A stretch of 64,000 nt of DNA, taken from Nitratiruptor sp. YY08-10 (GTDB taxonomy: Bacteria; Campylobacterota; Campylobacteria; Campylobacterales; Nitratiruptoraceae). The stretch covers positions 248,001-312,000 of the forward strand of contig NZ_AP023057.1 of NCBI RefSeq assembly GCF_016629565.1, written 5' to 3'. A model generated the notes under the pieces. That model saw nothing but the letters and a program-made list of their open reading frames with translations, ran no database searches and was not told where the DNA came from. The position numbers and the translations under genes are program-made. Shown here one piece after another: positions 1 through 64,000 of this stretch. Positions within the stretch are counted from its first letter, which is position 1. Each line of letters opens with the position of its first letter.

Positions 1-1
1 T

Positions 2-136
2 GCTGAGATGTTCGGATACTCAACTGATCTTCGATCATTCACTCAGGGTCGGGGAACCTACTCTATGGAATTTGATCATTATGAAGAAGTACCGAAAAAC
101 GTTGCAGATGAAATCATCAAAAAACGCAATGGCTAA
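2..136 (+). CDS. fusA: Elongation factor G, C-terminal end (partial)
   Basis: Only the last 44 residues are present, in a frame that is open from base 2. They contain the conserved EF-G C-terminal signature: an [10 protein letters not shown] stretch, then [11 protein letters not shown] and a Tyr/Glu/Val-Pro tail. EF-G is the ribosomal translocation GTPase and this part belongs to domain V. The stop overlaps the start of the next gene. Confidence 0.93.
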
Positions 137-419
137 GGTTATAAAGACCGGTATAACCGATGAAAAAACAATAAAAGAGACCCTTCACAACGAGGGGTTC
201 TCTAACATATTTATTTGGCGAGATGCTCCTCATACACGATATCCTCTTCATACGCATCCCCATTATGAAGTGCGTTGGATTATTGAGGGTGTTTTAGAGA
301 TTACACAAGATGACAAAACAGTACGCTTAGAACCAGGCGATCGGTTCGAATCAGAACCTCAAACTCCACATACTGCTTATACACCTACAGGCGTAACTTA
401 TATTTGTGGGTCCCGGTAG
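129..419 (+). CDS. Small cupin-domain protein
   Basis: A 96-residue single-domain cupin. A histidine cluster ([13 protein letters not shown]) is followed by a glycine turn and an [17 protein letters not shown] second motif, the usual metal-binding beta-barrel arrangement. The start at 129 gives an MAKVIK N-terminus and overlaps the fusA stop by 8 bases; an upstream ATG at 72 would lie inside fusA. The function is not predictable beyond metal or ligand binding. The last ten bases of the gene, including its stop codon, lie inside the tRNA-Arg that follows. Confidence 0.8.
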
Positions 420-483
420 CTCAGTTGGATAGAGCACAGGATTCCTAATCCTGAGGCCGTGGGTTCGAATCCCGCCCGGGACA
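410..483 (+). tRNA. tRNA-Arg (anticodon CCU)
   Basis: Full cloverleaf: acceptor stem GTCCCGG pairs with CCGGGAC (476-482), a D-arm AGCTCAGTTGGATAGAGC, an anticodon stem CAGGA/TCCTG with loop TTCCTAA, and a T-loop TTCGAAT. The anticodon CCT is at 444-446 and reads AGG. CCA is not encoded. Its first ten bases are shared with the cupin gene. Confidence 0.96.
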
Positions 484-586
484 TTTTCTCTTTCATCATT
501 GTCCTATTCAAGATAATTTTATTTTTTCATATTGAAATAGATTGTATAATTAAGTAATAGATAATAGTCTTGAGAAAAGGAAACAG

Positions 587-1669
587 ATGAAAAAGAGCCC
601 AAAAGCGCTCGTTATTGATGATTCGGCATTGGTTCGAAGATTTTTGAAAAAAGAGTTGGAACGACTCGGATTCGAGGTAGATGTCGCCAAAGATGGGGAA
701 GAGGGTGAGAAAAAAGCTTTAGAGAATCAATATGACCTTATTACACTCGATATAGAGATGCCCAAGAAAAATGGGTTGGATGTGTTACAGTCCATTATGG
801 AGAAGAATCCTACACGAGTTCTCATTGTAAGTACGTATGCTGTTGAGAATGGCGATATAGCAATGAGTGCACTTCAATTAGGAGCCTTGGATTATATTAC
901 AAAACCAGATCAAAGGCTTGCAACAGCTGGAGCAGACTTTATCAAAGAGTTTGAATTTAAAGTAAATGAGATAATGAAAATTAACAAGATTGCTCTTCTT
1001 GCGAGAAAAAAGAAAGCTATTGTACAAACCCCTGTTATAAAACAACCTACAGAATTTGCTCCCAAAGATGATAAAAAATATGTACTTGTTGGTGCCTCGA
1101 CCGGTGGGCCAAAACTTATTGAAGCAATAGCGAGGTCGTTACCAGAAAATTACCCTTATCCTGTGTGTGTGGTACAGCATATGCCACCGACATTTACTGG
1201 AAAGTTTGCTGAAAGACTTGATAGTATTAGTAAAATAAAAGTGGTTGAAGCTAAAAATGGTGAAGAACTCACACCTGCAAAAATGATCATCGGAAAAGGT
1301 GGAAAGCATCTTCATTTCCGAAGAGATGGTGACAAGGTTGTGTGTAAGCTTGTTCCAAATACAAGTAACCGTTTTTTTGTTCCAAGTGTAGATGAGATGT
1401 TTTTTAGTGCGTTGGAGGTGATGAATCCAAAAAACATCATGGCAGTACTGTTAACTGGAATTGGTGATGATGGTGCAGATGGGATGGTGGCTTTGAAAAA
1501 AGCAGGCGCTTATACGATAGCAGAAAGTGAAGAGAGTGCGACGGTCTATGGGATGCCAAAAGAGGCGTATGTAAGAGGGGGAACAGTAAAAGTATTGCCC
1601 TTTGATGAGATTTTACAAGAAATAATTGCTTTTGGGAGTAAAAATGGCATTAAAAAAGATAGAAGATAA
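587..1669 (+). CDS. cheB: Chemotaxis response regulator / protein-glutamate methylesterase CheB
   Basis: 360 residues with the complete two-domain CheB layout. Residues 1-125 are a receiver domain with acidic pocket Asp11/Asp12 and phospho-acceptor Asp55 (LDIEMP). Residues 165-350 are the methylesterase domain with catalytic Ser about 170 (GASTGG), His about 198 (QHMPP) and Asp about 295 (GDDGADGM). It removes methyl groups from chemoreceptors and is activated by CheA phosphorylation. A clear Shine-Dalgarno (AAAAGGAAACAG) precedes the ATG. It overlaps the next gene and forms a cheB-X-cheR operon. No cheA or cheY is nearby. Confidence 0.95.
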   Translation: MKKSPKALVIDDSALVRRFLKKELERLGFEVDVAKDGEEGEKKALENQYDLITLDIEMPKKNGLDVLQSIMEKNPTRVLIVSTYAVENGDIAMSALQLGALDYITKPDQRLATAGADFIKEFEFKVNEIMKINKIALLARKKKAIVQTPVIKQPTEFAPKDDKKYVLVGASTGGPKLIEAIARSLPENYPYPVCVVQHMPPTFTGKFAERLDSISKIKVVEAKNGEELTPAKMIIGKGGKHLHFRRDGDKVVCKLVPNTSNRFFVPSVDEMFFSALEVMNPKNIMAVLLTGIGDDGADGMVALKKAGAYTIAESEESATVYGMPKEAYVRGGTVKVLPFDEILQEIIAFGSKNGIKKDRR

Positions 1670-2168
1670 AACACCAATTTCTCGTTTTAGAGAGTTTTTA
1701 GAAGCACGTGAATACATTGAATCGTTTGAAAAACATGAAGAAGATGATGTATTCGCTGCCATTGATTATATGCTTATTCATAAAGAGTATCATTATCTTC
1801 TCCGAATGATTTTAGAACATTGTCAAAAACCTGGCATTGAAAAACTTTCGAGTTACGTTTTTGCACGACTTGATTGTTTGAAGAGAGAAGAGGATAAAAA
1901 ACTTTTACAGCAACTTCTTTTGTGTAAAAATAACGGTATTGGAAAAAATGTTTTTACATATATATTATCTTGTTGTGAATTTATGGACGTTGAAAGACTA
2001 TTAAAGGAGTATCCGATTTCTGGAGAAGAGCTCCAGGGGTTATTGGAATATGGAGATTGCCAAAGTGTTCGTAGATTTGCTGAGAAACTCCATGATGATC
2101 TTTTTGAGCGTTTGCGTATTTTAGAAGAATTTTTTGAACTTTATCATCGAAAGAGTGAAAATGAATGA
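1644..2168 (+). CDS. Hypothetical protein between cheB and cheR
   Basis: 174 residues, mostly helical, cysteine-bearing, with no family I recognise. The start at 1644 (MALKKIEDK) has a GGGAG six bases upstream and lies inside the 3' end of cheB; the stop overlaps the cheR start by 8 bases, so the three genes are translationally coupled. Its repeating helical pattern (LLRMILEH..., LLQQLLLC..., LLKEYPIS...) resembles a helical-repeat adaptor. A role in chemotaxis is inferred from position only. Confidence 0.75.
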   Translation: MALKKIEDKTPISRFREFLEAREYIESFEKHEEDDVFAAIDYMLIHKEYHYLLRMILEHCQKPGIEKLSSYVFARLDCLKREEDKKLLQQLLLCKNNGIGKNVFTYILSCCEFMDVERLLKEYPISGEELQGLLEYGDCQSVRRFAEKLHDDLFERLRILEEFFELYHRKSENE

Positions 2169-2982
2169 TTTTGATCTGATAAAACTCCGTGATTTTATAT
2201 TGGCTAAAACAGGAATTTATATTGATGATGACAAACTGTTTAAAATTTATAAAAGAAAGTTTGAAGATTTTATCCAAAAGCAAGGCTTTGATGATTTTAG
2301 CAGCTTTTATAATCGTCTTGTCTTTAAAAAAGATGAACATCTATTGCAAGAGCTAATCAATCTTACTACAGTCAATGAAACCTATTTCTTCCGTGAAGCG
2401 TATCAGTTTAAGACTCTTGTAGAAGAGGTACTGCCAGAACTTGATGAATTGCGTCCACTACATGAATCGATCAATATTTTGACAGCACCAAGCTCATCAG
2501 GTGAGGAACTCTACTCTATCGCAATTTATATCATGGAGCATGCAAAAGAGATATTTCAAAAAAGAGATTTTGTTTTAGTTGGAATAGATATTGATTCAGT
2601 CATGATTCAAAAAGCGAGACAAGGTGTTTTTAATCAAAGAAGTGTGAGTAAGATTCCTCCTCATCTTTTGCAAAAATATTTTGTAAAAGAGGGTAATCAA
2701 TATAAAATCATCGATGAGATACGAAAAGGCCTTACGTTTAAAGTGGTCAATGTTATGGACTTTTATGCAATGAAAAAACTTGGAAGATTTGATGTCATTT
2801 TTTCACGCAATATGCTGATCTATTTTGATGAAAAAACAAGAAAAGAGATACTGGCTACCTTTCATGCCCTTTTGAAACCGCATGGGTATCTCTTTTTAGG
2901 CCATGCTGAAAAAGTGCCGGCAGAGATGGAGATTTTTAAACGAGTGAAAAAAGGAGAGAGTATTATCTATCAAAAAGCTTAA
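2161..2982 (+). CDS. cheR: Chemotaxis protein methyltransferase CheR
   Basis: 273 residues. A short N-terminal helical domain is followed by the SAM-dependent methyltransferase fold. Typical CheR signatures are visible: TTVNETYFFRE, ILTAPSSSGEELYSIA (SAM loop), FDVIFSRNMLIYFD, and a C-terminal YLFLGHAE. It methylates glutamates on chemoreceptors and opposes the CheB encoded upstream. The start at 2161 overlaps the preceding stop. Its own stop is convergent with and overlaps that of the CheW-repeat gene. Confidence 0.94.
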   Translation: MNDFDLIKLRDFILAKTGIYIDDDKLFKIYKRKFEDFIQKQGFDDFSSFYNRLVFKKDEHLLQELINLTTVNETYFFREAYQFKTLVEEVLPELDELRPLHESINILTAPSSSGEELYSIAIYIMEHAKEIFQKRDFVLVGIDIDSVMIQKARQGVFNQRSVSKIPPHLLQKYFVKEGNQYKIIDEIRKGLTFKVVNVMDFYAMKKLGRFDVIFSRNMLIYFDEKTRKEILATFHALLKPHGYLFLGHAEKVPAEMEIFKRVKKGESIIYQKA

Positions 2983-4283
2983 TGAAAAGAGCTCCATCCT
3001 GTATTAAAAAGATTGAGAGAATTGTTTTTTAATGTGACGATACCAGCACTAAGGGAGGTTGTATTAGATAAATGGGCGATATTGCTTGAAGGAACTGAGA
3101 CGATATCTTTGATATTATCAACGATGATTGCAAACTCTTCTCCTACATCATTTTTTATGATAATAATTTTCGATTCATCATTTGGAATAAGCTCTTTTTG
3201 TAAAATTTTTGCAATGTCTATAAGATAGTAGGTTTTGTTTTTATGTAAAATAAGTCCATAAATATTTTTATTGGTTGTAAGAGCATTGTTTGTTATGTTT
3301 GTTTTGGAAAACTCTAAAACAGTGACAACGTTTTTTATAGGTATTGCATAATCTTCATGAAAAAGTGAGAAAAGCAATAGATCTTCTTCATTTTGCTCTT
3401 TGTTCAATTGTTCTTCCTTTTCTTGTGTTGTTAAACCATAGTTGTCTATATTTTTTTGAAGAAATTGTGATGAAATAATAGGAATTATGCTATTTTGGTA
3501 GTGAAAATACCCTTCAAAAAGCTGATTGGTATCACTTTCACTGACAATATTGTCACGCTCAATGTCGACGAGTCCTTCGATACGTTCTATTAAAAGTCCC
3601 AGCATTTTTGAATCGTGTTGTAATATGATCACTGAACCTTCTTTCAATGAATTTGAATGCAATTTTTTTGCTAAATCGGCTACTTTCAAAGCTCTATTTT
3701 TATAGTTATAAATTCCTGTTATCCAATCGTGTTGCAATTGTTGAACGGCTTTCATGTGAGATAGTGGAACAATAGAGTGAATGAAATGATTATCAATAGC
3801 ATAAAGTTTGTCGTAAAGTGTAAAAAGTAAAAAAGGACGAAACTGCTCTTTTTGCTGTTTGATAATCTTTTTTTGTTCTGTTTGTTGTAATGGTGGCATT
3901 GTAATAGATTGTAAAACATGCTGAAGAGGTAATTCTTGAAAGACAACATCATTTTTTTCATACAAATCACCTACTGTTGAGCTATTTTGTGTAAACTCTT
4001 CCAAGGCCAAAATCTCATCGATTAAAAATGCATATTTATTATTATTGAAAGAGAGAAGGAGAACAGGTTTGTTGGAAACTTCATCGCACTCTCCAATATT
4101 AAGAATTTTTTTTAGACAAAGTAGTAGATAATGTGATGAACCATGCTGGATACTTCCAATGACATACTCTGGCATGTGAAGCATAGGAGTTATTTGCTTT
4201 ACATAAAAAATCTGTTGTATATATTCTGTCGAAATGACATAGACGTGCCTGTCTACGCGAAATTTGATAACAGTTGTTTCCAT
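2979..4283 (-). CDS. Triple CheW-domain coupling protein
   Basis: About 434 residues made of three consecutive CheW-like domains. Domain 1 covers about residues 1-120 (KFRVDRHVYVISTEYIQQI), domain 2 about 145-280 (LFTLYDKLYAIDNHFI), and domain 3 about 295-430 (FSLFHEDYAIPIKNVVTVLE). CheW domains bridge receptors and CheA. I chose the ATG at 4283 because AAAGG lies nine bases upstream; a GTG at 4289 is also possible. The start overlaps the end of the receptor gene, so the two are co-expressed. A standalone triple CheW is unusual compared with the single-domain protein. Confidence 0.85.
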   Translation of the reverse strand: METTVIKFRVDRHVYVISTEYIQQIFYVKQITPMLHMPEYVIGSIQHGSSHYLLLCLKKILNIGECDEVSNKPVLLLSFNNNKYAFLIDEILALEEFTQNSSTVGDLYEKNDVVFQELPLQHVLQSITMPPLQQTEQKKIIKQQKEQFRPFLLFTLYDKLYAIDNHFIHSIVPLSHMKAVQQLQHDWITGIYNYKNRALKVADLAKKLHSNSLKEGSVIILQHDSKMLGLLIERIEGLVDIERDNIVSESDTNQLFEGYFHYQNSIIPIISSQFLQKNIDNYGLTTQEKEEQLNKEQNEEDLLLFSLFHEDYAIPIKNVVTVLEFSKTNITNNALTTNKNIYGLILHKNKTYYLIDIAKILQKELIPNDESKIIIIKNDVGEEFAIIVDNIKDIVSVPSSNIAHLSNTTSLSAGIVTLKNNSLNLFNTGWSSFH

Positions 4284-4285
4284 CT

Positions 4286-6178
4286 TCACAACCTTTGTGT
4301 GATGCGATTAATTTGAGTGATATCATTTTGCATTTCGTTGGCAATTTTTTGAATGATTTGCGCTGCTTCTTTTGACTGGGAAGCATTCGTAAAGCTAAGC
4401 TCAGCAGCTTCTTGTATCTGCTCAGATGCAATGAGAGATTGTTCAAGAGCTTGTAACATCTGATTTGTTGCTTCGGAAAATGTTTTGATTGTTTTTTGGA
4501 TATGATCGAGTTGCTGTATATTTCTGGATAATTCTGTTTTGAGTTTTTCAAGCTTATTGAGTTCCCTATCTTGAATTAAAATAATATTATTGATATCGAC
4601 AAGCATTGTGTCATTTTGATCTTGGATCTCATCAATAATTTCAATGATTTTATCTAGATCGTTTTCGGAATCGATTGCAAGATTTCGAATATCGTTCGAA
4701 ACTTCTCGGAATCCTTGTCCTTTTTCGCCGAGGCGAATAGCTTCTAAAGCACCATTGATAGAGATACTTGCAACTTGGACAATAGCGAGTTCGATTTTTC
4801 GTATGAGATTACTAAGAGTTAAGATTTTAGATTTGATGAATTGCAAGTCATTTTTCCGATCATTTGCAAGAGTATAATTTTGTTTTGTTGATTGTTGCAC
4901 ATTTGAGATAAGTTCTATAATAGTGTGAAATTCTTTTTGTACTTTTTTAATCTCTTCATAAACACTTTCGACCGTCCCTACACTTTCTTTTATATGTTGA
5001 ACACATTTTTGAGCAACTTCTGCATTTGTTTTGGCATCATTTTTAGCCAATTCTGCAGCTGTTTCAATTTGCATAAGTGCTTCTAATACCTGTTCCATAG
5101 AGTTATTAAGTTCATAAACAGAGCTTGAAAGTTCTTCTGAAGCTGTGGCTAATTCATGTTTGATACCCTCTTTATCGGTAGAATGAAGCGACTCTATGAG
5201 AATATTGATCATTTTAGCTGCTTCTTCTATTTGAGAAAATGCTGTGTTTTGCATACTGATAGTACTTGTTACTTGTGCCACCGCACTTGCACTCTCTTCT
5301 GCGGCACTAGCAATCGTTTCTGCACCTCTATGTAAAATAGCGATTTCTTGGACTACTTTTTGAATATTTTGTAATAAGGTATCAATATCTTTTACAAATT
5401 GTTCCATTGTGTGGACCATTGTTTCTATTTTTTGATAAGAGCTGTAGGCCTTTTGTGAAGATTTTTCCATTTCATCTTTGACTTGTAGAATATCCGTTTT
5501 GCTTTTTTCTACTTTTTCTTTGATGATATCGACAACCTGTTCAATTTTATGGGCATAGACATTTGACTTTGAAGCGACTAGACGTATTTCTCGGGCCATG
5601 ACATTGAAAGATTCCCCCTCTTCTTTAACGCGACTTGCTTCAATGGCGGCATTTAAAGCAATAAGAGCAAGATTTCGAATGATATTGACCGCTTCTGTTA
5701 TCTCTTGAGAAGTTTCAAAAAGTTCTTGACTCTTTTGGACAATGTTACTAGCCCATTCTGAAGCTTGTTCCATCCCGTTTTTTGTATCACCTATACTTTC
5801 TTGCGTTTCTAAAAATATATCTTCCAACTCGTTGGAAATGACGACGATTTTATTCGTCTCTTTTTCCAGCATCAAGGAGTTCTCTTTAATTTGTGTAATG
5901 GCGCTTAGACTCTCTTCTGCCGCTCCAGCGCTTTGTTCAGCTGCTGCAGCGATCTGTTCCATTGTTTGTTTCAGCTCTTCTATCGCAGTATATCCTTCGG
6001 CAATCTCTTTCAAAAAGTTTTGGGAGATACGGGCTAATTCTTCTCGTACACTCTCATCAACGTTCTTTGCAGCAGTGGATTGTGTTTGGATTGCTTGTGG
6101 AGTTTTTATAGATGGTAGAGATTGTTCTACCTGTTCCATAGCTTGGTCGTCATGACTATAATGTTGTTTGAATGCCAT
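4286..6178 (-). CDS. Soluble methyl-accepting chemotaxis protein with two hairpin regions
   Basis: 630 residues, almost entirely coiled coil, with no transmembrane segment and no recognisable sensor domain. Two receptor-tip-like segments are present: one at about residues 165-205 (ALIALNAAIEASR) and a second at about 465-500 (SINGALEAIRLGEKGQGF). Methylation-helix-like Glu/Ala/Ser patterns (AAAEQSAGAAEESL, AASAAEESASAVAQ) recur. It probably acts in the cytoplasm with the triple-CheW protein encoded next. The N-terminal 40 residues are polar and low in complexity. A GGAG-type ribosome site (AAGGAG) precedes the ATG. Confidence 0.85.
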   Translation of the reverse strand: MAFKQHYSHDDQAMEQVEQSLPSIKTPQAIQTQSTAAKNVDESVREELARISQNFLKEIAEGYTAIEELKQTMEQIAAAAEQSAGAAEESLSAITQIKENSLMLEKETNKIVVISNELEDIFLETQESIGDTKNGMEQASEWASNIVQKSQELFETSQEITEAVNIIRNLALIALNAAIEASRVKEEGESFNVMAREIRLVASKSNVYAHKIEQVVDIIKEKVEKSKTDILQVKDEMEKSSQKAYSSYQKIETMVHTMEQFVKDIDTLLQNIQKVVQEIAILHRGAETIASAAEESASAVAQVTSTISMQNTAFSQIEEAAKMINILIESLHSTDKEGIKHELATASEELSSSVYELNNSMEQVLEALMQIETAAELAKNDAKTNAEVAQKCVQHIKESVGTVESVYEEIKKVQKEFHTIIELISNVQQSTKQNYTLANDRKNDLQFIKSKILTLSNLIRKIELAIVQVASISINGALEAIRLGEKGQGFREVSNDIRNLAIDSENDLDKIIEIIDEIQDQNDTMLVDINNIILIQDRELNKLEKLKTELSRNIQQLDHIQKTIKTFSEATNQMLQALEQSLIASEQIQEAAELSFTNASQSKEAAQIIQKIANEMQNDITQINRITQRL

Positions 6179-6320
6179 TTTAACTCCTTATCGATATTCT
6201 GCCTTAATTATATGTTACTCCTAAAAGCTTAAATAAATTATAAAATATAGAATGTCACAATTTTGACACAATGAAGATATTTTTGTTATTATAATGTTGC
6301 GCATCGATCGAAATAGATTT

Positions 6321-6333
6321 GGGGCTTTGCCCC
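6321..6333 (+). terminator. Possible short terminator hairpin
   Basis: GGGGC-TTT-GCCCC stem followed after 11 bases by a run of six T. It lies in the gap between the receptor gene (reading away) and the RRM gene, so what it would terminate is unclear. The stem is short. Confidence 0.3.
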
Positions 6334-6363
6334 GTTATACTATCTTTTTTCTTCAAAACCCGC

Positions 6364-6392
6364 TATAATGTTCCTACCCGTACAAATACGGG
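6364..6392 (+). promoter_or_regulatory. Promoter -10 box and 5'UTR hairpin of the RRM gene
   Basis: A consensus TATAAT lies at 6364-6369, about 50 bases before the RRM gene start. It is followed by a perfect 6-bp inverted repeat, CCCGTA-CAAA-TACGGG (6377-6392), which would fold at the very 5' end of the mRNA. A second TATAAT is at 6290-6295 with TTGACA 21 bases upstream, too far for a good match. A 5'-end hairpin could stabilise the message; that is inference. Confidence 0.45.
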
Positions 6393-6418
6393 ATGCATTA
6401 TTTTCAAAGGAACATTCG

Positions 6419-6688
6419 ATGAAGCAGATTTATGTAGGGAATCTCCCTTATTCTTCAAATGAAGAGGACGTTAGAGAGCTTTTCGCTCAGTATGGTGAAG
6501 TGACTTCTGTCAAACTTATCAACGATAGAGAAACAGGTAGACCAAGAGGGTTTGGTTTTGTTGAGATGGATGATAGCAGTGCAGATTCTGCAATCGAAGC
6601 ACTTGATGGCAGTGAGTTTGGTGGACGATCACTAAAAGTAAATGAGGCACGACCGCGAGAGCAACGACCTCGAAGAGAATTTAACTAA
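6419..6688 (+). CDS. RRM-type RNA-binding protein
   Basis: 89 residues forming a single RNA recognition motif. RNP2 is IYVGNL (residues 3-8) and RNP1 is RGFGFVEM (about 43-50), followed by a short basic Arg-rich tail. Such small glycine-poor RRM proteins bind single-stranded RNA and are often cold-induced in bacteria. The start at 6419 has AAAGGA seven bases upstream. It is monocistronic, with its own promoter and a downstream hairpin. Confidence 0.9.
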   Translation: MKQIYVGNLPYSSNEEDVRELFAQYGEVTSVKLINDRETGRPRGFGFVEMDDSSADSAIEALDGSEFGGRSLKVNEARPREQRPRREFN

Positions 6689-6700
6689 TATTCTCCAAAA

Positions 6701-6715
6701 GGCGGCTTTGCCGCC
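6701..6715. terminator. Hairpin between convergent genes
   Basis: Perfect GGCGGC-TTT-GCCGCC stem-loop 12 bases after the RRM stop and just beyond the stop of the convergent polymerase gene. There is no clear T-run on either side, so it is a weak or factor-assisted terminator. Confidence 0.45.
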
Positions 6716-6716
6716 A

Positions 6717-7973
6717 CTACATCAATTCAACTCCCCATTTGATCAAATCCATTCCATACTTTTGACGCACCTTTTGGCTTTGTTGCAAAAGTTTTGTAAA
6801 TTTTTTTTCTTTTTCCCAATTGAAGAGCTCATAGTATCCATACGTTTTGAATCGTAGGCATCGAAGTGCGATTCGTACAACCGATGCTGTTGGATAGATA
6901 TCTGCTTTGTGGAAGAGTTCGAGTGCAATCTGCTTGCATTTGGCTTCACTGAAAGAGGACTCATGAATACAATGTGCCTTACTTTTATATCCCGTATCAT
7001 ATTTGATGGATAAAACAAATTGTGTTGGATTGAGATGCTCTTTGGCGACTGAGTCGCTTAAGTGCCTGGCCAATACAATGACCCTTCTTTGCACCTCTTT
7101 TCTATCGCTAATAGGATCGATGGTTCTTGAAATACCTACTGATTTTCTTGGACGTTTTGGATAAAGGGGTTCATTGTCTTCTCCCCAGATTCTTTTATAA
7201 AGAGTTATACCAGGAAGTTTCCAGCTATAAAAGATATCTTTGATATTCTTTGTTTCACCAAGGGTTTGAATGCCGTATCGCCGTAGCCTTTTGAGATAGC
7301 CTCTACCGATACCTGGGAATTTTTCAACAGGAATATTTTTGATAAAATCATCAACATTCCAAACCACTCTGACTCCGTTTGGTTTTGCATAGCTTGTGGC
7401 AAGTTTTGCTGTCCATTTGCTTTTTGCCGCGCCTATGGATACTGGAAGTCCAAGTTTATCTTTGATGAGAATCTGCAAGTGCCGGATGAAGGTTTCGGTA
7501 TATTCATCATCAATATAGCCATCCAAATCACCAAAAAATTCGTCGATACTGAACTGCTCAACAACAGGTATCTCTTTTTGCAAAAGATTGTGCAGAGCAT
7601 TTGAGAGTTTGTGGTAATAAAGATGATTTGGTGGAACGACTTTGAGATGCGGACAGAGTTGCAATGCCTCTTTAACACTTATTCCGGTTTTTACGCCATA
7701 TCTTCTTGCTTCGTAACTTGATGTTATGATGATGCCTCGAATTTTTTCTCCCTCTTTGAAATACTCATCAAATTCCATATCAGCATCGTAAAAGATCGAT
7801 GGAACAAAAGCGCCTTGATGTTTTTGCAAAAGATCCATTTTATGTTGATAACGAGGATCGAATATAAAAGGATCACCTCTTCCTCCTACAGCAGCTGGAA
7901 TATCGCGAAGAGAAGGATTTTTCACTCTTTCAGCCGAGATGAAAAAGGCATCGATATCGATATGGATTTTCAT
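6717..7973 (-). CDS. Y-family DNA polymerase (DinB/UmuC-like)
   Basis: 418 residues. The N-terminal catalytic motif HIDIDAFFISAE (about residues 3-14) and the second acidic motif SIDEFFGDLDG (about 142-152) form the palm active site. A helix-hairpin-helix (PGIGRGYLKRLRRYG) and a little-finger domain follow. Error-prone lesion bypass is expected. The usual SIDEAY/F motif is SIDEFF here. It is divergent from an S24 repressor gene, with palindromic sites in the gap, so damage-linked repression is likely. It lacks a separate umuD-like partner, although the repressor itself is S24-type. Confidence 0.9.
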   Translation of the reverse strand: MKIHIDIDAFFISAERVKNPSLRDIPAAVGGRGDPFIFDPRYQHKMDLLQKHQGAFVPSIFYDADMEFDEYFKEGEKIRGIIITSSYEARRYGVKTGISVKEALQLCPHLKVVPPNHLYYHKLSNALHNLLQKEIPVVEQFSIDEFFGDLDGYIDDEYTETFIRHLQILIKDKLGLPVSIGAAKSKWTAKLATSYAKPNGVRVVWNVDDFIKNIPVEKFPGIGRGYLKRLRRYGIQTLGETKNIKDIFYSWKLPGITLYKRIWGEDNEPLYPKRPRKSVGISRTIDPISDRKEVQRRVIVLARHLSDSVAKEHLNPTQFVLSIKYDTGYKSKAHCIHESSFSEAKCKQIALELFHKADIYPTASVVRIALRCLRFKTYGYYELFNWEKEKKFTKLLQQSQKVRQKYGMDLIKWGVELM

Positions 7974-7995
7974 GATACCTCCTATATCTGATCTG

Positions 7996-8051
7996 GTTAA
8001 ATATTAACAATTATTTAAAATGATGTTAAAATAATTAACAAATTGTTAATT
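7996..8051. promoter_or_regulatory. Operator cluster between Y-polymerase and S24 repressor genes
   Basis: Three inverted repeats built on GTTAA/TTAAC half sites lie in the 87-bp divergent gap: GTTAA-ATA-TTAAC (7996-8008), GTTAA-AATAA-TTAAC (8025-8039), and a perfect 19-bp palindrome with 9-bp arms AATTAACAA/TTGTTAATT around one A (8033-8051). They cover the promoter zones of both genes. They are the natural candidate operators for the adjacent repressor, giving autoregulation plus control of the polymerase. Confidence 0.6.
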
Positions 8052-8060
8052 GAGGTAGCT

Positions 8061-8720
8061 ATGTTACAAGTGGAAGAGGTGATCGAACGGATCAAAGATG
8101 TCTTATCAAAAGAGATCGATGGCAAAAGAGTGTACGATAAGGATGTAGCGGCTGCACTTGGTATCACACCAGAGCATTTCAGTATGCTCAAAAAAAGAAA
8201 AAAGCTCCCGTTACCAGAAATTTTGGATTTTTGTGCCAAAAGAAAGATCAGTATCAACTGGCTTTTGTATAACCAAGATCCAGAATCTTTACAAGAAAGC
8301 ACTCAGAAGTTTGCGTATGTGCATTACTTTAAAGAGGTGAATGCAAGTGCTGGAGGAGGGGCGTTCAATTATGAACTTGTTGCACAAAAACTCTATATCG
8401 ATGAAGAGATTGTGCAGATGCTTGGAGGCAGAGGAGCTTTAAAACATATTGAAGCGATCCATCTTCTTGGTGATTCTATGGAGCCGACACTCAAAGATGG
8501 GAGTATTTTGTTTGTGGATAGAAGTGAGCTGGACGTAAAAAAAGGGGGTATTTTTCTCCTTTCTACCTCTATGGGCCTTTTTGTAAAACGGGTTCGCCTC
8601 AGACTTGATGGAAAGTTGGAGATGATTTCGGACAATACAAGTTATCCTGTGGAAGTGGTACAGAGTGATGAGGTGCAGGTGATCGGAAAAGTAATCGGCA
8701 GTGTGGAGCGGATTGTATGA
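8061..8720 (+). CDS. S24-family (LexA/CI-type) transcriptional repressor
   Basis: 219 residues. Residues 1-65 form a helix-turn-helix of phage CI type (DVAAALGITPEHFSMLKKRK). The C-terminal half is a peptidase S24 domain with a likely Ala-Gly self-cleavage site (ASAGGG), catalytic Ser in GDSMEPTL and Lys in FVKRVRL. This predicts RecA-stimulated self-cleavage. I chose the ATG at 8061 because GAGG lies six bases upstream; the longer frame from 8043 would start inside the palindrome. It overlaps the phosphatase gene by 4 bases (ATGA). Confidence 0.87.
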   Translation: MLQVEEVIERIKDVLSKEIDGKRVYDKDVAAALGITPEHFSMLKKRKKLPLPEILDFCAKRKISINWLLYNQDPESLQESTQKFAYVHYFKEVNASAGGGAFNYELVAQKLYIDEEIVQMLGGRGALKHIEAIHLLGDSMEPTLKDGSILFVDRSELDVKKGGIFLLSTSMGLFVKRVRLRLDGKLEMISDNTSYPVEVVQSDEVQVIGKVIGSVERIV

Positions 8721-9463
8721 GGCGGCTCATTATCTATGGGGATATCCATGGTTGTTTGGATGAGCTAAAAAAGCTAAGAGAAAAGCTTCGTATCAGCAAA
8801 GGTGATGAAGAGTATTGTGTTGGTGATCTTATCAATAAAGGACCATACTCTTTAGAGACACTTCGTTACGTAAGAAAAGAAAATATCCAATGTGTGCGTG
8901 GTAATCATGAGGATAAATTGTTACGATACCATCACCATGAAATGGAACGCATAACCACATCAAAGCCAAATCCTATGCATCTGTCGCAAAAAGAGCTCGA
9001 AGTGTATCGTTCGATGGAACAAGAGGATTTTTTGTTTTTACAATCATTTCCTCTTTTTATCCAAAAAAAGAGGCTTACCATCATTCATGCAGGCGTACTT
9101 CCCTCAACCAATCTGTATGCGCTTGATAAAAAAGAGGCTGCCAAAGTGATGCGGGTTCGATATCTTGATGAAAAAGGGAATTTTGTTGTACTTGAAAGAA
9201 GTGATCCCAAAAAACATTTTTGGTGGAGCAGTTTGTATGATGGCCGGTTTGGATATATCGTCTATGGGCATCAGCCCTTTTTGACTCCAAGAGTAGATCG
9301 TTTCAGCTTTGGGATCGATACGGGAGCCGTGTATGGAAATAGACTTACTGCAATTGTTTTTGAACAAAAGGATGAGGTATTGATAGAGAGCTACCGTTTT
9401 GTATCGGTGGATGCAAAAGCGTATGCAAAAAAAGGAAAAGCATGGATTGTCGGGGATTTGTAG
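8717..9463 (+). CDS. PPP-type metallophosphoesterase (serine/threonine phosphatase or Ap4A hydrolase-like)
   Basis: 248 residues with the ordered dimetal phosphoesterase motifs: GDIHG (about 8-12), GDLINKGP (about 35-42), GNHED (about 60-64), HAGVLP, and YGHQPF near the C-terminus. It hydrolyses phosphoesters; the substrate could be a phosphoprotein or a dinucleoside polyphosphate and cannot be told from sequence. It is coupled to the S24 repressor upstream by an ATGA overlap and overlaps the next gene by 22 bases, so it belongs to the repressor operon. Confidence 0.85.
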   Translation: MRRLIIYGDIHGCLDELKKLREKLRISKGDEEYCVGDLINKGPYSLETLRYVRKENIQCVRGNHEDKLLRYHHHEMERITTSKPNPMHLSQKELEVYRSMEQEDFLFLQSFPLFIQKKRLTIIHAGVLPSTNLYALDKKEAAKVMRVRYLDEKGNFVVLERSDPKKHFWWSSLYDGRFGYIVYGHQPFLTPRVDRFSFGIDTGAVYGNRLTAIVFEQKDEVLIESYRFVSVDAKAYAKKGKAWIVGDL

Positions 9464-9897
9464 CCGATGTGCATTTGGCAAAACTTGCCAAATATCTAAG
9501 ACTTCTTGGGTTTGATACCCTCTATTTTAATACAATTGAAGATAATGAGCTGCTTCATATTGCCAAAGAGCAAAATCGCCTTATTCTCTCAAAAGACAAA
9601 AGACTTTGCAAAAGAGATTCAAAACGCTGCCTTTTGATAAATGCTAAAGAGCTGGATATGCAGGTAAAAGAGGTTTTGCGACGATGCCCTGATCTTGCGT
9701 GCAAACCTTTTAGCAGATGCCTTGTGGATAACACGCCTTTAGAGCCTATCGAAAAAGAGAAAATTCTTGATAGACTGCCTCCAAAAGTGAAAAAATACTA
9801 TACAGATTTTTGGATCTGTCCAACATGTGGACGGATCTACTGGCATGGAAGCCATTTTGAAAAGATGAAAAGGTTCATAGAGCAGGTATGTGGCTAA
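9442..9897 (+). CDS. Mut7-C RNase domain protein (PIN-like, with zinc ribbon)
   Basis: 151 residues. The N-terminal two-thirds match the Mut7-C (DUF82) PIN-like nuclease fold: [21 protein letters not shown] at the start, followed by [10 protein letters not shown] with its acidic and basic residues. The C-terminus has paired cysteines (RCPDLAC...SRC, then [13 protein letters not shown]) that would bind zinc. AAAGGA lies five bases before the ATG. The stop overlaps that of the convergent dehydrogenase gene. Confidence 0.8.
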
Positions 9898-11144
9898 AGC
9901 CTTTTATCTACCACTTCTTTTGGAAGCACCCCTTTAATATCATAGACCACACTTTCTTCAGGCCTCTTTGAAAAATCAAGCTGCTTAAACTGATCATGCG
10001 CCACAGCTAAAATGATAGCATCATAGTTGTTAAACTCTGGACTTTTTTCCAAAAGCTTGATGCCATACTCTCTTTGTACTTCCTCTTTATCCGCCCATGG
10101 ATCATATACATTTACATTTATTCCAAAATCTTGGAGTTCTTGTATTACATCAATAACTCTACTATTTCTGATATCCGGACAGTTCTCTTTAAAAGTGATA
10201 CCAAGTACTAGTGCTTTGCTTCCTTTGACTTTATGCCCTTTATGGATAAGCAGTTTCACCACCTTATTGGCTACAAAGACACCCATCTCATCATTGGTTC
10301 TTCGGCCAGCCAAGATGATTTGTGGATGGTATCCCACCTCTTTTGCTTTATAGGCCAAATAGTATGGATCTACTCCAATACAGTGTCCTCCAACAAGCCC
10401 TGGCCTAAATGGCAAGAAATTCCATTTGGTTCCAGCTGCTTCTAACACATCGAGTGTATCGATGCCCAGTTTATCAAAGATGAGTGCCAGTTCATTGACA
10501 AAAGCGATATTGATATCTCTTTGGGCATTTTCTATCACTTTTGCAGCCTCTGCTACTTTAATGCTGGGTGCTAGATGAGTGCCAGCTGTGATGATGCTTT
10601 TATAGAGTGCATCCACTTTTTTTGCAATTTCAGGAGTGCTGCCAGAAGTCACTTTTTTGATATTTGGTAGACGATGCTCCTTATCTCCTGGATTGATGCG
10701 TTCAGGGGAATAGCCACAGAAGAAGTCTTTATTAAATTTCAATCCGCTTTCGCGCTCTAGTTCTGGAACGCATACCTCTTCGGTACATCCTGGAAAGACG
10801 GTGCTTTCATAGATAACGATATCACCTTTTTTAAGAACTCTTCCAACAGTTCTTGAAGCCATGACAAGAGGAGTGAGGTCTGGATTTTTGTGTGTATCGA
10901 TAGGTGTTGGGACGGTAACGATATAGATATTTGCTTTTTTGATATCTTCGATAGAAGTTGTGAAGAAGAGATTTTTTGCTTCTTTGAGTTCTTTTTCACT
11001 CACTTCCAGTGTTCTATCGATTCCTTGTTTGAGCTCTTCGATTCTTTTGGCGTTGATATCAAATCCGATTGTCTCATACTTTTTGCCAAACTCTACGGCT
11101 AATGGTAAGCCTACGTAGCCGAGGCCGATGATGCAAAGGGTCAT
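9894..11144 (-). CDS. UDP-sugar 6-dehydrogenase (WbpA/TviB type)
   Basis: About 416 residues. An N-terminal NAD-binding Rossmann motif GLGYVGLP (about 6-13) precedes a middle domain containing [15 protein letters not shown] and the catalytic cysteine motif [12 protein letters not shown], followed by a C-terminal UDP-binding domain ([15 protein letters not shown]). It oxidises a UDP-N-acetylhexosamine to the uronate for surface polysaccharide. I chose the ATG at 11144, seven bases after AAAGGA; an ATG at 11150 sits too close to it. It is downstream of and overlaps the small membrane protein gene. Confidence 0.9.
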
Positions 11145-11449
11145 GAACATTCCTTTGGAAAGACACTTATGTAGATTCTATCCAAATCAAAGGATTTGAT
11201 CTGCTTATTGAGACCAATGAGATGGGGAATAATCTCCAAAAAAAGATAGGCTAGTTGCAGCATTGGTAAGAAAATAATAAGCATCGTTTTGTAGGTTTGA
11301 GGCGAATGCCACTCCCGAATCCAGCGAATGGCGCTTTTAACACCATACAGAGCCAGCATCGATTCGAAACTGATAATAAAACCGAGTATAAGATATGTTA
11401 AAATGGCTCCATAAACGAAAAGATAGAAGAAAAATTCAAGATTGTTCAA
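11141..11449 (-). CDS. Small membrane protein, unknown function
   Basis: 102 residues with two hydrophobic segments (about residues 5-30 and 55-80) separated by a basic stretch ([11 protein letters not shown]). The frame opens with TTG at 11449, with GGAG about nine bases upstream; no in-frame ATG fits. It overlaps the dehydrogenase start by 4 bases, so the two are co-transcribed. Role unknown; a link to surface polysaccharide or glycosylation is only positional. Confidence 0.65.
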
Positions 11450-11494
11450 GGTCGCTCCATCTCTTTTAATTATGGATTATATCATAGAGGTCGT

Positions 11495-11971
11495 ATGAAA
11501 AAACTTTTGATTATTATGATGCTTTTTTTTATGAGCGGATGTGCTGTGAAACAGATACAAAAAAGTGAGGCTGTTGCAGTTGTTTGGAAAACGCAAAATA
11601 TAAAATTTGTTGGGACGGGCTTTTTAAAATATAGTGGTTCTACAATAGAGCTCTCTATATATAGTGCAGGGACTCCGATTTTGGCAATGAAGTTGGGGAA
11701 AAATGTCTGTATCGAAACGAAAGGCTGTCTATCGTATAAAAGTTTCAATAAGCGCTTTTTGCTTCCAATATATCCTGACAGACTTCTTTATCATATTTTG
11801 ATAGGAAAACCCCTATTTCATGGAGAGAATCTGCGAAAAACACAAAGAGGTTTTGAACAGGAAGTTATGGGGAAAAACTTTGATATAATCTACCGCTTCA
11901 ATTTGAACGAGATCTATTTTAAAGACAGAAAAAACAAAAATTTGATCAAAATAAGGAAACTCAATGGCTAA
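11495..11971 (+). CDS. Putative lipoprotein
   Basis: 158 residues. The N-terminus is a type II signal peptide with basic start, hydrophobic core and lipobox MSGC (Cys at about 16), so the mature protein is a membrane-anchored lipoprotein. The rest is beta-rich ([26 protein letters not shown]), reminiscent of small outer-membrane lipoproteins of the LolB type, but no family is claimed. GAGG precedes the ATG. It overlaps nfo by 8 bases. Confidence 0.75.
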
Positions 11972-12809
11972 ATTTGTTGGAGCACATGTAAGTGCAAGCG
12001 GAGGTGTGGAAAATGCACCAAAAAATGCACAAAATATCGGAGCAAAAGCTTTTGCACTTTTTACAAAAAATCAACGTCAATGGAAAGCAAAATCTCTTAC
12101 ACAAGAAAACATCGAAAAGTTTGATGAGCATCTGGAGTGTTGTGGTATTGAGAAAAAGCATATCTTGCCTCATGATAGCTATTTGATTAACCTTGGCCAT
12201 CCGGAAGATGAGAAACGACAAAAAAGTTTGGAAGCTTTCTTGGATGAAGTTCATCGGTGTGAACAGCTGGGATTGGATAAACTCAACTTTCATCCAGGAA
12301 GCCATCTGAAAAAGATCAGTGAAGAGGAGTGTCTGGATAGGATTGCCGATGCGATGAACGAGACGCTTCGCCAAAGCAGCGGAGTGACACTGGTTATAGA
12401 AAATACAGCCGGACAGGGGAGCAATCTTGGTTACAAATTTGAACACTTGCGCTATTTGATTGATAAATCGATTGACAAATCCAGAGTTGGGGTTTGTTTG
12501 GATACAGCGCATATGTTTGCGGCTGGATACGATATCAGAACAAAAGAGGCGTATGATAAAACGATGCAAGCCTTTGATGAAATTGTAGGATTTGAGTATC
12601 TCAAAGGGATGCATATCAATGATTCCAAAGCCAAATTTGCTTCTCGTGTGGATAGGCATCATTCGCTTGGCAAAGGGGAGATAGGATTGGACGTTTTTCG
12701 TTTTATCATGAACGATCCAAGACTTGATGATATTCCTTTGATTTTGGAAACTATTGATGATACTATATGGGATAAAGAGATTGAACTTCTCTATTCATTT
12801 GTGGAGTGA
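11964..12809 (+). CDS. nfo: Endonuclease IV (AP endonuclease)
   Basis: 281 residues, the usual length. Metal-binding signatures of the TIM-barrel family are in order: GAHVSASGG (His7), [50 protein letters not shown] and LETID. It cleaves abasic sites in base excision repair, using three zinc ions. It is coupled to the lipoprotein upstream and to the AAA ATPase downstream. Confidence 0.96.
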
Positions 12810-12811
12810 GA

Positions 12812-14542
12812 ATGGAACTGTTGCGTGATTTCATTGAAACAAAAAAGGTTGAAAAGAGTAAGATCTTTCCTCATCTCAAATGCAGTGCAGAAGAGGCGAA
12901 AATTTTACAGCTTTTAACCAAAAAATATATCAGCGGCATTGATGAAGTCAATGTGTATGATCTTTTGAGCGAACTGTATGGAGAAGATAGCTATCTCTAT
13001 TTAGAAAAACTCGATCTCATCAAGAAACTGTTCGATCTTGGCTGGCTTGTACAGGGTGGTTTTGGGGCGCTCAAAAGCAACGACTATACGAAACTGGAGC
13101 TATTACATACCGATGTGGCATTGAGTGTGCCGTTTTTGAGACTGCTTGAAGAGGGAAACGTAGAGCTTGCTTTGCCTGACATTAAGCCTTACAACGATCA
13201 TTTGGACTATTTTCAAGATCAATTTTTTCGTATAGAGCTCTATCAAAAGATTGTGCAGGCACGACAAAATTATAGTACTGATGCGCCGACAATCAACCGT
13301 TTGAAAAATAAGATCAATCTTTTGGAGACAAGAATACAGGAGCGATTGCAGGTTACCAAAAACGAAATCGTTGTAGAGGAGCTTTTCAAAGAGTATGATC
13401 TTTCACCAAAAGAGCGGATTATCTTTTTGGCTCTTTTGAAGGAGGAGTATGCAGGAACCGAAGGGGGACTTCGGGAGATGAATGCACTCATTGATCTGAT
13501 CAGTTTCAACGAGTACGAAAGAATTGAAAATAGAACGCTTTTGGAGGAGAGCTCCAAGCTTGTTTCATCGGGACTCATTGATTATGACGAGATTTTGACT
13601 CCTTTTGGTGGTCTTTCACGGAGCTTTTTCATCGTTGAAGATGTGATGCAGCGCATCATTCATCCAGACAAGAAGCGAAACAAAAAGATAAAACTTCAAA
13701 ATTTGATCAAAGATCAAGACATTTTTGAACTGATTGAGCCAAAAACGACCCTGGATGACGTGGTGCTGCATCCTCAAACAAGAAAAACGCTCGATAGTCT
13801 TTTAAATCAAATGGATAAGCGTGTAGCAGAAAGACTCAAAAAATGGGGAATCAAACCAAAACGAAAAGGGATCGATGCCAGAATCATTTTTTACGGACCT
13901 CCAGGAACCGGAAAAACGCTGACAGCCCTTTCGTTGGCAAAGTCTCTTAAGAAACAGGTACTCAGTTTTGACTGCTCAAAAATATTGTCCATGTATGTAG
14001 GTGAGAGTGAGAAAAATGTAAGGAAAATTTTTGATACCTATAAAGAGTTGAGCTCCAAGGCAAAAACGGAGCCGGTCCTTTTGCTCAATGAAGCGGATCA
14101 GTTTCTGAGTGCGAGAACGCAAGGACCCGGAAGCAGTGCAGATAAGATGCACAACCAGATGCAAAATATCTTTTTGGAGCAGATCGAAAATTTTGAGGGA
14201 GTACTCATTGCTACGACCAATCTTCTTGAAACGATCGATCCGGCTTTTTCTAGACGATTCAACTATAAAATAGAATTTAAAAAACCAAATTTCAAAGAAA
14301 GAGTCCGTCTTTGGGAGATGATGCTTCCCAAAAATGCCGAATTTGAAGAGGGATTCGATATCGAAAAACTGGCCTCTTATGAATTGACAGGCGGTCAGAT
14401 CAATATCGTCATCAAAAATACGGCCTATAAAGTAGCTGTCAAGGAGAATCCCGTTTTTACTTTGAAAGATTTTGTGGAAGAGATTGAAAAAGAGAAGGTA
14501 AGTGCCTTTGGAGATGAGAAATCTCTGGGGTTTTTAAAATAG
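12812..14542 (+). CDS. AAA-family ATPase
   Basis: About 576 residues. The N-terminal 300 residues are helical and unrecognised. A single AAA module follows: Walker A GPPGTGKT at about 361-368, Walker B VLLLNEAD at about 420-427 (Asn-Glu-Ala-Asp rather than the usual DExD), and sensor/Arg-finger region IATTNLLETIDPAFSRRF. Such proteins remodel or unfold partners; the substrate is unknown. The ATG at 12812 has GGAG six bases upstream and is preferred to GTG at 12806. Confidence 0.85.
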   Translation: MELLRDFIETKKVEKSKIFPHLKCSAEEAKILQLLTKKYISGIDEVNVYDLLSELYGEDSYLYLEKLDLIKKLFDLGWLVQGGFGALKSNDYTKLELLHTDVALSVPFLRLLEEGNVELALPDIKPYNDHLDYFQDQFFRIELYQKIVQARQNYSTDAPTINRLKNKINLLETRIQERLQVTKNEIVVEELFKEYDLSPKERIIFLALLKEEYAGTEGGLREMNALIDLISFNEYERIENRTLLEESSKLVSSGLIDYDEILTPFGGLSRSFFIVEDVMQRIIHPDKKRNKKIKLQNLIKDQDIFELIEPKTTLDDVVLHPQTRKTLDSLLNQMDKRVAERLKKWGIKPKRKGIDARIIFYGPPGTGKTLTALSLAKSLKKQVLSFDCSKILSMYVGESEKNVRKIFDTYKELSSKAKTEPVLLLNEADQFLSARTQGPGSSADKMHNQMQNIFLEQIENFEGVLIATTNLLETIDPAFSRRFNYKIEFKKPNFKERVRLWEMMLPKNAEFEEGFDIEKLASYELTGGQINIVIKNTAYKVAVKENPVFTLKDFVEEIEKEKVSAFGDEKSLGFLK

Positions 14543-14675
14543 CCTTGTAACATTCGGAAACAGAGCGAATGAACTTTTCTTTTTGAAAATAGAGGTTAAA
14601 CTCTTTTAAAACCTTTTTTGTTACACTTGCAAGTAGATAGTCTGGGCGAAATTGCCAAAAAATTAAGGAGAATCG

Positions 14676-15068
14676 ATGATGAGTCATATGAATGTGGCGC
14701 ATCCCTATTTTGGTGCGTTTTTGTTGTTTGTAATTACCGCAGTCGCTTTCATTGCTACCACGACGGCAGCCAGATTTGTCAGTCGTTATCTTGCAAGACT
14801 CGATACGGAAAAGCTCAAAGTGGCTATTTATGAGTGTGGTCCTGAGCCGGATAAGCAGCCAAACAGGATTTCTGCACAGTTTTACCTAATAGCATTACTC
14901 TTTATCCTTTTTGATGTTGAGATTATTTTTATGTTTCCTTGGGCAGTGGATTTTAAAGTTCTTGGATGGTTCGGTTTTGCAGAGATGATTCTATTTATCT
15001 TGCTACTTGCAATCGGTTTTATTTACGCTTGGAAGAAAGGAGCATTGGAATGGCACAGCATCAAGTAA
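14676..15068 (+). CDS. nuoA: NADH-quinone oxidoreductase subunit A
   Basis: 130 residues with three transmembrane helices and the family signature [20 protein letters not shown] in the first loop, then [22 protein letters not shown]. It is the first gene of a 14-gene complex I operon. AAGGAG precedes the ATG by seven bases. The 130-bp gap upstream after the AAA ATPase contains TACACT-type -10 sequences but no convincing full promoter. The gene overlaps nuoB by 19 bases. Confidence 0.95.
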
Positions 15069-15559
15069 ATTACGCAGCAAATGCGGGATTGCCAGTTGCA
15101 TTGACAACAGTGGACAAACTGGTCAACTGGGGACGAACAAACTCACTTTGGGTACTTACCTATGGATTGGCATGCTGTGCTATCGAGATGATGGCGAGTG
15201 GTGCGAGCCGATACGATTTTGACCGATTTGGTGTGATCTTTCGTGCAAGTCCGCGCCAATCAGATGTGATGATCGTTGCTGGGACGCTTACAAAAAAACA
15301 TGCCGAATTTATCAGAAGACTCTATGATCAGATGGCGGAGCCAAAATGGGTTATCTCCATGGGAAGTTGTGCCAATACCGGTGGAATGTTTAATACATAC
15401 GCAACGGTTCAGGGTGTGGACAGAGTGATCCCTGTAGACATCTACCTTCCCGGATGTGCACCACGTCCAGAGACACTGCAGTATGCTGTAATGCTTTTGC
15501 AGAAAAAACTTCGTAAACGATCTATCTTTCAAAAACAAAAACCAAAAAGGCTGGTGTGA
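15050..15559 (+). CDS. nuoB: NADH-quinone oxidoreductase subunit B
   Basis: 169 residues. The four N2 cluster cysteines are visible: adjacent Cys-Cys in [11 protein letters not shown], one in [12 protein letters not shown] and one in [10 protein letters not shown]2 is the last iron-sulfur centre before quinone. The start at 15050 (MAQHQVN) lies within nuoA, with AAAGGA nine bases upstream; longer frames lack support. The stop overlaps the nuoC start. Confidence 0.96.
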
Positions 15560-16350
15560 TGAGACCATACAGACCAAAAGACAATGTTCAAAAAAAATCA
15601 TACTATACCGACCGATTCTGGGTGGCTCCAAGAGTTCCGCATGAGCCGGTAGAAGATGAGGTATTTCAAGCGGACTTGGAAAGCCTCAAAAAACAAATCG
15701 ATGTTAAAGATGCCTACATCGAGAGAGGCCAGATGGTCATCATCATCAATGCAAAAGACAACGTATCAACACTCAAACATCTCAAAGAAGAGTGTGGGTA
15801 TGATATCTTGAGCGAGATGAGTGCTATTGATTATTTGGCAAAAGATGGAGAGTTTGAGATCTTTTACCAACTGCTTGCAATGAGCAAAAGAAAGAGAGTT
15901 CGCGTCAAATGCCGTATCAAAGAGAATGAAGCAATCGAGAGCGTGGAACCTCTTTTTCGAAGTGCGGACTGGAGTGAACGAGAGATGTATGATATGTTTG
16001 GAATCAAAGTCAACAACCATCCATATCTCAAACGAATTTTGATGCCTGAAGATTGGGTAGGATACCCGCTTCGAAAAACATATCCGCTCCACGGAGATGA
16101 AGCGGCTCAATGGTATGAAGTGGATAAGATTTTTGGAAAAGAGTATCGAGATGTTATCGGTCCAGAGCAGAGAGACCCAGCATATGTGAGTACTACCGAT
16201 ACATGTAATTTTGCGCGCATTTATCACGAGGTGCCAAGATGTGCCGATCCAAACAGTGAGCCAGAACGTATAGAGAGTTTCAACGAAGATGCACCTTTGG
16301 TAGAGACATTTGATCTCAAAAAAGCAAAAATCGTAGATAAAACGAGATAA
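15559..16350 (+). CDS. nuoC: NADH-quinone oxidoreductase subunit C
   Basis: 263 residues, longer than most because of a C-terminal tail of about 60 residues after the 30-kDa signature. The signature [15 protein letters not shown]...HPYLKRIL is at about 140-165. The preceding GTG could also start the frame; the ATG overlapping the nuoB stop (TGATG) is chosen. It is a separate gene from nuoD, not fused. Confidence 0.94.
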
Positions 16351-16359
16351 GGGCCAGCA

Positions 16360-17592
16360 ATGCAACAAAGAAACAGATTAGAGCCATATTTTGAAAACCT
16401 TGTTTTTGATCGTGACGATAACAAGATGGTGATCAACTTCGGTCCACAGCATCCATCTGCTCACGGTCAGCTTCGACTCATCCTTGAAATGGATGGGGAA
16501 CAGATTACAAAGGCGGTTCCTGATATCGGGTATCTACACCGTGGAATGGAGAAGATGGGCGAAAATATGATCTATAATGAATTTTTGCCTACAACGGACC
16601 GAATGGACTATATCGCTGCCACATCCAACAACTACGCTTTTGCTTTGGCGGTTGAGCGACTCCTTGGCATCGAAGACAAGGTACCTAGACGGGCAAAAGT
16701 GATTCGTATGATTTTGCTTGAACTTAACCGAATCATTTCCCACCTTTTCTGGCTGGCGACACACGCTCTGGATGTTGGCGCTATGAGTGTCTTTTTATAC
16801 TGTTTCAGAGAGCGTGAGTATGCAATGGATTTGATCGAAGATTACTGTGGAGCAAGATTGACACACAGCTCTGTCCGAATCGGCGGTGTGCCGTTAGATA
16901 TTCCAGAGGGGTGGCTCGATAGACTCAATGTCTATTTGAACAACTTGCCAGATCAGATCAAGCTCTATGAGGGGCTTTTGACAGAAAATAGAATCTGGAG
17001 AATGCGTCTTGAAAATGTAGGTGTCGTTCCACCAGAAATGGCTAAGCAGTGGGCATGTAGTGGAATTATGCTACGAGGCAGCGGCATTGAGTATGACATC
17101 CGAAAAGAGGAGCCGTATGAGCTTTATGATGAGGTCGATTTTGATATTCCGGTAAGTGACCGGTGTGACAGTTATGGCCGTTACCTTCTTTATATGGAAG
17201 AGATGAGACAATCTATTCGAATTATTAGACAGCTTATTCCAATGTACAAAGAGACAGAGCCACAACTTATGGCTCATGCTCCTGAATATATCAGTGCGCA
17301 CAAAGAGGATATCATGACACAAAACTACTCTTTGATGCAGCACTTTGTTTTGGTGACGCAAGGAATGCGACCACCAGTTGGAGAAGTGTACGTTCCAACA
17401 GAATCGCCAAAAGGCGAGCTTGGATTTTTCATTCGAAGCGAAGGAGAGCCATATCCATATAGGCTCAAAATCAGAGCACCAAGCTTTTGGCATACGGGTA
17501 TTTTGCAAGATCTATTGCCGGGACACTATCTCGCAGACGTTGTAACGATTATTGGTTCAACCAATATCGTTTTTGGTGAGATCGACAGATAA
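16360..17592 (+). CDS. nuoD: NADH-quinone oxidoreductase subunit D
   Basis: 410 residues of the 49-kDa subunit, related to the large subunit of [NiFe] hydrogenases. The start region [17 protein letters not shown], the motif [12 protein letters not shown] and the C-terminal [16 protein letters not shown] are all typical. Together with NuoB it builds the quinone site. A GGG-CC ribosome site lies before the ATG. Confidence 0.96.
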
Positions 17593-17604
17593 AAAGAGGG
17601 GACA

Positions 17605-17847
17605 ATGGTACGATATGATCTAAGACATTTGCATGAAAATTTTTATGACAGAATGTTGGAGCTTTTGGATAAAGAGGTCAAAAGTGGCGAAGTAGCCATC
17701 TTTTTGTTTGAGGTAGTCGTTAACGGCAAAGAGAATTTTGAAGCGGTACAAAAGAGTGCCGATGTTATCAAAGAGGCCGGATATGAACTATTAAACTCAC
17801 TCAAGTTCAATGAAGTGGACTGGACAATCGTTGTACGAAAGAAATAG
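17605..17847 (+). CDS. Short NuoE-position subunit (HP1264/Cj1575-like)
   Basis: 80 residues. It occupies the nuoE position but lacks the cysteines of the NuoE [2Fe-2S] thioredoxin-like domain; there is no Cys at all. Similar short proteins replace NuoE in Helicobacter and Campylobacter complex I operons, from general knowledge of those gene clusters. The content is acidic/basic helices and an FLFEVVVNG strand. It is presumably a structural adaptor for the unusual electron-input subunit encoded next. Confidence 0.75.
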   Translation: MVRYDLRHLHENFYDRMLELLDKEVKSGEVAIFLFEVVVNGKENFEAVQKSADVIKEAGYELLNSLKFNEVDWTIVVRKK

Positions 17848-17859
17848 GGGGATGTTCCT

Positions 17860-19902
17860 GTGAGTAAAGTATATTTTTCGACGTGGAAAGATGAGCTTAT
17901 CGACAATCGGGGAAAACCGAAAGAAGAATGGGTAGAGTCTGCTTTCAACTTTCCAGTCCAGTACAATACCGATATTGATTCAAAAGCCTTTATCGGATGG
18001 GCCGGTATTGCGCTCATGAGCGAAGATGTAGATGTGGTCAAACTTGCGACAGAATACGCCAAACAGTACCAAGTCTACTCAGAAGCGTGCGGAAGATGCG
18101 CTCCAGGAAGATGGGGGGGACGGATTTTATACGATCTATTTGACAAGATTGCCAGAGGAGAAGGCGAGAAGAGTGACGTAGATCATCTCAAAGAGGTTTC
18201 CAAAACGATGATGGAAACCAGCAAATGTGAGATAGGTCGTACCGTTCCAAAGCCGCTTCTTGATATATTGGAGCATTTTTCCGATGAAATCGATGAGTTG
18301 ATTCAAAATAAAAAACCTTCCAAATACTATAACAATCCTGAAATCAGCTACATAGCAAAAGTAACGGCTCCATGCATGGATGCCTGCCCGAGTCACGTGG
18401 ATATTCCAGCGTATATTGAGGGAGTTCGGGATCTACGATATGACGACAGTTTAATGGCAACACGAAAAACGATGCCACTTGCACATACTTGTGGTCGAGT
18501 CTGCCCGCACCCGTGTGAAGATGAGTGTAGAAGGGCGAACCTGGATGAGCCGATCTCCATTATGGAATTGAAGCGAATCGGAGCTGATTTTGAGGATGAA
18601 CATGGCCTTTTTTGGCTCCATCCTAAAAAACAAAAACCGCTCAATGGTAAAAAAGTTGCCATCATAGGAGCCGGTCCTGCTGGACTAGCGGGAGCCTATT
18701 ATCTGGCTCTTGAAGGAGTGGCATGTGATGTGTATGAAGAGTTGCCGGTACTTGGTGGAGAAGTAGCTGTAGGTGTTCCACAGTATCGAATGCCGGTAGA
18801 AAAATACAATAAAGACATAGAAGCGGTCGCATCGCTCGAAGGGGTTCGCTTTATCACCGGTAAGCGGGTTACGGCAGATGATATGAGAAAATTTGAAAAA
18901 GAGTATGACGCTATTTTGATAGCGACAGGAACAAGAATTTCCAAAAAAGTTCGCGCAAAGAATGAGCGAGATGAGATCAAAGGGTATTGGCCAGCCATCA
19001 ATTTCCTTGATTGTATCAACCTTTATGTCAAATATGGGATTCCTGTACCAAAAGAGATTCAAGAAAAACAGCATCTCAACACAGATTATGTGGATTTGAC
19101 AGGAAAGACGCTGGTATGTGTTGGTGGGGGGTTTACCTCCATGGACGTGGTTCGATGTGCCGTACGGGCCAATGCAAAAAAAGTGATTATGCTCTATCGT
19201 CGGGATGAAGCAACTATCATTCGAAATACCACCTATGAAGAGTACCATGAAGCTGTGGAAGAGGGTGTGGAGTTTATTTTCTATTCTGCTGTTGAAGAGA
19301 TTATTACCGATGAAAACGACAACTTGAAAGCATTGAAAGTCAACCGATTTGAACTTATTCCCGATCCAAACGGTGGTCGACCACAACTTAAAAAGATAGA
19401 GGGTGCAGATTTTACAATTGAATGTGATTATTTGGTACCTGCTGTGAGCCAAAGTGCAGATCTCTCTCATCTGCCTGAAGAGTGGGAGATAGAGCTGACA
19501 AGCTGGGGTACCATCAAAACGGATGGTAAAACCTATATGAGTTCAAAAAAAGGCGTTTTTGCAGCAGGAGACTGCGAATATGGTCCGATGACTATCGTCA
19601 ATGCAGTAGGACAGGCTAAACGCGCAGCTAGTGTCATCAGTCGTTATGTTCAAACAGGTGAAGTGACTCTTACGGATGAAGAGATCATGGAAGATCATTT
19701 GAGAGCATTGAAAGTATATGACAAAAAAGAAAAGATTACAGGTTGGCTTCCCGGACTTCCAAGACAGGTGAGCGAAAAACTGACAGTTGAGGAGCGAAAA
19801 TCCACTCAACTTGAAGTGAATCTTGGTTTTACCCAAGAGCAGGCGATTGCAGAGGCAGAGCGGTGTATGCGATGTTACTATATCGCTATGGTAGCGGTGT
19901 AA
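17860..19902 (+). CDS. Complex I electron-input flavoprotein: NuoF C-terminal-like domain fused to GltD-type FAD/NAD(P) oxidoreductase
   Basis: 680 residues. At about 70-145 lies a NuoF-type iron-sulfur region (ACGRCAPGRWGG ... TSKCEIGR); the third Cys of the usual CGxCxPC motif is Gly here. At about 165-230 is a GltD-type 4Fe-4S domain (APCMDACPSH, CGRVCPHPCEDEC). Then come an FAD Rossmann motif (VAIIGAGPAGLAGA, about 265), a second nucleotide fold (VCVGGGFTSMD, about 420) and FAAGDCEYGPMT. The FMN/NADH domain of NuoF is absent. It probably feeds NAD(P)H electrons through FAD into NuoG. The start is GTG at 17860, eight bases after AGGGGG. Confidence 0.85.
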   Translation: MSKVYFSTWKDELIDNRGKPKEEWVESAFNFPVQYNTDIDSKAFIGWAGIALMSEDVDVVKLATEYAKQYQVYSEACGRCAPGRWGGRILYDLFDKIARGEGEKSDVDHLKEVSKTMMETSKCEIGRTVPKPLLDILEHFSDEIDELIQNKKPSKYYNNPEISYIAKVTAPCMDACPSHVDIPAYIEGVRDLRYDDSLMATRKTMPLAHTCGRVCPHPCEDECRRANLDEPISIMELKRIGADFEDEHGLFWLHPKKQKPLNGKKVAIIGAGPAGLAGAYYLALEGVACDVYEELPVLGGEVAVGVPQYRMPVEKYNKDIEAVASLEGVRFITGKRVTADDMRKFEKEYDAILIATGTRISKKVRAKNERDEIKGYWPAINFLDCINLYVKYGIPVPKEIQEKQHLNTDYVDLTGKTLVCVGGGFTSMDVVRCAVRANAKKVIMLYRRDEATIIRNTTYEEYHEAVEEGVEFIFYSAVEEIITDENDNLKALKVNRFELIPDPNGGRPQLKKIEGADFTIECDYLVPAVSQSADLSHLPEEWEIELTSWGTIKTDGKTYMSSKKGVFAAGDCEYGPMTIVNAVGQAKRAASVISRYVQTGEVTLTDEEIMEDHLRALKVYDKKEKITGWLPGLPRQVSEKLTVEERKSTQLEVNLGFTQEQAIAEAERCMRCYYIAMVAV

Positions 19903-19911
19903 AGGTAGAGC

Positions 19912-22188
19912 ATGGTTAAGTTTACAATAGATGGAAGAACAGTTACCGCCCAAAAGGGTGAAACTATTTTACAAGTAGCACGACGAGAGGGGATCTATAT
20001 TCCTACAATGTGCTATTTGACAAAAGTAAAGCCTATCGAATCATGCAGACTCTGCGTTGTAGAGGTCGAAGGAGTTGAGGGGTTTGTTCTCAGTTGTCAA
20101 ACTCCAGTTGTACCAGATATTAAAGTGCGAACAAACTCTGAAGAGCTTTATAAACATCGACAAAACATCATGCGCCTTTATGATGTGAACCATCCACTAG
20201 AGTGTGGCGTATGTGATAAGAGTGGCGAGTGTGATCTTCAAAACAAGACCTTGGAGTTCGGAGTCGATACGCAAGAGTTTACTGCAAAGGATCAATATCG
20301 ACCAATCCAAAAATGGAACTACATCCAGTATGATCCGAGTCTATGTATTTTATGTGAAAAATGTGTGCATGTATGCAATGAAGTGATTGGTGATGATGCT
20401 ATCGAGATCGAATATGGCGGATATAAATCAAAAATTGTTCCTAAAAATGCCGAAACGCTTGATTGTACATTCTGTGGAGAGTGTATTGCAGTCTGTCCGG
20501 TAGGCGCACTTATAAGCAGTGATTTCAAATATACCTCCAATGCATGGGAACTTCAAAGGATCCCAGCGGCTTGCGCACACTGTAGTGCAGCATGTCATCT
20601 GTATTATGAGGTAAAACACTCTTCAATCGAAAATCTCGAGCCAAAGATTTACCGTGTGAAAAATGAGTTTGAATTTGAAACACTGTGTGGGGCAGGACGA
20701 TTTGGATTCGATTTTGAAAATAGAGCCAAAAAGGATGAAAAAGCTTTTGAAAACGCTTTAGAAGCGTTCAAAAAAGCGGATACGATTCGATTTACTTCCT
20801 ATATTACCAATGAAGAGGCATATATTCTTCAGAAGCTCAAAGAAAAATTTGGCTATAAACTCATCAATGAAGAGGCAAGAAACTATCAAAAATTTTTGCA
20901 AAACTATGCAGCATATAGCGGAAAAAGCCTTTATAGTGCAGATTTAAGAAGAGTTGAAATAAGTGATTTTATTGTACTTTTGGGAAGTTTTGCCTCTTCA
21001 GACAATCCTGCTGTGCGTTATGCATTTACCGTGGCACATAAACAAAGAAACGCACAAATCATCAATATGCATCCGGTGGAAGACGATCTTTTAAAACCAA
21101 TCGTTACCAAATTTGTCAAATATGAAGTTGGAAGTGAAGAAGCGGTTATGGGAATGCTGCTTGATGCGCTCCTTAGTGAAGAGGCAAAATCCAAAATTGA
21201 TCAAAAATGGTTTGATGAACTCGATATGGGTTACCTCAGTGCGGAATCAAGTGTGGGGGAAGAGGAGATCGAAGATATCTTAGCAAAACTGAACCGCAAA
21301 AAAAGACTGAAAGAAGATAGGTTTACACTCATACTTGGAGAGGATTTGTACGCACATCCAAGAGCGGAGAATATAGCGAGACTGGCTGGGTTGATCGATC
21401 GATTTACAGAGTTCGAGGTGATGATCATACCACCAAAGACAAACAGTCTGGGCGTAGCACTCATTTGTGACCTGGATGATGAGGATGGTGCGTACAGTAT
21501 AGGCTACAACACGAAAGGGGACTTTACACTGAGCGCTTTGGGTGATGGCGATTTGGATATGCCAGCTCTCAACCAACAAGAGGGGACTTTTACCAATATC
21601 GATAGACGGGTAGTACCGACAAACGTAGCATTGCCATATGAGGGCTATGTACTAAACGATATTGCAAGAGCTCTCGGAGTGAGTGATAAAGAGTATACAA
21701 TAGAATTTACAAAAGAGCTTCCACAAGAGAAGGGGTATCAACCAATAGCGTTCGATGATCTGCCAAACGAGTTTTTAAATGATGGAAGCGAGCGGCGAGG
21801 GTACGTGATCGAGCCACAAAGAGTGAATTTGTCAAGAAAGAACGTTGAGCCGATAGCTGAGCTGCCGGAATTCAACGGTACAGTGGTCTATCGATGTGAG
21901 CCGGTTTTGCAGTTTAGCCCGTTCACCAACAAAGCGCATCAGTTGAATTGGTCCTGTGAGCTGATAGGATCGCAGCAGTTTTCCATAGCTGCCAAACTGA
22001 GCGATGGAGATCAAGTTATTATTCAAACAAAATTTGGTGCAATAGCAAAAACATTTCGTATCGATCCTAAATTAAAGGGTACAGTTGCCCTATTAGGAGT
22101 GAGTGATATGGGGATAGAGTATTTTGATATGCAGTCATCCTACAGATATGAACGAGTAAAAATCACAAAGAGAGCGGATCATGAGTGA
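19912..22188 (+). CDS. nuoG: NADH-quinone oxidoreductase subunit G, copy 1
   Basis: 758 residues. The N-terminal [2Fe-2S] ferredoxin domain (CYLTKVKP, SCRLCVVEV) precedes a His-Cys cluster region (HPLECGVCDKSGECDLQ), a 2x4Fe-4S domain (CILCEKCVHVC; CTFCGECIAVCPVGAL), an extra cluster motif (CAHCSAAC) and a molybdopterin-oxidoreductase-like body. It carries electrons within the peripheral arm. Two regions are near-identical in DNA to nuoG2 (see repeats). Its stop overlaps the nuoG2 start by 8 bases. Confidence 0.93.
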   Translation: MVKFTIDGRTVTAQKGETILQVARREGIYIPTMCYLTKVKPIESCRLCVVEVEGVEGFVLSCQTPVVPDIKVRTNSEELYKHRQNIMRLYDVNHPLECGVCDKSGECDLQNKTLEFGVDTQEFTAKDQYRPIQKWNYIQYDPSLCILCEKCVHVCNEVIGDDAIEIEYGGYKSKIVPKNAETLDCTFCGECIAVCPVGALISSDFKYTSNAWELQRIPAACAHCSAACHLYYEVKHSSIENLEPKIYRVKNEFEFETLCGAGRFGFDFENRAKKDEKAFENALEAFKKADTIRFTSYITNEEAYILQKLKEKFGYKLINEEARNYQKFLQNYAAYSGKSLYSADLRRVEISDFIVLLGSFASSDNPAVRYAFTVAHKQRNAQIINMHPVEDDLLKPIVTKFVKYEVGSEEAVMGMLLDALLSEEAKSKIDQKWFDELDMGYLSAESSVGEEEIEDILAKLNRKKRLKEDRFTLILGEDLYAHPRAENIARLAGLIDRFTEFEVMIIPPKTNSLGVALICDLDDEDGAYSIGYNTKGDFTLSALGDGDLDMPALNQQEGTFTNIDRRVVPTNVALPYEGYVLNDIARALGVSDKEYTIEFTKELPQEKGYQPIAFDDLPNEFLNDGSERRGYVIEPQRVNLSRKNVEPIAELPEFNGTVVYRCEPVLQFSPFTNKAHQLNWSCELIGSQQFSIAAKLSDGDQVIIQTKFGAIAKTFRIDPKLKGTVALLGVSDMGIEYFDMQSSYRYERVKITKRADHE
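21325..21942 (+). repeat. 618-bp block shared by nuoG1 and nuoG2 (copy in nuoG1)
   Basis: Line-by-line reading shows the same 618 bases here and at 23816-24433 (offset 2491), with no difference found, including at silent codon positions. Outside the block the two genes diverge at once. A second, shorter shared part is at 20692-20880 versus 23033-23221 (offset 2341), with an 86-base perfect run (20743-20828). Confidence 0.93.
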
Positions 22189-24664
22189 AAAGATTAAGAT
22201 TACGATTGATGGAAAAGAGTGTGAAACGGTAGCAGGCGAGTACGTTCTCAATGTAGCCAGAGCCAACGGTATTTTTATTCCTGCCATCTGTTACCTAACA
22301 GGTTGCTCTCCGACGCTGGCATGTAGGCTTTGCCTTGTAGAAGCAGATGGTAAGCAGGTCTATGCGTGTAATGCCAAAGCCAAAGATGGTATGAATATCG
22401 TTACCGTCACGGAAAATATTCTTAAAGAGCGCCGTGCCATCATGGAAGTCTATGATGTGAACCACCCATTGGAGTGCGGCGTATGTGATCAAAGTGGCGA
22501 ATGCGAGTTGCAAAACTATACATTAGAGATGAAAGTGGATGAGCAGCACTATGCCATTCGAGACACCTATAGGCCAGTCAAAAAATGGAATTTTATCCAT
22601 TATGACTCGTCACTCTGTATCGTGTGTGAGCGTTGTGTGACTGTTTGTAAGGATATGATAGGCGATGCGGCGCTAAAAACCGTTCCACGGGGCGGAGACA
22701 AGCTTGGCAAAGAGTGGAAAGATGAGATGCCAAAAGACGCCTATGCTATGTGGAACAAACTGCAAAAATCGATTATCGGAGCGGTTACAGGAGATCAGCT
22801 TGATTGTACATGGTGTGGTGAATGTATCAGTGTCTGTCCGGTTGGAGCACTGGTGAGCGAAGATTATCACTATACGACTAACTCTTGGGAACTTACAAAA
22901 ATTCCAGCGGCCTGTGCACATTGTAGTGCTACCTGCCACATGTACTATGAAACGAAACACACCTCTATCGAAAACCCTGAACCAAAAATCTACCGCGTCA
23001 CAAATGAGTTTCATTATCAGCCGCTATGCGGAGCAGGACGATTTGGATTTGATTTTGAAAACAAGGCCAAAAAGGATGAAAAGGCTTTTGAAAACGCTTT
23101 AGAAGCGTTCAAAAAAGCGGATACGATTCGATTTACTTCCTATATTACCAATGAAGAGGCATATATTCTCCAGAAGCTCAAAGAAAAATTTGACTATAAA
23201 CTCATCAATGAGGATGCCAAACAGTATAAGCAGTTTTTAGAAAATTTCAGTCAATACAGCGGAAAATCATTACCAACAGCCGATGTGAAAACAATCCATA
23301 ATAGTCAATTTGTAGTTTCTATAGGGACAGCATTGAAAAGTGACAATCCGAGAGTACGGTTTGCGTTTAACAATGCTGTAAAAATGAATAAAGGCGGAGG
23401 AATCTATTTTCATCCTATAAAAGATCCGGTCATAGAGTCTCTTGGAAAAACAGTTGTGCCTGTTTATCACAAACCGTTAAAAGAAGAGGCTGCACTCTAT
23501 CTTATATTGCAAGAATTTGGTGATAAAGAGAAATTACCAAAATATGTGAAAGAGTATCTTGATTCGTTGATGGTTACAAAAACCAAAGAGATTGAGGAGA
23601 CGATTAAGGAAAAAGTTGTCGAGATTGTTGAAGAGACGATCGTTGATGAAAAAACGGGCAAAGAGAAAAAAGTTCAGAAAAAAGTAGAAAAAGAGGTACC
23701 CAAAAAGGTCAAAAAAGAGGTTGAGTATCAGGTGAGCAAACTTTATGACATGCTTGATGCTCCTGAAGAGTTGATGGAAAAATTGAGTAAAGTGCTATCA
23801 AAAGCTGAAAAATTCACACTCATACTTGGAGAGGATTTGTACGCACATCCAAGAGCGGAGAATATAGCGAGACTGGCTGGGTTGATCGATCGATTTACAG
23901 AGTTCGAGGTGATGATCATACCACCAAAGACAAACAGTCTGGGCGTAGCACTCATTTGTGACCTGGATGATGAGGATGGTGCGTACAGTATAGGCTACAA
24001 CACGAAAGGGGACTTTACACTGAGCGCTTTGGGTGATGGCGATTTGGATATGCCAGCTCTCAACCAACAAGAGGGGACTTTTACCAATATCGATAGACGG
24101 GTAGTACCGACAAACGTAGCATTGCCATATGAGGGCTATGTACTAAACGATATTGCAAGAGCTCTCGGAGTGAGTGATAAAGAGTATACAATAGAATTTA
24201 CAAAAGAGCTTCCACAAGAGAAGGGGTATCAACCAATAGCGTTCGATGATCTGCCAAACGAGTTTTTAAATGATGGAAGCGAGCGGCGAGGGTACGTGAT
24301 CGAGCCACAAAGAGTGAATTTGTCAAGAAAGAACGTTGAGCCGATAGCTGAGCTGCCGGAATTCAACGGTACAGTGGTCTATCGATGTGAGCCGGTTTTG
24401 CAGTTTAGCCCGTTCACCAACAAAGCGCATCAGCTAACAGAAAATGGCAAATTGTATGCAAGTGAAACATTTTTGAATGAATTGGGCCTTGAAGAGGGTG
24501 ATAAAGTAAACCTTCAAAAAGATGATACTAATATTACAGTAGAAGTTGCCCTTGATGACAAAATTGGATCGGGAGCCTATATAGGCACGTTTGATACAAA
24601 TATTGATATATCACCGCTTTTTGCGGGATATCGATTTAGCGAAGTACAAATTCAAAAGGTGTAA
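22181..24664 (+). CDS. nuoG: NADH-quinone oxidoreductase subunit G, copy 2
   Basis: 827 residues with the same domain order as copy 1. Two additions stand out: about 25 residues between the two 4Fe-4S motifs (region 22672-22790), and a Lys/Glu-rich insertion at about residues 465-520 (from 23570 to 23745) with alternating KEKV, KKVEKEV and KKVKKEV blocks. The C-terminal body then re-enters the sequence that is identical to copy 1. Two NuoG paralogs in one operon are known in some Campylobacterota; both may sit in the complex or in alternative versions. Confidence 0.92.
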   Translation: MSEKIKITIDGKECETVAGEYVLNVARANGIFIPAICYLTGCSPTLACRLCLVEADGKQVYACNAKAKDGMNIVTVTENILKERRAIMEVYDVNHPLECGVCDQSGECELQNYTLEMKVDEQHYAIRDTYRPVKKWNFIHYDSSLCIVCERCVTVCKDMIGDAALKTVPRGGDKLGKEWKDEMPKDAYAMWNKLQKSIIGAVTGDQLDCTWCGECISVCPVGALVSEDYHYTTNSWELTKIPAACAHCSATCHMYYETKHTSIENPEPKIYRVTNEFHYQPLCGAGRFGFDFENKAKKDEKAFENALEAFKKADTIRFTSYITNEEAYILQKLKEKFDYKLINEDAKQYKQFLENFSQYSGKSLPTADVKTIHNSQFVVSIGTALKSDNPRVRFAFNNAVKMNKGGGIYFHPIKDPVIESLGKTVVPVYHKPLKEEAALYLILQEFGDKEKLPKYVKEYLDSLMVTKTKEIEETIKEKVVEIVEETIVDEKTGKEKKVQKKVEKEVPKKVKKEVEYQVSKLYDMLDAPEELMEKLSKVLSKAEKFTLILGEDLYAHPRAENIARLAGLIDRFTEFEVMIIPPKTNSLGVALICDLDDEDGAYSIGYNTKGDFTLSALGDGDLDMPALNQQEGTFTNIDRRVVPTNVALPYEGYVLNDIARALGVSDKEYTIEFTKELPQEKGYQPIAFDDLPNEFLNDGSERRGYVIEPQRVNLSRKNVEPIAELPEFNGTVVYRCEPVLQFSPFTNKAHQLTENGKLYASETFLNELGLEEGDKVNLQKDDTNITVEVALDDKIGSGAYIGTFDTNIDISPLFAGYRFSEVQIQKV
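23816..24433 (+). repeat. 618-bp block shared by nuoG1 and nuoG2 (copy in nuoG2)
   Basis: Partner of 21325-21942, in direct orientation. The identity extends through codon third positions, as expected for recent gene conversion. Recombination between the copies would delete 2491 bp and leave one fused nuoG. Confidence 0.93.
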
Positions 24665-24665
24665 C

Positions 24666-25658
24666 ATGGATGCAGCGTTTGTTATAGCAACCATTCTTAA
24701 GATACTGATTGTACTGGGGCTTTTTTCGGCTTTGGCCGGATTTGGTACCTATGTAGAAAGAAAAGTACTTGCATTTATGCAACGCCGTCTTGGTCCGATG
24801 CATGTAGGACCATACGGATTGTTACAGGTTCTTGCTGACGGTATCAAGCTCTTTACGAAAGAGGATTTTGTACCGCAAGGAGCAGTACGCCCTGTTTTTA
24901 TGATAGCTCCGGTAATCACAGCGGCCACAGCTTTTATCGCTATGGCGGCGATTCCGATGTTTCCGGAATTTACAATCGGTGGATATACGGTTAAGCCGAT
25001 AATTTCTGATATCAATGTTGGATTGCTGTTTGTGTTAGGAGTAATGGCTGCTGGATTGTATGGACCATTGCTAGCTGGTATGTCTTCTGGAAACAAATGG
25101 GCGTTACTCGGTGCAGCTCGGACTGCGATCCAGTTTTTAAGCTATGAAGTTGTTACCGGACTTTCTGTTTTGGCACCAGTGATGATTGTAGGGTCCCTTT
25201 CATTGGTGGATTTTAACAATTACCAGGCAGGAGGCATAGGAAATTGGCTGATTTGGAAACAGCCTCTTGCATTTATTCTTTTCTTGATTGCAGGATATGC
25301 GGAGACAAACAGAACGCCGTTTGATTTACTAGAGCATGAAGCGGAAGTGATTTCAGGGTACGCTACAGAGTATAGCGGTATGCGATGGGGAATGTTTTTC
25401 ATCGGTGAATATGCAAACATGTTCACAATAGGATTTTTGGTTAGTCTCATTTTTCTTGGCGGATTCAATGATTGGGGATTTATTCCAGGTGCGATTGCTA
25501 TTTTGATCAAAGTCTTTTTCTTTTTCTTTCTTTTCTTGTGGACACGGGCATCCTGGCCGCATGTACGACCGGATCAATTGATGTGGCTCTGCTGGAAAGT
25601 ATTGATGCCTCTAGCGGTGATCAATGTAGTGATTACCGGTATTGTGATGAGTATCTAA
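24666..25658 (+). CDS. nuoH: NADH-quinone oxidoreductase subunit H
   Basis: 330 residues, about eight transmembrane helices. Family signatures are present: FGTYVERKVLAFMQRRLGPMHVGPYGLLQ near residues 25-55, and ETNRTPFDLLEHEAEVISGYATEYSG in the quinone-site loop. It joins the membrane and peripheral arms. The ATG at 24666 overlaps nothing and lies one base after the nuoG2 stop; longer frames run into nuoG2. Confidence 0.96.
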   Translation: MDAAFVIATILKILIVLGLFSALAGFGTYVERKVLAFMQRRLGPMHVGPYGLLQVLADGIKLFTKEDFVPQGAVRPVFMIAPVITAATAFIAMAAIPMFPEFTIGGYTVKPIISDINVGLLFVLGVMAAGLYGPLLAGMSSGNKWALLGAARTAIQFLSYEVVTGLSVLAPVMIVGSLSLVDFNNYQAGGIGNWLIWKQPLAFILFLIAGYAETNRTPFDLLEHEAEVISGYATEYSGMRWGMFFIGEYANMFTIGFLVSLIFLGGFNDWGFIPGAIAILIKVFFFFFLFLWTRASWPHVRPDQLMWLCWKVLMPLAVINVVITGIVMSI

Positions 25659-25667
25659 GGGGGAATT

Positions 25668-26279
25668 ATGAGTGGGTTAGAACAGTTTACAAATAGATAT
25701 GGATCACAAAACTATTATAAAGTGAAAATAGAGCCATATCCAAAGACGCCTTGGGAAAAATTTAAAAGAGTTTTGAAAAGAAGTGTAAAACTTGAACTCT
25801 TTGTCGGTTTGAAAATTACGCTATTGGAAATGATTCGATTTAATATCCATACAATTCAGTATCCAAAAGAGAAACTTCCAATTGGACCAAGATATCGGGC
25901 AGTCCATAAGCTGCTTCGGCTGCTTGAGAGTGGTAATGAGCGCTGTATCGGCTGTGGACTTTGTGAAAAGATCTGCATCGCTAACTGTATCCGAATCGAT
26001 ACAAAAGTCGATGAAAACGGAAGAAAAGTACCAACACAATATACGATTAATTTCGGCCGATGTATTTTTTGCGGGTATTGTGCGGAAGTATGCCCAGAGC
26101 TTGCCATTGTCCATGGTCAAGATTATGAAAATGCAAGTGAACAAAGAGCGCATTTTGCATTGAAAGAGGATATGCTCACACCACTTGACAAATTGAAAGA
26201 ACAAAAAGAGTTTCCAGGTTTTGGTGCGCCTACACCGGCAGCAGACAAATTAATCAAAAAAACGCCATTAGCGTATTAA
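25668..26279 (+). CDS. nuoI: NADH-quinone oxidoreductase subunit I
   Basis: 203 residues. Two ferredoxin-type 4Fe-4S motifs bind clusters N6a and N6b: [15 protein letters not shown] and [13 protein letters not shown]. An N-terminal amphipathic region (about 40 residues) contacts the membrane. GGGGG precedes the ATG by four bases. Confidence 0.96.
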
Positions 26280-26290
26280 AAGGTATAGCG

Positions 26291-26845
26291 ATGGTTGAAG
26301 CAATTGCATTCTATCTTTTCGCAGCACTGACAATTTTTATGTTTGCTGTGACTGTTATGAGCAAGAACGCTCTGCATTCCATGAGCGCATTGGCCGCAGG
26401 AATGGTATTTATATCGGCATTCTTTTTTCTTTTGGATGCGGATTTTCTCGGTGTCGTTCAAATCATAGTCTACGGCGGTGCTGTTATGGCCCTGTATGCT
26501 TTTGCTATGATGTTTATGGATACGACAAAAGATGTAAAAGAGAAAAACCCGTCTAAGAAAATCGTATTTTTTCTTTCCGGAATGGTTGCACTTCTTCTTG
26601 TTATTATCCTATTGACACCGATTATTTCCGACAAAGTGCATGCTTTGTATCCAGTCAGTGATGAAGTTGGTAATGCAGAAGCGGTTGGTATCGTGCTGTT
26701 TACCAAATATCTGGTTCCATTTGAATTAGCTGCTGTAATGCTACTGGTGGCTATGATTGCGGGTATCATTTTGGCAAGTAAACGGATGGATGAGAGTATA
26801 ACGTTGAAAATTGATCATGAAATCGAAGAAAAGGCTGGCAAATGA
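26291..26845 (+). CDS. nuoJ: NADH-quinone oxidoreductase subunit J
   Basis: 184 residues with five predicted membrane segments and the typical VVQIIVYGGAVMALYAFAMMF helix (about residues 55-78). It is part of the membrane proton path. Its stop overlaps the nuoK start by 4 bases (ATGA). Confidence 0.94.
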   Translation: MVEAIAFYLFAALTIFMFAVTVMSKNALHSMSALAAGMVFISAFFFLLDADFLGVVQIIVYGGAVMALYAFAMMFMDTTKDVKEKNPSKKIVFFLSGMVALLLVIILLTPIISDKVHALYPVSDEVGNAEAVGIVLFTKYLVPFELAAVMLLVAMIAGIILASKRMDESITLKIDHEIEEKAGK

Positions 26846-27144
26846 TTACATTGACACACTATCTCATATTGTCTGCCATACTTTTTAGTATAGCGCTTGT
26901 AGGTATTTTGCGTAGAAAAAATCTACTGATGCTCTTTTTTGCAACAGAAATTGCACTTAATGCTGTGAATATTGCATTGGCTGCATTTTCAAAATATTAC
27001 GGAGATTTGACTGGGCAGCTTTTTGCATTTTTTATCATTGCCATTGCAGCAAGTGAAGTGGCAGTTGGCCTTGGTCTGTTGATTATTTGGTATAAACGAA
27101 GAGGAACTATCGATCTAGATAGCCTCCAATCTATGAACGGGTAA
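26842..27144 (+). CDS. nuoK: NADH-quinone oxidoreductase subunit K
   Basis: 100 residues, three transmembrane helices, the usual length. The central helix carries the conserved glutamate in FFATEIALNAVNIALAAF, and a second Glu is in AASEVAVGLGLL. It is a proton-channel subunit related to MrpC. Confidence 0.96.
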   Translation: MITLTHYLILSAILFSIALVGILRRKNLLMLFFATEIALNAVNIALAAFSKYYGDLTGQLFAFFIIAIAASEVAVGLGLLIIWYKRRGTIDLDSLQSMNG

Positions 27145-27147
27145 GGG

Positions 27148-29043
27148 ATGAGCATGGAAAAATATGTATATATAGCACTATTTTCCCCACTGGTCGGATC
27201 GCTTTTTGCAGGACTATTTGGCATGCAGCCAAAAAAACTGCTTACAGGGATTGTTACATCAACACTGCTTGCAATCTCATTTATTGCATCCGTACTCCTG
27301 CTCTTTCATGTTGCAGCGACTGAAGAGCCTGTACATGTGACACTATTTGACTGGATTACAACCGGATCACTCAATATTCCTTTTGGTTTTGTTGTCGATC
27401 AGGTATCGGCTATCATGATGGTAACTGTTACTCTTGTATCAACGCTTGTCCATATCTATTCTATCGGATATATGGAACATGACAGCGGTTTTAATAGATT
27501 TTTCAGTTATTTGAGTGCGTTTGTTTTTTCAATGCTTGTTCTTGTGATGAGTGACAACTTTGCCGGTCTTTTCATAGGATGGGAAGGTGTAGGTCTTTGT
27601 TCATGGCTTCTTATTGGCTTTTGGTATTACAAGAAAGATGAGACAAGAGATGTGAACCCATCCATCAGTCCGTCATGGGCTGCAAATGAAGCGTTCATAA
27701 TGAACAGAATAGCAGACCTTGGAATGCTCATCGGACTTTTTATCATTTATTGGCATATCGGCTCTTTACAATATGATGTTGTATTTGCACACGTTAACCT
27801 TCTAGATATTGCGGTCATTACAATGATGGGTATTTTCCTTTTCATTGGTGCAATGGGAAAATCGGCCCAATTTCCGCTTCATACATGGTTGGCTGATGCG
27901 ATGGAAGGTCCTACGCCAGTATCTGCACTTATCCATGCTGCAACCATGGTTACTGCAGGCGTGTATCTCGTTGTACGAGCTTTTCCTATCTATTCGCAAA
28001 TTCCTGATATCGGCCTGTTTATTGCGACTTTAGGTGCATTTGTTGCCGTATTTGCTGCATCCATGGCTTTAGTAAATACAGATTTGAAGCGTATCATTGC
28101 CTACTCTACACTTTCACAGCTTGGATATATGTTTGTGGCCGGCGGTCTCGGAGCATACTGGATTGCACTGTTTCACCTCATGACACACGCATTTTTCAAA
28201 GCACTACTCTTCTTGGGTGCTGGAAATGTTATGCATGCGATGGATGATGAACTCAATATTTTTAAAATGGGCGGCCTTGGCAAAGTGATGAAATGGACGA
28301 TGATAATGATGGTCATTGCATCATTGGCTCTTGCTGGAATCTATCCATTTGCAGGATTTTTCTCAAAAGATAAAATTTTGGAAGTTGCATTTGATTCCCA
28401 CCATTACATCTTATGGTTTATGCTGTGGGTCGGCGCTGGTATGACAGCATTTTATAGCTTCAGACTCATCATGCTTGTTTTCTTCGGTGAAGAACGATAT
28501 AAAAAGTATGGATTTCATCCGCATGAAGCACACTGGTATATGTTAGCTGCTATGGCACCTTTGGCAATTTTGGCGATTATTGCCGGTTTCTTTGAGCATT
28601 CGTTTGAAGAGTTTGTTACAAAACTCTTGCCAGAATATCATTTCCATTCTCATGGAATTGCTGTAGTTGCACTCATTGGATTGACAACATTGATTGCATT
28701 AACCGGTATCGGTATTGCTGTATACAAATATAGTCATGGTGGTTTCAGCGAGAAATGGAAAGAGAACTTTTTCTATAAACTGCTATACAATCAATACTAT
28801 ATTCCTATTCTTTACGAGAAACTGTTTACTGAACCATACAAAATATTGTCCAATATTGCTTGGAAAGAGCTTGATTTAAGAATTGTGGATGCGACTGTCG
28901 ATTTTATAGCAAATGTTATCTATAAATCTGGTTTTGCTGGACGTGTCGTGCAAAGTGGTAACCTATCCAAGATGCTTCGTTGGATGGTTATCGGTCTTTT
29001 AATACTGCTTGTTTTAATCATTCTATATAGTCCGGTACGGTAA
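27148..29043 (+). CDS. nuoL: NADH-quinone oxidoreductase subunit L
   Basis: 631 residues, an antiporter-like proton pump with many transmembrane helices. Key stretches are FIGWEGVGLCSWLLIGFWY (conserved Glu), GAMGKSAQFPLHTWLADAMEGPTPVSALIHAATMV, and LVNTDLKRIIAYSTLSQLGYM. The C-terminal lateral helix and final membrane anchor are present. AAGGG precedes the ATG. Confidence 0.96.
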   Translation: MSMEKYVYIALFSPLVGSLFAGLFGMQPKKLLTGIVTSTLLAISFIASVLLLFHVAATEEPVHVTLFDWITTGSLNIPFGFVVDQVSAIMMVTVTLVSTLVHIYSIGYMEHDSGFNRFFSYLSAFVFSMLVLVMSDNFAGLFIGWEGVGLCSWLLIGFWYYKKDETRDVNPSISPSWAANEAFIMNRIADLGMLIGLFIIYWHIGSLQYDVVFAHVNLLDIAVITMMGIFLFIGAMGKSAQFPLHTWLADAMEGPTPVSALIHAATMVTAGVYLVVRAFPIYSQIPDIGLFIATLGAFVAVFAASMALVNTDLKRIIAYSTLSQLGYMFVAGGLGAYWIALFHLMTHAFFKALLFLGAGNVMHAMDDELNIFKMGGLGKVMKWTMIMMVIASLALAGIYPFAGFFSKDKILEVAFDSHHYILWFMLWVGAGMTAFYSFRLIMLVFFGEERYKKYGFHPHEAHWYMLAAMAPLAILAIIAGFFEHSFEEFVTKLLPEYHFHSHGIAVVALIGLTTLIALTGIGIAVYKYSHGGFSEKWKENFFYKLLYNQYYIPILYEKLFTEPYKILSNIAWKELDLRIVDATVDFIANVIYKSGFAGRVVQSGNLSKMLRWMVIGLLILLVLIILYSPVR

Positions 29044-29054
29044 GGAGAGAGTTT

Positions 29055-30581
29055 ATGGATCATATTTTGTCACTATTGGTATTTTTCCCAGCATTGGCTG
29101 GTATGCTAGGCTTTATCGTTAAAAAGGACAACATAAGAGCATACGGCATAACAATAGCTGCTATAGAGTTTGCTCTTTCGTTGATACTGTGGCTGATGTT
29201 TGACTACAATAATGGTCATTTCCAATTTGTAGAACAGTTACCTCTTATACCGGAATATGGCATCAATTACTTTTTGGGAGTTGACGGTATATCTCTGTTT
29301 TTGATCGTGCTATCGACATTTGTTACATTGGTTGGTTTAATCTCCCTTACAATCGAAAAAAATGTTAAAAATATGATCATTTCTCTTCTCTTTTTAGAGA
29401 TGACAATGGTGGGTGTATTCGTTGCTTTGGATGCAGTCATTTTTTATATTTTTTGGGAACTCTCTCTTGTACCGATGTTGTATATCATAGGTTACTGGGG
29501 GAGCGAACTGCGTGTTTATGCCGCTATCAAATTCTTCTTATATACCTTTTTCGGTTCACTTATCATGCTCGTAGGTATGCTTTTCATGGCATATCTATAT
29601 TATGTGGCGACAGGGACAATCAGCTTTGCAATTCCGGACTGGCATAGACTCATACTTCCATATGATTATCAGATATGGCTGTTCCTTGCATTTTTCTTGG
29701 GTCTTGCTATCAAAGTTCCAATGTTTCCATTCCATACATGGCTTCCTTATGCCCACGGGCAGGCACCGACAATCGGTTCAGTTATTTTGGCTGCAGTACT
29801 ACTGAAAATGGGGACATACGGTTTTGTGCGACTTTCACTGCCACTCTTTCCCGATGCCTCTATCGCACTAATCACGCCGATTGCTGTAATTGCCGTAGTC
29901 ATGGTTATCTATACGGCAATGGTGGCGTATGCACAGGAAGATATGAAACAGGTGATCGCATACAGCTCTATCTCTCATATGGGTGTTATCATCTTGGGAA
30001 CATTCGCAATGAACGTAGAAGGTATCGCAGGATCCATCTTTTTGATGATAAGCCATGGGATAGTCAGTGGTGCTCTGTTTATGCTTGTGGGCAATATCTA
30101 TGACAGAAGACACACAAAGAAACTTGTAGAGTTTGGTGGACTCGCTTCAGTAATGCCTAAATATGCACTCATTTTTGGAATTATGACAATGGCATCTGTG
30201 GGTTTGCCGCTCACAATAGGATTTGTCGGTGAATTTTTAAGTTTGATGGGATTTTATAAAGTTTCTCCTGCTCTTGCATTTCTTGGAGGTTTTTCTATTA
30301 TCTTGGGTGCAGCATATATGCTCAGAGTATATAAATTGACATTTTTCGGACCTTTGACAAATGAAAAAAACAGAAATCTTCCTGATCTCAATTGGAAAGA
30401 GTTGACTTCATTGATCTCGTTGGTGGTTGTTGTAATCTGGCTCGGTGTCAATCCAAACCCAGTGTTAAAACCTATCAACAAAAGTGTAGAGAATATGTTG
30501 CAACTAATGGAGAAAAAAGCGATCACACCAGAAGCAAAAGATCTTTTAAGTCACAATACAGTTAAATTGGAGGCAAAATAA
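29055..30581 (+). CDS. nuoM: NADH-quinone oxidoreductase subunit M
   Basis: 508 residues, about 14 transmembrane helices. Conserved motifs include [19 protein letters not shown] (Glu), [21 protein letters not shown] and [16 protein letters not shown]. It is an antiporter-type proton pump. Its last base is the first base of nuoN. Confidence 0.96.
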
Positions 30582-32065
30582 TGGAGCCTATTAAAGTAAG
30601 TCTGGAATCACTCAATCTTGCCACCCTTTTCCCTATGCTCATTGCAATTGCCGGTGGTTTGACTATACTTATTGTCGATTTGGTAAAAGAGAACCTACAT
30701 AAATCATTGTATGTCATGTTGTCGATTCTATTTCTTGCACTTGATCTTGGTGCCATTGTGGGGTTACAGACAAATACACGGGGATTTTTCGATGTTATGC
30801 TGGTAGATGGTATTGCTGTCATCTCTCAAATTATCATTGTAGTTGCATCTATGCTTTTCATTCCGTTGGCCCTGACGTCTAAAAGATTTCATGAATTCAG
30901 TTTGCCAGAGTTTTTTGCTCTTTTCCTTTTTATGGTTTCTGGATTTCAGTTTATGGTTGCGACTGACAACCTTATCTTGATGTTTATAGGTCTTGAAACG
31001 GCAAGTCTTTCCCTGTATACTCTTATTGCTTTGCATAACCGAGAAAAATCTTTTGAAGCCGCGATTAAATATTTTACGATGGGTGCACTCGCAGCTGGCT
31101 TTTACGCTTTTGGTGCAGCGCTCTTTTATGGTCTGAGCGGAAGTGTTGAGATCTATAAAATTGCAGAAGTACTTGCAGATAGAGGCTATGAGCCAATATG
31201 GGTTGTTTTGCTTGCAACTTCGTTTATGATTGCTGCTATTGGATTTAAACTCTCTATGGTACCTTTCCATACATGGACACCGGATGTATATGAAGGTGCA
31301 AGTGCTGCACTTGCGGGGTATATGTCTGTCGTGCCAAAAATAGCTGGTTTTGTTGTCGCCATGAGGTTGTTTGAATTCTTGATCCACAGTGATATTACAT
31401 GGGTGAGAGACATTCTCTATCTTGCTGTTGTGGTAACAATGACTTTCGCAAACATCGTGGCTCTCGTGCAGCACGATGTGAAAAGAATGCTTGCATATAG
31501 CTCTATCAGCCATGCAGGATTTGTAATGGCGGCAATTATGATAGGCACAACACAGGCAAACAGTGCGCTTTTCCTTTATTGGATCATGTTCTTGTTCACC
31601 AATCTCGGGGCTTTTACAATGCTTTGGATTTCGAGACACAAATCCAATATTTGGCATGACCGGTTTGACCATCCATATGAGAAATTTTCCGGTCTTGTAC
31701 AGATCATGCCGGTAGCCGCAACAATCATGGCAATTTTTATGCTCAGTCTTGCAGGAGTGCCTCCATTTAGTCTCTTCTGGGGAAAACTGTATGTGATGAG
31801 TGCAGCAGTTAATTCTGGCTATATCATCCTTGCTCTTATCATGGCATTGAATAGTGCTATAAGCGCCTATTACTATCTCAAGCTTGTAGTGTATATGTTC
31901 ATGCGAGATCCAATCAACGATAGTCAGACGGTCTATTTCAAAAATGCTTCTTTGTCACTCAAAACAATTGTCGGTATTTCAGCAGTATTGACTATTTTTT
32001 CTTTTATTTTTGTATCCCCATTGCTTGGCTTTATTACAAATTATGTAAGCATCAGCGGATTTTAA
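30581..32065 (+). CDS. nuoN: NADH-quinone oxidoreductase subunit N
   Basis: 494 residues, the third antiporter-like subunit. Motifs: [58 protein letters not shown] lies before the ATG. It is the last nuo gene; its stop overlaps that of the convergent miaA by 4 bases, and no terminator hairpin is evident. Confidence 0.95.
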
Positions 32066-32961
32066 TCCGCCAGTGCTTGCACAATTCTCTTTTTCAATTC
32101 ATTATATTCTAGCGAGACTTTTTTTGTAAATTGTGTCTTATTGAAGATCTGTTGTCTTTTGGCGAGTTGGGCAGTGTGCATTGCGATTAATTGTTCAAGT
32201 TCTAAAATGTTTTTGATCTTTCCATCTAAATAGTGCAATGTCTCCTTGATTCCTATTGCTTTCATTGCATTTGGTTCTCTGGTATATTTTTTTTCGAGTT
32301 TACATATTTCATCAACCAGTCCTTTTTCGATCATTTTTTTTGTTCTTAGTGTTATTCTTTTTCTCAAAGTTTCACGGTCAATCGCTATTTCATAAATTTC
32401 TATATTTTGGTTGATCGATGTGGGAGGATTTTTTTGAAAAAAAGTGGTTGGTGTCAGACCAGTTTGGTAATAGAGCATCAATCCTTTTTCTATTCTATAC
32501 CGGTCATTTTTTGAAATCTTTTTTGCAAAATTTTGATCAATCTTTGTTAAGAGGATATACGCTTTCTCTATATCGCGAATAATTTGTGCTACTTTTTTTT
32601 GAATGTTGGGTGAAAACTGAGGAAACGGTGAGATACCTGTAAGAAGTGTTTTAAGATAAAAGCTGCTACCACCTACAATGATGAGATTTTTTTGATTTTT
32701 TTTACACCACTTTTTGGTCTCCTGATAAAGCTTGATAAAACGTTCGACGCTAAAATACTCATTGGGGTACACTACATCGATACCAAAATGTTTTATTTGG
32801 TTCAATTCCTCTTTTGAAGGTTTAGCCGATACGATATCTATCTCTTTATATACACTAAGACTATCGATAGAAAGAATATATGCATTGCATTGATTTGCTA
32901 TTTCAATGGCTATATCGCTTTTTCCGCTTGCTGTAGGTCCAATTATTGCTATTTCTTTCAT
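32062..32961 (-). CDS. miaA: tRNA dimethylallyltransferase
   Basis: 299 residues. The P-loop GPTASGKSD (about 8-16) and the substrate motifs [13 protein letters not shown] and AKPSKEE are present, as is [11 protein letters not shown]. It isoprenylates A37 of tRNAs reading UNN codons. The start faces the prenyltransferase gene across a 43-bp divergent gap. Confidence 0.94.
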
Positions 32962-32974
32962 GGTGCGATTATAC

Positions 32975-32980
32975 TATAAT
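32975..32980 (+). promoter_or_regulatory. Promoter -10 box for the UbiA-like gene
   Basis: Consensus TATAAT 24 bases upstream of the start, in the short miaA divergent gap. A -35 box is not evident. Confidence 0.5.
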
Positions 32981-33004
32981 ACCAAAAACATCCATGGAGT
33001 GGTG

Positions 33005-33862
33005 ATGCAAAAGATTGCAAAATTGTTACGAGATTTCAACGAATTTGTGATGTTTAAACATACCATATTTAGTCTTCCTTTTATATTTATTGCTATGATT
33101 GTAGCTGCAAATGGCTGGTTTGGATGGAGATTGTTGATTTTGGGGCTCATTGCAGCAGCAAGTGCAAGAAATTTTGCTATGGGTGTGAACAGGTATCTTG
33201 ACAGAGATATCGACAAGCTCAATCCGAGAACCGCTACGCGACCGAGTGTCGATGGAAGAATCAAAGAGGAGTGGCAGCTTACTTTTATCGTACTCAATGC
33301 GATTATATTTGTCGCTACTGCGTATATGATCAATTGGCTTGCTTTTGTTTTGTCCTTTCCTATTCTTCTCATCCTTGGGGGATACAGCTATTTTAAACGA
33401 TTTAGCGAACTTGCACATCTTATCTTGGGCCTCTCATTGGGACTTGCACCTATAGCTGGTGTAGTGGTAGTCGAAGCAAAGATAACATTGTGGAGTGTTT
33501 TTTTAGCAATTGGTGTGATGTTTTGGGTTGCAGGATTTGATCTGCTATACTCCTTGCAAGATATGGAATTTGACAAAGAGATGGGCCTTTTTTCTATTCC
33601 ATCCCGCTATGGTCATGAGTGCACACTCTTTTTGGCAAAACTGTTCCATGCTTTAACGATACTGTTTTGGCTCTTTTTTGTTGTAGAAGCGCATCTTGGA
33701 TTTTTTGCCTATTTGGCTGTTATCGTTTCGGCAGTGATGTTATGGTATGAACATAGAATCGTTGCAAAAGATTTTTCAAAAATTGATAGAGCTTTTTTTA
33801 CAGTCAATGGCTATTTAGGCATCGTTTTTTTTATTTTTATCGTTCTTGATATAGTTTTTTAA
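33005..33862 (+). CDS. UbiA-family prenyltransferase (MqnP-like)
   Basis: 285 residues, eight to nine membrane helices. The two Asp-rich motifs that bind prenyl diphosphate and magnesium are NRYLDRDIDKLNPRTATRP and YSLQDMEFDKEMG. Campylobacterota make menaquinone by the futalosine route, so the likely job is the MqnP step (prenylation of the naphthoate precursor), feeding the quinone pool used by complex I; that is inference. The ATG at 33005 has GGAG six bases upstream. The longer frame would start inside miaA. Confidence 0.85.
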   Translation: MQKIAKLLRDFNEFVMFKHTIFSLPFIFIAMIVAANGWFGWRLLILGLIAAASARNFAMGVNRYLDRDIDKLNPRTATRPSVDGRIKEEWQLTFIVLNAIIFVATAYMINWLAFVLSFPILLILGGYSYFKRFSELAHLILGLSLGLAPIAGVVVVEAKITLWSVFLAIGVMFWVAGFDLLYSLQDMEFDKEMGLFSIPSRYGHECTLFLAKLFHALTILFWLFFVVEAHLGFFAYLAVIVSAVMLWYEHRIVAKDFSKIDRAFFTVNGYLGIVFFIFIVLDIVF

Positions 33863-34479
33863 ATTGTTTAGTATTTGTAAAACCTCCTCATCATCCACAT
33901 CATACCATCGCTCGTATGCATCTACGACTGCATAAAAAGGATATGGTGTGAAAAGGGCTATCACCTCATCGGCAATTTGTGAAAAATAGCGCACAGCTTC
34001 AGGGGGGCGGTTGGTACGGCTACAACAATCTTTTTGGGTTGCATTTTTTTTATCATCTCAATCGCTGCAGTCATAGTAGAACCCATTGCGATACCATCGT
34101 CAACTAGTATGACAATTTTGTTTTGAATATTTTTGAGAGGTCTGTTATTTCGTAGTTTTTGGATGCGGTGGCGGATCTCAATTTGCTGTTTTTGTATCGC
34201 TTCATAGATATCCTCTTGTGTAACGCCTTGAAGTGCATACTCATTGATATAAAGTGTGCCATCTTCGCACAGTGCTCCAAATCCACTTTCTGGATTAAAG
34301 GGGTAGGCAAGTTTTCTACATATTAAAAGATCGAAATCACTATGAAGATATTTCGCAACTTCGGCTCCTACTTCTACGCCTCCTCTTGGAATTGCCAAAA
34401 CAATAACGTCATTTCTATTTTTATATTTTTCCAAAGCTAATGCCAGTCTTTGACCCGCATCTTTCCTGTCTTTGAACAT
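33815..34479 (-). pseudogene. Phosphoribosyltransferase gene, frameshifted at a G6 tract
   Basis: The frame from 34479 (MFKDRKDAG; AAAAGGGG before it) is a type I PRTase with PRPP-loop VILVDDGIAMGSTMTAA. It stops early at 33961, where the C-terminus turns into unrelated residues (KLCAIFHKLPMR). If one base is added at the six-G run 34002-34007 (C6 on the coding strand), the frame continues as APPEAVRYFSQIADEVIALF through YERWYDVDDEEVL to a stop at 33815, giving about 221 residues. So it is a broken, phase-variable or mis-sequenced gene. Confidence 0.75.
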
Positions 34480-34535
34480 GTTTCCCCTTTTGCTACTATA
34501 ATTCAAAGAAATTATGGTATAATTCCATCGCTTTT

Positions 34536-34612
34536 GCGCCCGTAGCTCAGCTGGATAGAGCAACAGATTGCGGTTCTGTAGGTCGGGAGTTCGAATCTCT
34601 CCGGGCGCGCCA
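34536..34612 (+). tRNA. tRNA-Arg (anticodon GCG), prophage insertion site
   Basis: Acceptor GCGCCCG pairs with CGGGCGC (34602-34608); anticodon stem ACAGA/TCTGT encloses the loop TTGCGGT, so the anticodon is GCG (reads CGC). The T-loop is TTCGAAT. CCA is encoded at 34610-34612. A tyrosine integrase starts its 3' end just 18 bases beyond. Confidence 0.94.
34590..34612 (+). other. Candidate attL core at tRNA 3' end
   Basis: Phage tyrosine integrases next to a tRNA normally recombine within the T-arm/acceptor part of that gene, which the phage attP restores. The core is inferred from the int position; the right copy lies beyond the window, so its limits are unknown. Confidence 0.4.
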
Positions 34613-34629
34613 CGGTGCTACGGGACTTC

Positions 34630-35712
34630 TTAGGCATTGGATTTTCGTTTAAGGTTTGAACTGTCAGCAATTTTGCAAGCAAACGGGTCCAAATGCCTAT
34701 TGATTTTTAGATGCTCTCCCTTGATATACCTTGCATAATTCTTATATATCATTTCAGGACCTACATGTCCCACAATTTGGGCTAATTCGAGCACAGACAC
34801 GCTGTTTGATTTAAGCATTGAAACGATAAAAGTATGTCTGGTGTTATACATCCTTTTACTGTCAGCAATTTTGCAAGCACGAAGCAATTTTTTCCACAAT
34901 GGTTTGAACTGCCACGCAGAATGGAAATATTTGTTATCCTTATCCGTAAATAAGAATAACGTCTTTTTCTCCTTGGCAATCTTAAGCTGATCCTCAATGA
35001 ATGTTCTTGCAGGCTCAAGGATTGGAACGATCCTCTCTTTATTTGTCTTTGTTGTCGAAACAACTCTATTTCTTATAGAGCGTCTCACTATGATATAATC
35101 ATCTTGTATATCGTTTATTTGCAAGCCCATTATTTCGCCTGTTCGCATACCGGTATAAAAGGCTATACCCAAAAAGTTTCTAAACCAGCCTTCTGCATTA
35201 TCGAGTAGGGATCTCACTTCCTCTGGAGAAAAAGGCTCTATCTCCGGCTTTGGTTCGTTCTTTTTGATTTGCACAACCGTCGCAGGATTTTTTTCGATTA
35301 CTTCATCTTCAAGAGCTAAATCAAAAATGCCTTTGAGAGCCGTCTTGTAGTTCTGGATAGTTGATCTCTTTCTATCAAAAGAATTCAACCATGTTCTTAT
35401 TTGTGAGGTTTTGATCTTGTCTATATCCGTATTGGCTCCAAAGTGATCCAGTATCACATCCACTATTCGTTCAAGCTGCGGATATGTTTTTAGATGCTCT
35501 TTTTCATTGAGATAAAGCTTTGCGTATTTGATTAAGCGTTTATCGTCCGTTATGCCAAGTGCGAGTTTGCGCTCAAGCGCAGGAATGACCTCTTTCTCGA
35601 TGTATTGCCTATTCTCTTTGGTATCTTTGAGCTTCGTGCTTCTTTGAACTTTTCGCCCATTGAACATGTATTGAATGTAAAGAACGCCGTTTCGTGTGAA
35701 AACGGAAGCCAT
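34630..35712 (-). CDS. int: Tyrosine-type phage integrase
   Basis: 360 residues. The N-terminal arm-binding and core-binding (SAM-like) regions precede the catalytic domain, with Arg in FYTGMRTGEIMGL, the YNTRHTFIVSML box, GHVGPEMIYKNYARY and the nucleophilic Tyr there. I chose the ATG at 35712 (MASVFTRNG) since AAAGGAGG is seven bases upstream; the frame is open to 35763. It reads toward the tRNA and is the last gene of the minus-strand operon. Confidence 0.93.
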   Translation of the reverse strand: MASVFTRNGVLYIQYMFNGRKVQRSTKLKDTKENRQYIEKEVIPALERKLALGITDDKRLIKYAKLYLNEKEHLKTYPQLERIVDVILDHFGANTDIDKIKTSQIRTWLNSFDRKRSTIQNYKTALKGIFDLALEDEVIEKNPATVVQIKKNEPKPEIEPFSPEEVRSLLDNAEGWFRNFLGIAFYTGMRTGEIMGLQINDIQDDYIIVRRSIRNRVVSTTKTNKERIVPILEPARTFIEDQLKIAKEKKTLFLFTDKDNKYFHSAWQFKPLWKKLLRACKIADSKRMYNTRHTFIVSMLKSNSVSVLELAQIVGHVGPEMIYKNYARYIKGEHLKINRHLDPFACKIADSSNLKRKSNA

Positions 35713-35752
35713 TTTTGCACCTCCTTTGAAGGTGCCAGCAGACTTGGTTATT

Positions 35753-36016
35753 TTAGCACACATTTTTCAACAGCTCCCCAGCAAGTTTCTCGGCTTCGCT
35801 TTCGGCGTTCATCATAAAATCATCAAGGGCGCTTTTTTTGATGCGGATAATTTTTAGCCCTTTTGGGCGGTAATAGTGCTTATTTAGTATAAAAGTACCA
35901 TCGTTTATCAACTTGTAAATACTATCTGGATGCACTCTTATATAGTCTGCTGCTTCCTCTATTGTTAAGTAGATATCATTGAGTTCTATTTTCATTCTGT
36001 TTTTTGCATAGGACAT
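35753..36016 (-). CDS. Excisionase-like helix-turn-helix protein
   Basis: 87 residues with a MerR/excisionase-type winged helix (IYLTIEEAADYIRVHPDSIYKLINDG, in the middle). It sits just upstream of the integrase, the classic xis position, and would control direction of recombination. AAGGA lies before the ATG. Confidence 0.75.
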   Translation of the reverse strand: MSYAKNRMKIELNDIYLTIEEAADYIRVHPDSIYKLINDGTFILNKHYYRPKGLKIIRIKKSALDDFMMNAESEAEKLAGELLKNVC

Positions 36017-36019
36017 GGG

Positions 36020-36139
36020 TTATCCTTTCTTGTTGTTTTTAGTGTTGCAGCTAAGTATTCCTAATACAATCCCTGTAAAAAAACTAAGTGTTGCAAGAGT
36101 AGAAATAACAAGGCTAATAATGATTTCTTGATACTGCAT
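36020..36139 (-). CDS. Small single-pass membrane protein (39 aa)
   Basis: MQYQEIIISLVISTLA begins a hydrophobic helix to residue 28, then a polar tail CNTKNNKKG. AAGGATGA lies six bases upstream of the ATG, and the stop is four bases before the excisionase start, so it belongs to the operon. No known family; possibly a holin-like or inhibitor peptide. Confidence 0.5.
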   Translation of the reverse strand: MQYQEIIISLVISTLATLSFFTGIVLGILSCNTKNNKKG

Positions 36140-36192
36140 TATTCATCCTTTCTTGTGGTGTTCAAGGTGTCGATTTCGATGCGTTTAGTGTA

Positions 36193-36220
36193 TGCCCTTA
36201 TTCCGTACATAATAAGGGCA
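36193..36220. promoter_or_regulatory. Perfect 10-bp inverted repeat in 200-bp intergenic region
   Basis: TGCCCTTATT and AATAAGGGCA are separated by eight bases. It lies in the non-coding stretch 36140-36340 between the 39-aa gene and the 75-aa gene. The stretch also contains a GCGGGA/TCCCGT hairpin at about 36308-36324 just after the 75-aa gene, which may end or slow the upstream transcript. Confidence 0.45.
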
Positions 36221-36340
36221 AAGTTATAACGCCGATTTTGTGGGAATTTTAGATGTGTATCACAACTGGGTATATAGTGACATACACCTAAAAGTGATTT
36301 TTATGGTAGCGGGAAAAATCCCGTAAAGGACTAAGTGTGC

Positions 36341-36568
36341 TTAATTGTGTGGTTGTGGATGGATGGTTTTTAGGTTGTTGAAATCTTCAAGTATATCCAT
36401 ATACTCTTTGGCAAGTTCTTCAATACAATCTCTTACATAAAAGAGTCTTTTGTCCTGAAAATCGCAAAATTCGTCCAATGCCATAGCCAAAATTTGCAGT
36501 TTTGCATTAATAAGCTCGAATTTTATGCTATAATACTTCCAGCTTTCGTATGTGATGGAGCCGTTCAT
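36341..36568 (-). CDS. Hypothetical protein
   Basis: 75 residues, helical, with an aromatic N-terminus (MNGSITYESWKYYSIKFEL). No family recognised. Its start overlaps the antirepressor stop by 4 bases, so it is translated from the same message. Confidence 0.65.
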   Translation of the reverse strand: MNGSITYESWKYYSIKFELINAKLQILAMALDEFCDFQDKRLFYVRDCIEELAKEYMDILEDFNNLKTIHPQPHN

Positions 36569-37245
36569 GAGGCGACTCCTTCTATGAGGTCTATGGCTCT
36601 GATTTTCTGCACAAACTTCAGAGCCTCCTCAAACTCTACCGCTGGAATTTCTCCATATCTTGGGACATTGAATCTATCTTTGACAAGTCTCCACACTTTG
36701 GGATAGATGACTTTCCGCTTACTCAGATCCCCGTCACAAAGCGATAAGACCTTATCATCAACTGCATCTTTGAGCCTTTTCTCTTGCCAATGTTCAAGGC
36801 GTTTTGTCTGTTCTAATTTTGCTATGCGGTTATCGTGCTCTTTTGCAACTTTAAAAAAGTTTTCAAGTATCTCCATAGGTGATTGTGGAGTCTGGCTAAC
36901 TTGTCTTGCTCTTTTTTCTACCTCGATAAAGTATTGGCGCACTTTTTTGCCTTGAGGTGTTTTTGAAGCCATTGCTATATGTTTGGCTGCGTCAAGTGTA
37001 AGCATGTATTCTTTGCGAATTGTAGCGCCTATTTCTCGTTCCACTTTTTGGGTGAATGAGATATAGTCTACTTTTTCTTCTAAATCAAGACTTTCTATCT
37101 GTTTTTTAATCCAAGATGAGTAATCTTTCTTTATTTCTAATGCTTGCCACAAATCCCTTGCATTAACCGCTCTTTCTGTTTCACCTGCAAAAAGCACATC
37201 TTGAATTGGTAAGACTGCTTGAAGTGTAGATGTAGGAATAGTCAT
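36565..37245 (-). CDS. AntA-type phage antirepressor
   Basis: 226 residues. The N-terminal half matches the AntA/AntB domain (VNARDLWQALEIKKDYSSW ... YMLTLDAAKHIAMASKTPQGK), and the C-terminal half resembles the ORF6C-type domain. Antirepressors bind and inactivate CI-type repressors during induction. The ATG at 37245 has AAGGAGG six bases upstream; the longer frame to 37278 is less likely. Confidence 0.85.
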   Translation of the reverse strand: MTIPTSTLQAVLPIQDVLFAGETERAVNARDLWQALEIKKDYSSWIKKQIESLDLEEKVDYISFTQKVEREIGATIRKEYMLTLDAAKHIAMASKTPQGKKVRQYFIEVEKRARQVSQTPQSPMEILENFFKVAKEHDNRIAKLEQTKRLEHWQEKRLKDAVDDKVLSLCDGDLSKRKVIYPKVWRLVKDRFNVPRYGEIPAVEFEEALKFVQKIRAIDLIEGVAS

Positions 37246-37292
37246 AGTTCCTCCTTGACTAAATTTTTTATTAGTCAAGGGGATTTGAGAGT

Positions 37293-37394
37293 TTAGCCGT
37301 GTTTAGCCTTTTTTGAAGTAGTAAAATGCACATAAAGTGCAAAAGCAACGCCTATAATTGCTATAATGGCAGAAGCTATCGTTAAGCTACTCAT
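37293..37394 (-). CDS. Small single-pass membrane protein (33 aa)
   Basis: MSSLTIASAIIAIIGVAFAL forms one hydrophobic helix, followed by a basic tail with TSKKAKHG. It overlaps the end of the 61-aa membrane gene by 8 bases. With that gene it looks like a two-component membrane pair. Confidence 0.5.
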   Translation of the reverse strand: MSSLTIASAIIAIIGVAFALYVHFTTSKKAKHG

Positions 37395-37572
37395 CTTTAG
37401 CTCCTTTGTTTATGAGATACAACCCGCTTGCTGCCGAAATGGTAGCAAAGATAAATGGAGCTATATCCATTTTCCCACTTTTGACAAGTGGGGCTATAAT
37501 GGCTACTGCTACAATGATTTTTGTAAAATCAAGTAGCAGTTTTCCAGCCTCTTTTATCGTTTCTCTTTTCAT
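37387..37572 (-). CDS. Small two-helix membrane protein
   Basis: 61 residues with two hydrophobic stretches (about 18-33 and 37-54) and charged ends. Size and topology are those of a class II/III holin or a phage inner-membrane exclusion peptide, but it lies in an early/regulatory operon, not near lysis genes. No family assigned. Confidence 0.6.
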   Translation of the reverse strand: MKRETIKEAGKLLLDFTKIIVAVAIIAPLVKSGKMDIAPFIFATISAASGLYLINKGAKDE

Positions 37573-37623
37573 CTTCTCATTATAACACAGCTAAAACTCA
37601 ATCCCCTTGACTGTTAAAGAACA

Positions 37624-37675
37624 TTTGCCTTTGTGAGATATTTTTATTAGTTTTTGTATCTCACAGATAGGCAAA
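37624..37675. promoter_or_regulatory. Long interrupted palindrome upstream of small membrane genes
   Basis: Outer arms TTTGCCT (37624-37630)/AGGCAAA (37669-37675) and inner arms TGTGAGATA (37632-37640)/TATCTCACA (37657-37665). It sits between the HTH gene and the membrane-protein pair, in a region with more GAGATAT repeats (to about 37755). It could be an operator for the neighbouring HTH protein or a transcript hairpin. Confidence 0.55.
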
Positions 37676-37747
37676 CAAGAGAATTATATCACTAAAAGAG
37701 ATTAAAAGTCAAGATATATTTATCTTTGAGAGATATTTATTTAAAAT

Positions 37748-37975
37748 TTATATCTCTTTGAGAGCGTTTTGAAGATTTTTTATAGCTGATACAAGATTTT
37801 TATATTTTTGGTTTTCTAGGAGTAGTTCCATAGATTTAATTGCCCATTTGGGCACTTCTTTGCCTGCGCTCCAGTTTCTTACAGTTGCTTCGGCAGCGCC
37901 TATTTTTTCCGCCAGCTCTTTTTGTGTAATTCCAAGTTCTTTGCAGACTTTTTTAACGATGTTTTCTTTTTCCAT
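37748..37975 (-). CDS. Small XRE-type helix-turn-helix protein
   Basis: 75 residues: an HTH core (ITQKELAEKIGAAEATVRNW) and a helical tail. It starts with MEKENIVKKVCKELG, a block shared with two other small prophage proteins (43201-43431 and 43914-44102). Probable DNA-binding regulator of the membrane-gene pair or of itself. Confidence 0.8.
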   Translation of the reverse strand: MEKENIVKKVCKELGITQKELAEKIGAAEATVRNWSAGKEVPKWAIKSMELLLENQKYKNLVSAIKNLQNALKEI

Positions 37976-38023
37976 TTCAAGCCTTTGACTTTGATGTGTA
38001 AATAGTGTTAGATGAGAGAATTA

Positions 38024-38653
38024 TTAAGTTACTGATATGATATTTTTTGAATTATATTTGTAAGTACTCCAAGTAGGTTCATAATCATCTGCTTGGTTTC
38101 CCCATACAAACCATCCGTCGCGTTTGCCCCTCGCAAACATCTCCAAGTAGGGACCAGGGCTGCAAGACTCAATTATAGAGTATTGTTCATCTGGCTTTCG
38201 TGAGTGTTCACGTTTTCGCGCCACAATAATATTTTCTTGTGATCGTCCAGGTTGAAGCGTGCGAGCATTTTTCCCCCTTACGCCAAAAAGCAATAATTCG
38301 GTTACATTTCTAAAATAGAAACCAACACCTCTTCTGTCTGGTCCTCCATCTTTTCTGACTTTGTACCATACAATGTTGGTTTTATATGTAAAACCCCATG
38401 CCTCCATCACTTCAAGCCCATGTGGCAGAAGTGCATTTGGAACCCATAAATATAGATGTGCTGTTTCTTGAGCAACCTCATTGACTGGAATAGATTTGAT
38501 TTCATCAAGTGACAAAGTGGGGTAGCGCATTAATCTTTTATGCTCTGGCGCCATTTTACCGGTTCTATTTTTAAATTGCCAAGGTGGGTCTGCTAATATG
38601 GTGTAAAATCTTTTGTCACCTATTGATTTCAAAAAATCCTGAACGACATCCAT
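38024..38653 (-). CDS. MT-A70-family adenine-N6 DNA methyltransferase
   Basis: 209 residues. The catalytic DPPW motif is at residues 22-25 (ILADPPWQF), and the C-terminal SAM-binding part includes YLEMFARGKRDGWFVWGNQ. It methylates adenine in DNA. It is 12 bases downstream of a BglII-type restriction gene, so it is the protective half of a type II restriction-modification pair. Confidence 0.9.
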   Translation of the reverse strand: MDVVQDFLKSIGDKRFYTILADPPWQFKNRTGKMAPEHKRLMRYPTLSLDEIKSIPVNEVAQETAHLYLWVPNALLPHGLEVMEAWGFTYKTNIVWYKVRKDGGPDRRGVGFYFRNVTELLLFGVRGKNARTLQPGRSQENIIVARKREHSRKPDEQYSIIESCSPGPYLEMFARGKRDGWFVWGNQADDYEPTWSTYKYNSKNIISVT

Positions 38654-38665
38654 GTTGTTTCCTTG

Positions 38666-39253
38666 TTAACTTTCTATATACAATTTATCTGTAATCCCAA
38701 AAACGAGAATTGGACATCCTCCCCCGCCACCACCTTCTATTCTTGGAATAAGTTTGCTCATGTGTGTTGTTGAGGCTCCGTACGATTTTCCTTTTCCAAG
38801 TTTGTCAAAAATAGATTGCAGTGAGTCTGATCGTGTAATTATAATACCTACGCTGACAACCCGCAATTCAAACAAAAGCCTAAAATTGTTTAAATCTCGG
38901 TCGAAAAAAGGATCCTTGTTGTTCCATTCAATTTCAAGAGCTATTGAGTTTTTAAAACAATCAACTTTATGAGTTGGTGAATTATAACGCTTCTCATCTA
39001 CTACTATTGCAGTATCAAACCTTTTTTCAACCCACCCACGTTCATACAAAAATTGATCGAAAAAATTTGCTATTGGAGACTTTCTACCACCAGGTGTAAT
39101 AATATCGTGCCTATAGAGTCTAAATTGCATAAGCATCTCTATAACATCTTTCCATTCACTTGGATAGTCTTGTTTGAGGATGGCACAAGCGTGGCGCCAT
39201 TCGTGTATTTCATAATTTTGAAGAATAAAAGATGGCAGTAGATCAATCCCCAT
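38666..39253 (-). CDS. BglII/BstYI-type restriction endonuclease
   Basis: 195 residues. The central strand holds Asp98 followed by Glu107 and Glu109 (VDCFKNSIALEIEW), which reproduces the D-x8-E-x-Q spacing of the BglII/BstYI active site, with Glu in the last place. It would cut at a GATC-core site if the family specificity holds. Oddly, six consecutive Gly residues lie near the C-terminus. It is encoded immediately before the methyltransferase. Confidence 0.78.
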   Translation of the reverse strand: MGIDLLPSFILQNYEIHEWRHACAILKQDYPSEWKDVIEMLMQFRLYRHDIITPGGRKSPIANFFDQFLYERGWVEKRFDTAIVVDEKRYNSPTHKVDCFKNSIALEIEWNNKDPFFDRDLNNFRLLFELRVVSVGIIITRSDSLQSIFDKLGKGKSYGASTTHMSKLIPRIEGGGGGGCPILVFGITDKLYIES

Positions 39254-39307
39254 TAAGATTCCTGTTTTTTACAAGAATTGTAGCAAAACTTTATCTTGCC
39301 TTGTTCG

Positions 39308-39592
39308 TTATAGGGATTTATTCCATTTCTTTAGCCTCTCCAAATGCTTTCTCTTCTTTACAATCGCTTGTCTGCGATTGATAGCAAGCTGTAAACCGTA
39401 CTCATTAAGTTCTTCATTCTTTGCCGCAAGCTCATCATATGCTTCTTGAAGCATTTTGATCTCTATTTCATTTTTTGCTGGGACAAAATACCTGGATTTT
39501 TCTTTTGCTACTCGCTCCCAGTCGATCTCACTATCAAGTCGTTCAAAGTATTCATCAAGGCTTTTGCCATATAGTTCGTCAAGTGTTGGCAT
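39308..39592 (-). CDS. Hypothetical phage protein
   Basis: 94 residues, highly charged and helical; C-terminal half is basic (RRQAIVKKRKHLERLKKW). The ATG at 39592 has CAGGAG eight bases upstream. It overlaps the next upstream gene by 14 bases. Confidence 0.7.
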   Translation of the reverse strand: MPTLDELYGKSLDEYFERLDSEIDWERVAKEKSRYFVPAKNEIEIKMLQEAYDELAAKNEELNEYGLQLAINRRQAIVKKRKHLERLKKWNKSL

Positions 39593-39776
39593 TGGTTTGC
39601 TCCTGCATCTCATCATCAAGATTGATGTGTTTTTTGTCCTTTATAGCTTCTTCTAACTCATCTGCTATCTTGAGGTCATCTTTTAAGTTGTATTTTTCTT
39701 TGAAATAGTCATCCGCATACAAGCTCCAGTGCCTCATACTGTCTATGACTTGCTGTATGGCTTCTCTAAATGTCAT
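39579..39776 (-). CDS. Hypothetical phage protein
   Basis: 65 residues, acidic helical (MTFREAIQQVIDSMRHW). AAAGGAG lies before the ATG. It is the first gene of the minus-strand run that ends in the restriction genes, and faces the toxin-antitoxin-like pair across an 82-bp divergent gap. Confidence 0.7.
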   Translation of the reverse strand: MTFREAIQQVIDSMRHWSLYADDYFKEKYNLKDDLKIADELEEAIKDKKHINLDDEMQEQTNANT

Positions 39777-39858
39777 CTTGTCTCCTTTAATTTATTTAGG
39801 TTTACTTAGATTTATAAAACCTTAGCTATAATCCAATAAAAACACTGAGAGTAGCGAT

Positions 39859-40248
39859 ATGTTTGAAGCAATTCATCACGATTTATCTCCAATAGATAAA
39901 TTTGTCCAAACGCTGCATAAAACCGAATATGTACAGCAGCACAACAATCAGATTATCACAGATGATGAAGCCAAAGAGATTTTAGAACACGCTAAACACA
40001 CTCTTGCGTTTATAGATGGCTTCGTTGATATCATCGATGATCTTACTTATGATAAAAGTAGGTTTGAGGAGCTTATTTTCAAGCTTGATGATGATTACGA
40101 TATGCTCAAATCTTTTACCGCCAGACTCTCTCCCGTGATTAAATCTCATGCTGAGCTTTTGGATATTTCCAATAAAATCCTTGATAAACTTATGATTGCC
40201 CAAAGAGAACTTGGGCTGATCATCGCAAACAATGAGAATAAGGCCTAG
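39859..40248 (+). CDS. Putative antitoxin of a type II-like pair
   Basis: 129 residues, all helical and acidic, without a recognisable DNA-binding fold. It reads opposite to the surrounding operon and overlaps a RelE/ParE-like gene by 17 bases, the usual antitoxin-then-toxin order. It does not resemble the common antitoxin families, so its role is inferred only from the partner. Confidence 0.6.
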   Translation: MFEAIHHDLSPIDKFVQTLHKTEYVQQHNNQIITDDEAKEILEHAKHTLAFIDGFVDIIDDLTYDKSRFEELIFKLDDDYDMLKSFTARLSPVIKSHAELLDISNKILDKLMIAQRELGLIIANNENKA

Positions 40249-40510
40249 CAGGTTATACGAACGGGACTTATCAAAAATAAAAGATAAATCCGTTCACAAT
40301 CAAGTCAAAAAGACCATTCAACTTTTATGTGAGAATCCATCGCATCCTTCACTTCATAATAAACATATTACCTGCAAGCGCGCAGACAATCTTTACAGTG
40401 TAAGAGTAAACAAAAACTATCGCATTTTGTATCTTTTGTATGAGGACTATATAGAATTGCATAGGCTATTGGACCACGATAAATACGATAGATATACTAA
40501 AGATTGTTGA
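40232..40510 (+). CDS. RelE/ParE-like toxin
   Basis: 92 residues with the RelE/YafQ fold pattern: N-terminal helices with RDLSKIKDKS, a central beta segment LYSVRVNKNYRILYLL, and a C-terminal IELHRLLDHDKYDRY. Such proteins cut mRNA at the ribosome or act on gyrase. It is on the strand opposite to the adjacent genes, typical of a self-contained addiction module. Confidence 0.8.
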   Translation: MRIRPSRLYERDLSKIKDKSVHNQVKKTIQLLCENPSHPSLHNKHITCKRADNLYSVRVNKNYRILYLLYEDYIELHRLLDHDKYDRYTKDC

Positions 40511-40550
40511 TCACATCACCCCCGCTATATGATATGCTATTTGTGTCATA

Positions 40551-41114
40551 TCATGCTCCTTGTTTCACTCTTGGGATGTATTCATTCAAAACATCATCCA
40601 ACGTGATCGCTTCACTTTCTAGCTCTTTCAAAGCTTCCGCTCTTCCTTGCTGGTATGCAGCTTTGAGTGCCTCTTCAAATGTATGGAGATCGATAAGTTT
40701 CATTCCTTTTCGGTGTGGTTTGACTTGCTCGACTTTTTTCATAGCTTCTTCAAAAGTTTCTGTTTCTTTGGGTTGATTCTTTTCTTTGAGTGCCTTCAAA
40801 TTTTCATCTCTTTTTTGTTTATACTCTTCAATACTCTCATCCACTACATTCCCGTTGCCATCGCCTTTGAGTCTGCCTTGTGACAGATATGTAGTCACTG
40901 TCGCAACGCTCACTCCAAGCTCTTTTGCTGCTTCTTTTTTTGTCATATCTTCTCCTTTTGGCGTTACATCCATTGGTGTGAAACTGCCTCTTTTCATCTG
41001 CGTTGCTGGAACGCCTTTTTCTTTGCATTTTTTTACATAGCTTTGATACCATTGTGGGCAAGTTTCGCAATCTTTGCGCAGTACGCAATGATCATATACT
41101 TCGCACTCCATCAT
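40551..41114 (-). CDS. HTH protein with N-terminal cysteine motif
   Basis: 187 residues. The N-terminus has four cysteines (CEVYDHCVLRKDCETC) that could bind zinc. A middle DNA-binding helix-turn-helix (TKKEAAKELGVSVATVTTYLSQGRL) precedes a charged helical tail. It overlaps the HU gene by 4 bases. Function unknown; a phage regulator is likely. Confidence 0.75.
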   Translation of the reverse strand: MMECEVYDHCVLRKDCETCPQWYQSYVKKCKEKGVPATQMKRGSFTPMDVTPKGEDMTKKEAAKELGVSVATVTTYLSQGRLKGDGNGNVVDESIEEYKQKRDENLKALKEKNQPKETETFEEAMKKVEQVKPHRKGMKLIDLHTFEEALKAAYQQGRAEALKELESEAITLDDVLNEYIPRVKQGA

Positions 41115-41398
41115 CTCGCCTTTTTTGATATTCTTGCGGTGACAATATTTCGCTTGAGAGTGATCTCTTTGATTTGCCCCGTCGCAAAATCAAACACTTT
41201 TATTCTCTCGCCTTTCTTTTTTCTCACACGAAAGCTTGCAAAACCTATGATTCGTATATCCTCTCCGTTTTGCAGGTGTTCGCTGATTTTGTCCAGGATG
41301 GAAGTCGCTATATCTTTTATAGCCTTTTTGGTCATTCCTTTGTATTCCACCGATAGCTCATTTGCTATTTCATTGAGTAGTTGGGTTTTGGTTATCAT
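41111..41398 (-). CDS. HU/IHF-family DNA-binding protein
   Basis: 95 residues with the HU signature (MITKTQLLNEIANEL ... GEDIRIIGFASFRVRKKKGERI). It bends DNA and may serve integration or packaging. The start is the ATG at 41398 with GGAG upstream; the longer frame to 41536 overlaps the Cys-rich gene and lacks support. Confidence 0.9.
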   Translation of the reverse strand: MITKTQLLNEIANELSVEYKGMTKKAIKDIATSILDKISEHLQNGEDIRIIGFASFRVRKKKGERIKVFDFATGQIKEITLKRNIVTARISKKAR

Positions 41399-41579
41399 TG
41401 CCTCGCTCCTTGAAGTCTTTGCAGCTATTATTTGGTTCTGGCCACTCATCGTGTTTACCACACCAATATTTTCCATCGCCCCATGGATCGTCGTACCATG
41501 TGCAGTTTTTGCATATTTTTTCCGATTCTTGTCCAAATGGATAGTCTATATCTGGTGGGAGTCCATTGCTGTTGTTCAT
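41370..41579 (-). CDS. Small cysteine-bearing phage protein
   Basis: 69 residues with CKNC, then WC and SC, consistent with a zinc-binding turn, and many Trp/Asp/Asn. The ATG at 41579 is seven bases after GGAGG. It overlaps the flanking genes on both sides. Confidence 0.65.
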   Translation of the reverse strand: MNNSNGLPPDIDYPFGQESEKICKNCTWYDDPWGDGKYWCGKHDEWPEPNNSCKDFKERGNDNQNPTTQ

Positions 41580-42127
41580 TTGCATCCTCCATCTTTATAT
41601 TTTTCATAATATTTTTTCAATACTTCTTCAGTTTCATCCTTTAGCTTATATTTCCTACTAAATTTTTTAAATTCATCATAGAAGCGAAACGGAGATTTCA
41701 CATTGTTTTTTTTCAGAAACGATATGAACTCATCTACTTTTTCAGTTAGAAAGTTATCTGTCATATCGCTTACATACTCTTTAAGCCCGTATTTTTCTAC
41801 TAATCTTCTACTTTTGGTTAAATCTCCATTCACTAATCCTTGAAAAGCTGCAAAAGCTTTCATATACTCTTCGTCAAGGGTGGATAAGTCCACATTTAAC
41901 ACTAATGTATTTTGAGCTATTTGAGTTAAGTTATACAAAAATGCAAACACGTTTTTAATTCCATGTGGTGCGACACTTAAAGCAAGTGAACATGCAAAAT
42001 TGTGATATATTTCACATGTTGGTCTATCTTTTTCATCAGCTATATGCTCTGCTATAAAACTATTTAATGCAGCGATATAAAGTATTGAAGTTTTAAATTG
42101 AGCATATGATAATTTTTTTGTATTCAT
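41576..42127 (-). CDS. Hypothetical phage protein
   Basis: 183 residues, helical, no recognised domain. A central hydrophobic helix region is followed by a Lys-rich C-terminus. AAGGAGG precedes the ATG. It is coupled to its neighbours by 4-base overlaps. Confidence 0.7.
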   Translation of the reverse strand: MNTKKLSYAQFKTSILYIAALNSFIAEHIADEKDRPTCEIYHNFACSLALSVAPHGIKNVFAFLYNLTQIAQNTLVLNVDLSTLDEEYMKAFAAFQGLVNGDLTKSRRLVEKYGLKEYVSDMTDNFLTEKVDEFISFLKKNNVKSPFRFYDEFKKFSRKYKLKDETEEVLKKYYEKYKDGGCK

Positions 42128-42303
42128 TGCTCCACCTCCTTATAGCATCTCTCAAATGTTTCTTTTGAGAGGAACATTGTGTCTTTAGTATGTAGTCCTA
42201 TGAGTTTGATATATTTGCTGTCAATGCTTACGACTTTGACTTCTTTGTCAAAGCCGTAGATGTTGTCTTTCAGTCGGTAAATTTTTCCTTTTTGGACGTT
42301 CAT
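42124..42303 (-). CDS. Small hypothetical protein (59 aa)
   Basis: Starts MNVQKGKIYRLKDNIYGFD and is beta-rich, ending in KEVEQ, with a KOW/SH3-like pattern (KVVSIDSKYIKLIGL). AAATCC-rich leader without a strong ribosome site, but it ends in an ATGA overlap with the next gene. Confidence 0.6.
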   Translation of the reverse strand: MNVQKGKIYRLKDNIYGFDKEVKVVSIDSKYIKLIGLHTKDTMFLSKETFERCYKEVEQ

Positions 42304-42323
42304 TTTAAATCCCCCTCAAAGTC

Positions 42324-43061
42324 TTATTTGATATTATTCTTCACAAAAACGTCTTGCCACTGCATTTGTGTTTTTATATGTTTAGTGGCGGACTTAACAA
42401 CGTTTTTGCTTTTCGGTAATGTCTTTTCTATCGCTTTGATGAATTGATCAACCGTCTCTATTCGATCTCTTACATTTTTGGCGATATATTCGAGCGATTC
42501 TGCTGTGCCTATGAGTTGCTCTCTCAGTCTTGCATAAGAGCCTGCGAGATCCAATACGTTGTGTTCCAGCAGAATATACTTACCGCCTTGCTTATAGCGT
42601 TTAAGCTCCTCTTCCAAAGACAAAACTCTCCATTGAAGCTCCTCGATCTGCTTTTTGCGTTGGGCAAGCTGGCTTTTGTAACCGTTTATGCGTGCGTCAA
42701 ATCTTTCTGCGGGGCAGTTGGCAGGTGGCTGGGTGGCTTTTTGCCTAAACTCAAAATATTCCTTTATGAGCCTGATTTTAAAGTCCCTTACTTCTTTTGT
42801 ATTTTTTAAATATGTAAGAAGTAGGTAAGACTGCTGTTCGTTTAGCCAATAAATCTTTTTTCTACTAGCCCCTCGGCCAGCTTTTACTTTTATTAGTTCA
42901 TAGTTTAGAGTTCCAAAAAGTTCAAAATCTGATTTATGCTGTCTTATAAGACGTGATATAGATTCTATATTGTTATCTGAAAGCGTTGCAATCACGATAT
43001 GTGAAACTGATGGAACACCATTGAATACCTTGACTATAGTAGTATCTTTTACAACATCCAT
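42324..43061 (-). CDS. Rha-family phage regulatory protein
   Basis: 245 residues. The N-terminal 110 residues match the Rha domain (PSVSHIVIATLSDNN ... YWLNEQQSYLLLTYLKN ... FKIRLIKEYFEFR). The C-terminal half is a coiled coil plus a helical tail. Rha proteins affect lysogeny and infection. A strong promoter with flanking inverted repeats lies just upstream. Confidence 0.85.
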   Translation of the reverse strand: MDVVKDTTIVKVFNGVPSVSHIVIATLSDNNIESISRLIRQHKSDFELFGTLNYELIKVKAGRGASRKKIYWLNEQQSYLLLTYLKNTKEVRDFKIRLIKEYFEFRQKATQPPANCPAERFDARINGYKSQLAQRKKQIEELQWRVLSLEEELKRYKQGGKYILLEHNVLDLAGSYARLREQLIGTAESLEYIAKNVRDRIETVDQFIKAIEKTLPKSKNVVKSATKHIKTQMQWQDVFVKNNIK

Positions 43062-43085
43062 CTTGACTCCTTTGGATTTTTTACA

Positions 43086-43137
43086 ATATCAAGATGGATT
43101 ATAATGTAAAAAATACAATTATGTCAAGGCTTGATAT
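43086..43137 (-). promoter_or_regulatory. Strong sigma-70 promoter of the rha gene, with flanking operator-like repeat
   Basis: On the minus strand TTGACA (43127-43122) and TATAAT (43103-43098) are separated by 18 bases, both perfect consensus. ATATCAAG (43086-43093) and CTTGATAT (43130-43137) form an 8-bp inverted repeat on either side, as for a dimeric or looping repressor. Confidence 0.75.
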
Positions 43138-43200
43138 GGATTAAATGCAAGTTTTTTGTAGATTTTTATTGATTATGCACAAGGATTTAAAATCCGAGTG

Positions 43201-43431
43201 CTATTCAAGTGCCTTTTTAAGAGCTCGTTTCAACTCTTCATAGTTTTGAAGTTCTTTTTTAGTATTTTCAAGCTCAATAAGCAGTTCTATAGCTTTTTGC
43301 AAAGGTTCACTCACTTTCCCAGTTGAGGCTGCTTTATTAATAGTATCGAGTTTATATCCAGTTTTTTCTGCCAACTCCCTATACGTTAGTCCCAGCTCTT
43401 TGCACACCTTCTTGACGATATTTTCTTCCAT
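43201..43431 (-). CDS. Small KVCKELG-type helix-turn-helix protein
   Basis: 76 residues. It begins MEENIVKKVCKELGLTYRELAEKTG, clearly related to the protein at 37748-37975, and ends in a coiled coil. AAAGGA lies before the ATG. Likely a small regulator. Confidence 0.75.
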   Translation of the reverse strand: MEENIVKKVCKELGLTYRELAEKTGYKLDTINKAASTGKVSEPLQKAIELLIELENTKKELQNYEELKRALKKALE

Positions 43432-43603
43432 CTTTGTCCTTTAGCACAAGTGTTAGTATTATTTCATTTTTCGTTTCTTCATTGAGAAACGACTCAATAA
43501 ACACGATCTTCTCTGTTTCGTCCATTGTGTCTAATATATCTATAATTTTATCTAAAAGCCGTATTTTGAATTGCCTAAATTTTTCTTCGTATGGTGATGT
43601 CAT
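43379..43603 (-). CDS. Hypothetical phage protein
   Basis: 74 residues, helical (EKFRQFKIRLLDKIIDIL). The ATG at 43603 has AAAGGAG upstream. Its end overlaps the HTH gene by 53 bases. Unknown function. Confidence 0.6.
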   Translation of the reverse strand: MTSPYEEKFRQFKIRLLDKIIDILDTMDETEKIVFIESFLNEETKNEIILTLVLKDKDGRKYRQEGVQRAGTNV

Positions 43604-43629
43604 TTTTTCTCCTTTATGTATAATTTGTT

Positions 43630-43893
43630 TGAGAGGGGCAAGAAAGGAAAACAATGTATATTTCTTTCAATACAAAAGAACTGGCACCAAAGGGTAATAT
43701 GAGAAAGCTACTCCCAGTTGCTCTTAAGCCAGATGAATATGCTCATTATGCTTTACAATATGCTCTTGAGCAAGTCAAACATATTGATGATCCCTCAAAA
43801 GCAGCTAAAGAATTTAAATCAAAAGCCAATGAATTTATAGAAGCATTGGTTAAAAGAGACGATATAGGTTAAATTTGTAATTTGCCCCTCTCA
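43630..43893. repeat. 12-bp inverted repeat bracketing a single gene
   Basis: TGAGAGGGGCAA at 43630-43641 and its exact complement TTGCCCCTCTCA at 43882-43893. The right arm lies ten bases after the gene stop. The repeat could define an invertible or transferable cassette, or form a long-range stem. Confidence 0.8.
43654..43872 (+). CDS. Small hypothetical protein on opposite strand, flanked by inverted repeats
   Basis: 72 residues (MYISFNTKELAPKGNMRKLL), with AAAGGAAAAC before the ATG. It is the only plus-strand gene between 40.5 and 47.2 kb. A 12-bp perfect inverted repeat brackets it. Unknown function; may be a moron or an invertible cassette. Confidence 0.65.
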   Translation: MYISFNTKELAPKGNMRKLLPVALKPDEYAHYALQYALEQVKHIDDPSKAAKEFKSKANEFIEALVKRDDIG

Positions 43894-43913
43894 CTCATGC
43901 CTCTTTTTTTTGT

Positions 43914-44102
43914 TTACACAAACTGTCGATTAATATTATTCAATATCCTATCAACGCCCGTTATTCTCTGTAGAACTTTCTCAAAAGTCTTATACTCTTG
44001 ATACTCTTGTAGTATCTTGTTTAGAGTAGGACTTTTGTCTATCTTATCCTTATCTATTCCGAGTTCTTTGCATACTTTGGTAATAATTTCATTGTTTTTC
44101 AT
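43914..44102 (-). CDS. Small KVCKELG-type protein
   Basis: 62 residues starting MKNNEIITKVCKELGIDKDK. The shared N-terminal block links it to the two small HTH proteins in this prophage, but the HTH core is not clear here. It overlaps the mazG-like gene by 14 bases. Confidence 0.65.
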   Translation of the reverse strand: MKNNEIITKVCKELGIDKDKIDKSPTLNKILQEYQEYKTFEKVLQRITGVDRILNNINRQFV

Positions 44103-44406
44103 TCTCTATCTTCTCCTTCACAAACACTCCATCTTTGCTCATATAGCCTTTCCTGTCCTTAATCTCTTCATACGCAGCCTTAACGCACTCCTCAAGCTCA
44201 AGTCCAAGCTGTGCTGCCATGATTGTAAGCACCACAACTACATCACCAAAAGCGTCAATTTGGTCTATTTTTTTGTTCTTCTGAATAGCTACGGATAATT
44301 CGCCAAGTTCCTCACTAAGCTTCATCCATTGGGCTTGTGGTGTTGAATTTGTGAGTAATTTTCTATCATCAGCCCATTGTCTAATATTTTTGAATGTATC
44401 TCTCAT
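44089..44406 (-). CDS. MazG-like nucleotide pyrophosphohydrolase
   Basis: 105 residues with the MazG metal-binding pattern KLSEELGELSVAIQK ... DAFGDVVVVLTIMAAQLG, single domain. It hydrolyses (d)NTPs to monophosphates; in phages it may lower alarmone or modify nucleotide pools. Overlaps the next gene by 4 bases. Confidence 0.85.
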   Translation of the reverse strand: MRDTFKNIRQWADDRKLLTNSTPQAQWMKLSEELGELSVAIQKNKKIDQIDAFGDVVVVLTIMAAQLGLELEECVKAAYEEIKDRKGYMSKDGVFVKEKIENEKQ

Positions 44407-44660
44407 TTTTCAAGCTCCTTTACTACCAATGTTGCATAACCTGCTATATCTCTCCAATGATCAACCTCATTTGGATCGCCTGCAAGTATTCGTGCAATTT
44501 TGTGTGCTATCATTTGCAGTGCCTCTCTTTGAGTCGAGTTTAGCATTCTCTTGTAGCCTTCAGTGAGGGCTATCTGGTCTTTGAGTATTTGTGAGATTTC
44601 TGCTTGCTCTTTGAAGTCCCCATGTGTTTTTTGTCTTTCTTGTAGTATTTGCTCAATCAT
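44403..44660 (-). CDS. Conserved phage protein (DUF6378-like)
   Basis: 85 residues. The conserved phage pattern is seen: THGDF near the start and HKIARILAGDPNEVDHWRD in the second half. Function unknown; usually found next to recombination or SSB genes, as here. Confidence 0.75.
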   Translation of the reverse strand: MIEQILQERQKTHGDFKEQAEISQILKDQIALTEGYKRMLNSTQREALQMIAHKIARILAGDPNEVDHWRDIAGYATLVVKELEK

Positions 44661-44668
44661 ATCTACTC

Positions 44669-45106
44669 CTAAAATGGAATTTCATCATCATCTATATCCA
44701 TCTCTGGTCTATTCGCCTGTTTTTGCCTTTGAACGGTTTTCTCTGGTTGCTGCACCTGTTGCGTTTGCTGTCCATCCTGTTTGCACCCGAGCATCTGCAT
44801 ATTTTCAACCTGCACGGAATGCTTGGATCTTTTCTGTCCGTTGCTGTCCGTCCACTGCTCCTGCACAAGCCGTCCCTCGATAAGTACCTGTTTGCCTTTG
44901 CCAAGATATTGGTTTGCAATTTCGGCGGAGCGTCCAAAGAAGGTGATGTCTATGAAGCAAACCTCCTCTTTTTGCTCACCTGATTGTGTTTTGTATTTTC
45001 GATTTACGGCAATAGCGGTTTTTGATATCGCCGTGCCTGATGATGTGTAGCGCAGTTCGATGTCTCGGACGATGTTGCCAAGTAAAATCACTTTGTTTAG
45101 GTTCAT
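44669..45106 (-). CDS. ssb: Phage single-stranded DNA-binding protein
   Basis: 145 residues: an N-terminal OB-fold (MNLNKVILLGNIVRDIELRY, SKTAIAVNRKYKT), a Gln-rich linker, and the acidic C-terminal tip DDDEIPF that recruits partner proteins. It overlaps recT by 4 bases, and works with the RecT/exonuclease pair encoded next. Confidence 0.95.
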   Translation of the reverse strand: MNLNKVILLGNIVRDIELRYTSSGTAISKTAIAVNRKYKTQSGEQKEEVCFIDITFFGRSAEIANQYLGKGKQVLIEGRLVQEQWTDSNGQKRSKHSVQVENMQMLGCKQDGQQTQQVQQPEKTVQRQKQANRPEMDIDDDEIPF

Positions 45107-45873
45107 AGCGCTTCCTCAGCTTCGCTAACATATTGCAAAAAGCTTTGAATGAGACCATTTAACGTCTCTTTATCTTCAAGTAGTTTTATCTTTACTTCAT
45201 CATTTTTAAAATCAATATCCATCTTACTCATTGCAAATTCTGCAAATTGTTTAAAGGCTTGTTTTGGTACCCCTTGATTAGCTATATATGTTGCAAACTC
45301 TTTTTTAATGTCTCTTTCTTGTGTGGTGGTATCGTTCGTATGCTCAATGATTGGAGTTTCAACTGGTTCTACTTCTATCTCGTCAGCTGTATAAGGCATT
45401 CCAGCAAGTTCATCCGGAAATGCAAGCCTAAATCCTTGTGCTATTGCTACTTTTTTAATCATAGTTCTGGGTTTGCTCTTCCACATTGAGTTATTTTGAT
45501 TGTATTCATCAAAATAGACTTCGTGATAGAAAGGTTCTTCCCAGTCTTTTCTTTTTATCTCGATACAACCTTTTAAATCTCCATTTTGTGGGCTTCCCTC
45601 AGTCCAAGCTCTCCATCCTGCAAGCTTTCCGCTTCTTTCAGCTCTTTTTATAGGGACTTCATAGCCGACTATGATGTTAAAATTATTTCCGTATGGTATG
45701 CCGTAAATCTCCCTAAGAAATGGATTAAGATTGAAAGCTTTTGCTATATGGATAAATTTTTTGATGTGGTGCTCGGGTAGATTATTGCCCAAGCTTTGCA
45801 GATAATCCATGATTACCTCTTCACTTACTTGAGTAAGTGCGATTGTTTGTTTTGGTACTACTTCGTTTTTCAT
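45103..45873 (-). CDS. recT: RecT/Bet-family single-strand annealing recombinase
   Basis: 256 residues. The family core is clear: NPFLREIYGIPYGNNFNIIVGYEV ... AGWRAWTEGSP ... MWKSKPRTMIKKVAIAQGFRLAFPDELAGMPYTADE. It anneals single strands produced by the exonuclease encoded immediately upstream in the operon. C-terminal 100 residues are variable. Confidence 0.93.
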   Translation of the reverse strand: MKNEVVPKQTIALTQVSEEVIMDYLQSLGNNLPEHHIKKFIHIAKAFNLNPFLREIYGIPYGNNFNIIVGYEVPIKRAERSGKLAGWRAWTEGSPQNGDLKGCIEIKRKDWEEPFYHEVYFDEYNQNNSMWKSKPRTMIKKVAIAQGFRLAFPDELAGMPYTADEIEVEPVETPIIEHTNDTTTQERDIKKEFATYIANQGVPKQAFKQFAEFAMSKMDIDFKNDEVKIKLLEDKETLNGLIQSFLQYVSEAEEAL

Positions 45874-45874
45874 T

Positions 45875-46750
45875 TTATGCTCCTATCTTTGGAAATCTAA
45901 GTGATTGTGATATGCTGTTTTTGATGTATTTTTGATAGATGTCAGGGTTGTCGCTTTTAAATTTTTTAGTGTCAAAAATAGTTCTTTTTGTCTCTATGAA
46001 GCTTAGCCCAATGTCGATTATCTTTTTTGCATTTTCTTCGCTCATTATCTGTTTTATGCGCTCTTCGGCTTCTTTTTTCTTGCTTTCAAGTTCGGCTATT
46101 TGAAAAGCCAAAGTTTGGCGTTTATTGAAAAGCTCTTGTAGTTCGTCTTTGTGGCTTAACTCTTTTAACTCCTTTTCATCTTCGGGCTTTTTATAAAGTG
46201 TTTTTGTATTAAACTTGCAGTATGGATCACATGTTTCAAACTCATCAAGCTCTATCTTTTCAGGCTCTGCGCCTTGCTTTGCAAGCTCGATCGCCTCTTT
46301 TGCTTTTTGCTCTACCGCTTTGTAGATAATCGGTGTAAAACTCACATCAAAGGCTTTATGCTCTCCATTGTCTCTGTTAAGATAGACGATGTGGGCTTTT
46401 TTGATGCCAAGCATAGCCATATAGATGTTTACCTGCGTGATGTGTTCATCAAGAGGCTCTTTGATTTTTTGGAATTTCCAGCTGTTGACGGTTTTTAGCT
46501 CAAAAAGCTTTTTATCTGCTTTGATAAAGCCGTCAATGTGCCCAGTGAAGTATTCGTTCTCCAAAGCTTTTTCACGATATACTATACGCCTGCCGATTAT
46601 CTTTTCATAGTAGGGGATGAAGCCATTGTGGATTAGCGTGCCCATCAAAGCTGATCCACTTTGGCTTTCATCCTGTCCGTTTAAAAGATAATCAACTAAA
46701 CACTTTGTGCATTTATGTGCAATTGAAGCTCTTATTTTTGTGTTCGTCAT
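45875..46750 (-). CDS. PD-(D/E)XK exonuclease (RecE/Cas4-like)
   Basis: 291 residues. The nuclease core has GTLIHNGFIPYYE, then GHIDGFIK and the catalytic LFELKTVNSW (Asp ... Glu-x-Lys), followed by QVNIYMAMLG. Next to RecT and SSB it is the 5'-3' resection nuclease of a phage recombination module. Two Cys (CDPYCKF) near residue 175 may be the remnant of a Cas4-like cluster site. A C-terminal coiled coil follows. Confidence 0.88.
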   Translation of the reverse strand: MTNTKIRASIAHKCTKCLVDYLLNGQDESQSGSALMGTLIHNGFIPYYEKIIGRRIVYREKALENEYFTGHIDGFIKADKKLFELKTVNSWKFQKIKEPLDEHITQVNIYMAMLGIKKAHIVYLNRDNGEHKAFDVSFTPIIYKAVEQKAKEAIELAKQGAEPEKIELDEFETCDPYCKFNTKTLYKKPEDEKELKELSHKDELQELFNKRQTLAFQIAELESKKKEAEERIKQIMSEENAKKIIDIGLSFIETKRTIFDTKKFKSDNPDIYQKYIKNSISQSLRFPKIGA

Positions 46751-46917
46751 CTCTCCACCTTTCTATATTTTCCATACCCATAAGGCTCATAAATATCGAC
46801 GTCTTTTGACTTCTTAATCCGCTCAAAAAATTCAACTATGTAGATGCCAATTCCTGCTATAAGCATAAAAAAGAAGGCACCTACGATACTCCATCCCATT
46901 GCTGTTACTGTGTCCAT
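46747..46917 (-). CDS. Small membrane protein
   Basis: 56 residues with one transmembrane helix (about 7-30) and a charged cytoplasmic tail with YEPYGYGKY. AAGGAGAG precedes the ATG at 46917. Overlaps the exonuclease gene. Confidence 0.65.
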   Translation of the reverse strand: MDTVTAMGWSIVGAFFFMLIAGIGIYIVEFFERIKKSKDVDIYEPYGYGKYRKVER

Positions 46918-46928
46918 GAGCTCTCCTT

Positions 46929-47030
46929 TTACCAATTGCCTAAGATTTTCTTTGTTTTGGAATCAATCCAAAACACGCCGAAGAGGTAGCAAACTGCATA
47001 TTTGCGTTTTCTTTTGATTTTAAGTGCCAT
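46929..47030 (-). CDS. Very small basic protein (33 aa)
   Basis: MALKIKRKRKYAVCYLFGVF begins the peptide; it ends ILGNW. AAAGGAA lies before the ATG at the head of the long minus-strand operon, so it is probably expressed. Function unknown. Confidence 0.55.
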   Translation of the reverse strand: MALKIKRKRKYAVCYLFGVFWIDSKTKKILGNW

Positions 47031-47067
47031 GTTTTTTCCTTTTATCTCCAATTAAGGTGTAGCGCTT

Positions 47068-47191
47068 TATAATTGAAGTAGCCCTTTGGGCTAAGTTCGA
47101 AGATGAACGAGCCAGCTTGTGTATGGAGTACGCCCAAGCTCCATGTGCCCGTTAAGCCTCGTAGGAGTTTCTCCTGCGGGGCTTTTTTTTT
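47068..47191 (+). ncRNA. Candidate small structured RNA
   Basis: A TATAAT (47068-47073) is followed by a perfect TAGCCC-TTT-GGGCTA hairpin at 47079-47093, an ATGGAG/CTCCAT stem (47123-47128/47139-47144) and a strong terminator. No plausible protein is encoded. The RNA would be about 110 bases, in the divergent control gap of the prophage. The reverse strand of the same TATAAT (ATTATA) may also serve the minus operon. Confidence 0.4.
47156..47191 (+). terminator. Strong rho-independent terminator
   Basis: A 12-bp stem, GCCTCGTAGGAG with CTCCTGCGGGGC (two T-G pairs), a TTT loop and nine T. An outer inverted repeat CCCGTTAA (47148-47155)/TTAACGGG (47200-47207) brackets it. It blocks plus-strand transcription just before the 26-aa gene. 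Confidence 0.88.
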
Positions 47192-47241
47192 GGCGTGTTT
47201 TAACGGGTCAGAGGTGGGCATCCCATAATAAGGAGGTGCAC

Positions 47242-47322
47242 ATGGAGCACACAAGTTGGCTTGCAACTTTTGCCTATCTTATGTTGGCTGTGGGCTATAT
47301 ACTGCTTGCGGTTACGCATTAG
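47242..47322 (+). CDS. Tiny single-pass membrane peptide (26 aa)
   Basis: MEHTSWLATFAYLMLAVGYI continues to ILLAVTH; nearly all hydrophobic. AAGGAGG lies six bases before the ATG, one of the best ribosome sites in the prophage. Possible toxin-like or regulatory membrane peptide; no family known. Confidence 0.55.
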   Translation: MEHTSWLATFAYLMLAVGYILLAVTH

Positions 47323-47363
47323 ATAGGAAACGGTAGCGGGGATTGGGCGCTCCGCTGCCATTC

Positions 47364-47576
47364 TTACCACTCCATCCCAAAATTTCTTGAAGTAAACGAA
47401 TGCTCAAAGAATGTGTGTTTTACTTCCCTTGCTTCACTTATTCTGTTTTGTTTTTCAAGTTTCACCATTTCTTCTTTAAGAAGTGCATCGAAGTCTTTCA
47501 CCTTTTTTCCTTCTCTTGCACCTCGCTTCAGTGCTGCACGGTGGAGTTTTGACAGTCGTAGTGTTGGGTTTTCCAT
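47364..47576 (-). CDS. Small basic hypothetical protein
   Basis: 70 residues, Lys/Arg-rich (LSKLHRAALKRGAREGKK). AAAGGA precedes the ATG. It stands alone on the minus strand among plus-strand small genes; function unknown. Confidence 0.6.
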   Translation of the reverse strand: MENPTLRLSKLHRAALKRGAREGKKVKDFDALLKEEMVKLEKQNRISEAREVKHTFFEHSFTSRNFGMEW

Positions 47577-47607
47577 GATTTATCCTTTATGTTGGTTTGT
47601 TCGCTGG

Positions 47608-47613
47608 TATAAT
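47608..47613 (+). promoter_or_regulatory. Promoter -10 box
   Basis: TATAAT 29 bases before the start of the 78-aa membrane protein gene. -35 not clear. Confidence 0.4.
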
Positions 47614-47641
47614 CTGTTATCTTGCATGGAAAGGGAGTAAG

Positions 47642-47878
47642 ATGGATATCAGTCTTTGCGATCTCCTCCGCACTCATTTGATTGAGATAGTTGTTGCTCT
47701 AAGTAGTGTATTCCTTTTTTTAGTAGCTTCGCTTGTGTTCTGTACATTGAAGCTATGGTCGCTAGAGAATGCACTAGAAGGAGTAAGAACACAACCACCA
47801 GAAACCATAGCAAACTCTTTAGAAAACATACTCGAACGCCACAGCAAAAGAAAATTCCCCATAGGATGGCTGAAATGA
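47642..47878 (+). CDS. Small membrane protein
   Basis: 78 residues, one transmembrane helix (about 13-38) and a charged helical tail (SLENALEGVRTQPPET). AAGGGAG lies six bases before the ATG. It is followed by a second membrane protein with an ATGA overlap; together they could be a holin/spanin-like or exclusion pair. Confidence 0.65.
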   Translation: MDISLCDLLRTHLIEIVVALSSVFLFLVASLVFCTLKLWSLENALEGVRTQPPETIANSLENILERHSKRKFPIGWLK

Positions 47879-48123
47879 ACAGATACCAGATGATAAAAAA
47901 GGCTAGTCTGCTCATTATAAAATTATTAGCAGAAAGCGTTTTTGTTGCGATCCTAGCTATTCTTATCTTTAAAATTTTATCTTTCATAAATGCACCTTTG
48001 TGGTTAAGTATCGCTTGCATAGCTCTAATGGCAGCCATTACCGCTCGTCATCCCGTGCTTATACATCCTTGGGAGTGGATTAAAGCCCTCAGGTCCCGAT
48101 CCGATAAGATGGAAAGGGAGTAG
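47875..48123 (+). CDS. Small membrane protein with two helices
   Basis: 82 residues with hydrophobic segments at about 10-38 and 41-58 and a basic C-terminus (WIKALRSRSDKMERE). Translationally coupled to the preceding gene. No family known. Confidence 0.65.
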   Translation: MNRYQMIKKASLLIIKLLAESVFVAILAILIFKILSFINAPLWLSIACIALMAAITARHPVLIHPWEWIKALRSRSDKMERE

Positions 48124-48145
48124 GATCGGGACTTCAAAGCTTTTA

Positions 48146-48224
48146 CCGCTGTCGTGGCTCGGCTACCAGCGGCTATTAAGCCCCTTCCTGGAATCACTCC
48201 AGGTGCTCTCCTGCCAAAGGGGCT
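48146..48224 (+). ncRNA. Structured non-coding region (stacked inverted repeats)
   Basis: In order: CCGCTG (48146-48151)/CAGCGG (48167-48172); AGCCCCTT (48179-48186)/AAGGGGCT (48217-48224) enclosing CCTGGA (48187-48192)/TCCAGG (48198-48203). Two independent stems with a nested one imply a folded RNA, either a 3'UTR element of the membrane-gene pair or the leader of the next gene. Confidence 0.45.
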
Positions 48225-48276
48225 GAGTTGTCAAGTATCGCTCTCAGAGCCATTCGTAAATGACTCAGTTAAGCGA

Positions 48277-48282
48277 TATAAT
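48277..48282 (+). promoter_or_regulatory. Promoter -10 box
   Basis: TATAAT 34 bases before the 72-aa gene, just after the structured region. No clear -35. Confidence 0.4.
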
Positions 48283-48316
48283 TGGATGCGGGGAGAATAA
48301 ACTTCAAGGAGTCCAT

Positions 48317-48535
48317 ATGAATATCGATCCAAATTTTGGCATCAATCAGCAACTGCAAGAACAAGCAGCGAAGCTTAGAAAGGCTGCTGAATCTGTCCCA
48401 AGAATCGAAGCTCTTTTGGATCAGATTTTGGCTCATCAGATTGCCTTTGCTTACGCTTTGCCAACTCTTCTTGGTAAAAGCGAAGAAGAGGCTCAAAAGT
48501 TTTATGATGCTTACAACCAATCTTTAAAATCTTAA
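48317..48535 (+). CDS. Small hypothetical protein
   Basis: 72 residues, helical (NQQLQEQAAKLRKAAE ... RIEALLDQILAHQ). CAAGGAG precedes the ATG by six bases. Unknown function; antisense to a possible gene at 48375-48617. Confidence 0.65.
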   Translation: MNIDPNFGINQQLQEQAAKLRKAAESVPRIEALLDQILAHQIAFAYALPTLLGKSEEEAQKFYDAYNQSLKS

Positions 48536-48617
48536 TTTTTACTTCCTCATCCATTAAAGGATTAGCTATTGCAGCGAAGACCTGGATCGCTATCAGGTCT
48601 TTAACCATCTCTTCCAT
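48375..48617 (-). CDS. Possible small protein antisense to the 72-aa gene
   Basis: 80 residues (MEEMVKDLIAIQVFAAIANP). Its first 27 codons lie outside the opposite gene and look protein-like; AAAGG lies before the ATG. The rest overlaps the plus-strand gene. Either may be real, or both. Confidence 0.3.
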   Translation of the reverse strand: MEEMVKDLIAIQVFAAIANPLMDEEVKIKILKIGCKHHKTFEPLLRFYQEELAKRKQRQSDEPKSDPKELRFLGQIQQPF

Positions 48618-48681
48618 CTTCGACCTTTCTCTCCCCGCATTGTTAAAGAACTCAGATCTTTTTGTGTTGCTCTGTTAGAAT

Positions 48682-48744
48682 GATACGATATGTATTATTA
48701 ATACCAGCTTAAATATAATACAAAGTGTATTATTATGCTATAAT
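48682..48744 (+). promoter_or_regulatory. Promoter with two CI-like operators, moron operon
   Basis: GATAC-GATAT-GTATT (48682-48696) and AATAC-AAAGT-GTATT (48717-48731) match the sites around the CI gene; the second lies between the -35 and -10 region of a TATAAT at 48739-48744. The operon starting at 48775 is therefore probably repressed in the lysogen. Confidence 0.65.
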
Positions 48745-48774
48745 TCCCACATACATCATTAAAAAGGAATGAAA

Positions 48775-48978
48775 ATGATCGAAAAAGAGATTTTGGAGAA
48801 GTACAAAGAAACCGATAGGATACTGGAAGATTTAAGGCAAGCTATATATAATAAAAAAGAGGCCACATTTAGTGAAGAAGAGGCGAGATTTATCAACTCT
48901 ATTTACAAGAGAGCCGATGAACTGAGAAACTTATGTAACTTTGTTATGAAGGCGAATTTATGCAAAATCCAGCGATAA
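48775..48978 (+). CDS. Small hypothetical protein
   Basis: 67 residues, acidic coiled-coil-like helices (EKEILEKYKETDRILEDL). The ATG at 48775 is seven bases after AAGGA; the ATG at 48769 is too close. It overlaps the next gene by 19 bases. First gene of a three-gene operon. Confidence 0.7.
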   Translation: MIEKEILEKYKETDRILEDLRQAIYNKKEATFSEEEARFINSIYKRADELRNLCNFVMKANLCKIQR

Positions 48979-49616
48979 GAATTGCAAACCATTTGGGCAA
49001 TTTGAAAAATTTCAATCCGCAAAAGAATATGCTTGAGAACTTTAAGGCGTATTTTGGATACGATAAGCCCTTTGAAGTGATATTTTGTCTTTATATGATA
49101 AACAAGGATCTTGACGAGATAGAGAAGTTCCTTGTGAATAAAGGCAAGAAAACATCTTCAATAGAGCGCACAAGAAAACTGTTTGACTATACTTGCCTTA
49201 CAATCCCATACAATAACCTCAAATCAATCAATACAGATGAACTGCGAGAAATATTTGACGGTTATTCTCTTGCTATGGATGATGAAACATTGAAAGATTT
49301 GGATGAATTTAAAGAACAGGCTAAATCGCTCTATGATGAGATAGATGATCCATTACTGCGCGATATAATGGATGACATATTGAACGCAATCGACATGTAT
49401 CCATGCGCTGGACCAAGAGCCTTATTACATAAATTAGCTATTGCAGGTGGGAGACTAGGACTATATATTCAATCTGTCAAAGAAAATCCAGTTACAAAAA
49501 GGATAGCAGAGATAATATCCGATGTTTATCAAATGATAAGATTGATGGAAAAAATTGAGAAACTCAAAGAAGCTGGATCGGATTTTGAAAGAATAATGAT
49601 TGAGTTATTGGGGTAA
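48960..49616 (+). CDS. Hypothetical helical protein
   Basis: 218 residues, helical, acidic in the middle (DDETLKDLDEFKEQAKSL) with a hydrophobic stretch (HKLAIAGGRLGLYIQSV). No family recognised. It precedes the exported-nuclease-like gene, which it could assist or regulate. Confidence 0.65.
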   Translation: MQNPAIRIANHLGNLKNFNPQKNMLENFKAYFGYDKPFEVIFCLYMINKDLDEIEKFLVNKGKKTSSIERTRKLFDYTCLTIPYNNLKSINTDELREIFDGYSLAMDDETLKDLDEFKEQAKSLYDEIDDPLLRDIMDDILNAIDMYPCAGPRALLHKLAIAGGRLGLYIQSVKENPVTKRIAEIISDVYQMIRLMEKIEKLKEAGSDFERIMIELLG

Positions 49617-49620
49617 TGAA

Positions 49621-49995
49621 TTGATTAGACTATCTATAATTCTTATCTTATTGTCATCCCTCCACGCCAAACACCTCCATAAAGAAAAAGTCTATCAAAA
49701 GATATTCTGCAATAAAGTCCACGGTCAGATGGAATATCGCCTGCCTGACCGCTCTCGTGTGGATTGTTTGACATCAAACTATGCTTTTGAGGTTGATTTT
49801 GGGAGAAAAGCATTTGAGAGCGTAGGACAAGCGCTATATTATGCGATGATGACGGGTAAGAAGCCTGGAATAGTTCTAATTCAGGAAACGAGGCGGGATA
49901 ATAGGTATATAGGCAAGATAAAGAGGTTAGCTAAAAAATATGGAATTGCGGTGTTTGTGATAAATAGGAAGTTTGAGGTGAGGAGGGTTAAGTAA
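49621..49995 (+). CDS. Putative exported PD-(D/E)XK nuclease
   Basis: About 124 residues from TTG at 49621 (an ATG at 49600 is also in frame). The first 16 residues are a signal peptide (hydrophobic ILILLSS then HA). The body has DRSRVDCLTSNYAFEVDFGRK, with Asp and Glu/Val-Asp-x3-Lys spacing like a PD-(D/E)XK core, then ESVGQALYYAMMTGKKPGIVLI, also typical. A secreted or periplasmic nuclease could block incoming phage DNA; inference. Confidence 0.6.
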   Translation: MIRLSIILILLSSLHAKHLHKEKVYQKIFCNKVHGQMEYRLPDRSRVDCLTSNYAFEVDFGRKAFESVGQALYYAMMTGKKPGIVLIQETRRDNRYIGKIKRLAKKYGIAVFVINRKFEVRRVK

Positions 49996-50005
49996 AAAGT
50001 GCATG

Positions 50006-50764
50006 TTATTCAGTTACAATTTCTATCTCTTTATATATTGCTATTGGGGTAATGACAGACGAATGTGGCGGGAAAAAGAGATTTTTTATCCCTTCTGCAA
50101 ACTGCTTGCTTGAGCTTATGAAATCATCGCTAGGATGGTAATTCATCGCAGTTTCATCATGGTCGCTTTCATAAAATCCAAGTACGGTAACATTATCCAT
50201 TCCGCTGGCTCCATATTTTAACTGAAATGTTTCTGGATCTTCCCGTAAAAATTCTTTTTTCAAAGAACCTACAATCGATCTTGACCCAGTTTTAAGAAGC
50301 ATTATAGATTCTATAGTTACATGATTTAAAAACGATGTCAGGAGTTGTTTTATTTTTTTTAGCTCCTTTTTCTCTTTTGTTGATCTTGGTTCATTAAATA
50401 TTTCACCTACATCAACAAACATCTTTAACATATTATTTGTAGCAATGTGGAGATTGCCACTTACTTTGACTATATCTCCCTGTTTTGCCTTATTGATATT
50501 GTATGAATTTTTTGAAAGTATTGAGAGAGTATCGATAATTACAATTTGTTCAGGGTCTACTGTCTCTTTTTTGGACTCTTTTATAGTTTTATATCCTGAA
50601 AGTTCTCCATTCATAAATGGTTTGATTCCGACTGCTACCTTTTCAGCTTCTTTTTGATCTGCACTTGTTTCTTTCTCAATTTGTTTTAAATACCCCTCAA
50701 ACAATTGAGCGTAAAAAGAATCTACTCTATCTCGATCAAGATATAAAAAATCATATAATACCAT
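50006..50764 (-). CDS. DUF6414-like phage protein
   Basis: 252 residues. The N-terminus FLYLDRDRVDSFYAQLFEG is the hallmark of DUF6414 proteins, found in phages and plasmids and of unknown role. A charged middle and a beta-rich C-terminus follow. Translated together with a 59-aa gene upstream (14-base overlap). Confidence 0.75.
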   Translation of the reverse strand: MVLYDFLYLDRDRVDSFYAQLFEGYLKQIEKETSADQKEAEKVAVGIKPFMNGELSGYKTIKESKKETVDPEQIVIIDTLSILSKNSYNINKAKQGDIVKVSGNLHIATNNMLKMFVDVGEIFNEPRSTKEKKELKKIKQLLTSFLNHVTIESIMLLKTGSRSIVGSLKKEFLREDPETFQLKYGASGMDNVTVLGFYESDHDETAMNYHPSDDFISSSKQFAEGIKNLFFPPHSSVITPIAIYKEIEIVTE

Positions 50765-50930
50765 CTGTTTTTCTCGCTCTCTTTATGTCTGCAGATACTC
50801 TTTTGTATTTTTTTTCAAATTTTTTACGCTCTTTCTGTCTTCGTGTATATATAGTATTAAAAAATTTTGACATCTCTTCATTGCATATATGAAGATACTC
50901 TCTTATCTGCTCATAAGACTGCTTTTTCAT
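50751..50930 (-). CDS. Small basic hypothetical protein (59 aa)
   Basis: MKKQSYEQIREYLHIC starts a very basic helix-rich peptide (RRQKERKKFEKKYKR). GGAGAGAG lies upstream of the ATG. Its stop lies inside the DUF6414 gene start, so the two form an operon. Confidence 0.6.
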   Translation of the reverse strand: MKKQSYEQIREYLHICNEEMSKFFNTIYTRRQKERKKFEKKYKRVSADIKRARKTDGII

Positions 50931-51093
50931 GACTCTCTCCTCTTTACAAATAATATAAAAATTTTATTAATATAAACTTAGCCATACGCATAATAGCGCC
51001 ATGTTTCAAAATATTTAATAGTTTTGACAAATTATATAATACACCTCACAACCTTTCCGTATATCTCGAAGTGGCGTTGATCTTCATTGAGGT

Positions 51094-51813
51094 TTACTTC
51101 CTCTCTTGCAGTCTTGACCAAAATTTTGCATGCCAACAAAAAAACGGTTTACCCAATATTTCCCAATCCACGCCAAGATCTTTGACCGGCTGAAATGGCG
51201 GATAATTATCGTTGAAGCTTATGATGCGTATGTCACCGTTTCCAAGAAATTGAACTGATTTTATTTGTACCGTGTCTCCATAGCGCACAAGATAGATCCC
51301 ATCCATAAGTATTACGTCTCGTCCGTTTACCATATCGAAAAATATAATATCGTTCTCATAAAATTTTGGTTCCATGGAGTCGCCTATCACTCTACCAACG
51401 ATTACATTTTTTGGATTGAAATCTTTTGGGAGCAACTCCATCGGTATATAAATGGATTCCAATATCTCTGCGTTCAAAACAGCTTCTGCCCCAGCGCCTA
51501 TATCCATTAAAGGCAGACGGTACATATCTCTAAGAACTTGCAGCTCTGGAAGCTCGCTAACATACTTTTTGGGGTTGTTGTGAAGTTCGTCTTTAACGAT
51601 CATCTCTTTTTTTGATGGGTCGAAGAGATCTTGTTCTGTTACACCTAAAGCATCAGCTATTTTTCTTATCATTTCTTCGTCTCTTGGAAATCGTCTGCCA
51701 TTTGCCCAATGAATTACGGTAGCTGTCGCAACACCAATTTGTTTAGCTAGTTGTTCGCCCGTTATCTTCTTTTCATCCATATAGTGTCGAAGATTTTTGG
51801 CAAACCAATTCAT
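51094..51813 (-). CDS. CI-type prophage repressor (S24 family)
   Basis: 239 residues. Residues 1-65 are an XRE helix-turn-helix (ITGEQLAKQIGVATATVIHW). The S24 domain has a probable Ala-Gly cleavage site (DIGAGAEAV), catalytic Ser in GDSMEPKF and Lys in VQIKSVQF. It keeps the lysogenic state and would self-cleave with RecA. It is divergent from the Cro-like gene. Inducers may include the two antirepressors. Confidence 0.92.
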   Translation of the reverse strand: MNWFAKNLRHYMDEKKITGEQLAKQIGVATATVIHWANGRRFPRDEEMIRKIADALGVTEQDLFDPSKKEMIVKDELHNNPKKYVSELPELQVLRDMYRLPLMDIGAGAEAVLNAEILESIYIPMELLPKDFNPKNVIVGRVIGDSMEPKFYENDIIFFDMVNGRDVILMDGIYLVRYGDTVQIKSVQFLGNGDIRIISFNDNYPPFQPVKDLGVDWEILGKPFFCWHAKFWSRLQERK

Positions 51814-51839
51814 TTCAAACCTTTCAAATATGTAGGATA

Positions 51840-51913
51840 AATACTAATTGTATCAGATATAAAAGTACAAAATGGATTACAATTAAGCACCGTTTAATAA
51901 TACATATCGTATT
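51840..51913. promoter_or_regulatory. CI/Cro switch operators
   Basis: AATAC-TAATT-GTATC (51840-51854) lies 27 bases before the CI start; AATAC-ATATC-GTATT (51899-51913) lies just before the Cro-like gene. With the two sites at 48682-48731 they define the consensus AATAC-N5-GTATT. One site controls each direction. Confidence 0.75.
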
Positions 51914-51921
51914 ATTCAATT

Positions 51922-52176
51922 ATGGAAACAATTAGAACTACTATAAAATCTGAACTTATTAATTCCTATAAAAGGGTATTAGGCTACAAACCAAGCACTC
52001 CTCTTGTGAACATGATACTTAGAGGTGACAGAAAACCAAATCCAGAAGTTAGGTTTGATCTCCATCAAAGAGGAGTTATTCCATTTTCTGCCTGGCTCGA
52101 CATCAAATCCTATTTAAATCATAACAGCAAAGAGTGCACCAATACCAATACATCAAAGGGGGAGAAGGTATTATGA
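51922..52176 (+). CDS. Cro-like helix-turn-helix protein
   Basis: 84 residues with an HTH-like block (PLVNMILRGDRKPNPEVRFDLHQRG). Position opposite CI and the operator indicate a Cro role. There is no Shine-Dalgarno: the ATG follows AATT, nine bases after the operator, so the mRNA may be leaderless. It overlaps the next gene by 4 bases. Confidence 0.7.
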   Translation: METIRTTIKSELINSYKRVLGYKPSTPLVNMILRGDRKPNPEVRFDLHQRGVIPFSAWLDIKSYLNHNSKECTNTNTSKGEKVL

Positions 52177-52367
52177 AACATGGAGAAAAAGACATACTTG
52201 AAAAAAGATTGAAAGATCTCGAGAAAAGAGTAAAAGAACTTGAAAATAGAAATTGTTTCAAGAGTGATGGAGATGATTTTAGCGCGGTCTTGCCTATAAG
52301 AGACGGCAAGACGGTCAAGATTGTCTCTGAAGCTCAATCTTCAGAATTTCAGCAACACGGTGGTTGA
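52173..52367 (+). CDS. Small coiled-coil protein
   Basis: 64 residues, MKHGEKDILEKRLKDLEKRVKELENRN, a charged coiled coil. GGGGGAGAAGG lies before the ATG. Its end overlaps the convergent 86-aa gene by 53 bases. Confidence 0.65.
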   Translation: MKHGEKDILEKRLKDLEKRVKELENRNCFKSDGDDFSAVLPIRDGKTVKIVSEAQSSEFQQHGG

Positions 52368-52575
52368 CAATGCGTGCATTGTCTTCATTATATGCTTTTT
52401 CATTTAGTTTGATCATGTCATTCAATGCGCCAATTATCTCATCCTGTTCAAGGATTCCTTTGGCTTTTAAAACATCAATGAGCCAGGTGCATATTTGGTA
52501 TGAAGCTATGGCGGCTGTCTTTTCCAACGGGACTACTTCGTCTTTCACTTTTTTTAAATCAATATTTTTTTCCAT
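52315..52575 (-). CDS. Hypothetical phage protein
   Basis: 86 residues, helical (TAAIASYQICTWLIDVLKAKG). AAAGGAAA precedes the ATG. The only minus-strand gene between the CI region and the portal block. Unknown. Confidence 0.65.
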   Translation of the reverse strand: MEKNIDLKKVKDEVVPLEKTAAIASYQICTWLIDVLKAKGILEQDEIIGALNDMIKLNEKAYNEDNARIVNHRVAEILKIELQRQS

Positions 52576-52625
52576 TTCATTTCCTTTCGTTCGAAATATA
52601 ACAAATTATATCAAAGGGATTCATC

Positions 52626-53105
52626 GTGAGTTACACATTTAACAAAGCGCCAAAAGACAGGGACCTACTAAAGAAGATTAGAAGCTCCATCGTGAAGGAC
52701 ATAAGAAGAAATGGGCTCACTATGGAAGATTTTGCGCACGAAATTGGATTAAGTGAGGGGACGCTTGAAAACAAGTTGAAACCTGCGAGCCCATATGACC
52801 TGACACTTACGGAGTTCATTCATATAATGGATATTACTGCCGCCTACTCTCCTCTTGAATATATAGCCAAACGCTATGGCTACACCCTTTGCAAGCCAGA
52901 AACAAATCCTCAAAAATCAGATGATCCAGTTATTGCAGTCACACTACAGGCATTTAGCCTTGAGGAAGTGCAAGGTAGCCTTGCAAAAACTATCAAAGAG
53001 GCAATAGCTGATGGTGTATTAGATGAGGCAGAAAAAAGCCAAATTAATGATATCGCCCATCAGCTTAGAAAGCTTGCAGCTGAACTACAGGAGAGTTTGA
53101 AATGA
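52626..53105 (+). CDS. CII-like phage regulatory protein
   Basis: 159 residues from a GTG start. The region LTMEDFAHEIGLSEGTLENKL is HTH-like, and the segment DLTLTEFIHIMDITAAYSPLEYIAKRYGYTL matches the phage CII (Cp76) family. Acts in the lysis/lysogeny decision by family analogy. C-terminal helices follow. Confidence 0.75.
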   Translation: MSYTFNKAPKDRDLLKKIRSSIVKDIRRNGLTMEDFAHEIGLSEGTLENKLKPASPYDLTLTEFIHIMDITAAYSPLEYIAKRYGYTLCKPETNPQKSDDPVIAVTLQAFSLEEVQGSLAKTIKEAIADGVLDEAEKSQINDIAHQLRKLAAELQESLK

Positions 53106-53112
53106 CTCTCCG

Positions 53113-53197
53113 CAATACCTTTACCGCAGTGAATGCCCGCAGGTTTTGTTGGTCCTTTCCTGCGGTAAGGGTATTGAAAATTAATCGAAGGACCAAC
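53113..53197 (+). promoter_or_regulatory. Candidate RBS-sequestering pseudoknot upstream of the replication gene
   Basis: Stem 1: 53113-53129 pairs with 53160-53176 (17 bp, one T-G). Stem 2: GTTGGTCCTT (53148-53157) in the loop of stem 1 pairs perfectly with AAGGACCAAC (53188-53197), which contains the Shine-Dalgarno and ends one base before the ATG at 53199. A second possible pairing is CCGCAGG (53137-53143) with CCTGCGG (53159-53165). Interleaved order 5'-1-2-1'-2' is an H-type pseudoknot layout. Confidence 0.7.
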
Positions 53198-53198
53198 T

Positions 53199-54131
53199 AT
53201 GAGAGATAGTTTTGTATTCTACAAATCATATTATGAAGCGATAGAACTTCTACCAAAAAACCAAAGAGCTGACGCTTATCGTGCAATTTTTGAATTAATG
53301 TTTAATGATAATGATATTACCGATGAACTTCCAAACACTGCTAAAGCAATCTTTTTAATGGCAAAACCAACACTTGAAGCAAATAATAAACGATATGAGA
53401 ATGGTAAGAAAGGCGGTAGACCTAAAAAAGCTAATGAAAACCAAGAGGAGAATGAAACAGAAACCAAAACAGAACCTAACCAAAAACCAAATGAAAACCT
53501 AAGCCATAACCAAACTAAAACCGAAACAAAACCTAATGTAAATGTAAATGTAAATGATAATGTAAATGTAAATGTAAATGATAATAAAGAGATAGATAAG
53601 GTCTCGGTTCATTTTTTCTTCTCGGATAATCAATGCGTAGGCAAAAATAGCACTTGTAAAAGAAAATCGGCTATGACAATTAATGGCAAGTATTATTGCT
53701 CACAGCATGGCAGGATTGAATTATCAAAACTCGGCAAAATGGATTTATATAAAGAAGCCGATATGCCTTTACTTGATAAATGCTTGCAAGATGAGAAGGT
53801 GCAAGCTGGACTTGAGATCATAGGCAAAGATGAAGCATTTCTCAAAGAGCTTCTTGCTTACAGGAGAAAAATCAAAAAGCCATTCAAGACGGAACTAGGC
53901 GTTAGAGGCGTATTGAAAAATCTGCATGATACGAGTATAGCTACTGGCAAAAGTATTGATGAGCTTTTTGCGTATATGCAAGAGCGTGAATGGCAGACAA
54001 TACAGGCTGACTATCTGCGGAGCAGTTCACCACAAAAAACATCAAGCAAACAGGACAACTTCAAACAAGAGGCAATGGAAGCGATAAGCAGCTTTGCAAG
54101 TAGAGCGAAAGGAGTAGAGCATGTTGGCTGA
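53199..54131 (+). CDS. Phage replication protein (DUF6291-like N-terminus)
   Basis: 310 residues. Residues 1-75 match the replisome-organiser-type N-terminal domain (FYKSYYEAIELLPKNQRADAY ... NNKRYENGKKGGRPKK). A low-complexity Asn/Thr/Lys/Val stretch (about 85-130) follows, then a Cys/His patch (CVGKNSTCKRK ... YYCSQHG) that may bind zinc, and a helical C-terminus. Probable replication initiator or organiser. A 24-bp direct repeat lies in the gene, as in phages whose origin is within the initiator gene. Confidence 0.7.
   Translation: MRDSFVFYKSYYEAIELLPKNQRADAYRAIFELMFNDNDITDELPNTAKAIFLMAKPTLEANNKRYENGKKGGRPKKANENQEENETETKTEPNQKPNENLSHNQTKTETKPNVNVNVNDNVNVNVNDNKEIDKVSVHFFFSDNQCVGKNSTCKRKSAMTINGKYYCSQHGRIELSKLGKMDLYKEADMPLLDKCLQDEKVQAGLEIIGKDEAFLKELLAYRRKIKKPFKTELGVRGVLKNLHDTSIATGKSIDELFAYMQEREWQTIQADYLRSSSPQKTSSKQDNFKQEAMEAISSFASRAKGVEHVG
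53535..53582 (+). repeat. Two 24-bp direct repeats in the replication gene (iteron-like)
   Basis: The unit is three AATGTA hexamers then AATGAT; it occurs twice in tandem (53535-53558 and 53559-53582), coding VNVNVNDN twice. A+T-rich iterons inside an initiator gene recall lambda oriO-type origins. It may also be only a variable codon repeat. Confidence 0.85.
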
Positions 54132-54753
54132 TACGGTAGAAACAAGAGCGGAATTTGCAAAGATTTTACAATTCGTCAGCAGAAGTGTGACAGGCGACAG
54201 CTTGAGCGACGATGTGCTTGAGAGCTACTGGTTTGTATTGCAAGATGAGTTTAGTAGCACAAGGGAATTTGGCGAAGCTGCTAAGAAGCTCCTCAAATCC
54301 TGGAACTACTCCTACATGCCAAAGCCAGCGCATTTTATCCAGGCTTTGCAAAATGAAACTGACTTGGATCTCATCGCAAACAAAGCATACACAACCGCAA
54401 AAGCTACGGCTATCAATATTGGAGTCTATGAAAATATCGAATTTGACGATCCGTTTATAGCTGAGACCATTTTTACGCTCTTTGGCAGTTGGAAAGAGTT
54501 TCACGATCACGTAGCATACTTCAACTCAGACGATACCTGGATCAAAAAGGATTTTGTGGATGCATACAAGCGGATCGCAAAAGCTGGAAACATCAGAGGC
54601 ACAAAGCTTGTAGGCTATCTCAAAAGCGATTTCAAAGAACCGAAGCTTATTCATTGCGATTATTTACCGCCAAAAGTAAGACAGGAACAGCAAAAACAGA
54701 TCGCAACGAGTGTGCTTCGGAAAATTCCGAATAAGCGAGTAGTGAATGGCTAA
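54121..54753 (+). CDS. Phage replication-associated protein (unknown domain)
   Basis: 210 residues, helical, with DDPFIAETIFTLFGSWKEFHDHV and FVDAYKRIAKAGN, a pattern I associate with a conserved phage domain (DUF6475-like), uncertain. Overlaps the replication protein by 11 bases. Possibly a helicase loader equivalent. Confidence 0.6.
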   Translation: MLADTVETRAEFAKILQFVSRSVTGDSLSDDVLESYWFVLQDEFSSTREFGEAAKKLLKSWNYSYMPKPAHFIQALQNETDLDLIANKAYTTAKATAINIGVYENIEFDDPFIAETIFTLFGSWKEFHDHVAYFNSDDTWIKKDFVDAYKRIAKAGNIRGTKLVGYLKSDFKEPKLIHCDYLPPKVRQEQQKQIATSVLRKIPNKRVVNG

Positions 54754-54919
54754 GAAAAAGCAAGAGCGTATTCGTAAGCGCTTCTTTGCCGATTGTTACA
54801 ACTGCACCGCAAGTTTTGAAGCTGAAAGATACGAAGATACGCAAAAGCATTGCAGTTGTGGTGTGAAACTGACGTGGAATGATAGCCATAAGCTAAAAAG
54901 CGTTGAGGGTGTGAGATGA
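54746..54919 (+). CDS. Small zinc-ribbon-like protein (57 aa)
   Basis: Basic start (MAKKKQERIRKRFFADC) and Cys motifs CYNC and CSC, enough for one zinc. Overlaps both neighbours by a few bases (ATGA-type), so it is in the operon. Confidence 0.7.
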   Translation: MAKKKQERIRKRFFADCYNCTASFEAERYEDTQKHCSCGVKLTWNDSHKLKSVEGVR

Positions 54920-55308
54920 ATAAAATTATTGGCAAAATCAAAAGAAGCTACAAACCAAACGAACATGATGAGCAGTCAAAAGTAGTTGAATTTTGCAGGT
55001 GGAACAATATCCCGATATTTGCTATTCCAAACGGTGCGTGGATTCCAATCAAAAACCATGCCATGCGATCAAAGTACATCAATAAACTTAAACGAGAAGG
55101 AATGAGTCCAGGAGTACCGGATCTGTGTATTCCTATGCCAAACGGCGAGTATCACGGACTCTATATCGAGATGAAGGTGAAGGGCGGTTTTTTGAGAGAT
55201 GAGCAGAAAAAGTGGATCAAGGAGTTGAACAAGCAAGGTTACAAAGCAATTGTTTGTTACTCGGCTGATGAGGCGATAGAGGCTATCCGGGAGTATAACG
55301 ATGGCTAA
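54916..55308 (+). CDS. VRR-NUC domain nuclease
   Basis: 130 residues. The VRR-NUC core is visible: GMSPGVPDLCIPMP and the catalytic GLYIEMKVKGG (Glu-x-Lys), then QKKWIKELNKQGYKAIVC. Phage VRR-NUC proteins are junction-type nucleases that process replicating or packaged DNA. Coupled to genes on both sides. Confidence 0.88.
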   Translation: MNKIIGKIKRSYKPNEHDEQSKVVEFCRWNNIPIFAIPNGAWIPIKNHAMRSKYINKLKREGMSPGVPDLCIPMPNGEYHGLYIEMKVKGGFLRDEQKKWIKELNKQGYKAIVCYSADEAIEAIREYNDG

Positions 55309-55687
55309 AAAACTGACGCAAAAACAAGAGAAATTTTGTCTTGAGTATGTAAAAACAGGAAATGCAAGCGAGGCGTATAGAAGAGCTTATAACGCTAAAA
55401 ATATGAAAGATGAAACTATTTGGTCAAAAGCTTCAATGTTGTTGGAAAGGGATAAGGTTAGGGTAAGGGTTGAAGAGCTGAGAAAAAAAGCCGAAGATGA
55501 AGCAATCATGAGTGTGCAAGAACTTATGCAGTTTTACACTGAGGTGATACGACACGATGGAGTAGAGATGAAGGATCGACTCAAAGCCGCTGATCAACTG
55601 AGCAAACTTAGAGGCGACTATACGCAAAAGATTGAGCACAAAGGCATCGTGCCAGTAGATGTGGAGATAGTCATTGGCAAAGATTAA
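55301..55687 (+). CDS. Terminase small subunit
   Basis: 128 residues with the Terminase_2 pattern: LTQKQEKFCLEYVKTGNASEAYRRAY, a DNA-binding helix-turn-helix region, then helices and a C-terminus rich in Val/Ile. It recognises the phage DNA for packaging. Its end overlaps the large subunit gene by 14 bases. Confidence 0.88.
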   Translation: MAKKLTQKQEKFCLEYVKTGNASEAYRRAYNAKNMKDETIWSKASMLLERDKVRVRVEELRKKAEDEAIMSVQELMQFYTEVIRHDGVEMKDRLKAADQLSKLRGDYTQKIEHKGIVPVDVEIVIGKD

Positions 55688-56870
55688 ATATATCCCGCTA
55701 AAGCCATTTGAAGCGCTTGTGAAGCCGTATCGCTATAAAGTCTATTATGGCGGAAGAGGAAGCGCTAAAAGCTACAATTTCGCTTTGACGCTTCTTGTAC
55801 TTGCAAGTCAAAAAACTCTTAGAGTTCTTTGTGCGCGGGAGTTTCAAAACTCCATCAGTGACAGCGTCCATAGACTCTTGAGCGACCTCATAGATAAATA
55901 CCAGCTGCCAAACTTTGAAGTAACGCAAAGAGAGATTAGGAACAAACTGACTGGAAGCGAGTTTATTTTCAAAGGACTCAGACATAATATTCAATCCATC
56001 AAATCGACCGAAGGCGTGGATATATGCTGGGTTGAAGAGGCGCAAACTGTGAGTGAGGAGAGTTGGCAAATACTTATCCCGACCATCAGAAAGCCAGGAA
56101 GCGAGATATGGGTCAGTTTCAACCCATACTTTGTAGAAGATCCAACTTATCAACGATTTGTGGTCAATCCTCCATCAAATGCTTTTGTTAAAAAGGTTAC
56201 CTACGAAGACAACCCATACTTTCCAGATGTCCTAAGAGAAGAGATGGAGTACGATAAAAGAACGGATTATGAGCGGTATATGCACGTATGGGAGGGCGAA
56301 TGCATTACTTACAGCGATGCGCAGGTTTTTAGGGATAAATTCGTAATCGATACGATAGATGTTGGTAATTCTAAAGAGGTTTACTATGGCGCTGACTGGG
56401 GCTTTGCGGTGGACCCTACAACGCTTGTAAGAGTGTGGGCAATAGGAGAGTATCTCTACATCGACCAAGAAGCATACAAAGTAGGCTGCACCCTCGATGA
56501 TACGCCAAATCTGTTTGAAAAAGTCGCAGGCAGCAGGAAACATATCATACGAGCGGACAGCTCACGACCAGAGACGATCAATTTTCTCAATTCAAGAGGA
56601 TTTACGATAAGACCCGCTCCAAAATGGCAAGGAAGCGTAGAGGATGGGATCGAGTTTATGAAAAGTTTCAAAAAGATCATCATCAATCCAAACTGCAAGC
56701 ATACCGCCGAAGAGTTTAGGCTCTATAGCTACAAGACTAATAGTGCAGGGGATATATTGCCCCAACTAGAAGATAAGAATAATCACTGCATCGATGCTAT
56801 CAGGTATGCATTATCGCCTTTGATTCGCAAGAGGAACAGCGCAAAATCAATGAAGATAGGGTTGATATGA
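55674..56870 (+). CDS. Terminase large subunit
   Basis: 398 residues. Walker A GGRGSAKS (26-33) and Walker B VDICWVEEA (about 116-124) define the packaging ATPase; the C-terminal nuclease has Asp residues in YYGADWGFAVDP, RADSSRPE and DAIRYAL. PBSX XtmB-like. The start is TTG at 55674 with GGAGA eight bases upstream. Confidence 0.93.
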   Translation: MAKIKYIPLKPFEALVKPYRYKVYYGGRGSAKSYNFALTLLVLASQKTLRVLCAREFQNSISDSVHRLLSDLIDKYQLPNFEVTQREIRNKLTGSEFIFKGLRHNIQSIKSTEGVDICWVEEAQTVSEESWQILIPTIRKPGSEIWVSFNPYFVEDPTYQRFVVNPPSNAFVKKVTYEDNPYFPDVLREEMEYDKRTDYERYMHVWEGECITYSDAQVFRDKFVIDTIDVGNSKEVYYGADWGFAVDPTTLVRVWAIGEYLYIDQEAYKVGCTLDDTPNLFEKVAGSRKHIIRADSSRPETINFLNSRGFTIRPAPKWQGSVEDGIEFMKSFKKIIINPNCKHTAEEFRLYSYKTNSAGDILPQLEDKNNHCIDAIRYALSPLIRKRNSAKSMKIGLI

Positions 56871-57124
56871 GATACAAGACGCTCCCATTTGAGACTTTAC
56901 AGCTGGTGCTTGATGAGGAGAACTATAAAAAGGTAATTAAATTTTGCGCTGGATATTCTATTTTATTTCCAAAAAGAAAGATAATGTCAAAACTTATTGT
57001 AGATAGTTACAAAAAGATGAGAAAAGCTGGTATGAGCAAACCTTCATCTGTGTTAAGATTGGCCCAGGAGTATGGAAAAAGTCGGCAAGGGATATATGAG
57101 ATCCTTAGGAAGAACGGACTATGA
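56867..57124 (+). CDS. Mor-like transcription activator
   Basis: 85 residues. The C-terminal HTH (SVLRLAQEYGKSRQGIYEILRKNG) and the size resemble the Mor/C family activators of Mu-like phages. It would regulate late genes. Overlaps both neighbouring genes (ATGA-type). Confidence 0.65.
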   Translation: MRYKTLPFETLQLVLDEENYKKVIKFCAGYSILFPKRKIMSKLIVDSYKKMRKAGMSKPSSVLRLAQEYGKSRQGIYEILRKNGL

Positions 57125-58593
57125 TAGATAAAGAAGCCCAAAAGCTCTATGAACGCATAAAAGAACTGTTGCAAAAGGGATATTCTATTAAAGAGATAGA
57201 AGAGATTTTGCTTGAAGAGTTTGGACAATTTAACGAAAAGGTCCAAGAGTATATCGAGTCTGAAATTAAACCAACTTTGAAGAGTATCCCGCCAGAAATT
57301 CTCATAGGAGCAAAACTTTCAGATGTGCTCTATGCAAACGCAAAAGAGGCTGCACAAAGAGCAAGTTACATAATCAAAGAACATATCAAATCGAAAAAGA
57401 CGATCGGGGAACTTGCAAGAAAGCTTTATGAAGGGTATGGCTTTAGAGATAAAGAGGTGGTAGAAGCCAAAAAGAAGCTGCCAAAATACCTGCAAAAAGA
57501 GCTTAACAATCCAAATGCCCAAAGAAAACTTTTAAAGCAGGTCAATAAGCTTAAAACATTGCCATTAAGAGCAGGTTATACGCATCTATTGGAAGTAATA
57601 GAAAAAAAGAACAAAAAAGCACTGGATAAGGCTCTTAGAGTTGCAATAGAAGAAAAAGCGAGGTTTTATGCAAATAGAATTGCTCAAACTGAAATTTTTA
57701 GAGCAAAAAATTGGCAAAATGCGGTGGAATATCTTGAAGATGATGAAGTGGAGTTTGTAAAGTTTGAGATGAGTTCCTCCCACCCAAAAACAGATATTTG
57801 TGATTTTTATGCAAATCTCGATATCGGCTATGGCAAAGGAGTAGTGCCGAAGGAGCAGATGCGAACACTACCGCTGCATCCATTTTGTAGGTGTAAATAC
57901 ATACCTCACTATCTTACATCAAAAGAGAAAGAACGATTCAAAAAGATCAGGCCAAAAAGTTTTAAACAAGCCCAAAAAGAGACAATGGCAAAATTTAGCA
58001 AATATGAACAAAAGGAGATCCTTGGTAGTTATCAAAAGCTCGAGGAGTTTAAACGAGGAGAGGATATTGAGAGGATTTTTAATAGACTTAGACCAAAGTA
58101 TCCAATAAGAAAATACAAAGAGGTATTACAAGGCAAAAAATTGTATAATGAGATGATGAGAGAAGCGATAAAAGAGGAATTAGAAGAGTTTTTGAGAATT
58201 GATAAAAAAATTTATCAAGCTATCATTGAACTAAATGAGGATAATTTTAAGGATTTGTGGCTAAATGAAAAGGAGTACAAAAAGCATGTTATCAAAAGAA
58301 AGGAGGAAGGGGCTGTTGACAGTGAAGAAGATTACATAAGAAGAATACAAGAGGCTTTTTTTGAGCCAGATATAATTATATGGAAAAAATTTACAAACGA
58401 ATTCAAGAAACAGCACAAGAGACATGACAGAATATATTACAATACGGGCGATGTTTGGGTAGATGTATTTTTTGAAAATGGAAAGATATCAACGGCATTT
58501 GTTTTGAGTAAAAATTTTTCTGATATAATATTTAAAGGTGATGCTAAAACATTTGAGATTTTAAACATTCCTGTGAAGAAGGTTAGAAAATGA
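57121..58593 (+). CDS. Minor head protein (SPP1 gp7/Mu F type) with C-terminal nuclease/toxin-like domain
   Basis: 490 residues. Residues about 150-275 hold the head-morphogenesis signature: IAQTEIFRAKNWQNAVEYL ... SHPKTDICDFYA ... LPLHPFCRCKY. The last 120 residues (from about 375) are extra; they end with HKRHDRIYYNTGDVWVDVFFENGKIS, like the phage-linked Barnase-EndoU-ColicinE5/D-RelE (PBECR) toxin domains. The protein may be packaged in the head. A small gene follows with a 4-base overlap, as an immunity gene would. Confidence 0.75.
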   Translation: MIDKEAQKLYERIKELLQKGYSIKEIEEILLEEFGQFNEKVQEYIESEIKPTLKSIPPEILIGAKLSDVLYANAKEAAQRASYIIKEHIKSKKTIGELARKLYEGYGFRDKEVVEAKKKLPKYLQKELNNPNAQRKLLKQVNKLKTLPLRAGYTHLLEVIEKKNKKALDKALRVAIEEKARFYANRIAQTEIFRAKNWQNAVEYLEDDEVEFVKFEMSSSHPKTDICDFYANLDIGYGKGVVPKEQMRTLPLHPFCRCKYIPHYLTSKEKERFKKIRPKSFKQAQKETMAKFSKYEQKEILGSYQKLEEFKRGEDIERIFNRLRPKYPIRKYKEVLQGKKLYNEMMREAIKEELEEFLRIDKKIYQAIIELNEDNFKDLWLNEKEYKKHVIKRKEEGAVDSEEDYIRRIQEAFFEPDIIIWKKFTNEFKKQHKRHDRIYYNTGDVWVDVFFENGKISTAFVLSKNFSDIIFKGDAKTFEILNIPVKKVRK

Positions 58594-58871
58594 AAAATAA
58601 AGATTATGCCCAATTGATAAAAACTTACAATGTAGAATTGAAATATGCAGATTTTGAGGAAGCGGATAGTTATGTATTTGAAGATTTAACTATCCCTATC
58701 CGTCTTGAACTTCAAAAATATCCTGATGCTCTTGATAAAATTGTAGAAGCTGATAAAAAACTCGTGGAAAGATATGAAAAGCTCCCAAAGGGATATTTCA
58801 AAGATATTTTGACCCCTATTTACAAGCTCGCTCTTAAAAATCTCAAAAAACATAATATAGAAGCAGCTTAA
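58590..58871 (+). CDS. Putative immunity protein for the head-linked toxin
   Basis: 93 residues, acidic and helical (YADFEEADSYVFEDLTI). Its ATG overlaps the stop of the minor head protein. The call rests on order, size and acidity, not on homology. Confidence 0.5.
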   Translation: MKNKDYAQLIKTYNVELKYADFEEADSYVFEDLTIPIRLELQKYPDALDKIVEADKKLVERYEKLPKGYFKDILTPIYKLALKNLKKHNIEAA

Positions 58872-58873
58872 GA

Positions 58874-60157
58874 TTATTTTTGTTGCTTTTCTAAATCTTC
58901 TAACTCGCTTCTAATCTTATCCATATCTTCAATATCAATGGAATTTAAATCATTATTAATAATCTGCAGCAACTTTAATCTTTCATATGTAGGTGCCGAA
59001 TACCCAAGTTCTTTGAACGCTTCAAGCGTACTAAACTCTTTTGTAATATCTACAATGCTGAAGCTTTTTGAGTATTGGATAGTTATATCATTGTTGATGT
59101 TCAAATACTTGCAAACAATATCAAATAGTCTTGCCTCAAAATCTTCCAATCTCATAGCAAAGTTGGATAATGAGCTATTGAGTCCTTGAAATTTGATATC
59201 AAGCGCAATTCCGCTCTCTTGAGCCTGGTTCGTGGTGAAGTTGTATGTAATTTTATCTATTAGTGATTCAAGTTTTTCAATCTCTTCTTGATAGATATTG
59301 GCCGGTCCTACTTCTGGAGCGATGAAGCTTGGGCGCGTCATCTCTTTGCCGTAAATGATGGCGTTGTCTGTAGAGAGCTTGAGTTCAAAATCGCTTGGAC
59401 TATCCGCTTGGATTGTTAAAACGCTAAATGTTTGTCCCCGCATGATTTCATCTAGTTCGCTTCTTAGATTGTACAGCCTTTTGGCGATTGAAGCAACTTG
59501 TGTGAACTCGCCAACATCTGGAAATTTCCCGGTCTCGCTGAATATTAAAACTGGGGTTATGCCTAAATTGTGCTTACCTGATTCAATGATTTCACCACCT
59601 TGAAGCACCTGCCAAGATGTTTTGTCGAAATATCGTTCTACATTGATAATATTTGGATTGCCAGGCTCGGATCTGTCTATTGTGTCTTTGAATTTTACAT
59701 ACTCGAAGTTGCCGTATGCGTCTATTTTATATTCCGTGATGTTTTCTGGGGCAATGGATGTGAAAAAGGGAAGAGCCCTGTTTTTGAGTTGATCTCCTAT
59801 TGTCTGTCCGACATCCTTTGGCATATCCACAAGAACTATTCCGACTCCTCTGACTTTTGATTCTTTTGCAAAATTGGACATGAACACGTCTGTATCATTG
59901 CCTCGCTTGTCGCAATCATCAAAAACCATTTGAATAAATTTGTTGGATGAAGTCCTTATCGGTCTGTTTTTGAAGATATACCCGATATATCGTGCAACGT
60001 TTGGAGCAAAAAGGTTGGTATAGAAGGCTATTTTTTGTCTGTTGCTGTATTTTTCGTCGCTTTCTCTTGGATATTTGTCGATATATCCACCATCGCTGAA
60101 TCCGCCATCGCCTTTATATGCCTCATAGGCAAACTGCCATGTTTGTTTATAGTCCAT
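58874..60157 (-). CDS. Phage portal protein
   Basis: 427 residues, resembling DUF4055-type portals: RQKIAFYTNLFAPNVARYIGYIF, PENITEYKIDAYGNFEYVKF, FTTNQAQESGIALDIKFQGLNSSL. It forms the dodecameric gate through which terminase pumps DNA. It is on the minus strand, opposite to terminase and capsid; the portal block (58874-61322) is inverted relative to them. Confidence 0.8.
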   Translation of the reverse strand: MDYKQTWQFAYEAYKGDGGFSDGGYIDKYPRESDEKYSNRQKIAFYTNLFAPNVARYIGYIFKNRPIRTSSNKFIQMVFDDCDKRGNDTDVFMSNFAKESKVRGVGIVLVDMPKDVGQTIGDQLKNRALPFFTSIAPENITEYKIDAYGNFEYVKFKDTIDRSEPGNPNIINVERYFDKTSWQVLQGGEIIESGKHNLGITPVLIFSETGKFPDVGEFTQVASIAKRLYNLRSELDEIMRGQTFSVLTIQADSPSDFELKLSTDNAIIYGKEMTRPSFIAPEVGPANIYQEEIEKLESLIDKITYNFTTNQAQESGIALDIKFQGLNSSLSNFAMRLEDFEARLFDIVCKYLNINNDITIQYSKSFSIVDITKEFSTLEAFKELGYSAPTYERLKLLQIINNDLNSIDIEDMDKIRSELEDLEKQQK

Positions 60158-60659
60158 CTACAAATCTCCCAAATATTTGATTTACATCACTGCTTGCTTC
60201 ATCCAGTGCGTCGTATAGGAACGGATCGCCTTTGTAACCAGGATGTCTTACTGCTTTGGCAAAGGCGAATATTGTTTTTTCTTGCACTCTGTCTTTAGCT
60301 CTGTAATCTGAATGGTATACATTGCTGTCTTTGCTCCACCGAAGAGCTTTTTTAAATCTTGGATGAATAAAGTGTGGCTGTGACCCAAAATGGACAAAAA
60401 GAGCATAATTGATGCTTTTTCCTTTCCAGTCAACCATCATCCCTTCATCACTTATCCCAACTACTGCTGTATCGCACCCACTCTTTTTTTTGTATAAATT
60501 GTGCTCCATTTTTCCGGTTTTATGGTGTTTTGCCATATTCTTTTTTGCTAAGTCGTGTGTTTTATTCAAAAGAGTTGTTATTAAATCACATTTGCTGTCT
60601 TTATCCAGCTTTTTAAAAAGAGTTTGCAGTTCGCTAAGTCCTTGTATCTCTACTCTCAA
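60147..60659 (-). CDS. Head-tail adaptor (HK97 gp10-like)
   Basis: 170 residues. HK97-gp10-type pattern: LSELQTLFKKLDK, NMAKHHKTGKMEHNLYK, YALFVHFGSQPHFIHP, ending with helical PFLYDALDEASSDVN. Overlaps the portal gene by 11 bases in the same orientation. Confidence 0.75.
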   Translation of the reverse strand: MRVEIQGLSELQTLFKKLDKDSKCDLITTLLNKTHDLAKKNMAKHHKTGKMEHNLYKKKSGCDTAVVGISDEGMMVDWKGKSINYALFVHFGSQPHFIHPRFKKALRWSKDSNVYHSDYRAKDRVQEKTIFAFAKAVRHPGYKGDPFLYDALDEASSDVNQIFGRFVDGL

Positions 60660-61027
60660 CTGATATCCTTCAGTGCAAAACTCATCATTGCAACCTTGAA
60701 GTTTTTGACAACGTCTTTATCAAAAACCGCTCTTTGGAAATAACATATACCGGTGCCAATCTGTTTTAGGTGAAGCGCACTTTTAATACTTACAACAAAA
60801 TCCATATGTTCTTGGTAGGTCTCTTGAAGAGTCTCTTTGATATCCGTGCCGATATAGACTTCAAACTCAAGATCTTCTCTGTTGAATTCTCCAGTCTCGT
60901 TCACAGATGGCACGATTCTAATAAACGGCGTATCGTCCGCGCTGATTCCTTCTTCTATGCCAAGCTCTACACTCTTTGCTCCTATTGTGAGTAGTATATT
61001 TTTGATTTCAAGCAGCAATTCAAACAT
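60656..61027 (-). CDS. Putative head-tail connector/tail completion protein
   Basis: 123 residues, beta-rich core (FIRIVPSVNETGEF, LEFEVYIGTDIKE). The size and place between gp10-like and a helical gp6-like gene fit a tail terminator or completion protein. Overlaps its neighbour by 4 bases. Confidence 0.6.
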   Translation of the reverse strand: MFELLLEIKNILLTIGAKSVELGIEEGISADDTPFIRIVPSVNETGEFNREDLEFEVYIGTDIKETLQETYQEHMDFVVSIKSALHLKQIGTGICYFQRAVFDKDVVKNFKVAMMSFALKDIS

Positions 61028-61028
61028 A

Positions 61029-61322
61029 TTACCCCCTCGCTATAGACATACTTGAGATATTGGATGGAGAGTTTGTTTTGGCTTTTTTGTATGTCTCATC
61101 AAGTTGGACTTTGTACGCATCATACTTCTCTTTCATACCGTCTGCTTCTATATGCCTAATGGCAATCTGTGTGTAGACTTTTGCTTTTACAAACTGCTCT
61201 TTGTAAAGCTCATCCGTGATACCGAGTTTATCTGCTTCTTGGATGGCTTTATCCTCAAGGCTTTGCAGTTCTACATCATCTACTTTTTTGATCAAAAAGC
61301 TATCTTCATACGTATACAGCAT
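61029..61322 (-). CDS. Putative head-tail connector (gp6-like)
   Basis: 97 residues, helical (QSLEDKAIQEADKLGITDELYKEQF ... VYTQIAIRHIEAD), resembling small helical connectors. It starts the inverted block, 101 bases from the divergent scaffold gene. Confidence 0.6.
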   Translation of the reverse strand: MLYTYEDSFLIKKVDDVELQSLEDKAIQEADKLGITDELYKEQFVKAKVYTQIAIRHIEADGMKEKYDAYKVQLDETYKKAKTNSPSNISSMSIARG

Positions 61323-61423
61323 TGAAAAGCCTTTTTGTTTGAGTTTATCACCTATTTGTCAACTTTTTACCCCCATTTCTTTACAAAGTAGTTCTATGAT
61401 TTACAAAAAGACTGGAGGTCTAT

Positions 61424-62095
61424 ATGTTTCAAAAGCTACAAGAGATGCTTGAGGCAGGGAAGATTAGCGAAGAGGTGGCGAAAGTCTTGGATGACGAGAT
61501 AGGTAAAGCGTTGAAAGACGTGAGAGATGAGGCTGCTAGCTGGAGGGTCAAATATAAAGAACTTCAGCAAAACTACGAAGAGGTAGCCAAATCCAAAGAG
61601 AAGCTAGAGGCTGAGTTGTCCTCATTGGACGAGAAGATCCAAAAAGCGAAAGAGGAAGGTAAAAACGAGCTTGTAAAAGAGCTTGAGGCTGAGAGAAAAG
61701 AAAAAGAGGAACTGACAAAAAGGTTAAGTGAGCTTGAGGCTTCAGCAAGAAATCTAAGAATTGAAAACGAGCTGTCACGAGCTCTATCAAAATTTGAATA
61801 TGAGCCAATCGATAGCGAGATTGTCGCAGATTTTCTCAAATCGAGACATATCGATGTCGTTGATGGTGAAATTCGGTTCAAAAAAGGTGATGAGCTGATG
61901 CCTTTGGAAGAGGGCTTGAAAGCGATAGTCGAAGAGCGACCAAACCTTTTTAGGGCAAAAGGCAATCCAGGAAGCGGTATCGAAAATACGCAAAGCGGAA
62001 ACTGGAGCAAGAAGAAGAGCGAAATGAGTGATGATGAAATCGAAGAGTTCGTCCAAAAACATGGACAGGAAGCATTCTTACAACTACCAGATTAA
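61424..62095 (+). CDS. Capsid scaffolding protein
   Basis: 223 residues, a long charged coiled coil (KEKLEAELSSLDEKIQKAKEE) with a C-terminal region including SGIENTQSGNWSKKKSEMSDDEIEEF. Position directly before the capsid gene and composition are those of a scaffold. GGAGG lies before the ATG. Confidence 0.8.
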   Translation: MFQKLQEMLEAGKISEEVAKVLDDEIGKALKDVRDEAASWRVKYKELQQNYEEVAKSKEKLEAELSSLDEKIQKAKEEGKNELVKELEAERKEKEELTKRLSELEASARNLRIENELSRALSKFEYEPIDSEIVADFLKSRHIDVVDGEIRFKKGDELMPLEEGLKAIVEERPNLFRAKGNPGSGIENTQSGNWSKKKSEMSDDEIEEFVQKHGQEAFLQLPD

Positions 62096-62106
62096 GGAGA
62101 TAGGAA

Positions 62107-63066
62107 ATGGCAATTCAAATCAAAGATACGGTAATTCAAACTACCGCGATTGACAGCATTAGAGACAATCTGCTCAATGCCAAGACTGCTACAGGCGGTG
62201 CGATTAGTGTGGGTAGAAATATCCACAAAGGCGACTACATCGAGGAAACATTCTTCGACGATTTTGGAAACATCGTGCGAAGAGACCCGACGGTCGACAC
62301 GGCTGTAACGCCAGAAAGACTATCTACAAGCGAAGATGTTGCGGTCAAACTCTACTTTAGAGGGGATTTGTTTGTTACGAATACCGAGCTTGAGCGATAT
62401 GGTACGACCGTTAAGAATATGAACTCTAAGATCGGAAACAAGATCGGAGAAAAGATCTCGCGATGGACAATAGAAAAAGGGCTTATAGCATTGGTTGCGG
62501 CTCTAACTTCAAGAACGGAGCTTGTCGCAGGTGACGGAACTACTGCAGCGGATGTGCAAACTCTTGCCGATGCTGTTTTCAAACTTGGAGACATGAACGA
62601 GGATGTGAAGGTGTTTGTGGCTCCATCCATGGTTGCATATCAGCTGCTTCAAAATGCGCTTAATTCTACTGCAGATCAGATTAGCTACGGTGCTGTCTAT
62701 GGCGCACAGATTGGAACACTTGGTAGAAAACTTTGGATGGTCGATAACGCAGCGCTTCAATGGAGCGAGGATCTGAATGGAGATGGAGTAAACGAAAACG
62801 GATACTACACTCTTGGATTGACTCCCGGTGCAATTACTATCGATGAGAGCGAAGTTGTGAAAATCTTGAGCGATCTTGACATTACACAAGAAAACGCAGG
62901 GTATCGATTCAAGGCCGAAGGCGCTTATACGATCAAGGTAAAAGGCTTTAGCTACAACAAAGCCCAAGGTATCAACCCGAGCGACTCTGTACTTGGCAGT
63001 ACTGCAAGCTGGACGCTTGTAAGCGATATTAAAGCTGCTGCAGGCGTTGTAGCCAAAACCGCATAG
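62107..63066 (+). CDS. Major capsid protein
   Basis: 319 residues, HK97-fold type by context. Features: the N-terminus MAIQIKDTVIQTTAIDS, a long central helix (TVKNMNSKIGNKIGEKISR) and NPSDSVLGSTASWTLVS near the end. It lacks a protease-cleaved prodomain, consistent with a separate scaffold. AAGGAGA precedes the ATG. Confidence 0.82.
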   Translation: MAIQIKDTVIQTTAIDSIRDNLLNAKTATGGAISVGRNIHKGDYIEETFFDDFGNIVRRDPTVDTAVTPERLSTSEDVAVKLYFRGDLFVTNTELERYGTTVKNMNSKIGNKIGEKISRWTIEKGLIALVAALTSRTELVAGDGTTAADVQTLADAVFKLGDMNEDVKVFVAPSMVAYQLLQNALNSTADQISYGAVYGAQIGTLGRKLWMVDNAALQWSEDLNGDGVNENGYYTLGLTPGAITIDESEVVKILSDLDITQENAGYRFKAEGAYTIKVKGFSYNKAQGINPSDSVLGSTASWTLVSDIKAAAGVVAKTA

Positions 63067-63075
63067 GAATAACCT

Positions 63076-63279
63076 ATGAAAAGAGTAATTGATTTCAGTG
63101 GACAATATCAGGCGTCCGCTGATGAAGTTGTCGTAAGAGCAAACATCAAATTTTTCAAAAAAGAGGATTTGAGAGGCTTTGACAAGATTGTGGCATCTGA
63201 AAAAGATAAAGAAATATTTACAGGAGTTGAGAACCTTGAACTGATTGGCTCTAAAAAGAGCAGAAGAGGAGCTAAGTGA
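63076..63279 (+). CDS. Small structural/hypothetical protein
   Basis: 67 residues, basic C-terminus (KKSRRGAK). Located between capsid and tail genes, likely a head or joining protein. Its stop overlaps the tail gene. Confidence 0.6.
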   Translation: MKRVIDFSGQYQASADEVVVRANIKFFKKEDLRGFDKIVASEKDKEIFTGVENLELIGSKKSRRGAK

Positions 63280-64000
63280 TGGCAAAAAGACTCGTAAAGA
63301 ACAGCGTTGTATTAGCTGCGGTCGGCGCAACGCCTACAGCATCAAATGTTGTGGATATCAGCGATCCATTTAGCCCAAGTTTTACTACAAAAACGGGTGA
63401 GTATAAGCAGTATGACGGGCAGATGGGGACCACTAAGACTTGGGTGGATGGCAACTACTTGGTGGCAAGTGGGACAATTAGTGCGTTTCTCAAGAGCAAT
63501 GGTGGTGGGGCAAATGTGCCAAAACTCGATGAATTGTTCAAAATGGCAGGACTCACCGGTCAAGCAGTTGATACGGATGGTGACGGTGCAAACGATGCAT
63601 ATGTATATAGTCCTAATTCTGATGAATTGGCCACAGGTGAGGTAGTTTGGTATCTCGATGGCATCAAACGGCACTTTACAGGTGTGAGTGCTAATTTGAA
63701 ACTCGATCTTGAAGTTGGAGCACCTGCAAAAGCACAATTTGATATCCAAGGGTACAGCGATACTCCGGTTGAAGAGCCAAATCCATCTGTAACGTTAGAC
63801 AATAATGACATTTTCGTTGTTACTTCTGCTCAGGCCGTGACTCTAGGTGGTAATACATTGCCAGTTACAAGCGTTAGTTTTGATATGGGCAACCAAATCA
63901 ACGAGATATATGCAATTGGTGATAAGAGCTTTTATCGATCCGATTTTGCAGCAAAAGTATCCATCACAGAAAAAGTCGGAAACGATATCGGATATTGGGG
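63279..64000 (+). CDS. Major tail protein (partial at window end)
   Basis: 240 residues before the window stops. The N-terminus MAKRLVKNSVVLAAVGATPT and the beta-rich middle (WVDGNYLVASGTISAFLKS ... GVSANLKLDLEVGAPAKAQF) match long-tail tube proteins. A repeat of the same beta pattern (SVTLDNNDIFVVTSAQAVTL) begins near residue 168, hinting at an extra Ig-like domain. The gene runs off the end. Confidence 0.72.
   Translation, partial: MAKRLVKNSVVLAAVGATPTASNVVDISDPFSPSFTTKTGEYKQYDGQMGTTKTWVDGNYLVASGTISAFLKSNGGGANVPKLDELFKMAGLTGQAVDTDGDGANDAYVYSPNSDELATGEVVWYLDGIKRHFTGVSANLKLDLEVGAPAKAQFDIQGYSDTPVEEPNPSVTLDNNDIFVVTSAQAVTLGGNTLPVTSVSFDMGNQINEIYAIGDKSFYRSDFAAKVSITEKVGNDIGYW

Follow-up and report, generated by a model that had tools for sequence, protein, structure and literature searches.

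In prokaryotes, 26 genes are on record as showing long-lasting concerted evolution, among them tuf and the nuoL gene of Aquificales (PMC6053082), and the release factors RF1 and RF2, which are differentiated paralogs, undergo gene conversion confined to domain 3 (PMC4530459). A tandem pair of nuoG genes in Nitratiruptor and its relatives resembles these systems in different respects. As in the tuf (EF-Tu) pair, duplicates are homogenised recurrently and lastingly in many species (PMC6053082; PMC5485169), although the tuf genes are nearly identical and encode the same product, whereas in nuoG two differentiated, adjacent genes are converted in part. As in RF1 and RF2, conversion appears to be confined to a domain with a common task in functionally different paralogs (PMC4530459); unlike those two separate cases, it recurs in tandem neighbours throughout a family and in two further families. 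The nuoL gene of Aquificales likewise encodes a complex I subunit and shows long-lasting concerted evolution (PMC6053082, Table 1), but it concerns another subunit and another phylum. The babA and babB genes of Helicobacter pylori, which belongs to the same phylum, also recombine as similar paralogs within one genome (PMC3444412), but they encode surface antigens and their recombination leads to antigenic variation, whereas nuoG encodes a respiratory subunit and the outcome is homogenisation.

nuoG is absent from the 26 listed genes and from the whole text of PMC6053082, and an open-access search, with most subscription journals outside its scope, found no report of nuoG conversion. The type of process is known from tuf and from domain 3 of RF1 and RF2, and the nuoG pair and the long duration of its conversion appear to be undescribed. 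The nuoG case combines long-lasting concerted evolution with domain-limited conversion of differentiated paralogs.

The nuoG1–nuoG2 pair and its neighbours

The reference genome is that of Nitratiruptor sp. YY08-10 (G000), whose family, Nitratiruptor and its relatives, is labelled f1. The window is the whole stretch of 64 kb that was analysed, and the nuo features described here are on its + strand. nuoG1 (19912-22188, 758 aa) and nuoG2 (22181-24664, 827 aa) overlap by 8 bp, and these open reading frames match the NCBIfam model NF006305 for NuoG with 970 and 1269 bits, respectively (cut-off, 591). According to this curated family match, both products are NuoG, the 75-kDa-type subunit of complex I. 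Membership of the two proteins in complex I is suggested by the operon context, in which nuoC, nuoD and a NuoF/GltD-like gene lie 5' of the pair, and nuoH, nuoI, nuoK and nuoL 3' of it. The NuoF/GltD-like gene (17860-19902), in the position of nuoF, encodes a NuoF C-terminal Fe-S domain fused to a GltD-like NAD(P)H/FAD module (Pfam PF10589, PF14691 and PF07992), which may point to an input of electrons that differs from classic NuoEF. nuoH (Pfam PF00146) is contained in an open reading frame at 24591-25658, the true start of which is probably 3' of the listed TTG. Elsewhere in the window, 12806-14542 encodes an AAA ATPase-like protein of 578 aa with a sub-cut-off match to the model of the anti-phage ATPase IteA (109 bits; cut-off, 510).

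The Fe-S cluster-binding part, recognised by its Cys positions, comprises residues 1-259 of NuoG1 (19912-20688) and residues 1-283 of NuoG2 (22181-23029). Both proteins retain Cys motifs that we take to be those of the N1b-, N5-, N4- and N7-type clusters, with positions computed from the sequences. In addition, both have four Cys residues beyond the usual clusters of complex I NuoG (NuoG1 residues 155, 185, 188 and 191), which would presumably fit an additional [4Fe-4S] cluster of the kind found in hydrogenases and formate dehydrogenases. The predicted structure of NuoG2 (mean pLDDT 80) resembles NuoG/Nqo3 of complex I and formate dehydrogenase chains; that of NuoG1 is weaker (mean pLDDT 67), and the Fe-S part is of low confidence in both models. 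A search by sequence against solved structures gave matches chiefly to the Fe-S part of NuoG2. In the pairwise alignment, NuoG2 has a charged insertion at residues ~464-519 (23570-23737) that is mostly a gap in NuoG1; it is rich in Glu and Lys and is predicted to form a long beta-hairpin, with strands at residues 464-488 and 495-519, partly at low confidence.

An identical block between diverged flanks

The original prediction claimed from the sequence of the locus that 21325-21942 of nuoG1 equals 23816-24433 of nuoG2, and direct comparison gives 0 mismatches in 618 positions. The block corresponds to residues ~472-677 of NuoG1 and, by maximal-segment analysis, to residues 546-751 of NuoG2, and its copies are direct repeats 2491 bp apart. 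A second, older converted segment (20692-20880 in nuoG1, 23033-23221 in nuoG2; maximal segment, NuoG2 residues 285-344), said to be nearly identical, has 11 mismatches in 189 positions. It begins directly 3' of the last Cys of the N7-type motif, which is residue 283 in NuoG2. Outside these segments, the identity falls immediately to the level of old paralogs, as abruptly as predicted, and the divergence noticed in the iron-sulfur parts and the C-termini is borne out: in G000, the copies share 54-71% of their nucleotides in the Fe-S part, 93% at NuoG2 residues 283-348, 39-52% at residues 348-530, 100% in the block, and 41-44% in the C-terminal parts (21943-22185 in nuoG1, 24434-24661 in nuoG2). 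We take the converted block to be the later half of a molybdopterin-oxidoreductase-like body and the diverged C-terminus to be its cap domain, an assignment based on the general fold of such proteins.

When the aligned codon columns were shuffled 2000 times, the longest exact run never exceeded 55 bp, against the 618 bp observed. No comparable repeat was found elsewhere in the window, including the ancient paralogs nuoL, nuoM and nuoN. The block in G000 has zero synonymous differences over ~138-139 sites, from which the 95% upper limit of dS is calculated to be ~0.022; the last conversion is therefore younger than ~4% of the divergence between G000 and G011, another member of f1.

Homogenisation across the family

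Complete nuoG1–nuoG2 pairs were compared in ten f1 genomes and 60 other genomes of the order, 70 altogether. The block (NuoG2 residues ~546-751) is 99-100% identical between the copies in seven of the ten f1 genomes (G000, G002, G004, G011, G016, G018 and G020), several of which are closed, and 94-99%, 90-99% and ~78% identical in G017, G008 and G015, respectively. The orthologous blocks are mostly 66-94% identical to that of G000, and the closely matching pair G016/G020 shares 97%. Silent sites, the comparison of which had been proposed as a check, give the same picture: the paralogous blocks have a dS of 0-0.024 in the seven genomes, 0.12 in G017, 0.24 in G008 and 2.05 in G015, against a dS between orthologs of 0.60 for G000 and G011 (57 synonymous changes), 0.13 for G016 and G020, and ~1.5 to saturated for the remaining f1 genomes relative to G000. 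The age of the block conversion ranges across f1 from none detectable to old (G015). Of the two terms in the original prediction, recent or continuing conversion, the latter fits better, since all ten pair-bearing genomes of f1 are affected to some degree.

For long-lasting concerted evolution, PMC6053082 looks for paralogs that are more alike within a genome than orthologs are between genomes, for shared synteny (which speaks against independent duplication), and for at least five species. At residues 547-705, the copies in G000 are 100% identical, compared with 90% to the best ortholog; the other f1 genomes behave likewise, with G015 borderline, and so do G022 (family f2) and G054 (f18). The tandem order nuoG1–nuoG2 is shared by the 70 genomes, and the Fe-S parts form two paralog clades with full support. 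Ten f1 genomes (G015 with an old event only) are involved in addition to G022 and G054.

Trees separate the two histories within the genes. In a tree of the N-flank/Fe-S region from 19 genomes, nuoG1 and nuoG2 form two clades (support 100/100), and in the block tree the copies of converted genomes pair by genome. The block tree of 24 rows requires 11 changes of paralog label, and forcing nuoG1 into a single clade lowers the log-likelihood by 1607 units, so that the AU test rejects it (p 0.0025). Across the order, a protein tree of the block built from 140 rows by a quick method keeps nuoG1 and nuoG2 apart in families f4, f6, f7 and f17, whereas f1, G022 and G054 group by genome, as does G109 (f15) on long branches. 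Conversion has therefore been persistent in f1 and has occurred elsewhere, although it is not universal.

Among the f1 members, only G015 has copies of the block that have drifted apart, and conversion seems to have lapsed there; at ~78% identity, conversion is evidently not obligatory. Perhaps the divergence had once passed a recombination threshold, after which the copies drifted apart.

Borders and the unconverted Fe-S part

In most f1 genomes, the maximal segments of high identity run from NuoG2 residues 543-549 to residues 751-755, G008 (residues 561-746) and G015 (fragmented) deviating from this. In the other families, the block of G054 is converted at residues 548-746 (3 mismatches in 602 bp) and part of it in G022 at residues 541-662 (1 mismatch in 365 bp). 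The ortholog comparison bears out the gene conversion originally proposed: the block is homogenised within genomes and diverged between them, its flanks remain at paralog identity, and this is repeated across lineages with near-constant borders. On the 5' side of the block there are the hairpin insertion of NuoG2 and poorly alignable sequence, and on the 3' side the C-terminus, where the copies have median identities of 36-52% by family, so that the outer borders fit the end of usable homology. Inverted repeats that might act as recombination signals were not present at the block edges.

The Fe-S part behaves differently. At residues 1-282, the copies are more alike than orthologs in none of the 70 genomes. 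Residues 200-282 have in f1 a median nucleotide identity of 72% between copies, a value that most of the block does not surpass in the majority of unconverted families, and thus the end of homology does not account for the unconverted Fe-S part. Among 58 unconverted genomes, columns diagnostic of NuoG1 or NuoG2 at a threshold of 70% number 28 in residues 1-199, one in the block and none in residues 283-345. From these alignments, the Fe-S part is probably shielded from conversion by selection. In G018, high identity extends 5' to residue 242, and the Fe-S border is accordingly soft, not absolute.

A model for recurrent conversion and its alternatives

The pair is very probably an old tandem duplicate in which recurrent, domain-limited conversion throughout f1 keeps the body block concerted within each species. 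The block (NuoG2 residues ~546-751) and, less often, residues ~283-345 would repeatedly be copied non-reciprocally between the genes by ordinary homologous recombination, presumably of the RecA type. Conversion would have outpaced synonymous change throughout f1, so that the copies evolve as one sequence per species. The outer borders would be set where alignable homology stops, at the hairpin insertion on the 5' side and the diverged C-terminal domain on the 3' side, and conversion of the Fe-S part would be purged by selection, presumably because the two Fe-S parts have separate roles, whereas the block is interchangeable. The converted sequence forms contiguous tracts. No direction of conversion is claimed, because in converted genomes the block leans slightly towards NuoG2 at residues 546-660 and towards NuoG1 at residues 661-751, and there is a single diagnostic column.

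A mutation rate near 2e-10 per site is assumed. In Salmonella, the measured rate of tuf conversion per cell and generation is 2e-8 in the presence of mismatch repair and 2e-5 in its absence (PMC5485169). The former rate and that mutation rate lead to an estimated divergence of ~0.01-0.02, close to that observed, and on this estimate ordinary recombination would suffice for the low divergence of the copies. Judged by MutS, lack of mismatch repair was rejected as a cause, as G000 and most of its relatives, G015 and unconverted genomes among them, encode a protein with the MutS_I domain.

It is also conceivable, though rather unlikely, that both NuoG proteins reside in one complex I with the block in the same or a pseudo-symmetric contact, and that conversion is kept by selection to let the subunits co-evolve. 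If so, the concerted evolution would act at the level of a domain and serve a structural purpose. In G015, dN between the block copies is 0.087, compared with ~0.09-0.12 between orthologs and with 0.10-0.12 for its orthologs with G000; copies that diverge like orthologs argue against a special demand for copy identity.

The recurrent conversion preferred here is taken to proceed without crossover. Unequal crossing over, i.e., triplication followed by contraction between the direct repeats, would homogenise the copies too, and repeats at this distance could recombine in such a way. G013 (L077) has a single gene with the start of nuoG1 and the end of nuoG2, as expected from a deletion. This route is nevertheless unlikely, as no locus with three nuoG genes was seen among the matches listed and nearly all genomes have exactly two in the same order.

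Assembly collapse, by which one consensus would have replaced two diverged blocks, typically happens at long direct repeats that are nearly identical. Most truncated nuoG1 genes among the matches listed break off within the block or else in the second segment or close to it (G001, G003, G010, G012, G021, G030, G047, G061, G085, G133 and G287; G005, G009 and G014), and few do so elsewhere (G042 and G166). The chimeric gene of G013 and the nuoG1 of G019 (L075), which has a nuoG2-like middle, could be mis-joins; either they are such or they are real recombination products. A real repeat would itself cause contig breaks in drafts, since exact repeats break short-read assembly, and the truncated genes suggest that the repeat is present in more species and families. 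Both copies are resolved in the one- or two-contig assemblies of G002, G004, G011, G016, G017 and G018, some with real differences between copies at a few positions, which makes collapse very improbable. It is hardly credible either that one recent conversion or partial duplication was confined to G000: the exact block without synonymous differences would agree with this, but in nine other f1 members the block has nearly equal borders and a sequence peculiar to that genome. The block is well conserved as a protein across the order, but purifying selection, whether on its protein or on its DNA, can practically be dismissed as a substitute for recombination: of ~138 synonymous sites in the block, 57 differ between the orthologs of G000 and G011 and none between the two copies in G000, and the dN between the copies in G015 matches that between orthologs.

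Implications

Recurrent domain-limited conversion at nuoG calls for caution, in that draft genomes of the group break or mis-join at nuoG and trees of whole NuoG proteins blend two histories. The pair provides a clean natural case in which homogenised and separately kept parts stand in one gene pair in several lineages, with the lapsed G015 as a control. For a duplicated subunit of complex I, it tells the interchangeable part from the one that is not.
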